The position numbers and the translations under genes are program-made. Under the pieces are notes generated by a model that was not told where the DNA came from, ran no database searches, and worked only from the letters and a program-made list of their open reading frames with translations. Positions 1 through 36,569 of a stretch of DNA of 36,569 nucleotides are shown piece by piece; position 1 is the first letter of the stretch; each line of letters starts with the position of its first letter. The DNA comes from a virus: positions 12,514 to 49,082 of IMG/VR virus record IMGVR_UViG_3300030012_004314. The stretch is one strand, 5' to 3'.

Positions 1-3000
1 GAACCCCTTGATCGTTTACATTTTCGACCGACATCAAACAACGGGCACCAGCAGGTGATGAGTCTGTAATCCACTGATCTGGAGCGAAAGTGACGAAGGT
101 AGCCTTAAGATAACTGTTTAATACTTCGTACCACTTATTCCATCTTGCTTCTTGCTCCCCGGCTTCACCATTTGAAGGGAGTTGAGCTTTTACCATCTGA
201 TCCCTTAAAGTTTGAGATGCTGTCCTTAGAGCGTAAGATGATTCAAAATCTTTGGGCCTTGCGTCAAGATTATCTAACGGTCCAAGCCACCAAGCCGAGT
301 TATTATCATCAATAGTTGGCGGTGCAGGGTATGGCAACAAGACCGGAGACCTGGAGCTTGTTGGGGTAAGTCTTCTTGGTATATTATTATTTACTGGGTT
401 GCCTAAGGGGGGTGTATATCTGAGGCTTGATGGGACTGCATATATAAAACCGTCATCTCCAGAAGCACGGCGCATTGAAGCGATCATAATTTTTTTAGAA
501 ATAAGACTTCTAATTGTGTAATAAAGATCTTTACCAAATCTTGTAAGATATAAGTTATAAACAGGTGAAGAAACATTATCAATCTCTTTTCCCCATAAAT
601 CATCCCACCAATCTGTCAAAGACTCCCACAAAGAGTTTGATACAAGGGCAATAAATTCTAAGATTTCTTCATATTGCTTCATTATCGGGAGATCATTCAG
701 CAAATCTTGCAAACCTTGAAGTATATTTTCTAAGTCTTTTAGCCAATCACAAAGTGCATTAATTTTATTTATTTTGTCTTCCGCTATGCTAGCATATTGA
801 GCCTCTAGTTGTTCTGGACTTATCCTGAATCCTAGCTTCTCTAGTCCTAAATTGGGTTCAAGGTTTGAACAGTAAGCATCGAGTGGAGATATATTAAGTT
901 GAACAAGGTCTTCAATATTTTCATCTCTCATTGCATCACCAAGTGCCATAAAGAAGTCTTTTATTTTGTTCTTTGTAAATTCAAAAGAACCATACACATT
1001 AGGATCAATTGTTCTTTTTATAATTTCTTCGTTACCATTTGGATCAATATCAGTGTTTATAGGGAAACTGATTACACCATCTGTTACGGTCTCTAAAATA
1101 AGTTCATACAAGACATTGTCGCCAGAACCAAACACAAGTTGATCTAGCTCTTTAGGCGTACACATATTTGATACGTCTGTTATTAGCGCTGTAAGTTGAC
1201 GATTAGTAGGATCGGTCTTAGTTACCTGCTCAGATCCATCAACCTGAACTCTGCTTACATTTACAAGATCGACACTTTTTGCAATTTCAATTAGGTCGAG
1301 ATCTTCAACATATTCATTCAAATCTAAAAGACCATACTTTAAGTCTCTAAGAGCATCATCCAGTGTGTCGGATCTATTATTGTTTGGTCCACAGCCTAGT
1401 GCTGCCTTGATAACGTCTTTACCAATACCTACAGCGACTGATTTAAGATAAGCAGTAACTATCTTGATTATCAAATCCTCATATAAGTCTGTATCTTTTG
1501 AGAATAAACTTTTTTGAACACCTTTCCACCCCTTTGGAACTTTGAGTTCTACTTTTAGAGGGGAAGGAGCTTTTGATGCAGCAGTAGAGCCAGATGCTTT
1601 CTTTGTAGGGTTCATATCCTTGGGATCTAAGAAAGACGTCTCTATAACATTACCAAGCACATCTAGACTGCAAAATATTTGTTCATTTATTTGTTTTTCT
1701 AAATCACGTATAAAAAGTTGTGGGTTCTCTTCTGCTTGTAGAGCCTGCGTCAAATAAGATCTGGTTACTGAATCTTTAATTACTTCGTCCCTGAGAAGTA
1801 GTATTGCTTCTCTAATTTTACCTCTTATTGATATCCTTGAATCCATCAGAGACCACAACTTCAATACGTCTTTCAAAGCCTCGGCTTGACCTGTATCACA
1901 ATCAAGACTTGTTATAGCACGACCTATTTGGTAGTATGGGTTTCTACTGGTGTTGATGCGCCGATAGAAGTCCTCTGTATCTTTTCCTTCTCTTGCAAGT
2001 TGAGATATTTTTGTAAATATGTTTTTTCTTCTTCGACGACGAGCATTTGATTTTGAACTAGCAGATTTCCTCCTAATCTTCTCGGCGGATATTTCTACAG
2101 AAGGATACAGATAATCACTAAAAAACTCTAACCAAGGCTTTAGGTTGTCCTCATCTACAATACTATAATCGTTATAGATTTTTTGGCTATTATATACAGC
2201 GCTAAATGTTGTTGGAGTTGAATCTGAAAAGGTGTTAAGTATCTTCTGCGCCTTATTCGTCTCTAAATCTTCTTGACTTTGAGGGTAGAAATCTTTATTA
2301 CCAATACCCCTAGTCATCAAATACCCATTGAATGTAAAATATTCTAGCTCATATTCGCTTGTAAGAGCAAATTCTAATATATCTTCATCATCTAAGCGGA
2401 CTTTGTTGTATATACAGGCAAGAGCTAAGTCATCTATAAAGCCGTCAATTGTTCTAATTTCTTTCCCTAAATCAATACCTAATAGATCTTCTGGTTGAAT
2501 CTCTTCTTCTTGAAGTTGTTTTGCATATGTGAACAAAGTCTTAGTCACTCTGGGTAAGTGAACAACTAAGTTTTCCGCTTTTACGGCTCGTTTGTTTATG
2601 GCTTTATTCTTGTCTGAATCTAGCAATACCTGTGCTTTTTCTAAAGGTGTTAGTTCAAATTCGTCATAAGACACAAAAACATCATTATTTGCAGAGACAG
2701 ACTCTACCAAACTTCTTGGTACCCGTACAGCATATATCCATCTTGAACCTGGGCGGACATCTAGATGAGTTAAGAAGTTTATCTTATTATTATCTGTAAG
2801 ATCGCCGATACCCCCAGAAAGAATTCTATTCAAATTGGCTGAGGAAAAGCGACCAGTATATTTCAATATCTCACTAACGCCCTTATTTATAGCTGCAATC
2901 ATCTCTTGAGATGCGTTATCACGACCTTGTTGAGACCAGTACCCTTGGTCAAATAACTGACTTGAAGCTATATCTGTCCTTTCTGTAAAATAAAACTTGT

Positions 3001-3694
3001 CATCTACACTGTTGTAATATATTTTATTTGTTTCTGTTCCTGGCTCACAGTTTGAGCGCCAGTCATATATGTCCACATTTTCATCATTATTGACATAAGA
3101 TGAAGCAACCACAGATAATGATAACTGTTCAATGCTTTGATAGTCATCTAGTCGAGGATCCTGCTGTACTTCAATAGATTTGTATATCAAACTTATATAA
3201 TCTGAAGAATGGCAGGGCAATATTGCTATCAATTTTGTATAAGCCGTTGTTATAGAAGTACTATTTACATTCTCTGGAAGTATTGCTGTTGGTGAAGAGT
3301 TTGTAGTGTACAGACTAAGTTGTCCTTTATCATCTAGTTTATTCACTAGTAAGGATAGTTTTTGATTAGCAAGTTCATCACTTATCAGTTCTAAAGATAC
3401 AGAGTCCCCGTCATCAATCATATTACAGTTTTGAGGGTATAAAAAAGAATAGGCTCTAAGATCAGTTCCTGTTATAATAATATTAGGAGTATTCTTCTCG
3501 ATACCAAGTGCATTCAACTCTTGCACAGATAACTTCAACTCTTTCCCTTGGGCTAAAAAGTTGTGAGAAAACAAATAGTATTCGTGAACTGCGCTGATAA
3601 CGAACAAGTTTCTCTTATTCGATATAAAATCATATTCTATGTCTTCTAAGACATATGGGTTGATGATGTTTTTTTGTTGCCTATTAATACTCAT
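1..3694 (-). CDS. Giant virion-like protein, C-terminus cut by window edge
   Basis: One uninterrupted minus-strand frame of at least 1,231 residues starts at ATG 3694 and runs off the left edge. It begins MSINRQQKNIINPYVLED. No transmembrane segment, signal peptide or enzyme motif is evident. Visible features are a very basic patch near residue 548 (SNARRRRRKN) and a Trp-rich acidic stretch near residue 1026 (WESLTDWWDDLW). The start lies 5 nt after the stop of the preceding gene, so it belongs to the same transcription unit as the tail lysin and the 317-residue protein. Length and neighbours suggest a tail, baseplate or other virion component, but I do not recognise the family. The start is supported by the tight spacing and a weak AGAAG upstream. 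Coding status is secure; function is inferred from position only. Confidence 0.8.
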   Translation of the reverse strand, partial: MSINRQQKNIINPYVLEDIEYDFISNKRNLFVISAVHEYYLFSHNFLAQGKELKLSVQELNALGIEKNTPNIIITGTDLRAYSFLYPQNCNMIDDGDSVSLELISDELANQKLSLLVNKLDDKGQLSLYTTNSSPTAILPENVNSTSITTAYTKLIAILPCHSSDYISLIYKSIEVQQDPRLDDYQSIEQLSLSVVASSYVNNDENVDIYDWRSNCEPGTETNKIYYNSVDDKFYFTERTDIASSQLFDQGYWSQQGRDNASQEMIAAINKGVSEILKYTGRFSSANLNRILSGGIGDLTDNNKINFLTHLDVRPGSRWIYAVRVPRSLVESVSANNDVFVSYDEFELTPLEKAQVLLDSDKNKAINKRAVKAENLVVHLPRVTKTLFTYAKQLQEEEIQPEDLLGIDLGKEIRTIDGFIDDLALACIYNKVRLDDEDILEFALTSEYELEYFTFNGYLMTRGIGNKDFYPQSQEDLETNKAQKILNTFSDSTPTTFSAVYNSQKIYNDYSIVDEDNLKPWLEFFSDYLYPSVEISAEKIRRKSASSKSNARRRRRKNIFTKISQLAREGKDTEDFYRRINTSRNPYYQIGRAITSLDCDTGQAEALKDVLKLWSLMDSRISIRGKIREAILLLRDEVIKDSVTRSYLTQALQAEENPQLFIRDLEKQINEQIFCSLDVLGNVIETSFLDPKDMNPTKKASGSTAASKAPSPLKVELKVPKGWKGVQKSLFSKDTDLYEDLIIKIVTAYLKSVAVGIGKDVIKAALGCGPNNNRSDTLDDALRDLKYGLLDLNEYVEDLDLIEIAKSVDLVNVSRVQVDGSEQVTKTDPTNRQLTALITDVSNMCTPKELDQLVFGSGDNVLYELILETVTDGVISFPINTDIDPNGNEEIIKRTIDPNVYGSFEFTKNKIKDFFMALGDAMRDENIEDLVQLNISPLDAYCSNLEPNLGLEKLGFRISPEQLEAQYASIAEDKINKINALCDWLKDLENILQGLQDLLNDLPIMKQYEEILEFIALVSNSLWESLTDWWDDLWGKEIDNVSSPVYNLYLTRFGKDLYYTIRSLISKKIMIASMRRASGDDGFIYAVPSSLRYTPPLGNPVNNNIPRRLTPTSSRSPVLLPYPAPPTIDDNNSAWWLGPLDNLDARPKDFESSYALRTASQTLRDQMVKAQLPSNGEAGEQEARWNKWYEVLNSYLKATFVTFAPDQWITDSSPAGARCLMSVENVNDQGV

Positions 3695-3699
3695 ATCTT

Positions 3700-4653
3700 C
3701 TAGTTCACATTATTATGCTTACTTCTAAAGTCGTAAGCTGGTGGTAATACAGAGCGAGCGATATTCATCAGTGGCTCTTTTGATGGTGCCCCTATGTTAT
3801 ATCTAAATATAGCTGCTTTGAAAGAATGAGCAGCCATCTTATAAACTGTTTCTACTCCGTCTTTGCCAAGATGTTGTATAAGAGTTGGAATAGAGGAAGC
3901 CATGTATGGATTAGGTAGGGTTATTGATAAGTGTTTTAATTGAAGCTTAAAGACAAAAGTTATAAACTCAAATAAATCTTTACGCATTGAATCCATTTCT
4001 AATAGAGCCTTCTGCAAGTCGTCACCCTTTACCATAGGTTGAAGATCTTTATCATTGTTTCCAGCTATTAGGTCAATACCAGGCATATCGTCACCTACAT
4101 AAAAACCTGATCCGCCTGAGTATTTATCTGAGCCTGTTACAATCTTTATTCCTCTTCTCCCGATAACTCTAACTGAATCCGCTTTGATTGCAATGGCTGA
4201 TTCATTCAAGACTTTTCCGACCTTACCATCGGCGAGGTGGAAATATTCTTCTGAATCAATATCTTTTGCTTGTTGTGTAATATAGATCCTCGCTGAGTCT
4301 AGGCTGGTATTGGGACTGGTTACTACTTCTTCTCCGTTTTGATCTGCTTCTTTTGCTGTTATACCGCTCAGTCCTGCGATTAGATCGATCCTACTAGCAC
4401 CAGTCTTTCTTCCTTCTGCTCCCCAGCCTGTATCTAAACCTCCAGGACGGTCTTTACCAAAAGTAATATATGCATTTACTTCACCTGATATTACTTTTTC
4501 GTTTTTTGCTGCATTGAAGATGGGTACAGCCTCAAGCATTGGAGTATTTCCAAATCCAGATTGATGTAGTTCAACAGCCCCAGGATTAAACTTGAGTTGT
4601 CTTTCTTTACTGCTAATCAAATATGTCTGTGTATTTGTTGGTCTTCTAGGCAT
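3700..4653 (-). CDS. Putative baseplate/tail structural protein (317 aa)
   Basis: I do not recognise a named family with certainty. The protein starts MPRRPTNTQT. In the middle (about residues 145-190) it has short beta-type repeats, including AIKADSVRVIGRRGIKIVTG, a pattern common in phage baseplate spike or hub proteins where strands rich in I/V alternate with charged residues. The C-terminal third is helical. No catalytic motif or signal is visible. Its ATG shares one base with the stop codon of the upstream M23 lysin gene (TAATG), so the two are translationally coupled and probably assembled in the same structure. Best guess is a baseplate protein; any virion role is possible. Confidence 0.6.
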   Translation of the reverse strand: MPRRPTNTQTYLISSKERQLKFNPGAVELHQSGFGNTPMLEAVPIFNAAKNEKVISGEVNAYITFGKDRPGGLDTGWGAEGRKTGASRIDLIAGLSGITAKEADQNGEEVVTSPNTSLDSARIYITQQAKDIDSEEYFHLADGKVGKVLNESAIAIKADSVRVIGRRGIKIVTGSDKYSGGSGFYVGDDMPGIDLIAGNNDKDLQPMVKGDDLQKALLEMDSMRKDLFEFITFVFKLQLKHLSITLPNPYMASSIPTLIQHLGKDGVETVYKMAAHSFKAAIFRYNIGAPSKEPLMNIARSVLPPAYDFRSKHNNVN

Positions 4654-5846
4654 TATTTTTTCTCAAATCTGTTGAAGAGAAAGTCAGTTATTGGATCAAC
4701 AGCACCGCCAGTAATAACGTCTTCTACTTTTGTCCAACTGGGGTTATTATCATATATTACTTCGAAGTGAAGATGAGGAGTGGAGGTGAAACCACCTTGA
4801 CCTGATGAATTTCCTGATTTTCCTATTTCCTGCCCTGCTCTTACGGGACCTGTGATTCTCCCATGGGGTAACATATGAGCATAAAATGTCCAGAATGTAC
4901 TGTCAGGTGTATCCGCTTTGTAAGCTGTATGTTTTATAGCGACAACATACCCATACCCATTGATTTCTCCTATTATAGCAGTACCATCCAGAGCAGCCTT
5001 AATCGGTGCGCCAATTGATACTACACCGTTAACTGTAGTCCTAAAATCAACCCCTTTATGTGCTGTTACACCGTCATTCCTTACTGGGAACCCAGAATTA
5101 ACTCTACCTATTCTAGGTATTTCATAGGGTCCGTCCCTTCTTATTGTAGGGGGACTTGAGTTTGCTCTCAAGCCAGTTATTGGACTTTTGGGGTACTCAC
5201 CTCTTGCTGGTCTAGGTGGTTTAGTATTCGCCATCTTTATTGCTCGACCTCGACCTGATCTTGAAGTACCTGAACAACTTTGCTCTACTGTTGATCGTGG
5301 GCTGCCACCAGGACCTGGAATAATAGTACCGCAGTTTGATAAATCCTGTTCTAAAGTTACGTTTGTATCAATAATGTGTTCTATGGTTCCAGCTATACCA
5401 CAAGTGAACATTGTATGATTATCATCCATTCGAACCCTGACAATATTACCAGGATTTAATTTGATACCTGAATTACTTGAGTCTCCAGGTAAAATAAACT
5501 TAGGATAAGGCAAACTCATCACATTGTCATCAGCAGATAAAGGCTCCACCAAACAAGATGTTCTATGATCACTAATCATCCTACAAAGATATACCCTGTC
5601 TGACCTATCTGTCAAACTAAGACTTGCTCCTAGTTTTTCATACCAAGCAGGTTCAGAGGTTAATTGTTTTAATATTCTAGCAGTTGGACCAGTATTATTT
5701 TCATATTTTCCATGCTTTCTGATATAATCAGAAGTGACTCTACTAAGCAATGTCTCGCCATCATCACGACCGAGTGAATAGTGCTTATCATTAATGGTTA
5801 CAGGAGAAGACTCTTCTGATGTTTCGTCTCTTATTATCTTAGACAT
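4653..5846 (-). CDS. Tail-associated M23 (LytM-type) peptidoglycan endopeptidase
   Basis: A zinc endopeptidase that would cut peptide cross-links in the cell wall. The C-terminal half (about residues 240-385) has the full LytM motif set: H263 and D267 in HKGVD, H324 in FYAH, and H358/H360 in STPHLHFE. The N-terminal half (about 80-160) is beta-rich (NPGNIVRVRM), which could be an OB-fold like that of phage baseplate hub proteins. A Ser/Gly/Pro-rich linker (about 175-245) joins them. There is no signal peptide, and the gene sits among virion-like genes. This fits a lysin carried on the tail tip that opens the wall during infection better than a free endolysin, although a release role cannot be excluded. 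It overlaps the next gene by one base. Confidence 0.85.
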   Translation of the reverse strand: MSKIIRDETSEESSPVTINDKHYSLGRDDGETLLSRVTSDYIRKHGKYENNTGPTARILKQLTSEPAWYEKLGASLSLTDRSDRVYLCRMISDHRTSCLVEPLSADDNVMSLPYPKFILPGDSSNSGIKLNPGNIVRVRMDDNHTMFTCGIAGTIEHIIDTNVTLEQDLSNCGTIIPGPGGSPRSTVEQSCSGTSRSGRGRAIKMANTKPPRPARGEYPKSPITGLRANSSPPTIRRDGPYEIPRIGRVNSGFPVRNDGVTAHKGVDFRTTVNGVVSIGAPIKAALDGTAIIGEINGYGYVVAIKHTAYKADTPDSTFWTFYAHMLPHGRITGPVRAGQEIGKSGNSSGQGGFTSTPHLHFEVIYDNNPSWTKVEDVITGGAVDPITDFLFNRFEKK

Positions 5847-5849
5847 ACG

Positions 5850-6140
5850 CTACTCCTTGTTTAGGAGATCAAACAACTGGTTCTTATCTTCTTCGCTTAA
5901 ACCTTCTTGTTTAGATACTGTTTCCTTTTTATAAACCAAAGTAGCAAGTTTTACCAACTGCTCATTACTTCTCTGTAAAGTCTCAACAAATTTAGCAGCA
6001 ACAGGACCGCTGTCAGAGTAGCGATCCTGAGATACTGACATATGTTCTTGTAAGTTAGCTAACAAGTCTTCTGTGACTTGTCTATCTTTGTTTATGTTAT
6101 CAAGTGCTTGCTCGATGAGAGATTCTAAATTCTTTTTCAT
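5850..6140 (-). CDS. Small helical protein of unknown function (96 aa)
   Basis: Not recognised. The predicted protein is almost entirely charged or helical (MKKNLESLIEQALDN), with repeated Leu/Glu/Lys spacing suggesting a short coiled coil. It has no cysteine pairs, membrane segment or signal peptide. It lies 3 nt upstream of the M23 lysin gene and 15 nt downstream of the sigma factor gene, and a purine-rich AGGAGG-like stretch precedes its ATG. A small assembly or chaperone protein for the tail genes is possible, but nothing in the sequence proves it. Confidence 0.6.
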   Translation of the reverse strand: MKKNLESLIEQALDNINKDRQVTEDLLANLQEHMSVSQDRYSDSGPVAAKFVETLQRSNEQLVKLATLVYKKETVSKQEGLSEEDKNQLFDLLNKE

Positions 6141-6155
6141 ACAATAAGTAGGAGG

Positions 6156-6845
6156 TTACTTTATTTCTCCCTCGTTCCACTTACTCTTGAAGGTTCGAAA
6201 CTTTTCTCTCATCTTGTTCAAACAGCTTACGATTTGTTTTGTATTCAGACCTGTTATCTCACGCATATAAAGATATATTGCTTTTTTATTGAAGATTTCG
6301 ATCTGATCGACATTATTCATAAGTGTTAGTATTGCATCTAAAACCTTCTGCTCGTTTGGCTTAAGGTTAGGATTTTCCCAGCTTTTTATTTCTACCAGCA
6401 AAAACTGCCAAAACTCACGATCTTCTTGTTCATCGAACAAGTCTTCATTCTCACCTGATGATACCGCTTCTATCTCACGTATCATTGAATCATATTCGAT
6501 CTCTCGACGGTTTTTCTTTGTTTGTTGCTTTGCTTTATGAGTAAACCAGTTTTTCGTAACAACGGAGAAATAAGAAAATGCCTTAGTTCCTTGGGTTGGG
6601 TCGAATTTTCCAAGAATGGTTGTGAGCCAAACCTTACAATCCTCTTTCAAGACATCAATATTTTCAAGGGACGTAAACTTATAAGTGTAAACAATTTTTG
6701 TAACCAACTCATTGAAGGCAGGTTGAATATGTTCAACATATAACTGAGTTCTTATGTTTAGATTGTCTGTTGCGCAATAATCTATAATTGCTTGCTCTGT
6801 TACCTTGGTGAAATAATGATTCTTTTTAGATGAGCGCTTAGGCAT
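6156..6845 (-). CDS. T4 gp55-like late-transcription sigma factor
   Basis: Small sigma-like protein that would direct RNA polymerase to late promoters. Around residues 85-125 it has a region-2-like segment (FDPTQGTKAFSYFSVVTKNW followed by KAKQQTKKNRREI), the arrangement seen in T4 gp55 and its relatives. The C-terminal part has a helix-turn-helix-like stretch ending in basic residues (KMREKFRTFKSKW). I chose ATG 6845 (229 aa). GGAG lies 6 nt before it, while the alternative ATG at 6857 itself forms part of that binding site. The start overlaps the end of the upstream membrane-protein gene by 8 nt. The family is known for very weak sequence conservation, so the call rests on region 2, size and position in a virion-gene operon. 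Confidence 0.75.
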   Translation of the reverse strand: MPKRSSKKNHYFTKVTEQAIIDYCATDNLNIRTQLYVEHIQPAFNELVTKIVYTYKFTSLENIDVLKEDCKVWLTTILGKFDPTQGTKAFSYFSVVTKNWFTHKAKQQTKKNRREIEYDSMIREIEAVSSGENEDLFDEQEDREFWQFLLVEIKSWENPNLKPNEQKVLDAILTLMNNVDQIEIFNKKAIYLYMREITGLNTKQIVSCLNKMREKFRTFKSKWNEGEIK

Positions 6846-7134
6846 CCTCTTCTCCATATATTAGATTTTGGTTTACTTCAATAAAATCTCCAACATCAGT
6901 GCTAAGTTGCTTAGTGTGATCTAAAAGGGATTTCAACGTCTGGTCACCATAAAAGGTTTCTAGACCGTATACTCTTGTTAGGTGCTCTTTAAATGAATCT
7001 ACTGACTCATAAAGGTTCGTCATATCATCAGTTGTTAGTCTGATGAATTTTATAAGATTGCGGCAGTACCACATAAGAATAACATTAGTTACTACTGACA
7101 CTATCAAAAGTAAAGTAATGATCGTACTATTCAT
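6838..7134 (-). CDS. Small membrane-anchored protein (98 aa)
   Basis: One N-terminal transmembrane helix (about residues 5-24, ITLLLIVSVVTNVILMWYC) is followed by a soluble helical domain of about 70 residues, probably cytoplasmic or periplasmic depending on topology. No lipobox, cysteine pair or catalytic motif is present. The gene overlaps the zinc-ribbon gene upstream (8 nt) and the sigma gene downstream, so all are co-translated. A holin or spanin role is conceivable for a single-helix phage protein, but the soluble domain has no spanin-like features and the call stays open. Confidence 0.6.
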   Translation of the reverse strand: MNSTIITLLLIVSVVTNVILMWYCRNLIKFIRLTTDDMTNLYESVDSFKEHLTRVYGLETFYGDQTLKSLLDHTKQLSTDVGDFIEVNQNLIYGEEDA

Positions 7135-7390
7135 CTTTTTTCCTTTCTTTTGATAAAGTTTTTTTCGCTTTCTCTAAATCTGCTCTGCCTTCTTCTATTG
7201 CTTTGTTTACTTCGTGTCCAACTTTTGCTGGCTTATCGGAACGTTTTACTGAAATATTGATTCTGTTTCCAAGATTTCTTTGTACAGAATCAGACCCACA
7301 ATAATAACACACTACATTTTTTGCGCCATAACTGTGTCGAAGCTCAAAATCCTTCTCACACTCATTACAGATGTAGTGGTATAATGGCAT
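7127..7390 (-). CDS. FmdB-family zinc-ribbon protein
   Basis: The protein opens MPLYHYICNECEKDFELRHS and contains a second CYYCGS pair near residue 31, the CxxC...CxxC zinc ribbon that defines FmdB-type putative regulators. After residue 45 the chain is charged and helical and ends Lys-rich. Members are small and widely found in bacteria and phages; their role is unclear, probably nucleic-acid or RNA polymerase binding. Here the gene sits immediately upstream of a membrane protein and the late sigma gene. A transcription accessory role is therefore plausible but only inferred. The upstream stop and this start abut (TAGATG). Confidence 0.75.
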   Translation of the reverse strand: MPLYHYICNECEKDFELRHSYGAKNVVCYYCGSDSVQRNLGNRINISVKRSDKPAKVGHEVNKAIEEGRADLEKAKKTLSKERKKDE

Positions 7391-7588
7391 CTATTCTACT
7401 TCAAACTTATTCTTTGTCTCGGTCACTTCAGTATCAACAGAAACAGTTGGAGCATTTAGAACATAGATTAGATCGTCTTCTACTTTTAGATCCCAATCAG
7501 TCAATAACTCAGTGATGTCTATTTGTTCTGATAGGCACTTTTGTAATGTCATCAAAAGAGCGCCTACGGCTTGTGGTGATAGTTTCAT
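7391..7588 (-). CDS. Small hypothetical protein (65 aa)
   Basis: Not recognised. It is a soluble protein starting MKLSPQAVGALLMTLQKCL; the N-terminal half is predicted helical and the C-terminal half is beta/acidic (VEDDLIYVLNAP). An AAGGAG lies 6 nt before the ATG, and the stop is directly followed by the ATG of the zinc-ribbon gene. A 50-nt AT-rich gap separates it from the glycosyltransferase genes upstream, so it probably begins the sigma/tail operon. Confidence 0.6.
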   Translation of the reverse strand: MKLSPQAVGALLMTLQKCLSEQIDITELLTDWDLKVEDDLIYVLNAPTVSVDTEVTETKNKFEVE

Positions 7589-7639
7589 TTTTTACTCCTT
7601 GTGTTTTATTATATTCAAATATTTGTATGTTGTATAATT

Positions 7640-8302
7640 TTATCTGTTATCGTCTCTGTTGCCGAGATGATAAGCTCCTGCTTTGGGGTTGAAAGATATA
7701 GGGAAACCATAATCTCTAATAGCCAAACTCCACATTACATCTGGGCATAACTGAAATAACCCGAAGGGCTCTACTTTGGCTAGAACATCTCTATGAACCA
7801 CACAGTTAGCAACGTATGCTGTTTCAGATTGCTCGATTTCACCAGTTTCAATATTATATTCTAATCCACGATGTGGTTGACCTCTAACTGGATCTGGAAA
7901 CTGAATCCAGTCTTCTCCAAACTCGTGACGATTATTGTTTTCATCAACTAGTCGGAAACCATATTGACCAGGTTCCCTATCTTTGAGAAAATCCGTCATT
8001 TCAGATAACCAAGTATCATGCAAAAGTATATCATCCCCAAGAAGACATATCCATTCCTCATTCCTGGTTGCAATCCCTTGTCTCCATTTTCTCGACATAT
8101 CTCGCTCCCAAGCAGTATAAGTCGAAAAGGTGCCACCTAGTTCCTCAACCAGGTTTTTTATTTCATCATTGTGACTAGAAACTAAAGTATAGTTGCCGCT
8201 TGAAACCTCTACGCTCAATGGGATAATCTTTGATAATAGTAGATCTTTTCTTTTTGTATCCCCACTACTGATCTGTACGATTCCTAGATCTAACAAACTC
8301 AT
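7640..8302 (-). CDS. Glycosyltransferase family 2-like protein (GT-A fold)
   Basis: A compact 220-residue protein resembling the nucleotide-sugar-binding core of family 2 glycosyltransferases. In the expected place (about residues 76-100) there is RNEEWICLLGDDILLHDTWL, the alternating hydrophobic strand ending in an acidic pair that binds metal-sugar nucleotide (GDD instead of the classic DxD), followed by the usual W/L-rich helix. A C-terminal cluster near residue 205 (GAYHLGN) resembles the His-containing end of GT-A enzymes. Its ATG overlaps the stop of the upstream glycosyltransferase (ATGA), so it works in the same pathway. Acceptor and sugar cannot be told from sequence. Confidence 0.65.
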   Translation of the reverse strand: MSLLDLGIVQISSGDTKRKDLLLSKIIPLSVEVSSGNYTLVSSHNDEIKNLVEELGGTFSTYTAWERDMSRKWRQGIATRNEEWICLLGDDILLHDTWLSEMTDFLKDREPGQYGFRLVDENNNRHEFGEDWIQFPDPVRGQPHRGLEYNIETGEIEQSETAYVANCVVHRDVLAKVEPFGLFQLCPDVMWSLAIRDYGFPISFNPKAGAYHLGNRDDNR

Positions 8303-9642
8303 TGTTTTTTCTCCGATATATTCTTAATGTGATTACCGATATTCATCATCACCGTATTACTTTGCACCGCCTGGATAGCTAGATTGTTAGTATCTTCTAC
8401 GTTTATATTTGAAACACTATTGACATTAGACGATGAATCTAATATTTTTTGGAATACGTTTTGTCTAGTAAATGTTTCTCTAATATGAGAGCCTAATAAC
8501 TCAGCATCTTTTTTGTGTATTCCTCTAGAGTTTGCTAATGACCTAAGATTCTTACGAAAAGATTTCATATCTGGGTATGCCCATTTTGCTCCCTCATTGA
8601 TTAGTCCTGGCATAATATGTTCTTTTTGAACTTTATCAATAAGGTAAGAGACTTTAAGAAATAGGTTCTTTGTCTTTGTTTTTTTGCTTACCTCGTTAGT
8701 TACAGGGGCAGATAAGAAGTCAAGATGCCCAGACCAAGATGGAGCTATGACTGGGATATCTGAACATACGGCATTGAAGATTGGAATACCGAAACCCTCT
8801 CCGTGAGTTGTTGTGACATATCCCTTGATAAACTCATTATCATAAAGTGAGGCAATCTCTGATTCTGTCATATTACCGTGTAATAAATAAACTTTACATT
8901 TCTTATCTTTAGTTACAGAGTTTACAAATGCCTGTATATTTTTTGATGTCTCAAAACGATCAATGTTACTGTTGTTTTGAATATAACTTTTCAGGATAAG
9001 ACCAACATCTTCGTCGTCCTTGAACTCTTCCACAAAGTTGACAACCATATCGAGAAGATTTTTTCTTGGTGCAACTTGTGATACACACAAAAAGTTTTTA
9101 GTGGTTGTTACGTCTTCATACCCCGTAAATTTTTCCCTGTCAGCAATAGCCGGCAGATTGTTGTAAAACGGGATAACGCTCACAGGCGCTGTAATCTTTT
9201 CACCGTTATCACCCACAGCATTTTCTAGATTCTTCTTAGCGTGCTCAGAGACTACTATAATCTCCTTCATAAGGTTGCACTTCTCAATCCACTCAGCAGG
9301 TGCAGCCACAGTTTCTAGAGCAGCCGTCACCCCTATATCATAATCAGTAACCCGCTGGAACTCATTTGGAGGACGTACTTGATAACAGCAGTCAAAGCCG
9401 TCATTCATAGAAGTATTGGTAGATTGTAAATAACGCAAATATAACTGAGATCTTTCAATACACTCTGCATACTTCTTTTCGTAGACATTGCTTCGAGTTG
9501 TATTAGACCACTGAAGATCTATAATGTACGTTTCGAAGTTGTCATCTTCTAGGAATGCATCTGCAAACATTCTGGCGTGCTCGCTGTAGCCGCTAATATT
9601 ACAGACAGATCCCATTATAAGTATTTTCTTTTTTGCCGTCAT
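8299..9642 (-). CDS. GT-B glycosyltransferase (group 1-like), 447 aa
   Basis: Transfers a sugar from a nucleotide-sugar donor. The N-terminal Rossmann half starts MTAKKKILIMGSVCNISGYS. The C-terminal half carries the donor-binding signature near residue 315 (THGEGFGIPIFNAV), with the EGFG loop and a later acidic residue typical of GT4-type enzymes. A Ser/Asn-rich tail of about 60 residues follows. I chose ATG 9642, which overlaps the upstream stop as ATGA. A longer frame extends to 9729, but its first 29 residues would lie entirely inside the upstream glycosyltransferase gene and are unlike the family. The gene is translationally coupled to glycosyltransferases on both sides. Likely targets are a phage-made polymer, host surface sugar or modified DNA base. 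Confidence 0.75.
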   Translation of the reverse strand: MTAKKKILIMGSVCNISGYSEHARMFADAFLEDDNFETYIIDLQWSNTTRSNVYEKKYAECIERSQLYLRYLQSTNTSMNDGFDCCYQVRPPNEFQRVTDYDIGVTAALETVAAPAEWIEKCNLMKEIIVVSEHAKKNLENAVGDNGEKITAPVSVIPFYNNLPAIADREKFTGYEDVTTTKNFLCVSQVAPRKNLLDMVVNFVEEFKDDEDVGLILKSYIQNNSNIDRFETSKNIQAFVNSVTKDKKCKVYLLHGNMTESEIASLYDNEFIKGYVTTTHGEGFGIPIFNAVCSDIPVIAPSWSGHLDFLSAPVTNEVSKKTKTKNLFLKVSYLIDKVQKEHIMPGLINEGAKWAYPDMKSFRKNLRSLANSRGIHKKDAELLGSHIRETFTRQNVFQKILDSSSNVNSVSNINVEDTNNLAIQAVQSNTVMMNIGNHIKNISEKKQ

Positions 9643-10889
9643 AATTCGATAACCTTCCAGGATTTGTATTCTTTTCGCTCTTCCCAAGATCCGTACTTTT
9701 GGTGAATCTCTTGTAGGAGATTTACCCAAGATGTCTTGTAGTCCTCAAAGTTGTAGTTCTTGAGAACGTGCTCACGACCCTTATTGCCCATTTCAATCAG
9801 TTCTTCTTTTGGCATTTCATACATCTTATTCAAGGCAGCAATAAAATCTTCCTTAGAAATACGATCTTCATATATGTAAGGAACTTGTTGAGAACCTATG
9901 AGTGATTTAGAAGCTGGCTCGATACCAATGCCAAACCAGTTCTCACCGTCTGTCACTTGTTCTTGTAAGCCGCCAGTCATAGTGACAATAATCGGAGTAC
10001 CTGTTGATAGTGATTCTAATGTTGCTAGTCCAAAACCCTCAGCATCTGAAATATTGATTGTGCAGTCCGCTATGTTGTAAAGATTGGCAAGTTCACTAGA
10101 TGGTAACTTGTTCTTGGAGAAGATAACTTCACCGTTATTTACGTTGAAAGTTTCAGCAAGATATTCAAGTGGTTGACCGTGTTTATCAGATGTGTCTGTG
10201 TGCATCAACAAACACACTTTATTTCTGTCTATGTGTTCTTGATTCAAAAACTCTGAGAACCAGTGGATTAGACTTCCTGACTGTTTTCTTCTGGCATTTC
10301 TGTTGTTCCAGAAAAATATAAACTTATCTTGCAATGCTGGATTATTATCCAGTATCTGTTGCTTTTGTGCCTCGGTTATCTTACTAAAGTCTTTTACTGG
10401 GACAGCATGAGGTAAATATACTTCTTGGACATCAGGAGAAACATTCTGGACAATATCACTTGTTACTTTTGATATTGTAACAATGACATCATTCGAATCA
10501 TAAAGTCGCTTATTATACATTGGGAACGGATAATTGTCCCAAACGTGATAATAGATCATCGGTATATTTTGTCTGATATCATCCTCAAACATCCATAACC
10601 ATTCGTAATATCTTGGATCGGTCATAAACCAAAGCATATCTGCTTTGAAATCTTTAATAATTGATAAAACTTTCTGCTTATCCCCATAACCATCAACAGG
10701 AAGAATACGCCAGTTGTCGTTCATCTTCATAATATTATAGTTTGGATGGGTAATAGCACCGCCCAAAGAGAAGACCTCAAACTTACCACTCTCAACAAGG
10801 GCTTCGATCATATACCTTGTTTGTAGACCAACACCTGACGGCAGTAAAGGATGGTCGCTTAGTGTTAGTAGTTTTATTTTCTTGGTCAT
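9639..10889 (-). CDS. GT-B glycosyltransferase family 4-like, 416 aa
   Basis: A two-domain GT-B enzyme. The N-terminal domain begins with beta-strand and glycine loop KLLTLSDHPLLPSGVGLQTR, as in acceptor-side Rossmann folds. The C-terminal domain has the family 4 donor signature near residue 285 (ISDAEGFGLATLESLSTGTP) with the E-x7-E spacing (EGFGLATLE). Length fits the family. A GGGG-type weak ribosome site precedes ATG 10889. It overlaps the next glycosyltransferase by 4 nt (ATGA). It begins the three-gene sugar-transfer block, which lies downstream of the nuclease and PhoH genes. The substrate is unknown. Confidence 0.8.
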   Translation of the reverse strand: MTKKIKLLTLSDHPLLPSGVGLQTRYMIEALVESGKFEVFSLGGAITHPNYNIMKMNDNWRILPVDGYGDKQKVLSIIKDFKADMLWFMTDPRYYEWLWMFEDDIRQNIPMIYYHVWDNYPFPMYNKRLYDSNDVIVTISKVTSDIVQNVSPDVQEVYLPHAVPVKDFSKITEAQKQQILDNNPALQDKFIFFWNNRNARRKQSGSLIHWFSEFLNQEHIDRNKVCLLMHTDTSDKHGQPLEYLAETFNVNNGEVIFSKNKLPSSELANLYNIADCTINISDAEGFGLATLESLSTGTPIIVTMTGGLQEQVTDGENWFGIGIEPASKSLIGSQQVPYIYEDRISKEDFIAALNKMYEMPKEELIEMGNKGREHVLKNYNFEDYKTSWVNLLQEIHQKYGSWEERKEYKSWKVIEL

Positions 10890-10898
10890 ATATTACCC

Positions 10899-11738
10899 CT
10901 ATTTACAGTGTTCTGTTCTATAAAACTCACAAGTACCAAAACGATCTTTACAGTCTACACATGCAGTTCTGTTCTTGATGTAGTTTTCTTTATTGATATT
11001 ATGCAATGCTTTAACGAGAGCGTTAAGTGCGTCAGAGGTTCTTTTTTTAGCTGCCGTCACTCTAACAAACTCTGCTTTCTTTCCTGGTTTGGCTGTTCTC
11101 TTAAGCAAAACAAAATGACAATCTATATCTTTTGGATCTACTTCATACTTACGAGAATAAAAATGCTTATAAAAAACAAGCTGATATGCCATTATTTTAT
11201 CGCTCTTCTTTTCACGCTTCCAACCCCAGGAGCAAGTTTTCCAATCAATCAAGTGAACCTTTTTATCTTTCTTTGAATACACAACAAGGTCAATAAATCC
11301 TTTGAATTTTTTGTCTGCTTCCTTGAATTCCGTAATAGGAACATATAAATGTTCCTCTGCTCTAAGAACTTCCCAGTCCTCGCCGAGCTTACCGAACTTG
11401 TCCACCAAGCAGCGATAAAGGTCAGGAATAATATCTAGACCATTTACAAGCCACTCTTTGAGTTTGAAATCACGCTTGGCTCGTAGTTGCTCATTATCAG
11501 GCAAGGCTTTCAATTCTTTGAGGAATTGATCTCTAACTAATGCGTCGATTACTCCAGGACCTCTATATTTTTTGGGAGAAGTCAAAGTAAGTTCACAAAC
11601 GGTGTGAATCGCTTTTCCAAAGGCAGTGAAAATGTTGCCTTCGAACTGCTTAACTTTATCAATGTAAGTTAGTTTGTGGTAGTGAGGGCAAATATGCCAG
11701 TTCTTCCACTCCGAATAGGAAATATGTTTTCCAGCCAA
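10899..11738 (-). CDS. Cas4/RecB-like PD-(D/E)XK nuclease with Fe-S cysteines
   Basis: DNA exonuclease-type protein of 279 residues. The motifs come in order: GKAIH (residues 41-45), acidic D150 in the strand GFIDLVVY, the D-x-K core IDWKT at 164-168, and QLVFY at 186-190, matching the QxxxY motif of Cas4/AddB/RecB nucleases. One Cys near the N-terminus (C17) and a C-terminal Cys group (C260, C263, C270, C278) fit the 4Fe-4S clasp of Cas4 and AddB. It starts at TTG 11738: no ATG exists before residue 180, and GGAAGG stands 5 nt upstream. No CRISPR array or cas1 is nearby, so a role in phage recombination or end processing is more likely than adaptation. Confidence 0.8.
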   Translation of the reverse strand: MAGKHISYSEWKNWHICPHYHKLTYIDKVKQFEGNIFTAFGKAIHTVCELTLTSPKKYRGPGVIDALVRDQFLKELKALPDNEQLRAKRDFKLKEWLVNGLDIIPDLYRCLVDKFGKLGEDWEVLRAEEHLYVPITEFKEADKKFKGFIDLVVYSKKDKKVHLIDWKTCSWGWKREKKSDKIMAYQLVFYKHFYSRKYEVDPKDIDCHFVLLKRTAKPGKKAEFVRVTAAKKRTSDALNALVKALHNINKENYIKNRTACVDCKDRFGTCEFYRTEHCK

Positions 11739-11755
11739 TATAACCTTCCTTCCAA

Positions 11756-12412
11756 CTATAAGTTGTGAAGTTCATCTATCTTGTTATATAATACAGGACA
11801 TAGCTTAAAAAGCAAGTCTTTTTTTCCTAAATAATATGCTTCAAAACCTGTAGCGAAATATTCTCGCAGTGAAATAGAAGCATATGGTCTAACGAAATCA
11901 CTAGCTGTAGTCAGTTTTAACATATTGGGTCCGACTCTTTTATAGAGAAAGTTATCCAAACTCCTATTATAAGTTAGATCTTTAAAATCATACTCTTGTG
12001 TCCAATAACCCTCTGCCTTAAGTTCGGATTCTAGTCTTTTTCTTTTCAGTAGAAACTCTTTTTCAATTTCACCGTCTGAATATATAATATCGCCATAAAC
12101 AACCTCAATATGATGAGCCATTTCGTGAACTAAGTCATCCATCAAATCAGCTAAGTCATCTTGTTTATCTGTTATGTATAGCCAATCATCCTTGTAAAAG
12201 GCTGATATATCTCTATCATCAAACTCTTTTCGGTGAGCTATTTCAACGCCGCCCAAGTCTTTGAAATAATGGGATGGAAAATGTTTTTCAATTTCTTTGA
12301 AAACAGGAGTGAAGTCCATTGAATCATCTACTTGATGAACATTGACACTACCAAACTTGAAATGTTTAGTGGTGTTTTTTATTTTCTCTTCAATGTATTC
12401 CCTGAGGATCAT
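11756..12412 (-). CDS. Putative HExxH zinc metallopeptidase (218 aa)
   Basis: A soluble protein with a clear zincin signature, DLVHEMAHHIE (H96, E97, H100), and a downstream helix REYFATGFEAYYLG whose E184 is well placed to be the third zinc ligand of gluzincin-type folds. The spacing (about 85 residues) and the aromatic EYFA-x-GFE pattern resemble ATLF/lethal-factor-like and related toxin-peptidase domains, but I cannot assign the exact family. There is no signal peptide, so it should act in the host cytoplasm or be packaged. Its ATG overlaps the PhoH stop as ATGA, with GGAG upstream, linking it to the PhoH gene. Proteolysis of a host or virion protein is the likely activity. Confidence 0.65.
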   Translation of the reverse strand: MILREYIEEKIKNTTKHFKFGSVNVHQVDDSMDFTPVFKEIEKHFPSHYFKDLGGVEIAHRKEFDDRDISAFYKDDWLYITDKQDDLADLMDDLVHEMAHHIEVVYGDIIYSDGEIEKEFLLKRKRLESELKAEGYWTQEYDFKDLTYNRSLDNFLYKRVGPNMLKLTTASDFVRPYASISLREYFATGFEAYYLGKKDLLFKLCPVLYNKIDELHNL

Positions 12413-13713
12413 AAAATCTCCGATGCCAATGTTGCCAACTCTGATCTCTCACCCTTGGTTAGGGTTACATGACCGGCGATGCCATACTCCTTGAACTTTT
12501 CAACAGCGTGTGTAAGACCATTTGATACTGAATCAACATAAGAGTTGTCGATTTGCTGTATATCTCCTGTGAGAACCAATTTAGTTCCGTGCCCTACTCT
12601 TGTTATTATAGTCTTCAATTCGTGTGCTGTTAAGTTCTGAGCTTCATCAACAATCATAAAAGCATTAGCGATCGAACGTCCCCGGATATAAGTCATAGCT
12701 TCGATTTCAATAGTCCCTTGTTCTACTTGCATATCCAAAGCTGTTCTATCACCAAATAAATGCTCTAGATTATCACGAATAGGGGCAATCCAAGGAAGCA
12801 TCTTCTCCTCAAGAGTCCCAGGCAGGAAGCCGATATCTCTGCCCATTGGCTGCACTGGTCGAGTAATAATAAGCTTATCATAACCACCACTGGCGGAAGT
12901 TGTATTAATTACTTGTTCCAGTGCGCAAGCAGTTGCCAAGAGCGTCTTACCAGTTCCTGCGGGACCTGTCAAGGACATTATATGAATATTTCTGTCAAAT
13001 AAAAGGTCCATTGCATATTGTTGTTCTTTGTTTCTTGCTCCAAGACCCCATATCTTTTTGTATTTGTTTACTTTTCTTATTGGTGTTTGATAATCAGTAA
13101 ATCTACAAATAGCAGATTTATTTGCCTCTTTGTTTTTTAGTAATAGAAATTGGTTGGGATATAATTTTACTTTTTGCTCTTCCAAACAAAAAGGCTCGCC
13201 ACTATAAAATCTATCTATAACACCATATTCAACTTCTAGTTCTTGTGTTCCTAAAAACAAACTATCTACTGATTTGATGACTTTTTGCGGCTGATAATCT
13301 TGGCATCTGATCCCATGTGCATCGCACTTCACTCTCATATTAAGGTCTCTAGATACAACCTCAACAATATGATCTTTCTCTATTAGTCTTAACGCAATAG
13401 CGATAATCTTATTATCCGAATCATCTGTCTTCATTCCTGGTGGCATATACTTTTCATCGAAATGAGCAGCGAATATTTCACCCTTGCCACGACCGAGTGA
13501 TACTCCATCCATTAAGCTACCTTTTGATCTGAGTTTATCTAAGAGGCGGTTCATAGTTCTGGCATTAAGACCTGCTGTATCCTGCCGATGTTTATGTTTA
13601 TCGATTTCATCGAGGACTATGGTTGGTATTGCAATATTATTTTTGCCAAATGCTAATATAGAACTAACCTCTGTAAGGTATACGTTGGTATCTAAGATAA
13701 TAGTTTTCTTCAT
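12409..13713 (-). CDS. PIN-PhoH fusion ATPase (PhoH2/YlaK type)
   Basis: An N-terminal PIN nuclease domain (residues 1-150: D8 in ILDTN, E36, D98/D100 and D123, the acidic set that holds metal) is joined to a C-terminal PhoH ATPase. The latter has Walker A GPAGTGKT at 250-257, the conserved RPVQPMGRDIGFLPG at 285-299 and Walker B MIVDEAQN at 353-360. Characterised PIN-PhoH proteins unwind and cleave RNA; PhoH genes are also common in phages. Full length (434 aa) suggests an active protein. It is the first gene after the tmRNA terminator and is coupled to the metallopeptidase. A GGTGA precedes ATG 13713 by 6 nt, overlapping a palindrome ACCAATTGGT. Confidence 0.9.
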   Translation of the reverse strand: MKKTIILDTNVYLTEVSSILAFGKNNIAIPTIVLDEIDKHKHRQDTAGLNARTMNRLLDKLRSKGSLMDGVSLGRGKGEIFAAHFDEKYMPPGMKTDDSDNKIIAIALRLIEKDHIVEVVSRDLNMRVKCDAHGIRCQDYQPQKVIKSVDSLFLGTQELEVEYGVIDRFYSGEPFCLEEQKVKLYPNQFLLLKNKEANKSAICRFTDYQTPIRKVNKYKKIWGLGARNKEQQYAMDLLFDRNIHIMSLTGPAGTGKTLLATACALEQVINTTSASGGYDKLIITRPVQPMGRDIGFLPGTLEEKMLPWIAPIRDNLEHLFGDRTALDMQVEQGTIEIEAMTYIRGRSIANAFMIVDEAQNLTAHELKTIITRVGHGTKLVLTGDIQQIDNSYVDSVSNGLTHAVEKFKEYGIAGHVTLTKGERSELATLASEIL

Positions 13714-13768
13714 TTATTCACCAATTGGTATGTTTAAATAACTAGTTCTGAAGGGTTACTTAAAGTAA

Positions 13769-13791
13769 TAAAAAAGCCGCCCGAAGGCGGC
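13769..13791 (-). terminator. Rho-independent terminator of the tmRNA gene
   Basis: Directly after the encoded CCA, the minus strand has GCCGCC, a TTCG tetraloop and GGCGGC, followed by a run of six T. It is a textbook intrinsic terminator, also separating tmRNA from the PhoH gene. Confidence 0.92.
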
Positions 13792-14122
13792 TGGTGGAGG
13801 TAGGGAGAATCGAACTCCCGTCTTGTCTAGTTTCATAAAAGGGTCATTCACAAGGTTGGGGTTGTTTTTATCGTCAGACAACCCACTTGACTAGATCATT
13901 TTTTTTCTTTTATTCGCAAAAATAATCAAAAGCATTTTAGATCTTCGGATGTAGCTTTCTGTTTCTTGGCTGCTACCGCCTCAAGACAAGTCAGGTTATT
14001 AAGCTGCTTGTGCTAAAAGAAAATCGTCGTTTGCGATTAGAAGTTAAGCGTTTTTAGTGAGCCACGCTTCCCTCACCCTTGCACCGTTTTTACTTCCCCA
14101 TCAATCGATACCGTTTACCCCC
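13792..14122 (-). ncRNA. ssrA: Transfer-messenger RNA (tmRNA), complete, 331 nt
   Basis: Rescues stalled ribosomes by acting first as alanyl-tRNA and then as a short message. The 5' GGGGGTA pairs over 7 bp with TACCTCC at the 3' end, including a G3:U70 wobble, the alanine charging signal, and CCA is encoded. The T arm GGGAG-TTCGATT-CTCCC and the conserved 5' part (ATCGATTGATGGGG, GGTGCAAGGGTGAGG) are present. The reading frame follows the typical TCGCAAACGACGA sequence: GCA at 14034-14032, then AAC GAC GAT TTT CTT TTA GCA CAA GCA GCT and two stop codons (TAA TAA). The tag is therefore ANDDFLLAQAA, ending QAA rather than the usual LAA. Long pseudoknot regions lie between the frame and the 3' domain. 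It is one-piece, not permuted. Confidence 0.95.
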
Positions 14123-14131
14123 ATATGTTAT

Positions 14132-14160
14132 ACTATACAACAACACGTAATAGTTGTTAA
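14132..14160 (-). promoter_or_regulatory. Proximal sigma70-like promoter of tmRNA
   Basis: On the minus strand TTAACA (14160-14155) and TATAGT (14137-14132) are separated by exactly 17 bp. The -10 box ends 9 nt before the mature tmRNA 5' end at 14122, the right distance for transcription starting at or just before it. Confidence 0.65.
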
Positions 14161-14273
14161 TTTATTCATAAATATTATCTAATAAGCTGTTAATAACTGT
14201 TAATAGCTAGAAAAGCTAAGAAAAAGTAAGAAAAGTAGAAAAAAGGTTTTTTATTAGCTGTTAAAACTGTTAA
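14155..14273 (-). repeat. Five TTAACA repeats upstream of tmRNA
   Basis: In the 200-nt gene-free AT-rich stretch, the hexamer TTAACA (minus strand) occurs at 14155, 14188, 14198, 14259 and 14268. Two pairs are spaced 10 and 9 nt apart, about one helical turn. Four copies are read as AACAG or AACAGC. The regular spacing suggests binding sites for a dimeric or cooperative regulator of the tmRNA promoters; part may be chance in AT-rich DNA. Confidence 0.4.
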
Positions 14274-14276
14274 GTC

Positions 14277-14304
14277 ATTATACAAGCGGAGCAGTAAGTG
14301 TAAA
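14277..14304 (-). promoter_or_regulatory. Distal promoter reading toward tmRNA
   Basis: On the minus strand TTTACA (14304-14299) and a perfect TATAAT (14282-14277) are separated by 16 bp, the same spacing as the three promoters of the 28-30 kb block. Transcription would run through the TTAACA repeats into tmRNA, giving a precursor with a leader of about 150 nt. Confidence 0.55.
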
Positions 14305-14309
14305 GGGTA

Positions 14310-14334
14310 AAAATAGATTTTTTTATAAATCTAA
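14310..14334 (-). terminator. AT-rich terminator-like hairpin
   Basis: TAGATTT and AAATCTA form a 7-bp stem around a 6-nt A-rich loop and are followed by TTTTT on the minus strand. The hairpin overlaps the stop codon of the acidic-protein gene. Only one G-C pair is present, so it is probably a weak terminator. Confidence 0.4.
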
Positions 14335-15117
14335 ACCAAGATCTGGAGTTTCTTCTTCATTATCAACTGCTTGAACTGAATCTTTTTCTTCTTCATATTC
14401 TGGTGTTGTTACATCTGGGAGAGTTGTAGCTAAATCTGACTCGAACTTATCGAAATACAAAAGCAAGTTAGTAACCAAGTAGTCATAGAACATATCTCTA
14501 TCTTGATCATCTGCTAGCATATCATAAGCATCTACAACTTGTTTTTCTACTCTTTTAAATGTTTCTGCCGCAAAGTTACGACCTGTTTCATTCTGATCTT
14601 CGATTGATACGAAATCATCTTTTTCTTCTTCTTTATCGATATCAATGAACTCATCTGCTGACTCAGGAGCATCAAGACCTGGCTCATCAACGTCAGCATC
14701 AATTGATACTTTCTCTGTCAATACATCAGCATCAATTTCAAATACAACACTTTCACCCATTTCCTCAGTTTCTTCAGCTTGAGCAGTTACTTCAATAGGT
14801 CTTAAGGAGTTTTTGACAGCGTGTACGAGATGGTTTCTAAAAGAATCTCTTTGCTCCTTGGATGTTGTGAGCATCATATAGTCATCTTGAATAGTTGGAA
14901 TGATATTCTTCAGCAAATCAGCCAGAACATTAATACCAGTATAAGTGCTTGGCTCTTCTGTCCCAGTTTCAGCTTCAGTAATAAGGAGTTGACGGATAGA
15001 GGCTCTGAGTTTAGCTTCATTCTTAGCCATCTCAGTAATCCTAGTTTGTAGGCGCTCACGAACATACTCTCTAATAAGTTGTTCAGCGACGATAGTTTTA
15101 CGATCAAGAATAGTCAT
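14323..15117 (-). CDS. Acidic protein of unknown function (264 aa)
   Basis: Not recognised. The N-terminal 60 residues are a basic/charged helix (MTILDRKTIVAEQLIREYVR). The middle (about 110-190) is very acidic, with runs such as DKEEEKDDF, and the C-terminal third is helical and again ends in an acidic tail (EEETPDLGLDL). No membrane segment, cysteine or catalytic motif is seen. ATG 15117 is chosen because it lies 10 nt after the stop of the 1,110-residue gene; an alternative GTG at 15153 would overlap that gene. It is the last gene of the operon, followed by a weak hairpin. A virion, scaffold or DNA-mimic role would all fit such acidity; I cannot choose among them. Confidence 0.65.
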   Translation of the reverse strand: MTILDRKTIVAEQLIREYVRERLQTRITEMAKNEAKLRASIRQLLITEAETGTEEPSTYTGINVLADLLKNIIPTIQDDYMMLTTSKEQRDSFRNHLVHAVKNSLRPIEVTAQAEETEEMGESVVFEIDADVLTEKVSIDADVDEPGLDAPESADEFIDIDKEEEKDDFVSIEDQNETGRNFAAETFKRVEKQVVDAYDMLADDQDRDMFYDYLVTNLLLYFDKFESDLATTLPDVTTPEYEEEKDSVQAVDNEEETPDLGLDL

Positions 15118-15127
15118 AGTCTTATAA

Positions 15128-18100
15128 TTATCTCCGTCTTTGGCGTTTTCCACGATTTACTTTAGGTTTCTTGTTTTTTCTTTTGTTTCCCTTGGGATAG
15201 ACAGGCTTTGCACCCAATGGAAGTGAGTATCCGCCAACAGCACCACCAGCCATCGTGCTCATTTCTTCAATAGCATCATCAATTAAGCTGTCCAAACTCT
15301 CTTCCTTTTTTGTCAAAGTACTCCAGAGAGCATCAGCGTCTGCACTTGGCGGAACATAAGATAAGAAAGTTTCTCTATCACCATCGTTAATAGCTTTTCT
15401 CATATCACGAGCACTGTAAACAATACCGCCTTCTGATTGGACTGGATCCTCGACGATATCATCAACTGTTAAACCTGGGTTATATTTATCAGCATACTGT
15501 TGTGCTCTATTGAATCGAGTATCCCCAACATCCTTGCTACTCTTGACTAGAAGAACTGTGTCTCCATCTCTAGCTGACACTGGATCAGCTACAAACTCAT
15601 AGACAGCCTGTACGGGACTTCTGTAGTCTGCAATCTTTGCAGTGATGTTTGGCTCTCCATTTTTAAGGTATTCTTTCCAAATCGCCAACGACTGCTCGTT
15701 GGTAACCTCTGGGAAATCGACGGGAGAAATAAGAATAATAACCTCATCCACATCAGAGCGTTTAGCAATCTGGTTCACGTAATCAAAGTGTCCTCGGTGA
15801 GGTGGTTTGAACTTACCGGGGAATAAAGCTATACGCTTACCAGAGGACTCGGATTCTGTTATATCTTCTCTCCGTCCTGGCTCGCTTGAGTCTTTTGTGA
15901 CCTGTTGTGACATTTCATCGGCAACAATTTTAGATTGATCAATAGCGTTTTGACCAGCACCAATAGCATCGCTTCTTTTGCGGTAAGTGAAGTAATTATT
16001 TACACTGTCAGCCAATTTAGAAGTCGCATCAAAAACTCTCTGAAGATTATCAGACAAGAAATCCATATATTGTACTGCTACATTTACAATTCTATCAGAA
16101 CTATAAGGAAGAAAACCCAGAGCTTCATAATCAACCATCGGAGCAATTTTCTTTAGTTGCGATGGACTAATTGACCATTGCCTCTGAGATGATTCTGTTA
16201 ATAACGATTCGTTTATTAATTGTAAATCATCCCACATTTTTCTGCATTCGGCTACAGAATATTGATACTCTTTTTTGTTAGCAGGTTCTGCATCAGGCTG
16301 TATATCTTCACCATCAGGCACCTCATCAGTAATAGCTACTTTTTCTTCCTTTTCTTTGTTAGAAAGTTTACGAGCACGTTCTTTAGGGTCATATCCAGCG
16401 GTTTGTTGAAGTAATTCATATTGGACACCCCAGTTTTCGGCAGAGCGTATCTTATTTAAAGATTGTTTACGATTCATACCGGGCAACAAGAACAAATCAG
16501 CCTCTTTTACTAATCCACCTTTTCCGCCGGTAATCAAAGCGTCAATAAAATTATCCCTAGTAAAAGTAAATTTCTCAAGGACAATCTTTTCACCATCTTT
16601 TCTACCAACGATGTAAACCATAAGTCCAAACTCTTCTAGTGCATCTATGAGATTAGTATAACTTCCTTCAATATCTGTTATCTTTCCTTTTTTTCCTGGT
16701 GCTAAACCTTTTAATAGTTTGAGACTTACAGGTACAGCCTTACCACCCTCAAGTTCAGAGAAAGCAATCAAATCTTGAATAGGAAGATTACCCTTTTCAG
16801 TTCTACCGGCTACCTGTTGACCACGAAGTAATCCAGCCATAAAGCCTTCAAAAACGAAACCAGCGGGAGCTTCCCCAAAAGACTCAACAACAGCCTTAAC
16901 AGACTCTAATAAAATCAAAGTGCTAATGATTCTTCTGGGGGATCTAATGCCTCCCTTTGGGTTATTTATACTGTCGTTTAGAAATGTAAGTTTTTCTTGA
17001 ATGGTTGCACCGCCACCAACAGTATCAAATATTTTTTGAATTTGCTGTCTCTCCATAGATTTGGGATCACCCCAAGCCTCAGTTGGAACAAATTTGGGAA
17101 GCGATAAGACAAATTGTTTTGCTTTTTCCCTCTTAATATTATCCTCATCTTCGGTTAGAATATTTTTGTAAGATTGAATACTTTCATTTGTCGCCGCAGG
17201 AGTCTCGCTAGACAACATAGGTTTTGTACCCATTCCATACTTAAACATTCCGAGTATCTGATTCAATGGAGCAAAATTACCTGAAAACTTATATGTGTGC
17301 CCGTTATAATCAAAAACAATAGCCTCAACAGGAGTTGTTATCTGAGAGAAATCTTTTATTTTGTTCAGGTGTCGCTGCATAACTTCCATAGCCGCAGGAT
17401 CTTCTGAACCTCTTGCTGTAATTTCTCTAACGGCTTGGGCTAGTTCTTCTTTGAGTCTTATAACTTCTTTATCATTATCAGCGATAAATACACTATTAAG
17501 ACCTCTTAGGAGAGCCACGGCAAAATCGTGTATAATATTCTCAAGTGGCTCAATAGCTTGTAATAATAAAGATTTCTTAGCTGCGATAACACTGTTCAGA
17601 TCATACAAATCTTCTTGTGATAATCCTTTTTTTAGTGCCCTTAGGCCTATATTACCAGGAAGTTTCATCAAATAGTTGACAATCTCTCTTCTGGTGTCAT
17701 CTGGAAGTTCTGATTCCATGCCGTTTAGAAGCCTAGTAAACATATAGTCTTCCATTGTTGAACTATCATTTAGTCCGTTGTCAGCCATCTGTCTATTGAT
17801 CAATGCAATCGAACTAGATAGAACTTCTTCATTTTCAAGCTTTTGAAGATTTATAATAGCCTGCCTGGCAAGTTTGTATTTGCTACCTGTTTTACCCAGA
17901 TAAGCCTGCATTCTTTCTAATGCGTTATCAATGACTTCAAGAGAGCCCTCTGGTATAGGTTCTTTTTCTCCAGTTTCTTTGTTAAATACAAAGTGACCAA
18001 CACCATGTATCTTTAGTGTTTTGTTGTCATATTTGATTACATTTATTGACCCTGGATCGTTAGGATCTCCTTCAGTTCCAGGATCCATCACTTCGGAGTT

Positions 18101-18460
18101 GTACCAAATATTAGCATCTGGTCCAAATGCTTTTATTTTCTCTTTATCTGATAGTGATTCTACTGCCTTCTCAAAAGCATCAAAGCCGCCTGTAAAAGCC
18201 TTTTCTAGACCACCTCGACCAGCAAACTTCTTAGCCAAACCTGATGCATCAAGTCCACCAGCTTTAAGATTTCCTTTGTTTCTGGCACCTTTGGCTTTTC
18301 CTTCGGGAACAGAATAAGATATAAACAAGTTTTGACCGTCTACTTTTTCTTCAGCGGTCAATTCAGCATTTGCTGCCGCACGAATAATCTCTTTCATCTC
18401 ACCGAAAGTAAGATCTCTATTATCATAGAGATGGTCCATGTGACCAGCAACGCCACCCAT
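15128..18460 (-). CDS. Multidomain nucleotidyltransferase: ligase-like KxDG + nuclease-like + NMNAT/cytidylyltransferase
   Basis: A 1,110-residue protein. The N-terminal domain has an adenylation-type motif EEKVDGQNLFISY, with K39-x-D-G as in ATP/NAD-dependent ligases, followed by ARNKGN (about residue 60). A middle region has FEGFMAGLL (about 538), PIQDLIAF (about 561) and PVSLKLLKG (about 578), the E...D...SxK order of PD-(D/E)XK folds. The C-terminal domain (about 876-1070) is a clear nucleotidyltransferase: ALFPGKFKPPHRGHFDYV with the HxGH-type HRGH (about 888), and SARDMRKAI (about 1016) in place of ISSTxxR. The tail is Lys/Arg-rich. The family transfers AMP or CMP in NMN, pantetheine or glycerol-phosphate reactions. 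GAGG precedes ATG 18460 by about 9 nt. The combination suggests a nucleic-acid or NAD repair role; the domain calls differ in certainty (C-terminal high, N-terminal moderate, middle tentative). Confidence 0.8.
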   Translation of the reverse strand: MGGVAGHMDHLYDNRDLTFGEMKEIIRAAANAELTAEEKVDGQNLFISYSVPEGKAKGARNKGNLKAGGLDASGLAKKFAGRGGLEKAFTGGFDAFEKAVESLSDKEKIKAFGPDANIWYNSEVMDPGTEGDPNDPGSINVIKYDNKTLKIHGVGHFVFNKETGEKEPIPEGSLEVIDNALERMQAYLGKTGSKYKLARQAIINLQKLENEEVLSSSIALINRQMADNGLNDSSTMEDYMFTRLLNGMESELPDDTRREIVNYLMKLPGNIGLRALKKGLSQEDLYDLNSVIAAKKSLLLQAIEPLENIIHDFAVALLRGLNSVFIADNDKEVIRLKEELAQAVREITARGSEDPAAMEVMQRHLNKIKDFSQITTPVEAIVFDYNGHTYKFSGNFAPLNQILGMFKYGMGTKPMLSSETPAATNESIQSYKNILTEDEDNIKREKAKQFVLSLPKFVPTEAWGDPKSMERQQIQKIFDTVGGGATIQEKLTFLNDSINNPKGGIRSPRRIISTLILLESVKAVVESFGEAPAGFVFEGFMAGLLRGQQVAGRTEKGNLPIQDLIAFSELEGGKAVPVSLKLLKGLAPGKKGKITDIEGSYTNLIDALEEFGLMVYIVGRKDGEKIVLEKFTFTRDNFIDALITGGKGGLVKEADLFLLPGMNRKQSLNKIRSAENWGVQYELLQQTAGYDPKERARKLSNKEKEEKVAITDEVPDGEDIQPDAEPANKKEYQYSVAECRKMWDDLQLINESLLTESSQRQWSISPSQLKKIAPMVDYEALGFLPYSSDRIVNVAVQYMDFLSDNLQRVFDATSKLADSVNNYFTYRKRSDAIGAGQNAIDQSKIVADEMSQQVTKDSSEPGRREDITESESSGKRIALFPGKFKPPHRGHFDYVNQIAKRSDVDEVIILISPVDFPEVTNEQSLAIWKEYLKNGEPNITAKIADYRSPVQAVYEFVADPVSARDGDTVLLVKSSKDVGDTRFNRAQQYADKYNPGLTVDDIVEDPVQSEGGIVYSARDMRKAINDGDRETFLSYVPPSADADALWSTLTKKEESLDSLIDDAIEEMSTMAGGAVGGYSLPLGAKPVYPKGNKRKNKKPKVNRGKRQRRR

Positions 18461-18461
18461 T

Positions 18462-18701
18462 CTATTTTTCCTCGTTTATAAGTTTTATTTGTTCCTCTAA
18501 GGAGTTTACACGCTCATTTAGAGACCTCATATGACTCTTAATTGAGCGTAGATGTTCTTTTGCCAACGAGACCCTGTTTGAGTCTCTCTTATTCGAAGTC
18601 CTAATAGAAGTTACTATATCATACAGTGCTTGAATAGAAGCAGTAGGATCAACTTTGAGAGCCTCTTTTAGAATGATAGATTTAGTTATCTTTCTTAGCA
18701 C
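18462..18701 (-). CDS. Small coiled-coil protein (79 aa)
   Basis: Unknown family. The C-terminal 45 residues form an evident coiled coil (LAKEHLRSIKSHMRSLNERV and NSLEEQIKLINEE). The frame stays open up to 18791, but that extension lies inside the upstream Lys/Ala-rich gene and is only its out-of-frame shadow. A GTG at 18701 with AAGAAG 4 nt upstream is the best start and leaves a 20-nt overlap. The stop is 1 nt before the start of the 1,110-residue gene, so the genes are co-translated. Confidence 0.5.
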   Translation of the reverse strand: MLRKITKSIILKEALKVDPTASIQALYDIVTSIRTSNKRDSNRVSLAKEHLRSIKSHMRSLNERVNSLEEQIKLINEEK

Positions 18702-18930
18702 TTGACTTCTTCTTAGCGGTTGGTTTTTTCTTAGAAGCTTTTTTGGCGGAAGACTTTTCTTCTGCATGAGTTTCGCACTCTTCAACTTCACAGTCTTCTG
18801 CTTCTACTTCGCAAGCCTCTTCTACTACTTCAACAACTTCTTCTACTTTAGGTTGTTGTTCTGATGATACGTGACCTGCGGCTTCAGCACGAGCCATTCT
18901 TCTTTTTCTTCTAAGTCTTGGACTTGCCAT
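18682..18930 (-). CDS. Basic-acidic-basic low-complexity protein (82 aa)
   Basis: Three compositional blocks are visible: an Arg-rich start (MASPRLRRKRRMARAEAAG), a Glu/Cys acidic middle with four regularly spaced Cys (EACEVEAEDCEVEECETHAE), and a Lys/Ala/Ser tail (KKASKKKPTAKKKSSAKK) like histone-H1-type tails. The spaced cysteines could bind metal or form disulphides. A perfect GGAGG lies 10 nt before the ATG. Nucleic-acid or protein compaction in the virion is possible; there is no family match. Confidence 0.6.
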   Translation of the reverse strand: MASPRLRRKRRMARAEAAGHVSSEQQPKVEEVVEVVEEACEVEAEDCEVEECETHAEEKSSAKKASKKKPTAKKKSSAKKDN

Positions 18931-18994
18931 TTTATATTATCCTCCAAAAAGTGCATTTGCACAATATAAATAGTCACTAAAAAACTTCTATGTC

Positions 18995-19735
18995 CTAAAT
19001 GGATCCTGTTTGTTTGACGATCACTCGACCATCAACAATATCAAAGTAGAATATTCCGTAATCACCGTTCTCGTCAGTACCATTTAAATATAGATAATTG
19101 TTAGCGCCCGAGACGTATATATCTGCGTGGGTCAATAATGTATCTCCATCAAATTTGAACCAAGGATCATCCACCGAATCACCGAAATCAGTGTGAGGAA
19201 CTTCCGATATGAATGTACTTCCACTTACAATAGAGAACTCAAACTTAGCTGGCAAGCCTTGATCGTTTGTTCCGTGTAAATAAAGATTGTTGCCCGAACC
19301 CGAGATATAAACATCGGCATCCGTCATCAAAGTGTCGCCGTCAAATAACAACTCAGCATCATCAGCAACATTCACATTTATGGTGCCATTTCCTATACTG
19401 GCACTGAACAATGCGTAGCTTTGACTCAAAGATGCAAAACTTTCACTCAGGTTTGAATAACTTTCACTCAGATTTGAATAACTTTCACTTAATGGGTAAT
19501 AACTTGAACTTATGTCTGATAAGCTGGAGTTATTTGTTGATGCTGTAGCTTGCAGATCAGATATTGAACCTAAAATAGCAACATTTGAATCTTCAAGATC
19601 GTCTAACCTCTCTTCAAAAATAGCAGTAACAACACCATTAGATCCAGTTATATCACTAAGATCAATATGTCTTTTTACTGCGCTTTTAAGGGCGTGGGCA
19701 ACAGATATGTGACCAAGACTTCTTCTTTTTGCCAT
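18995..19735 (-). CDS. Fibre-like virion protein with seven-residue repeats (246 aa)
   Basis: Three regions are seen. Residues 1-60 are a helical adaptor. Residues 75-112 contain repeats of seven (SESYSNL three times in variants, then SESFASL and SQSYALF), a trimeric-coiled-coil style rod. The C-terminal part holds two copies of a beta motif: FDGDTLMTDADVYISGSGNN (131-150) and FDGDTLLTHADIYVSGANNY (195-214). Such a rod plus beta repeats is typical of short tail fibres or capsid decorations. It is 8 nt downstream of another small structural-looking gene. No enzyme motifs. Confidence 0.65.
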   Translation of the reverse strand: MAKRRSLGHISVAHALKSAVKRHIDLSDITGSNGVVTAIFEERLDDLEDSNVAILGSISDLQATASTNNSSLSDISSSYYPLSESYSNLSESYSNLSESFASLSQSYALFSASIGNGTINVNVADDAELLFDGDTLMTDADVYISGSGNNLYLHGTNDQGLPAKFEFSIVSGSTFISEVPHTDFGDSVDDPWFKFDGDTLLTHADIYVSGANNYLYLNGTDENGDYGIFYFDIVDGRVIVKQTGSI

Positions 19736-19743
19736 TATAAAAT

Positions 19744-20208
19744 CTATGATGCCCCAGCATCATATCCAAGAGTCTCGTCACTAAGATCAGTCCTAAAGTG
19801 ACGATCCACATAACCAAATATATTAATAGCATTATTAGTTGATGCTTTTGCATATATTGATACTTGCTTGTGTGGGATCCCTGGGTATACTTGCACGAGA
19901 CCTGTCTCTTTATCGATATCGACGACGATTGTTTTATCTGCGTCAGCAAAAGTACCAGTGCCGCCTACCTCAAGAGTCAGAGTTCGACTTGCTGCACCTG
20001 AGTCGTGATTAGATGCCCATAAAAACACTTCATCATAAGCATAATCTGTAGTAGTATGGACTAATACGCCAGCGGTTGTAATATTCAGTGGAGAGGTATT
20101 TGAATCTCCTGATAGTCCTGTTCGTATAATACCAACTCCAGTTGGCCTACTCTTGAAAGCTGTCCCATTGATATTGGGTACAGGTGGTTGTTTTCCTAAA
20201 AATGCCAT
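19744..20208 (-). CDS. Small beta-rich structural protein (154 aa)
   Basis: Unknown family. The composition is Thr/Gly/Ala-rich with alternating beta-strand patterns (SGAASRTLTLEVGGTGTFA) and no signal peptide, despite the exported-looking composition; this is typical of phage head-decoration or fibre-tip proteins. GAGG precedes the ATG by 8 nt. The gene begins the three-gene block that continues into the fibre-like protein. Confidence 0.6.
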   Translation of the reverse strand: MAFLGKQPPVPNINGTAFKSRPTGVGIIRTGLSGDSNTSPLNITTAGVLVHTTTDYAYDEVFLWASNHDSGAASRTLTLEVGGTGTFADADKTIVVDIDKETGLVQVYPGIPHKQVSIYAKASTNNAINIFGYVDRHFRTDLSDETLGYDAGAS

Positions 20209-20239
20209 TTTGTTATCCTCTAGGTGTTTTTATAAGTAT

Positions 20240-21136
20240 TTACTTACCAAACACTTTATCTAAAGAGTATTTCATTTTAGTTATCCAAGTCTCATTTATT
20301 TGACTTCCAGACGCTGGTTTATTGGATTTTTCCCATAAATTCATCTCTGCCAAAGAAATGCTCTCTTTCAAAAATACCCGAATAGCTACCAAGGGAGACG
20401 ATAAAGCAACGTTCTCGATCGCAGGATAGCCAGCAAATATAAGACCTATAAGTTTATTGTCTTTATTTACAATGGCTGACCCGCTTGAGCCTGGTTTAGT
20501 TGGTATTGTATAAACAGAATATCCAAGTGTATGATATCCTGAAAAATATCCCTTGAAAATAAGCACCGACCCAGGCCAAAACAAACCATGAGGTGCAGCT
20601 AAATTTGCAACTAAATCTCCACGATTTGGTTCCTTGTCAGCAAGTCTTAGGATTTTTGATCTTTTATATACGTCAGTCACTTTCAATAAGCATAGATCGA
20701 ATCTTTTATTGGTCATAATAACTTCTGCATTATAATGTTGACCCTGTAAATCAACAACTTTAAAGGTTGATCCTTTGTTCGATATTATTATGCCCTCTAC
20801 TTTCTGCAAAGTAGGTATTTTGTTTTCACAAGAATGACCAGCAGTCAAAACATATGAAACACTATTGGATACTTCGCTGTGAAAAACAAAAGAACCAGAA
20901 GAGACATATCTCATATTTGCTTTTTGACATTTCTTTTCTCCAGTTTTAGGATCTAATCCACAACCTTCAAGCAAAATAGAATGTTTAATTTGAGCGAATG
21001 CCTCTCTTGGAAGCGGCTTTTCAGACCACATATTAGACATATTGACATTCACTGTTTTACAACCACTTGTACAACTAGTAAGACTCAAGAGTCCGACAAT
21101 AAGAAACTTGACGTAAAGTGATGTTTTTTTCTTCAT
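20240..21136 (-). CDS. Lipoprotein trypsin-like serine protease
   Basis: A chymotrypsin-fold protease anchored to a membrane. The N-terminus has a Lys-rich start, a hydrophobic core (FLIVGLLSLTSC) and a lipobox ending at C22. Catalytic residues are visible in order: H101 in VLTAGHSC, D147 in FDLCLLKV and S218 in TKPGSSGSAIV, followed by the usual LIGLIFAG strand. Four further Cys near 59-70 and 103-149 could form disulphides, agreeing with an extracytoplasmic location. Length (298 aa) fits a single protease domain without PDZ. The start lies 78 nt from the divergent plus-strand genes. The target may be a periplasmic or envelope protein of the host or an infecting rival phage. Confidence 0.8.
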   Translation of the reverse strand: MKKKTSLYVKFLIVGLLSLTSCTSGCKTVNVNMSNMWSEKPLPREAFAQIKHSILLEGCGLDPKTGEKKCQKANMRYVSSGSFVFHSEVSNSVSYVLTAGHSCENKIPTLQKVEGIIISNKGSTFKVVDLQGQHYNAEVIMTNKRFDLCLLKVTDVYKRSKILRLADKEPNRGDLVANLAAPHGLFWPGSVLIFKGYFSGYHTLGYSVYTIPTKPGSSGSAIVNKDNKLIGLIFAGYPAIENVALSSPLVAIRVFLKESISLAEMNLWEKSNKPASGSQINETWITKMKYSLDKVFGK

Positions 21137-21145
21137 AATAAAGTA

Positions 21146-21164
21146 AGTATGCTCCGGGCATACT
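21146..21164. promoter_or_regulatory. Inverted repeat in divergent intergenic region
   Basis: AGTATGC and GCATACT are perfect 7-bp arms around TCCGG, between the minus-strand protease gene and the plus-strand cassette. It could be an operator or, in the protease mRNA, a hairpin holding the GGAG upstream of its ATG. No good -35/-10 pair is obvious next to it. Confidence 0.4.
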
Positions 21165-21214
21165 ATTTATCCTCAGTAAATCAAATAATGATTTTCATTT
21201 TCGAGGAATAAAAC

Positions 21215-21469
21215 ATGAAGTCTAGTATTCTATTATTGGGATCTTTATTGCTTTCTAGCCCAAATCTAGACTTTCCTGTCGTATGGAAGAAAATTGAAGG
21301 TAAATGGTCATACGTCGGCGAAGTAAAAGAGAAAACACAGATTTTGTTTTGGTTAGAGAAAGAAACAAAAAGCCCAAACAAAAATCTACATACTAAAGAG
21401 ATAAAGAAAATGCCTTTTATAACTTTATCGCCAAAAGGAGAGGTAGTTGAAATAAAACCTCTTCACTAA
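21215..21469 (+). CDS. Small exported protein (84 aa)
   Basis: First gene of the plus-strand cassette. It has a signal-peptide-like N-terminus (MKSSILLLGSLLLSSPN) with a short hydrophobic core and a possible cleavage site after Ser, then a basic/aromatic soluble part (VVWKKIEGKWSYVGEVKEKT). No lipobox Cys or known domain. GAGG lies 9 nt upstream of the ATG. The next gene follows after 10 nt. Secretion is inferred; function unknown. Confidence 0.65.
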   Translation: MKSSILLLGSLLLSSPNLDFPVVWKKIEGKWSYVGEVKEKTQILFWLEKETKSPNKNLHTKEIKKMPFITLSPKGEVVEIKPLH

Positions 21470-21479
21470 GGAGAGTAAT

Positions 21480-21959
21480 ATGTTCAGTACCCTTGTATCA
21501 TCAAACCGTAAAAAGTTACTTCTTATACTACTAGCATTATCTGGTGTAATTTCATACTATTATTATACCATGGCAAACCTTGAGTATCCAATAATAATTG
21601 CAAAGAAGAGTACTTTTTATACCCCAGGACAACACGATAACTGCAAATGGGTCATTCATATAAGTGATCAGGTAACCACTTTTGCTGGTGACACATCATC
21701 TGCTCAAATAGGTATTCCAGAAGTTATTAAAGATGGATATATATCTGGAATTTTGCAAAGTGGTCCTGGTAACTCTTTATTATTGGCTTTTAGTATGCCA
21801 AACCAGCCTCAATCTTCGCCACCACTAATTCTAACATCTTCATATAAGATAGAAGATTTACCTCTGAATAAAATGAGGTTTAGGGTTTTTAACAGCAGTG
21901 TTTTGTCAATGACTTTATATCCAACATATGAAGAATGTGTTCAGGCAACAATGAAATGA
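21480..21959 (+). CDS. N-terminally membrane-anchored protein (159 aa)
   Basis: Basic start (SSNRKKLL), one transmembrane helix at about 13-32 (LLLILLALSGVISYYYYTMA), then a roughly 125-residue soluble domain, probably periplasmic, beta-rich with no catalytic motif. Two Cys (C55, C153) are compatible with a disulphide outside the cytoplasm. AAGGAG is 7 nt upstream of the ATG. The stop overlaps the start of the lipoprotein gene as ATGA, so the proteins may form one complex. Not recognised. Confidence 0.65.
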   Translation: MFSTLVSSNRKKLLLILLALSGVISYYYYTMANLEYPIIIAKKSTFYTPGQHDNCKWVIHISDQVTTFAGDTSSAQIGIPEVIKDGYISGILQSGPGNSLLLAFSMPNQPQSSPPLILTSSYKIEDLPLNKMRFRVFNSSVLSMTLYPTYEECVQATMK

Positions 21960-23200
21960 AATGGTTTTTTTCTTTCATCATACTTTTTGTCATCGCCTGT
22001 GAAGACGATCGCTTAGTCAAGTTAGAATGTGTACCTGGAGATAAACTCGTCTGTGATGAATATGGACAGAATTTTCCCAATGCAGATTCTATTGATATTG
22101 TTGAGCGTGCCGGTCAATGCTCTTACGGTTTAAGAACCTGCACAACTAGTGGGTGGTCAGAATGTGAAGGAGCTAAAGGACCAGAAGAGGAAATATGCGA
22201 TGGCATAGATAATGATTGTGATGCGGTCATCGACGAAACTTACCCAGAAGAACATCAACTATGTGGGTTCGAAGAAAATATAGATTATGGAGTTGGAATC
22301 TGCAAACCAGGCGTAATGAGTTGTTATAATGGTGTTTTATATTGTGACGGACACACAGGACCAGCCGAGGAAATATGTGATGGCATAGATAATAACTGCA
22401 ATGGAACCGTTGATGAAGGTCTTCCCAATACAACTGCTGTAGTTTGCTACGAAGGTCCAGATGGAACACTTGGTGTCGGAGAGTGTCGAGCAGGTATCAG
22501 ATATTGTACTGATGGTAACTTTGGAGGACCCTGTGATAGTCAGGTTCTTCCTGTAATGGAGCGCTGTGATGATCTTGATAATGATTGTGATGGAGAAGTT
22601 GATGAAGGGTTTGATACCCGTGGTGTAGATTTGGTTTTTGTTCTCGATATATCTGGTTCCTTCAGAGACGAGATAGACTCAATGATACAAGGTATAACTC
22701 CTCTTTTAGACGACCCGATAACGAGCCAGTTTCGATTTGGACTAGTTGTTGTAGGTGCTAGGGCAGGTAACGACCTAAGACCCGCATATCACCTCGCAAG
22801 AATGGTGTCTGATTTTGTACCCGCTGATGAGTTTCTTGCTGTGATAGAAGCTGGCAGAATGATTGACAGTGCTGGACAAGAACCCACAATAGATACGATG
22901 TATTGGTCAATGAATACATATCCGTTTTCGTGGAGACCAGAGGCACAGAAAGTTATTATAACAATGACTGATGAAGAAGCACAGACAATGAACCAGCATC
23001 CTATGTCTTGTTTTGAAGTTGCAAATATATCAAATACTTTAGGGTTTGAATTATTTGTATTTGCTCTTGAGCAACATCACAATACATTTATCAATTGTGT
23101 AAGAGGTGAAAGAGATAGGCTTTATACTCCAACTGCAAACTCAGAAACTGTATTCTTGCAGATAAAAGCTATATTTGAAGACCTTTGTATCGGTCGTTAG
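21956..23200 (+). CDS. Lipoprotein with three MopE-type motifs and a von Willebrand A domain
   Basis: A 414-residue exported lipoprotein. The N-terminus MKWFFSFIILFVIACEDD has a lipobox with C15. Three calcium/metal-binding MopE-like motifs follow at 79-94 (EICDGIDNDCDAVIDE), 139-154 (EICDGIDNNCNGTVDE) and 202-217 (ERCDDLDNDCDGEVDE). A von Willebrand A domain fills 223-414, with the metal site D231-x-S233-x-S235 in FVLDISGSF and later Cys-containing helices. I chose ATG 21956: it overlaps the upstream stop (ATGA) and gives a proper lipoprotein signal. MopE repeats are abundant in Myxococcota and related bacteria, so the gene was probably acquired from a host. A cell-surface adhesion or exclusion role is possible. 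Confidence 0.85.
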   Translation: MKWFFSFIILFVIACEDDRLVKLECVPGDKLVCDEYGQNFPNADSIDIVERAGQCSYGLRTCTTSGWSECEGAKGPEEEICDGIDNDCDAVIDETYPEEHQLCGFEENIDYGVGICKPGVMSCYNGVLYCDGHTGPAEEICDGIDNNCNGTVDEGLPNTTAVVCYEGPDGTLGVGECRAGIRYCTDGNFGGPCDSQVLPVMERCDDLDNDCDGEVDEGFDTRGVDLVFVLDISGSFRDEIDSMIQGITPLLDDPITSQFRFGLVVVGARAGNDLRPAYHLARMVSDFVPADEFLAVIEAGRMIDSAGQEPTIDTMYWSMNTYPFSWRPEAQKVIITMTDEEAQTMNQHPMSCFEVANISNTLGFELFVFALEQHHNTFINCVRGERDRLYTPTANSETVFLQIKAIFEDLCIGR

Positions 23201-23653
23201 TTATTCTTCTTTTTTAGTCTTTTTCTTTGATGCCCGCTTTTTAGCTGGTGCCTTCTTTTTTGGTGTGGTTTTTTTCTTAGGTTTTGACTCTTTCTTACCA
23301 CCAAGAACCATATCTTCATCATCTTTTAGAGACCAAGTTTGGTTACCATCCGTATCAATAAATGGAACAGCTTTTCCTTCTTCTATTTCTAACTGACTGT
23401 ACATATAATCATTGATGGAGCCTTGTAGTTCATTTACTTGTTCTGATAATGTATCTAATGATTTCTTGAAATGTTCAATATATTCTTTGGCTGTTCTTGC
23501 GTCATTGCTCCTGAGCGCTCGATAAAGACTTGGTAAGATTCGAGGATGTTCTCTTTCAAAATCTGCAATATATTCAGACAAAACTGTATGAAGGATTTTG
23601 CCTACTTTAAAGTTCTTCACACTTAATTTGATATCAATCTTCTTGGGTTCCAT
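23201..23653 (-). CDS. Helical protein with histone-H1-like Lys-rich tail (150 aa)
   Basis: Residues 1-95 form a helical domain (VGKILHTVLSEYIADFEREH) with coiled-coil spacing near 70-85. The last 35 residues are nearly all Lys/Pro/Ala (KKKTTPKKKAPAKKRASKKK). Such tails bind DNA or RNA. The gene faces the plus-strand cassette and its stop codon directly touches the stop of the lipoprotein gene, without any gap or terminator. AGGAG stands 9 nt upstream of the ATG. Family unknown; a virion DNA-binding or scaffold protein is plausible. Confidence 0.6.
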   Translation of the reverse strand: MEPKKIDIKLSVKNFKVGKILHTVLSEYIADFEREHPRILPSLYRALRSNDARTAKEYIEHFKKSLDTLSEQVNELQGSINDYMYSQLEIEEGKAVPFIDTDGNQTWSLKDDEDMVLGGKKESKPKKKTTPKKKAPAKKRASKKKTKKEE

Positions 23654-23683
23654 CTCACTTACTCCTAGATTATTATATTGTAT

Positions 23684-24271
23684 TTAGTAGTTATCTTTTA
23701 CATGTTTGGCAACAAGTTCTCTTACTTTGTTTTTTTCCTCTTCCGTTTCGGCATTTGCCCACATCCAGGCAAGACTTGACTTCATCATCATAGTGTTCAT
23801 CATTTTGCTTGCTATAGAGTCCTCTAACTCTCTGGTGATTTCAGTAACATCTATATCTGACACATCAATATTTAGAGTTGCGGCGATGGCAAATAATGCT
23901 CCCACATCATTCTCTGAATATGCAGTTGATGCCTTTTTGAAGCACGAGGTTAGAAACTCTGATTCTACTTTGTCTGGATGTGTTATTTTCGAAATGCGAC
24001 GATAAAGGTTTCTCATTGTCTTTGATTTTGGCTTGCCACCATCAATATCTTCGATATCTTCTTCTTCAATAACAACTTCTGTATTACTGCTTTCAACTGT
24101 GTTTTGTTCTGACTCTTTATTTTGAGCCGCTATCATTCTCTTGAACTCTTCTGGAAAATCCTTATAGAACGCATCTCTGTAACCACTCATTTTATCTTTT
24201 GTATCCTGGTAATCCTCGGATACATATTGAGATTTTAAGATTAGTGTTTTTATGTTCGTTTTTTTCGGCAT
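23684..24271 (-). CDS. J-domain-like co-chaperone (195 aa)
   Basis: Residues 85-115 carry the helix II-HPD-helix III pattern of DnaJ proteins: MRNLYRRISKITHPDKVESE, with H98-P99-D100, followed by FKKASTAYSENDVGALF. The basic helix before HPD and the Lys after it fit J-domains, which stimulate the ATPase of DnaK/Hsp70. Helix I is not obvious upstream, where an acidic linker (VVIEEEDIEDIDGG) is found instead, so the J-domain may be degenerate or rearranged. The C-terminal 70 residues are helical. No ribosome binding site is visible before ATG 24271. Likely recruits host Hsp70 to a phage protein such as the neighbouring fibre. Confidence 0.65.
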   Translation of the reverse strand: MPKKTNIKTLILKSQYVSEDYQDTKDKMSGYRDAFYKDFPEEFKRMIAAQNKESEQNTVESSNTEVVIEEEDIEDIDGGKPKSKTMRNLYRRISKITHPDKVESEFLTSCFKKASTAYSENDVGALFAIAATLNIDVSDIDVTEITRELEDSIASKMMNTMMMKSSLAWMWANAETEEEKNKVRELVAKHVKDNY

Positions 24272-24294
24272 ACAATAAATATAATCTTAAAATA

Positions 24295-24324
24295 AGAAAG
24301 GGGCAGCCGAAGCCACCCCTTTCA
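24295..24324 (-). terminator. Intrinsic terminator after the fibre gene
   Basis: On the minus strand GAAAGGGG-TGGC, a TTCG loop and the complementary arm form about 12 bp with two G-T pairs, followed by TTATTTT. It ends the fibre transcript. The next gene (J-domain-like) would then need its own promoter or read-through. Confidence 0.8.
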
Positions 24325-24359
24325 ATAAAACCTAGAATGCTAAGCAAATCTACAAAGAA

Positions 24360-26900
24360 TTACTTCTTAGTGATAGTTACCTTCATTGGGTCGCCAGCGT
24401 TTAGACCAGTTTCGAATTCGAACTTGGCAAGACCGCCGATGATCATGGTGTCAACACCATCCCAAGCGAAGTCAGCAATGTGAGCAGCTAGAGCAGCTTC
24501 GTCAGCAGCGACACGGGTGTCGATAGAGCCAACATCAGCATTTGTAGCAGCGATTTCAGCAGCTAGAGCGTCTTCTTCATTGCTCAAACGTAGTTCGAGC
24601 GAAGAGTCAGCAGCAGCACGAGCAACTTCTTCATCACCAAGACGAGTCTCAAGCGAAGAGTCAGCAGCAGCACGAGCAACTTCTTCAGCAGCAACACGAG
24701 TGTCGATGGAGCCAACATCACTGTTTGTAGCAGCGATTTCAGCAGCTAGAGCGTCTTCTTCATTGCTCAAACGTAGTTCGAGCGAAGAGTCAGCAGCACC
24801 ACGAGCAGTGATTTCAGTGTTGAGATCGCTTTCAACACCAACAACACGAGTGTCGATAGAGTTTACGTCGTCGTTGAAACGCACTTCAAGGGAAGCTTCT
24901 GCATTGCCAGCACGAACTTCTTCAGCAGCGACACGAGTTTCAATAGAAGATACTTCAGCGTCTGTAGCAGCGATTTCAGCAGCTAGAGCGTCTTCTTCGT
25001 TGCTCAAACGTAGTTCAAGCGAGGAATCAGCAGCAGCACGAGCAACTTCTTCAGCACCAACACGAACGTCTACAGAAGAGACATCACTGTTTGTAGCAGC
25101 GATTTCAGCAGCCAAAGCGTCTTCGTCATTGCTCAAACGTAGTTCGAGTGAAGAGTCAGCAGCTTTACGCTCATTTGTTTCAACAACAATAGCATCTTCA
25201 GCAGCAAGAACACGAGTTGTTAGGGAACCATCAGCAGCAGCACGAGCAGCTTCTTCGTCGCCAAGACGGGTCTCAAGAGAACCATCAGCAGCAGAGCGAG
25301 CAGCTTCTTCAGCAGCAACACGAGTTGTTAGGGAAGCATCAGCAGCAGCACGAGCAGCTTCTTCATCACCAACACGGGTTTCCATAGAAGACATTTCAGC
25401 GTCTGTAGCAGCGATTTCAGCAGCTAGAGCGTCTTCTTCGTTGCTCAAACGTAGTTCAAGAGAAGAGTCAGCAGCGCCACGAGCAGTGATCTCAGTATTG
25501 AGATCGTTTTCAATACCAACAGCACGACCGTCAATAGATGTTACATCATCATTGAAGCGTACTTCGAGTGAAGCTTCTGCATTGCCAGCACGAACTTCTT
25601 CAGCAGCAACACGGGTTTCCATAGAAGACATTTCAGCGTCTGTAGCAGCGATTTCAGCAGCTAGAGCGTCTTCTTCGTTGCTCAAACGTAGTTCGAGTGA
25701 AGAGTCAGCAGCACCACGAGCAGTGACTTCAGCAGCTAGAGCGTCTTCATCAGCAGAGATACGAGCGTCGATAGAAGCACTCATTGCACCTTGAGACTGG
25801 TGCATATTACTAAGAACTAAATTTAACTTATCTTCAGCAGAACCGTTAGTTGGATCTTCTGCGTGCATTACGTCAGCAAGACCACCACCGGAATCTACCA
25901 TAGATTTTTGTAGAACCAAACCTTGAACATCAGCGACAGCGATTTTAGGCATGTTATTTCCTCCATTAAGAGTTATTTGGACCGACGCAGAGTCTACAGC
26001 AGAATTGTCATTTGTAGCTCTGAGTTTATATGAAACCGTTTCTGTAATTGCAACTGTTTTAGAACTGAGTCCTAAGACATCTTCAGTACTACTAAGTATA
26101 CCGCCGACGTACTTAAGTAACTCTAATTTTGTTTCCCCTGAAACACTCCAAGAGAGTGTAACAGAATCACCTGCTTGGGCTACAGAATTAGCCGAGGGAG
26201 TTATTGAAACATTAGATGGAACACCAGTATGAAATGTGATTGGTTCAGCAGAAGCGGGGGTAAAATCAGCTTGATCAAAAGATACTGCTTCATCTGTCCA
26301 GAAGAAGTCCTGAATATATCCTTTTACCCCGGTAGCTGCTGCATTAATATCAGCACCTAGTGTTGGACTAGATGAATTATCAATTTCATATGATACAGTT
26401 GAAGATCGCTGCTCAGTGCCATTAACATATAATCTTGTTGTTCCAGAATTACGCTGGACCATAATGTGCCACCATTTATTAGTAGCACCAGCACCAAGAT
26501 AATAACTAAAGAGCAGATCATGTGCAGCATCACCTGGACTTTCGTCATCGTCTTCAAGATAAACTTGAATAGATCCATTATGATTATAAATACGGAGAGG
26601 ATTTCCTCCTGAATCAGGACCTGTAGCAAACAACCTATCATATGAAGTGAATTGAGTAGGATGAAACCAGAAACCAACTGTGTAGTCTCCAGTCCCTACA
26701 TCAAATACACTAGGGGTATTGAATGTAATACTATCACTAAAGCTAGCCATGTACATTGACTGCTGCCCAAACAATTTCTGAGCAGAAGACATTGCTACAC
26801 CATTATTTTGTGTTATTGCTGTATTACCAAGAAAATCGGTAAATGATCCATCATAAGCTTTAAAATGCACTTTGGCATTAGTTGGCGAAAATACAGCCAT
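24360..26900 (-). CDS. LamG/Ig/coiled-coil fibre protein (846 aa), with internal start
   Basis: The N-terminal about 220 residues form a LamG/concanavalin-like carbohydrate-binding jelly roll (KAYDGSFTDFLGNTAITQNN ... FYIQDFFWTDEA-like ends). Residues 225-313 are Ig-like (PSANSVAQAGDSVTLSWSV). From M317 onward there is a different protein: a short collar (MPKIAVADVQGLVLQKSMVD), then a long coiled-coil rod of repeats built on SSLELRLSNEEDALAAEIAA (six copies, about 390-800) and a beta C-terminal cap (GGLAKFEFETGLNAG). GGAGG precedes the main ATG, and a second GGAGG stands 7 nt before the ATG of M317. Long fibres of this type recognise host sugars. The two parts may be an in-frame fusion of two genes. 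Confidence 0.75.
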   Translation of the reverse strand: MAVFSPTNAKVHFKAYDGSFTDFLGNTAITQNNGVAMSSAQKLFGQQSMYMASFSDSITFNTPSVFDVGTGDYTVGFWFHPTQFTSYDRLFATGPDSGGNPLRIYNHNGSIQVYLEDDDESPGDAAHDLLFSYYLGAGATNKWWHIMVQRNSGTTRLYVNGTEQRSSTVSYEIDNSSSPTLGADINAAATGVKGYIQDFFWTDEAVSFDQADFTPASAEPITFHTGVPSNVSITPSANSVAQAGDSVTLSWSVSGETKLELLKYVGGILSSTEDVLGLSSKTVAITETVSYKLRATNDNSAVDSASVQITLNGGNNMPKIAVADVQGLVLQKSMVDSGGGLADVMHAEDPTNGSAEDKLNLVLSNMHQSQGAMSASIDARISADEDALAAEVTARGAADSSLELRLSNEEDALAAEIAATDAEMSSMETRVAAEEVRAGNAEASLEVRFNDDVTSIDGRAVGIENDLNTEITARGAADSSLELRLSNEEDALAAEIAATDAEMSSMETRVGDEEAARAAADASLTTRVAAEEAARSAADGSLETRLGDEEAARAAADGSLTTRVLAAEDAIVVETNERKAADSSLELRLSNDEDALAAEIAATNSDVSSVDVRVGAEEVARAAADSSLELRLSNEEDALAAEIAATDAEVSSIETRVAAEEVRAGNAEASLEVRFNDDVNSIDTRVVGVESDLNTEITARGAADSSLELRLSNEEDALAAEIAATNSDVGSIDTRVAAEEVARAAADSSLETRLGDEEVARAAADSSLELRLSNEEDALAAEIAATNADVGSIDTRVAADEAALAAHIADFAWDGVDTMIIGGLAKFEFETGLNAGDPMKVTITKK
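24480..25790 (-). repeat. Degenerate tandem repeats in the fibre rod
   Basis: About 1.3 kb of nearly identical blocks encode the SSLELRLSNEEDALAAEIAA unit and AARAAADSSLETRL-type spacers. Six copies of the first unit are near-identical at DNA level, so recombination could change rod length. The antisense strand is open for 425 codons here only because of the repeated codon choice. Confidence 0.8.
25953..25964 (-). promoter_or_regulatory. Internal ribosome binding site in the fibre gene
   Basis: GGAGG followed by 7 nt and an in-frame ATG (25952-25950, residue M317). It encodes Gly-Gly-Asn-Asn in the long product. Use of it would yield a separate 530-residue coiled-coil fibre. Confidence 0.6.
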
Positions 26901-27083
26901 ACTTTTATTCCTCCGAAAAAAAGAGAGAAATATAACTTATGAAAACTATTTGGAAAACTTATTTGTAACTTATCGTTTTACAGAAACGGTCGTTGTCTTT
27001 GACAGTTTGTCTTATCATCGACACTGCCTTGAACGTTTTATATAGATTTTTATTCACCCTTTTTTACATTTATTTTTAGATAT
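26901..27083. other. Gene-free region upstream of the fibre
   Basis: No coding frame or RNA gene is seen. Near the fibre start there are two 12-13-bp near-direct repeats (plus strand GAAAACTATTTG and GAAAACTTATTTG) and three copies of ATAAGTT on the minus strand. The stretch probably holds the fibre promoter, though no clear -35/-10 pair stands out. Confidence 0.5.
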
Positions 27084-27109
27084 AAAAAAAGCCCCCCAAA
27101 AGGGAGCTT
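27084..27109 (-). terminator. Terminator of the tRNA cluster
   Basis: Minus-strand AGCTCCC and GGGGGCT form a 7-bp stem (one G-T) with loop TTTTG, followed by seven T; it starts 7 nt after the tRNA-Ser CCA. Confidence 0.85.
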
Positions 27110-27115
27110 AATTTA

Positions 27116-27203
27116 TGGAGGAAGGAGAGGGATTCGAACCCTCGGTAGGTTGCCCTACACAGCATTTCCAATGCTGCACCATCGGCCTCTCGGTCATCCT
27201 TCC
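27116..27203 (-). tRNA. tRNA-Ser(GGA)
   Basis: Acceptor GGAAGGA/TCCTTCC, anticodon loop TTGGAAA on the stem CAGCA/TGCTG, and the long variable arm typical of serine tRNAs. Reads UCC/UCU. CCA is encoded, and position 73 is U, where bacterial tRNA-Ser usually has G. Confidence 0.95.
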
Positions 27204-27206
27204 AAA

Positions 27207-27281
27207 TGGTGACCCTACGGGGATTTGAACCCCGGTTACCGCCGTGAAAGGGCGATGTCCTAACCACTAGACGATAGGGCC
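27207..27281 (-). tRNA. tRNA-Glu(UUC)
   Basis: Acceptor GGCCCTA pairs with TAGGGTC (one G-U), anticodon stem CGCC/GGCG with loop CTTTCAC, T arm CGGGG-TTCAAAT-CCCCG. CCA encoded; reads GAA/GAG. Confidence 0.96.
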
Positions 27282-27304
27282 TCCTACGCTAGAATTGCAC
27301 TTCT

Positions 27305-27380
27305 TGGTGGAGATAGAGGGATTCGAACCCACGACCTATACGTTGCTAACGTACCGCTCTACCAACTGAGCTATATCCCC
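27305..27380 (-). tRNA. tRNA-Ala(AGC), A34 anticodon
   Basis: Acceptor GGGGATA/TATCTCC contains G3:U70, the alanine identity pair. The anticodon loop is TTAGCAA, so the anticodon is AGC, rare in bacteria (usual TGC or GGC). One T-T mismatch occurs in the T stem (GTGGG/CCCTC). CCA encoded. The amino acid call is supported by G3:U70. Confidence 0.9.
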
Positions 27381-27426
27381 GTAACTAAATTAAATAGTTT
27401 TAAGGTAACCTAGCAGCGTATCTTTT

Positions 27427-27502
27427 TGGAGCCGCTTATCCGATTCGAACGGATGACCGTCGGTTTACAAAACCGATGCTCTACCAACTGAGCTAAAGCG
27501 GC
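27427..27502 (-). tRNA. tRNA-Thr(UGU)
   Basis: Acceptor GCCGCTT/AAGCGGC, anticodon loop TTTGTAA on stem TCGGT/ACCGA, T arm ATCCG-TTCGAAT-CGGAT. CCA encoded, U at position 73. Reads ACA/ACG. Confidence 0.95.
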
Positions 27503-27505
27503 GAA

Positions 27506-27582
27506 TGGTACTCCCTGGAGGATTCGAACCTCCGACCTACGGCTTAGAAGGCCGTTGCTCTATCCGGCTGAGCTAAGGAAGC
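27506..27582 (-). tRNA. tRNA-Arg(UCU)
   Basis: Anticodon loop CTTCTAA on stem ACGGC/GCCGT, acceptor GCTTCCT/AGGGAGT with two wobble pairs, CCA encoded. Reads AGA/AGG, codons favoured by AT-rich phage DNA. Confidence 0.95.
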
Positions 27583-27585
27583 TTA

Positions 27586-27662
27586 TGGTAGACCCGCAGG
27601 GACTCGAACCCCGATAGAATCGCTTATGAGGCGACGTCATTAACCAATTATGATACAGGTCC
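27586..27662 (-). tRNA. tRNA with CAU anticodon, probably tRNA-Ile2 (AUA)
   Basis: Anticodon loop CTCATAA on stem GTCGC/GCGAT. It is not initiator-type (no C1:A72, no GGG/CCC stem pairs). C4:G69 and C5:G68, recognition pairs for lysidine synthetase, are present, and the anticodon arm resembles bacterial tRNA-Ile2. A tilS gene lies 1.1 kb upstream on the same strand. Elongator Met remains the alternative. CCA encoded. Confidence 0.93.
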
Positions 27663-27750
27663 ATAAAGATAATATTCAGTTTTCATTCAACTATTACCAG
27701 CCAGCAAGACCAAGCTGATAAACCCATTTTATGGGCAACAAAAGAAAATG

Positions 27751-28224
27751 TTAAGAAACAAGTTCTAAATCACGCTCAGAATAGAAAGGGTTATAACCAT
27801 TATCTGATCCAGGGTATTGAACCTTATAGTTACCACCAGACTCAGCCTGCATAACTAGAGCAACTTTTCCTGCCAACTTCCAACGGTTGTTACGCTTATT
27901 ATCCTTAAAACGAACCAACGAACCAACAGAGTATTTGGGAGGTAACGGAACAATAGTATTCAGTGCTTGCGTCAAGTTATCCCAAAAGGTACCAGGAAAA
28001 TAATCAGTATGAGGATCTGATTTCAAGCCATCCCGAACTGTGTGAGGAGAACTAATACTTCCATCACTATTTGTCCAGAATGAAAGAAGTTGATTAGAAT
28101 CCTCAAAACGAACATAGACTTTTACTTGACCATTATTATGATAGTCATTTTGAGTGATGTCAACCTTGCGGTCTACAACTTTAGCACGAGTTTCGATTTT
28201 CTTGATAGCAGCTTTGAGCTTCAT
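27751..28224 (-). CDS. Hypothetical protein with C-terminal SH3-like domain (157 aa)
   Basis: Basic N-terminal helix (MKLKAAIKKIETRAKVVDRK), a beta-rich middle (KVYVRFEDSNQLLSFWTNSD) and a last 60 residues typical of small SH3-like barrels (PPKYSVGSLVRFKDNKRNNR ... YYSERDLELVS-like end). No enzyme motif. It has its own strong promoter and AGGGAGAG ribosome site, so it is likely expressed early. It is followed by the tRNA cluster, which may be read through from this promoter. Function unknown. Confidence 0.65.
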   Translation of the reverse strand: MKLKAAIKKIETRAKVVDRKVDITQNDYHNNGQVKVYVRFEDSNQLLSFWTNSDGSISSPHTVRDGLKSDPHTDYFPGTFWDNLTQALNTIVPLPPKYSVGSLVRFKDNKRNNRWKLAGKVALVMQAESGGNYKVQYPGSDNGYNPFYSERDLELVS

Positions 28225-28245
28225 ATCTCTCTCCCTTACAACCTT

Positions 28246-28273
28246 ATATTACTATAGATCCAATGAAAGTCAA
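28246..28273 (-). promoter_or_regulatory. Conserved phage promoter, copy 1
   Basis: TTGACT (28273-28268), 16 bp, TAATAT (28251-28246), then 5 nt and TGTAAGGGAGA, which serves as the ribosome site of the 157-residue gene. A-rich DNA lies upstream of the -35 box. Confidence 0.85.
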
Positions 28274-28298
28274 GTGTTTTTTTGTTTTTTTATACCTT

Positions 28299-28448
28299 TT
28301 ATTTCGGAGAATAAATAGCGGCATCAACTCCTTCAAGATATCCGCAAGCAAGAAAAACACCAGTCATCAAAACAACTGCAACCCACAAACGCAAGCCACC
28401 AGCACCTTCGTGACTTTCAGGGTAGAAAAGAATCTTCTTAATATTCAT
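28299..28448 (-). CDS. Small membrane protein (49 aa)
   Basis: A short gene with its own GGAG 7 nt before ATG 28448. It starts MNIKKILFYPESHEGAGGLR and has one transmembrane helix at about 21-37 (LWVAVVLMTGVFLACGY), ending AAIYSPK. The start lies 2 nt after the stop of a second tiny membrane peptide. No family is recognised; the consistent ribosome site and membrane segment argue for a real gene. Confidence 0.55.
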   Translation of the reverse strand: MNIKKILFYPESHEGAGGLRLWVAVVLMTGVFLACGYLEGVDAAIYSPK

Positions 28449-28450
28449 TA

Positions 28451-28525
28451 TCAAACTCCATGCATCATTTGCATAAAATAGGAAGCCAAAACAATACCTA
28501 TAGCACTTCCAAAGATTATCAGCAT
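28451..28525 (-). CDS. Tiny single-helix peptide (24 aa)
   Basis: ATG 28525 opens MLIIFGSAIGIVLASYFMQM and ends HGV, almost entirely one transmembrane helix, with AGAGAA as a modest ribosome site. A TTG 30 nt further upstream, directly after the preceding stop, would add ten residues. The stop is coupled to the next start (TGATAATG). Length makes the call uncertain. Confidence 0.4.
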   Translation of the reverse strand: MLIIFGSAIGIVLASYFMQMMHGV

Positions 28526-28552
28526 TTCTCTAATGTTCTCTTTTTTCAACAA

Positions 28553-28738
28553 CTAGAATCCACCACACTCTGCTGGGAAGATGTCTTCTTCCTCAAATTC
28601 AGGAGTCTTGAATGAAACAGCGTCTTTTGGAACTTCATACACATCCATATCAATCATAAATGTTTCTAAAGCATCCTGGACTGTAGGAGCCCAGATTGTG
28701 AAAGTGACACCACGGACTTCGATCTGAAAGCAATTCAT
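28553..28738 (-). CDS. Small acidic protein (61 aa)
   Basis: Unknown. It starts MNCFQIEVRGVTFTIWAPTV, a beta-type N-terminal half, then an acidic C-terminus with FEEEDIFPAECGGF. Cys at both ends. It has its own promoter copy and AAGGAGAG ribosome site 6 nt upstream. An early host-takeover protein is a fair guess from size and promoter, not from motif. Confidence 0.6.
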   Translation of the reverse strand: MNCFQIEVRGVTFTIWAPTVQDALETFMIDMDVYEVPKDAVSFKTPEFEEEDIFPAECGGF

Positions 28739-28758
28739 AGCTCTCTCCTTACAATACT

Positions 28759-28786
28759 ATATTATCATTTATTATTATGAAGTCAA
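28759..28786 (-). promoter_or_regulatory. Conserved phage promoter, copy 2
   Basis: TTGACT (28786-28781), 16 bp, TAATAT (28764-28759), then 5 nt and TGTAAGGAGA. The -35 box is preceded by AAAAGC, as in copy 3. It lies right after the tilS stop. Confidence 0.85.
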
Positions 28787-28790
28787 GCTT

Positions 28791-29396
28791 TTATGAAAGT
28801 TCTTGATAACTTTTTTCAATTAGTTTTTTGACTGTCTTTTCGATCCCTGGATTTACGAGCTTTGCATTTGGCAGAATATCGTGCCGAATGATGCTGCGCA
28901 TAAACTGCTTATCTTCATTTGCTGGGTCTGTAAGATATGGGATAGACTTTCTATTACACCAATCCTCTAAGGATCGTTTAGGACATAACATAAAAGGTCT
29001 AATAACGTTTTGGTTGCGATAAGGGGTAATCTTACCAAGCCCGTGAATAGAAGAGAATAAATACCACTCTATCACGTCATCTAAGTTATGACCTGTAATG
29101 ACCGTCTCATCAAAACTGTGAAGGAACTTATAACGCTCATTGCGCCAATGCTCTTCGAGGGACTCACCTTGCGGGCAACCATTAAAATTAACACCAACCA
29201 CAAGATCAATATCACGGCTATCACAAAACTCTTTTACAAAACTTTTACATTTAGTTCCGAAAGAAGTACCGTGATCAAAATATGCTGCTGTTACATTATG
29301 GTTGTTTGAAAGAAAATCTAGAATAGCCATAGAATCTGGACCGCCTGAAACGGCGACCGTAAGATCCCTTGGCACCTTTCCCAAAACCTTTAACAT
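28791..29396 (-). CDS. tilS: tRNA(Ile)-lysidine synthetase, catalytic domain only
   Basis: Converts C34 of the CAU anticodon of tRNA-Ile2 to lysidine, changing it from AUG to AUA decoding. The PP-loop SGGPDS is at residues 17-22; further TilS signatures are TGHNLDD (101-107), a WRNERY helix (84-89) and the DPANEDKQFMRSIIRHDILP block (157-176), all in order. At 201 residues it has only the N-terminal catalytic domain and lacks the C-terminal tRNA-binding domains of E. coli TilS. A longer frame starts at 29468, but its first 24 codons lie in tRNA-Val; ATG 29396 has AAAGGAG 5 nt upstream and is chosen. It is co-located with the CAU tRNA and follows tRNA-Val closely. Confidence 0.9.
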   Translation of the reverse strand: MLKVLGKVPRDLTVAVSGGPDSMAILDFLSNNHNVTAAYFDHGTSFGTKCKSFVKEFCDSRDIDLVVGVNFNGCPQGESLEEHWRNERYKFLHSFDETVITGHNLDDVIEWYLFSSIHGLGKITPYRNQNVIRPFMLCPKRSLEDWCNRKSIPYLTDPANEDKQFMRSIIRHDILPNAKLVNPGIEKTVKKLIEKSYQELS

Positions 29397-29407
29397 AACA
29401 ACTCCTT

Positions 29408-29482
29408 TGGTGCGCTCGGTAGGGTTTGAACCTACGACCCCTGCCGTGTAAAGGCAACGCTCTACCACTGAGCTACAAGCGC
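29408..29482 (-). tRNA. tRNA-Val(UAC)
   Basis: Acceptor GCGCTTG/CGAGCGC, anticodon loop TTTACAC on stem TTGCC/GGCAG, T arm GTAGG-TTCAAAC-CCTAC, CCA encoded. It stands apart from the other six tRNAs and only 11 nt before tilS, so both must come from one transcript. Confidence 0.96.
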
Positions 29483-29484
29483 AT

Positions 29485-29648
29485 TTTTGAAGAGTTTTCG
29501 CCCAAGTGCATCTGGGCTCCTATCCCATTTTGTATCTAACCCTACAATCCGTCTTCCACACGCAACTCTTCAAAGGTATGTGGGTACTGAAGGTAGGGAC
29601 GCTGGCTCTTTATGCTTCCTGCCAGATCGGTTCGGGTTTACCCCTAAC
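29485..29648 (-). ncRNA. Possible structured non-coding RNA before tRNA-Val
   Basis: The 199-nt gap between a short gene and tRNA-Val has no coding frame longer than 10 codons but rich pairing on the minus strand. One domain is closed by an 11-bp perfect stem TTTGAAGAGTT/AACTCTTCAAA (29573-29563 with 29495-29485) that contains two inner hairpins (TTGTA/TACAA, GCCCA/TGGGC). A second domain pairs GTGT and GGGTA with TACCC and ACAT, and holds a CTGGC/GCCAG hairpin. It matches no RNA family I recognise (not SRP, RNase P, 6S). Either an RNA gene or a 5' leader of the tRNA transcript. Confidence 0.4.
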
Positions 29649-29681
29649 ACTTATCTTCGTTTTGTATATTTCTTTTTCATC

Positions 29682-29906
29682 TTATCTCCCATAGCCATCA
29701 TAATAGTCATGTGCATTCATAATATTGACTGCACAGTGCCAATCCTTCTTTATATCCTTGAATCGTATCTTGTAAAGCATAGTACCGTGCATATTTTCTT
29801 CATCTTCTACCAATCCTACATCATCAGTATAAACTGTAGTGGGGTAGGTGGTAGTATCGATACGATATACAATATCACCTACTTTAAAGTTGTCTTTCAG
29901 TGGCAT
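29682..29906 (-). CDS. Small SH3-like beta protein (74 aa)
   Basis: A beta-barrel-type sequence starting MPLKDNFKVGDIVYRIDTTT, with the KVGDIVY strand and final YKIRFKD strand expected of small SH3/KOW-like folds; it resembles the C-terminal domain of the 157-residue protein at 27751-28224. The ATG shares a base with the upstream stop (TAATG). No cysteine or catalytic group. Function unknown. Confidence 0.6.
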   Translation of the reverse strand: MPLKDNFKVGDIVYRIDTTTYPTTVYTDDVGLVEDEENMHGTMLYKIRFKDIKKDWHCAVNIMNAHDYYDGYGR

Positions 29907-30118
29907 TATTTTTTTCTCAATACTAGTTTCTTGCCTCGAAAAATCAAGTCTGGGTTTTTAATGTTAGGATTTAATTTCCTAAGCTTCTTTTGGCTGATTT
30001 TGTGCTTGACTGCCAACTCACTTAGTGTGTCTCCATTCTTAATTTGAATAGAAGCAAGCTGTTTATGTGAGCAACCGCTAGCCAAAAGAAGGGAAGCAAA
30101 AATAAGAACACTTCTCAT
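29906..30118 (-). CDS. LysM-domain lipoprotein (70 aa)
   Basis: The N-terminus MRSVLIFASLLLASGCSHK is a lipoprotein signal with C16, followed by a single LysM-like domain (KNGDTLSELAVKHKISQKKL ... LVLRKK), which binds peptidoglycan. So it would tie the envelope to the wall. I chose ATG 30118 with AGGAG 7 nt upstream; a longer frame from 30184 overlaps the upstream gene and lacks a signal sequence. It could aid lysis or superinfection exclusion. Confidence 0.75.
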   Translation of the reverse strand: MRSVLIFASLLLASGCSHKQLASIQIKNGDTLSELAVKHKISQKKLRKLNPNIKNPDLIFRGKKLVLRKK

Positions 30119-30128
30119 TTTATTTCTC

Positions 30129-30443
30129 CTATAATCCATAGACGTGGATGACGTCTTTTGCTTTGTCTTCAAGAATGTTTCCACGAGGGAAGTTGCGAGC
30201 AGGAGCTTTCCAAGAGGCAGCTTTCCAAATCAAGCCGTCCTCTTTGCTGACGAAGAACCAAACGCTTCGGTGGTACTCGCCGCCATCTTGGTAAACTTTG
30301 TAGTATTTACCACCCGACTTGACTTTGACCTCTGGGCGAGGCAACGTCGGGAACTTAGAATCATAGTGATCATTAAGAAGCTCCACGCACTGGTCAAGAA
30401 AGCCGTTCATATGAAACTCAACTTCAGGATTAGCAATAGCCAT
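30129..30443 (-). CDS. Hypothetical protein (104 aa)
   Basis: Not recognised. It has helical residues 1-35 (EFHMNGFLDQCVELLNDHYD) and then a beta-rich, aromatic half (GGKYYKVYQDGGEYHRSVWF). No membrane segment or catalytic motif. The third promoter copy is directly upstream, with AAGGGAGA before the ATG. The lipoprotein gene follows after 10 nt. Confidence 0.6.
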   Translation of the reverse strand: MAIANPEVEFHMNGFLDQCVELLNDHYDSKFPTLPRPEVKVKSGGKYYKVYQDGGEYHRSVWFFVSKEDGLIWKAASWKAPARNFPRGNILEDKAKDVIHVYGL

Positions 30444-30466
30444 TTATCTATCTCCCTTACATTAGT

Positions 30467-30494
30467 ATATTACCACAGCAGGGCTTAGAGTCAA
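30467..30494 (-). promoter_or_regulatory. Conserved phage promoter, copy 3
   Basis: TTGACT (30494-30489), 16 bp, TAATAT (30472-30467), then 5 nt and TGTAAGGGAGA, with AAAAGC before the -35 box. The leader would be only about 15-20 nt. Confidence 0.85.
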
Positions 30495-30511
30495 GCTTTT
30501 TTGAGAATAAA

Positions 30512-30724
30512 TTACTTTTTCTTGTTTTTTTTATTACGCATATACAGAGATTGTTCCCTCTGTAATCTTTTCAAAGCGATCTTTTTCTTTTTGTTTATTT
30601 TCTTCAACATTTCTTTTTGCTTCGATGCGGGCTTTGAGTTTAGCCAAACGAATAGGATTATTGTACCACCAGGCAAAACTAGGGCTAATAGAATAGCAAC
30701 CAGTAGAGTAAATGCTGTGATCAC
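30512..30724 (-). CDS. Membrane protein with Lys-rich tail (70 aa)
   Basis: One transmembrane helix at about 2-30 (ITAFTLLVAILLALVLPGGT) then a basic coiled tail (KKINKKKKIALKRLQREQ). GTG 30724 follows the upstream stop directly (TGAGTG) with AGGAG 9 nt upstream. A competing frame from ATG 30728 gives no recognisable protein. Topology suits a small holin-like or membrane-remodelling protein, but there is no proof. Confidence 0.55.
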   Translation of the reverse strand: MITAFTLLVAILLALVLPGGTIILFVWLNSKPASKQKEMLKKINKKKKIALKRLQREQSLYMRNKKNKKK

Positions 30725-31492
30725 TCATTTGTACTCCTGAATCTGAAGTATAGTATCTGCTGGACTTTCTACGCTATGATAATAAGCGCATTTCATTGCT
30801 ATGTCAAGATCATTTCCATCTTTTATTATTTTATCTCCAAAGAAAACACAATCACTGGGTGACTGTAACATATTTTCAAATGCATAGCTCTTATCCCACC
30901 CTTCCCTTGATATATCTATCGATATTTGACCACCAAGACGAAATGATAATCCCCAGCCTGTGAACTCTTCTCTAAGTTGTTGTATGATCTTTCTTCTTTC
31001 GTTGCTTTTGTTATCCCATAGAACGTAGTCTTCTCTTTGTGATAATGTACAGTTTCGACCTATAACAGAAAAATTGATTTGACTCTCTCTCCAGTCTATA
31101 AAAGTCCCTGTTTTAATTTTAGTATGAGTTTTCGCTGCTATTTTCAACAAGACACTTATTATATGATTTATATCTGCATCACTATAGTGATCTTTTAGTC
31201 TCACTTGATGGATAAGGTCAGGTTCTATTGGTCTTGTTTCATCGTCCATATCTAGGTCGCAGTTATAAACCATTGTTCCGTTACAAGTATAAACCCTGTC
31301 AAAAATACCAAGCAAAACAGTAGTTGGTATTTGTTTTTCTACTTTAGCCAGACTAGCTCCAGTTACAAGATGCTTTTTTAGTCCTGGCTTTAGTGATCTC
31401 AGTTCTAGAATCATTTCATTACTGATTGGTTGCCCACTATCTGTAATAGTTCCATCCATATCAAATATTAGAGCTTTTGGTTGAGTTTTCAT
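30725..31492 (-). CDS. HAD-type phosphomannomutase-like enzyme (eukaryotic PMM family)
   Basis: Would interconvert mannose-6-phosphate and mannose-1-phosphate or dephosphorylate a sugar phosphate. The HAD nucleophile pair D11/D13 sits in IFDMDGTITD. The cap contains NFSVIGRNCTLSQRE (141-154) and the core ends with LGGQISIDISREGWDKS (186-202) and FFGDKIIKDGNDLDI (217-231). These match eukaryotic PMM2 motifs (SPIGRSC, GGQISFDVFPDGWDK, FFGDKTMPGGND) closely, far more than bacterial AlgC-type enzymes. 255 aa is the usual length. It lies in the operon after YeaH-SpoVR-PrkA and a small protein (ATGA overlap). GDP-mannose supply for the glycosyltransferases is a reasonable role. Confidence 0.8.
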   Translation of the reverse strand: MKTQPKALIFDMDGTITDSGQPISNEMILELRSLKPGLKKHLVTGASLAKVEKQIPTTVLLGIFDRVYTCNGTMVYNCDLDMDDETRPIEPDLIHQVRLKDHYSDADINHIISVLLKIAAKTHTKIKTGTFIDWRESQINFSVIGRNCTLSQREDYVLWDNKSNERRKIIQQLREEFTGWGLSFRLGGQISIDISREGWDKSYAFENMLQSPSDCVFFGDKIIKDGNDLDIAMKCAYYHSVESPADTILQIQEYK

Positions 31493-31845
31493 AACATATG
31501 ATCTCTTAAAATTGATGAAAAAATAGAAATATCGATCGGTTTCAACATCAAATAGCCGATGATGTCATATTCATACTCGTTTGATAAAAAATAAGGATTT
31601 TCATCTTGATTAAATGTCACTTTACTCTGTTCTGGGAAAGAAAGAACTGTATAAAAGATGATTTTGTTGCCATTTTGATCTTTTTCGCCATAAAAAGCGT
31701 CAACTATTACACCTAGTCGATCAAAACGCTTGGTACGACATAGTGTACCCAAAGGCAGCGCCTCTGTAGGCAATTCTTCAATGGCATACCCATTTACAAC
31801 GTGTTTTTCTGAAATTTCTGCCTCTTTATTTGTCACAAACGTCAT
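31489..31845 (-). CDS. Hypothetical beta-rich protein (118 aa)
   Basis: Unknown. Residues 30-70 show a small-barrel pattern (LGTLCRTKRFDRLGVIVDAF) resembling SH3-like or CarD/KOW-type folds. No cysteine motif or membrane helix. The start ATG 31845 has only a weak GG. The stop overlaps the PMM-like start (ATGA), tying their expression. An AT hairpin GCTTA/TAAGC separates it from PrkA. Confidence 0.55.
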   Translation of the reverse strand: MTFVTNKEAEISEKHVVNGYAIEELPTEALPLGTLCRTKRFDRLGVIVDAFYGEKDQNGNKIIFYTVLSFPEQSKVTFNQDENPYFLSNEYEYDIIGYLMLKPIDISIFSSILRDHML

Positions 31846-31915
31846 CCCTGAATAACTATGCAGCTATTTTACTTGTAAAAGCTTATTTTTTAAGCAAAAT
31901 ACAATATTTTATGGC

Positions 31916-33859
31916 TTAACTATCTCTCCATAGGTTATTTGAGGCAAATTTGATAACTTCTTCAGCAGAATCTTCATTATATCCATACTCTTCAATCAAG
32001 GTTTTTACCATTTCGTTGTATTTTCCTTGTTGTTTCTTGTCACGGCTCTTAGATTTTGTTACAATTCTTGAAATTTCTTTTACTGAGGATGTTAGCTTGC
32101 TTTCAATAGCCTCTTTAAGCGGTGCGTAACTCATCCAATCCACTTTTTCGCCCCTGCGGAGCTTAGAAAACATATAAGCAGTAATATCTACCCTGAAGTT
32201 GTCTCTTGCTGTGCCTACAATACCGATTTGTTCCTCGATAGAAGCCATAAAAGCCTCATCAGGATTGATTTCTTCATTTGTTACACGATCTTTTACAGTA
32301 TTCATATTGACATAAGCTTCAGCATGGTCAAGATAGTTATTGAAAAGCGATTCTGCCTGCTCGTCATAAGCAGAAACAAAGGCTTTTGTTATTTCCTTCT
32401 CTAGGATGTTCAAATATTCGTCGTGAAGAGTCTTACCAAGGAACTCAAGAAGTCTATTTCTGTCATCCTCAACAACAATCTGATCTTTTACTTGCTTGAT
32501 CAATGCTTCTCGAATAGAAATAGGTGTTACCATATTCTTATCACTATCAGATAAGGCAGCATCAATAGCTTTCATAATAAATCGAGTAGAAATTCCAGTC
32601 ATTCCTTCATCTCTAGCCTCATCTCTAAGGTCATTGATATCTACTTTTTTAACATGCCCCTTTTCAATGACCTCTTCACCAGCATAAAGCTTCATCTTGG
32701 TCAATGGATCGACCTTGTTTGAAGGATGAAGACGACTCAAGACAGCAAACATAGCAGCCACCTCAAGAGTATGAGGAGCAATGTGTCCATCAAAATCAGA
32801 AAGACCTAACATTTTTTCATAAATCTTTTTCTCTTCTGGAACTTCCAAGCAGTATGGTACGTTTACACGGACAATACGATCCAAGATAGCTTCGTTTGTA
32901 TTCTCAGACTTGAATTTATTCCACTCAGCCTCATTGCAGTGAGCTAAAATAACACCATCAAAATAAATCATTGGTCCTTTACCTGGCGAAGGTACTGATT
33001 TTTCCTGAGTAGCGGTAATCATTGTGTGGAGAAACTCGATTTCATTCTTGAAAACCTCGACAAACTCAACGATACCACGATTACCAACATTAAAGGCACC
33101 ATTTAGAGACAATACTCTTGGGTCATCTTCTGAGTAGAGATCGAGTTTTGAAATATCTTCACTACCAACAAGGATTGTTACATCTTGACTGTTAGCATCC
33201 ATTGGGGGAACAACGCCGACACCACGGCGACCACGAACAGAATAGGAAGACTGAGTAACAGGCATAGACATATAATCATTATTAAACTCTTCTGCCAGCC
33301 TGTGACGACAAACTGGGCATAAATCGCCTTCAATCTTTATGCCGTATATCTTGTGGAATTCATCACGCAGAGATCTTGGTATCAAGTGTAGTGGTTCTTC
33401 GTGAATTGGACAACCATCAATATGATACATTGGCTCAAGCATCTCTAGTGCAGATTTGATATGCTCCATAAGGGCGGATTTACCAGCACCTACAGGACCG
33501 AGAAGTAGGAGTACTTGGCGACTTTCTTCGCCTTTCATAGCAGCAGAGCGCAAGAAGCGCATAATCTTAGCAAGGGAGCGTTCCATACCGAAAAACTTGT
33601 CTTGAAAATAATCATAGGTACGAACTTCTTCGCCACCAAACAATTTGTTGCAGCGGGAGTTAGTAGTTGACATTCTAGTGACACCTTTATCAGCCAATAC
33701 ATCATAAAGTTTTTTATGGGCTAAGTTAGCTACAGATGAATCCTTTTCTACAATCTTGAGGTAATCTTCCATAGATCCAGAGAACTTCTCTGTTTTTTTT
33801 CTACCTTTATGCTTTTCTATAAGTTTTAAAAACTTATCTGATTTTGTTGATTTAGACAT
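31916..33859 (-). CDS. prkA: PrkA/YeaG-type AAA+ serine kinase-protease
   Basis: A full-length 647-residue protein. The N-terminal AAA domain has Walker A GPVGAGKSA (121-129), the LIPRSLRDEFHKIYGI segment (about 160-175) and a CPVC pair (about 183) seen in the PrkA family, then the PrkA C-terminal domain with ITATQEKSVPSPGKG and IYFDGVILAHCNEAEW (about 300-320). PrkA is reported as a stress-related protein kinase and, in B. subtilis, a protease-like regulator. In E. coli yeaG works with yeaH in stationary and nitrogen-starved cells. The start follows the SpoVR stop after 3 nt with GGGAG. It is the third gene of the trio. Confidence 0.93.
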   Translation of the reverse strand: MSKSTKSDKFLKLIEKHKGRKKTEKFSGSMEDYLKIVEKDSSVANLAHKKLYDVLADKGVTRMSTTNSRCNKLFGGEEVRTYDYFQDKFFGMERSLAKIMRFLRSAAMKGEESRQVLLLLGPVGAGKSALMEHIKSALEMLEPMYHIDGCPIHEEPLHLIPRSLRDEFHKIYGIKIEGDLCPVCRHRLAEEFNNDYMSMPVTQSSYSVRGRRGVGVVPPMDANSQDVTILVGSEDISKLDLYSEDDPRVLSLNGAFNVGNRGIVEFVEVFKNEIEFLHTMITATQEKSVPSPGKGPMIYFDGVILAHCNEAEWNKFKSENTNEAILDRIVRVNVPYCLEVPEEKKIYEKMLGLSDFDGHIAPHTLEVAAMFAVLSRLHPSNKVDPLTKMKLYAGEEVIEKGHVKKVDINDLRDEARDEGMTGISTRFIMKAIDAALSDSDKNMVTPISIREALIKQVKDQIVVEDDRNRLLEFLGKTLHDEYLNILEKEITKAFVSAYDEQAESLFNNYLDHAEAYVNMNTVKDRVTNEEINPDEAFMASIEEQIGIVGTARDNFRVDITAYMFSKLRRGEKVDWMSYAPLKEAIESKLTSSVKEISRIVTKSKSRDKKQQGKYNEMVKTLIEEYGYNEDSAEEVIKFASNNLWRDS

Positions 33860-33862
33860 TTT

Positions 33863-35179
33863 TTAGAACTCCCATTCTTCGTCTTCTATGATTGTTGTAA
33901 ACCTTATATTTCCAGACCATAAATCATTTATAAAAGAAAATACCTTATTAGCCTCTGCTAGTTCAAGATCTCTTCCATCGTGCTCGTGTTCCAGGATTAG
34001 TGTTCCGTCTTTTGTAAGTTCTTTCACCATTATCACGGGAACTGAATTGAGCCCTATATTTTTAATTAGCTCGTCACGGATGGTTCTCCAGCTTTCTTGC
34101 CCAGAAACATCACGTATTCGAGTAACTCCGTCTGTACGATTTGTAGAGTAAGTAAATAAATTCAACTCTTTGCATAAATCAAGATCGAAGTATGTTTTAA
34201 TGAAGGTTTCATCATTATGTGTCTCTCTTACACGCAAACATTCCTCAAACCCCATTGTGTTTTCAATATGTTTAAATATTTTATACCCAAGATGATAAGG
34301 GTTGACTCTACCTAAATGAGGTCGTATGACTTGATTATGAAGGCGAATAAAAGAAAGATAATAATCATCAGGCATATTCAACTCCTGAACAATCTTTTCA
34401 TGCATTAAAACCGCCCAACCCTCATTCATCACTTTGGTAAGTGCTTGCGGAACAAAGTAAGATGATTCGTCAGCGACAATATTAATCAAGTCTCTCTCCC
34501 AAGAATCAAGCATTGGGTTGTGTTCAGCAAGGAACTTGAGAAGGTTTTGATCTGGTTCAAGTGGTACCTTATTCAGATCAAAGTTATCCCATTTTCCGGT
34601 GGTATCATTGAGAACTAAATTTTTATAATACTCTCTTAGTTTTTTATGATCCCTTCTTTTTACTCCAGGAGTTCGGGGCACCTGATATCTGATTGAGTGG
34701 CAAGCGTCAAGTATATTTTCTACTTTCTCAACACCTATATTGGGATCTTCCATATATTTCTTAACTCTTTTCCCAGCAGCCTTAAATCGATCCAAAACAG
34801 TATCAGCACGAGTTTCAGAAAACATTCTATTATTTTTGAAAAAATCACTGTGACCAACACAGTGTGCCATTGTTAGGATATGAGTAGGCATAGGGTTCTC
34901 AGTCATCAGATATGCAATACTGGGGTTGGAATTGATAATCATTTCATACGGTAAGCCAGACATACCCAAGTTATATTCTGTTTGAATGCGATCAAAAGAT
35001 TTTCCATATGACCAGTGCCTATAATGCGTTGGCAGACCTGAATAAGCCATGTGACCAATCATTTCTTTATAATCACATATTTCATATGCTATTGGGTACC
35101 AATCTAGACGAAACTTTTCTCCAAGTTCACAGATTTTATCATCCCAATCTTGAAGTTCTTCCATAGACCAGTCAGCCAT
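33863..35179 (-). CDS. spoVR: SpoVR/YcgB family protein
   Basis: A 438-residue member with the family's N-terminal signatures DWYPIAYEICDYKEM (about 26-40), SGLPTHYRHWSYGKSFD (about 47-63), YNLGMSGLPYEMIINSNPS (about 69-87) and the MAHCVGHSDFFKNN block (about 105-118). It continues through SYFVPQALTKVMNEGWA (about 230-246) and NPYHLGYKIF to a charged C-terminus. SpoVR affects spore cortex formation in Bacillus and its E. coli homologue YcgB is a starvation protein; the biochemical role is unknown. GGAGG overlaps the end of the YeaH gene just before ATG 35179. The protein is intact. Confidence 0.93.
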   Translation of the reverse strand: MADWSMEELQDWDDKICELGEKFRLDWYPIAYEICDYKEMIGHMAYSGLPTHYRHWSYGKSFDRIQTEYNLGMSGLPYEMIINSNPSIAYLMTENPMPTHILTMAHCVGHSDFFKNNRMFSETRADTVLDRFKAAGKRVKKYMEDPNIGVEKVENILDACHSIRYQVPRTPGVKRRDHKKLREYYKNLVLNDTTGKWDNFDLNKVPLEPDQNLLKFLAEHNPMLDSWERDLINIVADESSYFVPQALTKVMNEGWAVLMHEKIVQELNMPDDYYLSFIRLHNQVIRPHLGRVNPYHLGYKIFKHIENTMGFEECLRVRETHNDETFIKTYFDLDLCKELNLFTYSTNRTDGVTRIRDVSGQESWRTIRDELIKNIGLNSVPVIMVKELTKDGTLILEHEHDGRDLELAEANKVFSFINDLWSGNIRFTTIIEDEEWEF

Positions 35180-36367
35180 TTACTTGCCTCCAAACAGTTT
35201 CTTGAACGATTTCCATATATCATTATGAGTACCAAGTCTAACTTTTTTAAAAGACTTGTCTTCCAATGGTGTAACCTTGTCCCAAAGTAGTTCGACTGAT
35301 CCGAAAGTTTGAAAGAAGCTACCGTGTTCGTACTTTGAAATTTCGCCAATCTCAGTATAGCACATCATCTGGTTCATCTCTTTTAGGCGTTTGAAAGATT
35401 CTATAGCATTATCATTGTCTGTAGACCAGTTATCCCCGTCACCACAATAGAATGTATAAATATTCCAGTTGTTTGGATGATATCTTTTTTCAATGATCTC
35501 TTCCGCTTTTACCAATCCTGTAGAGACAAGCGTACCACCACTGGGAGCCCTCGTGAAGAACTGTTCTTCATTTACCTCGAAAGCTTCAGAAGTGTGGGAG
35601 ATAAACACCACGTCAACTGAAGAATACCTATGGTTGATAAATTGGTATAACAAGAAGAAGAAACTACGAGCTAAAAACTTTTTAGACTTGGTCATAGAGC
35701 CAGAAACATCCATAATAAAAAAGATTACGGCTGTAGTATTGTCTTTTTGCACAGGAGCTATATGTTTGTACCTAAGATCACTCTCATGGAAAGTGAAGCG
35801 ATCATCACTTTCTGGGTCGTGTGTACCAGCTTTTATAGCAGCCTTTTTTCTTCTAATCTTTTGTTTTATTGTTTCTTTTTTTGATAATCTTGGTCGAATA
35901 CCATAAGGTCTTTTACCTTTACGCTTCATTTTCTCTTCAGTGATAAACTTGAAGCGCTTCTTCTCTAGATCTGGTAAGTTTAGGTCTGCAAATAAGTATT
36001 CTGCCAACTCTTCCAAGGACATCTCAATCTCATACATCTCTTCGCCGGCTTCATTCCCAGCTTTATCGCCATTGCCCTGTCCTCTTTGTTTTTGTTTCTT
36101 ACCTATCTGTTGACCTTCTTTTATATCGTGCCCTTGGGCAGAGCCAACCTTTTTATTATTTTCATTACTTCCATAAACAAAACGATGCTCTCTAATACCC
36201 TTTACAGGTATCCGAACCTTCTTGTTTCCGTTTTGTCCGATAATACTTTCTTCAGCAACAACATCTCTTATGCTATCTTTTATAGCACGTTCGATCTTTT
36301 TCCTGTGACGAGAACGATCAGCAGATGATCTATCTGCAATTGTCTTGTGTTCTTTGAAAGTACTCAT
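35180..36367 (-). CDS. yeaH: YeaH/YhbH (UPF0229, DUF444) von Willebrand A-like protein
   Basis: 395 residues. The Arg/Lys-rich N-terminus (DRSRHRKKIERAIKDSIRD) matches the family, as does the YEIEMSLEELAEYLFADLNL segment (112-131). The A-domain begins AVIFFIMDVSGSMTKSKK with metal site D220-x-S222-x-S224, and FTRAPSGGTLVSTGL (about 268) holds the T/S of the metal site. Members are genetically linked to PrkA and SpoVR in many bacteria. AGGAGG stands about 10 nt before ATG 36367. It is the first full gene of the trio; the order here is YeaH, SpoVR, PrkA. Confidence 0.93.
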   Translation of the reverse strand: MSTFKEHKTIADRSSADRSRHRKKIERAIKDSIRDVVAEESIIGQNGNKKVRIPVKGIREHRFVYGSNENNKKVGSAQGHDIKEGQQIGKKQKQRGQGNGDKAGNEAGEEMYEIEMSLEELAEYLFADLNLPDLEKKRFKFITEEKMKRKGKRPYGIRPRLSKKETIKQKIRRKKAAIKAGTHDPESDDRFTFHESDLRYKHIAPVQKDNTTAVIFFIMDVSGSMTKSKKFLARSFFFLLYQFINHRYSSVDVVFISHTSEAFEVNEEQFFTRAPSGGTLVSTGLVKAEEIIEKRYHPNNWNIYTFYCGDGDNWSTDNDNAIESFKRLKEMNQMMCYTEIGEISKYEHGSFFQTFGSVELLWDKVTPLEDKSFKKVRLGTHNDIWKSFKKLFGGK

Positions 36368-36432
36368 ATCATATAGACCTCCTAATAAGTAGTTTTATTC
36401 GAAACTATTCGGGAGATCTAATATTGTATGGT

Positions 36433-36569
36433 TTACATCCTGCTTCGCTTTTCAGCAGCCTTAAGTTTTAGCTGTGCAGCTAGTTTCTTTTTCCAGGAAT
36501 CCTGGTCACGAAGAACGTTTACTTCGTTTGATTCCATATCAAGAGTCTTGGGATCTTCAATAGCAACAA
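36433..36569 (-). CDS. C-terminal end of an unidentified protein (partial)
   Basis: A frame enters at the right edge and ends at TAA 36435-36433. The visible 45 residues are charged and Lys-rich (DSWKKKLAAQLKLKAAEKRS) without motif. It lies 65 nt upstream of the YeaH gene and may belong to the same operon. No identification is possible. Confidence 0.55.
   Translation of the reverse strand, partial: VAIEDPKTLDMESNEVNVLRDQDSWKKKLAAQLKLKAAEKRSRM

Follow-up and report, generated by a model that had tools for sequence, protein, structure and literature searches.

What does a bacterial PrkA-YeaH-SpoVR system, widespread among bacteria and of unsettled biochemistry, do in the genome of a phage? The question is raised by a stretch of viral DNA of 36,569 nucleotides (hereafter the window), which represents bases 12514-49082 of a 50,577-base IMG/VR virus record. 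Read along the minus strand from 36367 to 31916, it encodes YeaH/YhbH (DUF444; 35180..36367, 395 aa), SpoVR (33863..35179, 438 aa) and PrkA (31916..33859, 647 aa), in that order. The original prediction of three intact, tightly spaced genes with family motifs proved correct: all three are uninterrupted open reading frames, separated by 0 bp (SpoVR/YeaH) and 3 bp (PrkA/SpoVR), and both Pfam and the functional residues described below agree with the assignments. Each family is represented at full length by matches above the curated Pfam cut-offs, namely DUF444 (1.1e-104), SpoVR (3.1e-118, residues 3-377) and AAA_PrkA (2.5e-143) together with the PrkA C-terminal domain (9e-80); the SpoVR_C domain, at 25.5 bits, falls slightly below its 27.6-bit cut-off. 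The NCBIfam equivalog cut-offs were missed by PRK15455 (394 versus 576 bits), PRK11767 (267 versus 679) and TIGR02877 (380 versus 468), and the top NCBIfam model for the window's YeaH, YhbH, likewise scored under that model's cut-off. Judged by these profile scores, the three proteins are members of their families and not close NCBIfam equivalogs. Downstream of the trio, also on the minus strand, follow a conserved 118-aa protein (31489..31845), for which family searches returned no match, and a HAD/phosphomannomutase-like hydrolase (30725..31492; Pfam PMM, 7.6e-40), an arrangement shared with 13 close relatives.

The residues on which function would depend are in place. PrkA has the Walker A motif GPVGAGKS, in which K127 is the equivalent of K116 of Escherichia coli YeaG, and it retains the lysine equivalent to YeaG K426; mutants of either YeaG residue fail to complement in E. 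coli (PMC4664914). Its solved relative is 9xip (E 7.1e-95). For YeaH, the N-terminal half of the structural model is poor; the C-terminal half is modelled as a von Willebrand A (vWA) domain, with a best PDB match of E 3.7e-7 and the MIDAS domains of Rea1/MDN1 among the matches. All five MIDAS residues (D220, S222, S224, T279 and D310) are invariant in 49 aligned sequences, and the model has YeaH as a vWA fold with a complete MIDAS. The SpoVR model (pLDDT 84.5) found no fold match in the PDB. H106, H110, E253 and H260 of SpoVR are invariant in 51/51 aligned sequences, and the arrangement H106-x3-H110 ... E253, together with the invariant H260, suggests a putative metal site. We do not call SpoVR a protease, because position 107 is a cysteine here and the glutamate of an HExxH motif is missing. 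What PrkA does biochemically is contested in bacteria as well: the Bacillus anthracis protein showed negligible protease or kinase activity in a study that also cites an earlier report of an ATP-dependent protease PrkA in B. subtilis (PMC13001217).

The genome had been described as phage-like, and this label is correct because the same record carries T4-like baseplate wedge genes, which lie outside the window. The window itself contributes PhoH, seven tRNAs, one tmRNA and a laminin-G-type protein that matches baseplate families. The major capsid protein gp23 is absent from the window's 50-kb record and present in a close relative (L005), where its nearest matches are an uncultured huge phage, Microcystis phage Mel-JY01, Flavobacterium phage immuto and Rhodothermus phage RM378, the last of which is the Far-T4 reference phage (PMC4360716). 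More broadly, when the window's record and those of 35 trio relatives were examined, a strong match to T4 gp23 (E 3.4e-62 or better) was seen in 13 of the 36, most of the other 23 being fragments. By gene content, the window virus is a large T4-like phage, and the nearest gp23 matches of the close relative place it as Far-T4-related.

Scanning viral contigs for SpoVR yielded 119 relatives, the best 80 of which were kept. The original prediction had proposed a search for the trio in large phage genomes, and the outcome was clear: in 77 of these 80 loci the full trio is present as YeaH-SpoVR-PrkA, the remaining three ending at a contig edge, so that the order is far from chance. YeaH is split over two frames in 3 of the 77. 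Distance matrices of the three genes correlate with one another (Mantel r 0.86-0.93; 0/500 permutations above 0.15) and with those of gp23 (r 0.80-0.90, n=14, 0/2000 permutations), and close pairs of trio genes differ with dN of 0.05-0.18 at saturated dS. These sequence comparisons indicate that the trio is under purifying selection and that, as its distances follow each other and those of gp23 while dN stays low relative to dS, it has been passed down with the phage as one unit over a long time. It resembles a tool of long standing in these viruses.

The phylogenies that had been called for give a consistent picture of its ancestry. Viral copies of each gene form a clade of their own on a long stem, with support of 100 for PrkA and, in a smaller set, of 98 for SpoVR, 95 for YeaH and 93 for PrkA. 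Among the best 80 cellular loci, the closest PrkA proteins are clostridial and negativicute (∼60% identity), and SpoVR and YeaH group with the same clostridial-type bacteria at ∼40 to 46%. The PrkA-YhbH-SpoVR operon of these Clostridia and Negativicutes (Sporomusa, Clostridium) thus comprises the same three families, all linked, as the nearest cellular relatives. However, that operon reads PrkA-YeaH-SpoVR throughout, whereas the viral clade has the rotated order YeaH-SpoVR-PrkA and so departs from the typical bacterial arrangement. Gene order does not define the system, since in E. coli, which has YcgB besides YeaG/YeaH, no SpoVR gene adjoins yeaGH, unlike in the viral trio. The E. coli proteins belong to the same families, and both their Walker A lysine and the K426-equivalent lysine are kept in viral PrkA, although the latter is only ∼32% identical to an Enterobacter YeaG copy and, like the clostridial type, has serine in place of YeaG R232.

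A second scan of the viral collection, with E. coli YeaG as query, produced 138 further relatives. Of the best 80, which were kept, 66 have PrkA-YeaH-SpoVR in the bacterial order. Testing 17 records of this set revealed a gp23-family match in 10, seven of them strong, and ribosomal protein L4 in none. Some members may be host DNA, for instance L280, which is 98% identical to E. coli; even so, the set reveals another lineage of large T4-like contigs, independent of the first, that carries a proteobacterial-type trio. On one of its viral contigs, which is 202 kb long and has gp23, a full-length elongation factor G (L291:10988-13057, 953 bits) immediately follows the trio. Enterobacter phage LAU1 has yeaG-yeaH without SpoVR in the first 3.3 kb of its 30.8-kb record, and these genes, located at the very start, may be flanking host DNA and not phage genes.

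Further copies are found in cultured phages. The Thermus phages phiYS40, TMA and MN1 carry YeaH-SpoVR-PrkA in the same order as the window, but their proteins are only 22-34% identical to the window's, sit on very long branches, come from viruses of Thermus hosts and, in PrkA, have aspartate at the K426 position. A 635-kb uncultured phage adds another trio. Together with the second lineage, these separate copies mean that complete trios were acquired more than once, and their independent retention argues that all three genes are needed together. That several unrelated large-phage lineages keep the trio intact suggests three proteins acting as one machine. In Ralstonia jumbo phage RsoM2USA, SpoVR and PrkA are annotated two ORFs apart; its SpoVR is 56% identical to that of Vibrio and hence of the proteobacterial type, unlike the window's, and the paper reports no functional test (PMC8504454).

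The original prediction named no worked-out phage example. Phage copies had already been annotated, in phiYS40, MN1 and others as well as in RsoM2USA (PMC8504454), while the open-access literature, to which our search was confined, yielded no functional study of any of them and no paper that treats the three genes together as a viral unit. In oxygen-minimum-zone viruses, spoVR has been reported as the most abundant sporulation-type gene, and the marine viral gene from the Eastern Tropical North Pacific oxygen minimum zone was read as modulating the physiological state of the host; the main text of that article makes no mention of PrkA and, in the passages found, deals with neither gene set, lineage nor operon, whereas the window has the full trio (PMC8940887). 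For viral spoVR, a defined three-gene unit can now replace the loose label of a viral sporulation gene.

As to what this unit might do, we view it as a virus-adapted version of the bacterial PrkA-YeaH-SpoVR system in a clade of large T4-like (Far-T4-related) phages. PrkA would form an ATP-driven AAA+ ring, YeaH would be its MIDAS-type adaptor, much as VWA proteins partner MoxR AAA+ proteins, SpoVR would be a third and possibly metal-binding component, and the three would jointly remodel target proteins. The comparison draws on the MoxR AAA+/VWA pairs RavA-ViaA, NorQ-NorD and CbbQ-CbbO and on Rea1/MDN1, in each of which an AAA+ ATPase is combined with a MIDAS VWA protein (PMC9976466, PMC3893208); the likeness is one we infer, PrkA constituting a Pfam family of its own for which MoxR offers an analogy only, and SpoVR having no counterpart in MoxR/VWA systems. 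In the least certain step, the machine, made by the phage and probably late, would hold a nutrient-limited host in a quiescent yet productive state, allowing virions to be completed in slow-growing cells. This reading follows from bacterial precedent: deletion of yeaG or yeaH gives the same phenotype in E. coli, where the pair quiesces metabolism under nitrogen starvation as a "metabolic brake" (PMC4664914, PMC10954441), and PrkA of B. anthracis is required for sporulation and survival of osmotic stress (PMC13001217). By analogy, control of host state by the trio during late infection is the best explanation we can offer, and we hold it tentatively, ahead of a role in virion assembly and, further behind, of interference with the host system. 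A related suggestion of the original prediction, that the trio controls translation, had no backing apart from the tRNA, tmRNA and TilS genes that the window carries outside the trio.

The competing idea of virion assembly draws its strength from where the genes lie in other phages. The trio could serve as a morphogenesis chaperone for a structural protein, folding it, remodelling it or equipping it with a cofactor while heads or tails are built. It comes directly after gp23, a head-tail adaptor-like gene and two conserved genes in 25 sister loci, with the start of YeaH overlapping the stop of the upstream gene by 4 bp at 16/26 junctions. On the contig of L049, the trio is preceded by a head maturation protease and followed by genes for tail sheath, tail tube and baseplate hub, and trio divergence, as noted, tracks that of gp23. 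Their location in a block of virion structural genes suggests late synthesis in these sister phages and makes an assembly role possible. Such placement, seen in one subclade, fits assembly as well as, or better than, host-state control. For the window itself, where no capsid genes adjoin the trio on the 50,577-base record, late expression is an extrapolation. On the other hand, the trio lies away from structural genes in other subclades, beside the small conserved protein and HAD hydrolase in that of the window and beside a helicase and small genes in a third; in the second lineage it adjoins genes such as that of EF-G, and bacterial trios work without any virion. PrkA is also absent from 14 related gp23 contigs, although these are fragments. 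On balance, we regard a dedicated assembly chaperone as unlikely, if the most serious competitor. A little less doubtful, yet still on the unlikely side, is the broader proposal that in the Far-T4-like lineage the trio, with an order of its own and set between head and tail genes, was absorbed into late morphogenesis, be it as an assembly chaperone or as a late device acting on host state. The subclade with the trio among virion genes is in effect a natural experiment, and the Thermus phages offer cultured test beds.

Several observations concern the immediate surroundings of these loci. In the structural block, the pair of genes that immediately precedes YeaH had no match in a PDB profile search. 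The T4 late promoter TATAAATA was considered as a signal for the trio and rejected: 5 matches were counted where 3.1 would be expected, and the only one inside the trio is on the opposite strand. Just upstream of YeaH, L003 (record bases 48900-50577) encodes three consecutive small proteins sharing an MKITKSxLRxxIKEE-like motif, and L008 has one protein of this type directly before YeaH; the motif might serve to target internal virion proteins to the capsid or to mark them for processing. A PLP-dependent (cysteine-synthase-type) enzyme, absent from the window, comes right after PrkA in the latter relative (L008:9274-10251), and a NifU-type protein is encoded nearby (L008:11850-12149).

Less probable than an assembly role is that the viral copies act against the host, joining or competing with its PrkA system or blocking an abortive starvation or defence response. 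PrkA homologues are indeed widespread in bacteria, with a match in 141/144 genomes of one phylum, and YeaG affects toxin-antitoxin transcription as well as rpoS in E. coli (PMC4664914). Yet a dominant-negative copy would not require three genes, intact catalytic residues and strong purifying selection, and with viral PrkA only ∼30-35% identical to the proteobacterial and bdellovibrionotal types, it would take an unusual host for mixed complexes to form. Compared with host-state control, we therefore consider such interference quite improbable.

There remains the suspicion that the trio is carried neutrally or by accident, or that bacterial DNA ended up in a viral bin, for which one might cite host-like second-set records such as L280 and three loci with the viral order (L089-L091) that sit in public bacterial metagenome-assembled genomes (MAGs). 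A bacterial chromosome and a recent capture from a host were the origins against which the original prediction had cautioned, and this suspicion is already refuted for the present clade and hardly credible: the trio is intact and under purifying selection, its clade and order are exclusively viral, phage structural genes share its contigs, and not one of the 17 second-set records tested contained ribosomal L4. The three MAG loci most likely represent phage contigs that were sorted into MAGs, L089 more tentatively than the other two. L089 falls inside the viral clade in the PrkA tree, L090 (NHDW01000006.1; Methylococcaceae TMED69 MAG) is on a 306-kb contig that itself has gp23, and the MAG of L091 (PBIO01000025.1; Halobacteriovorax SP2999) holds a second PrkA, 35% identical, on another contig. 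On these grounds, we did not trust these loci for host inference.

Finally, the window contains other features of interest. A TilS-type tRNA lysidine synthetase (28791-29468, minus strand; NCBIfam TilS domain, 111 bits against a cut-off of 93.6) is encoded close to a phage tRNA whose anticodon is CAT (27586-27662, minus strand); instead of a tRNA-Met, this tRNA may be a tRNA-Ile2 that depends on lysidine. The phage tmRNA (13792-14122, minus strand; Rfam, 83.7 bits) specifies the tag ANDDFLLAQAA. A trypsin-like serine protease (8.9e-12) is encoded at 20240-21136 on the minus strand. The 846-aa laminin-G/PDZ-type gene (24360-26900, minus strand) has a G+C content above that of its surroundings, and within it a 425-aa ORF runs antisense (24517-25794, plus strand).
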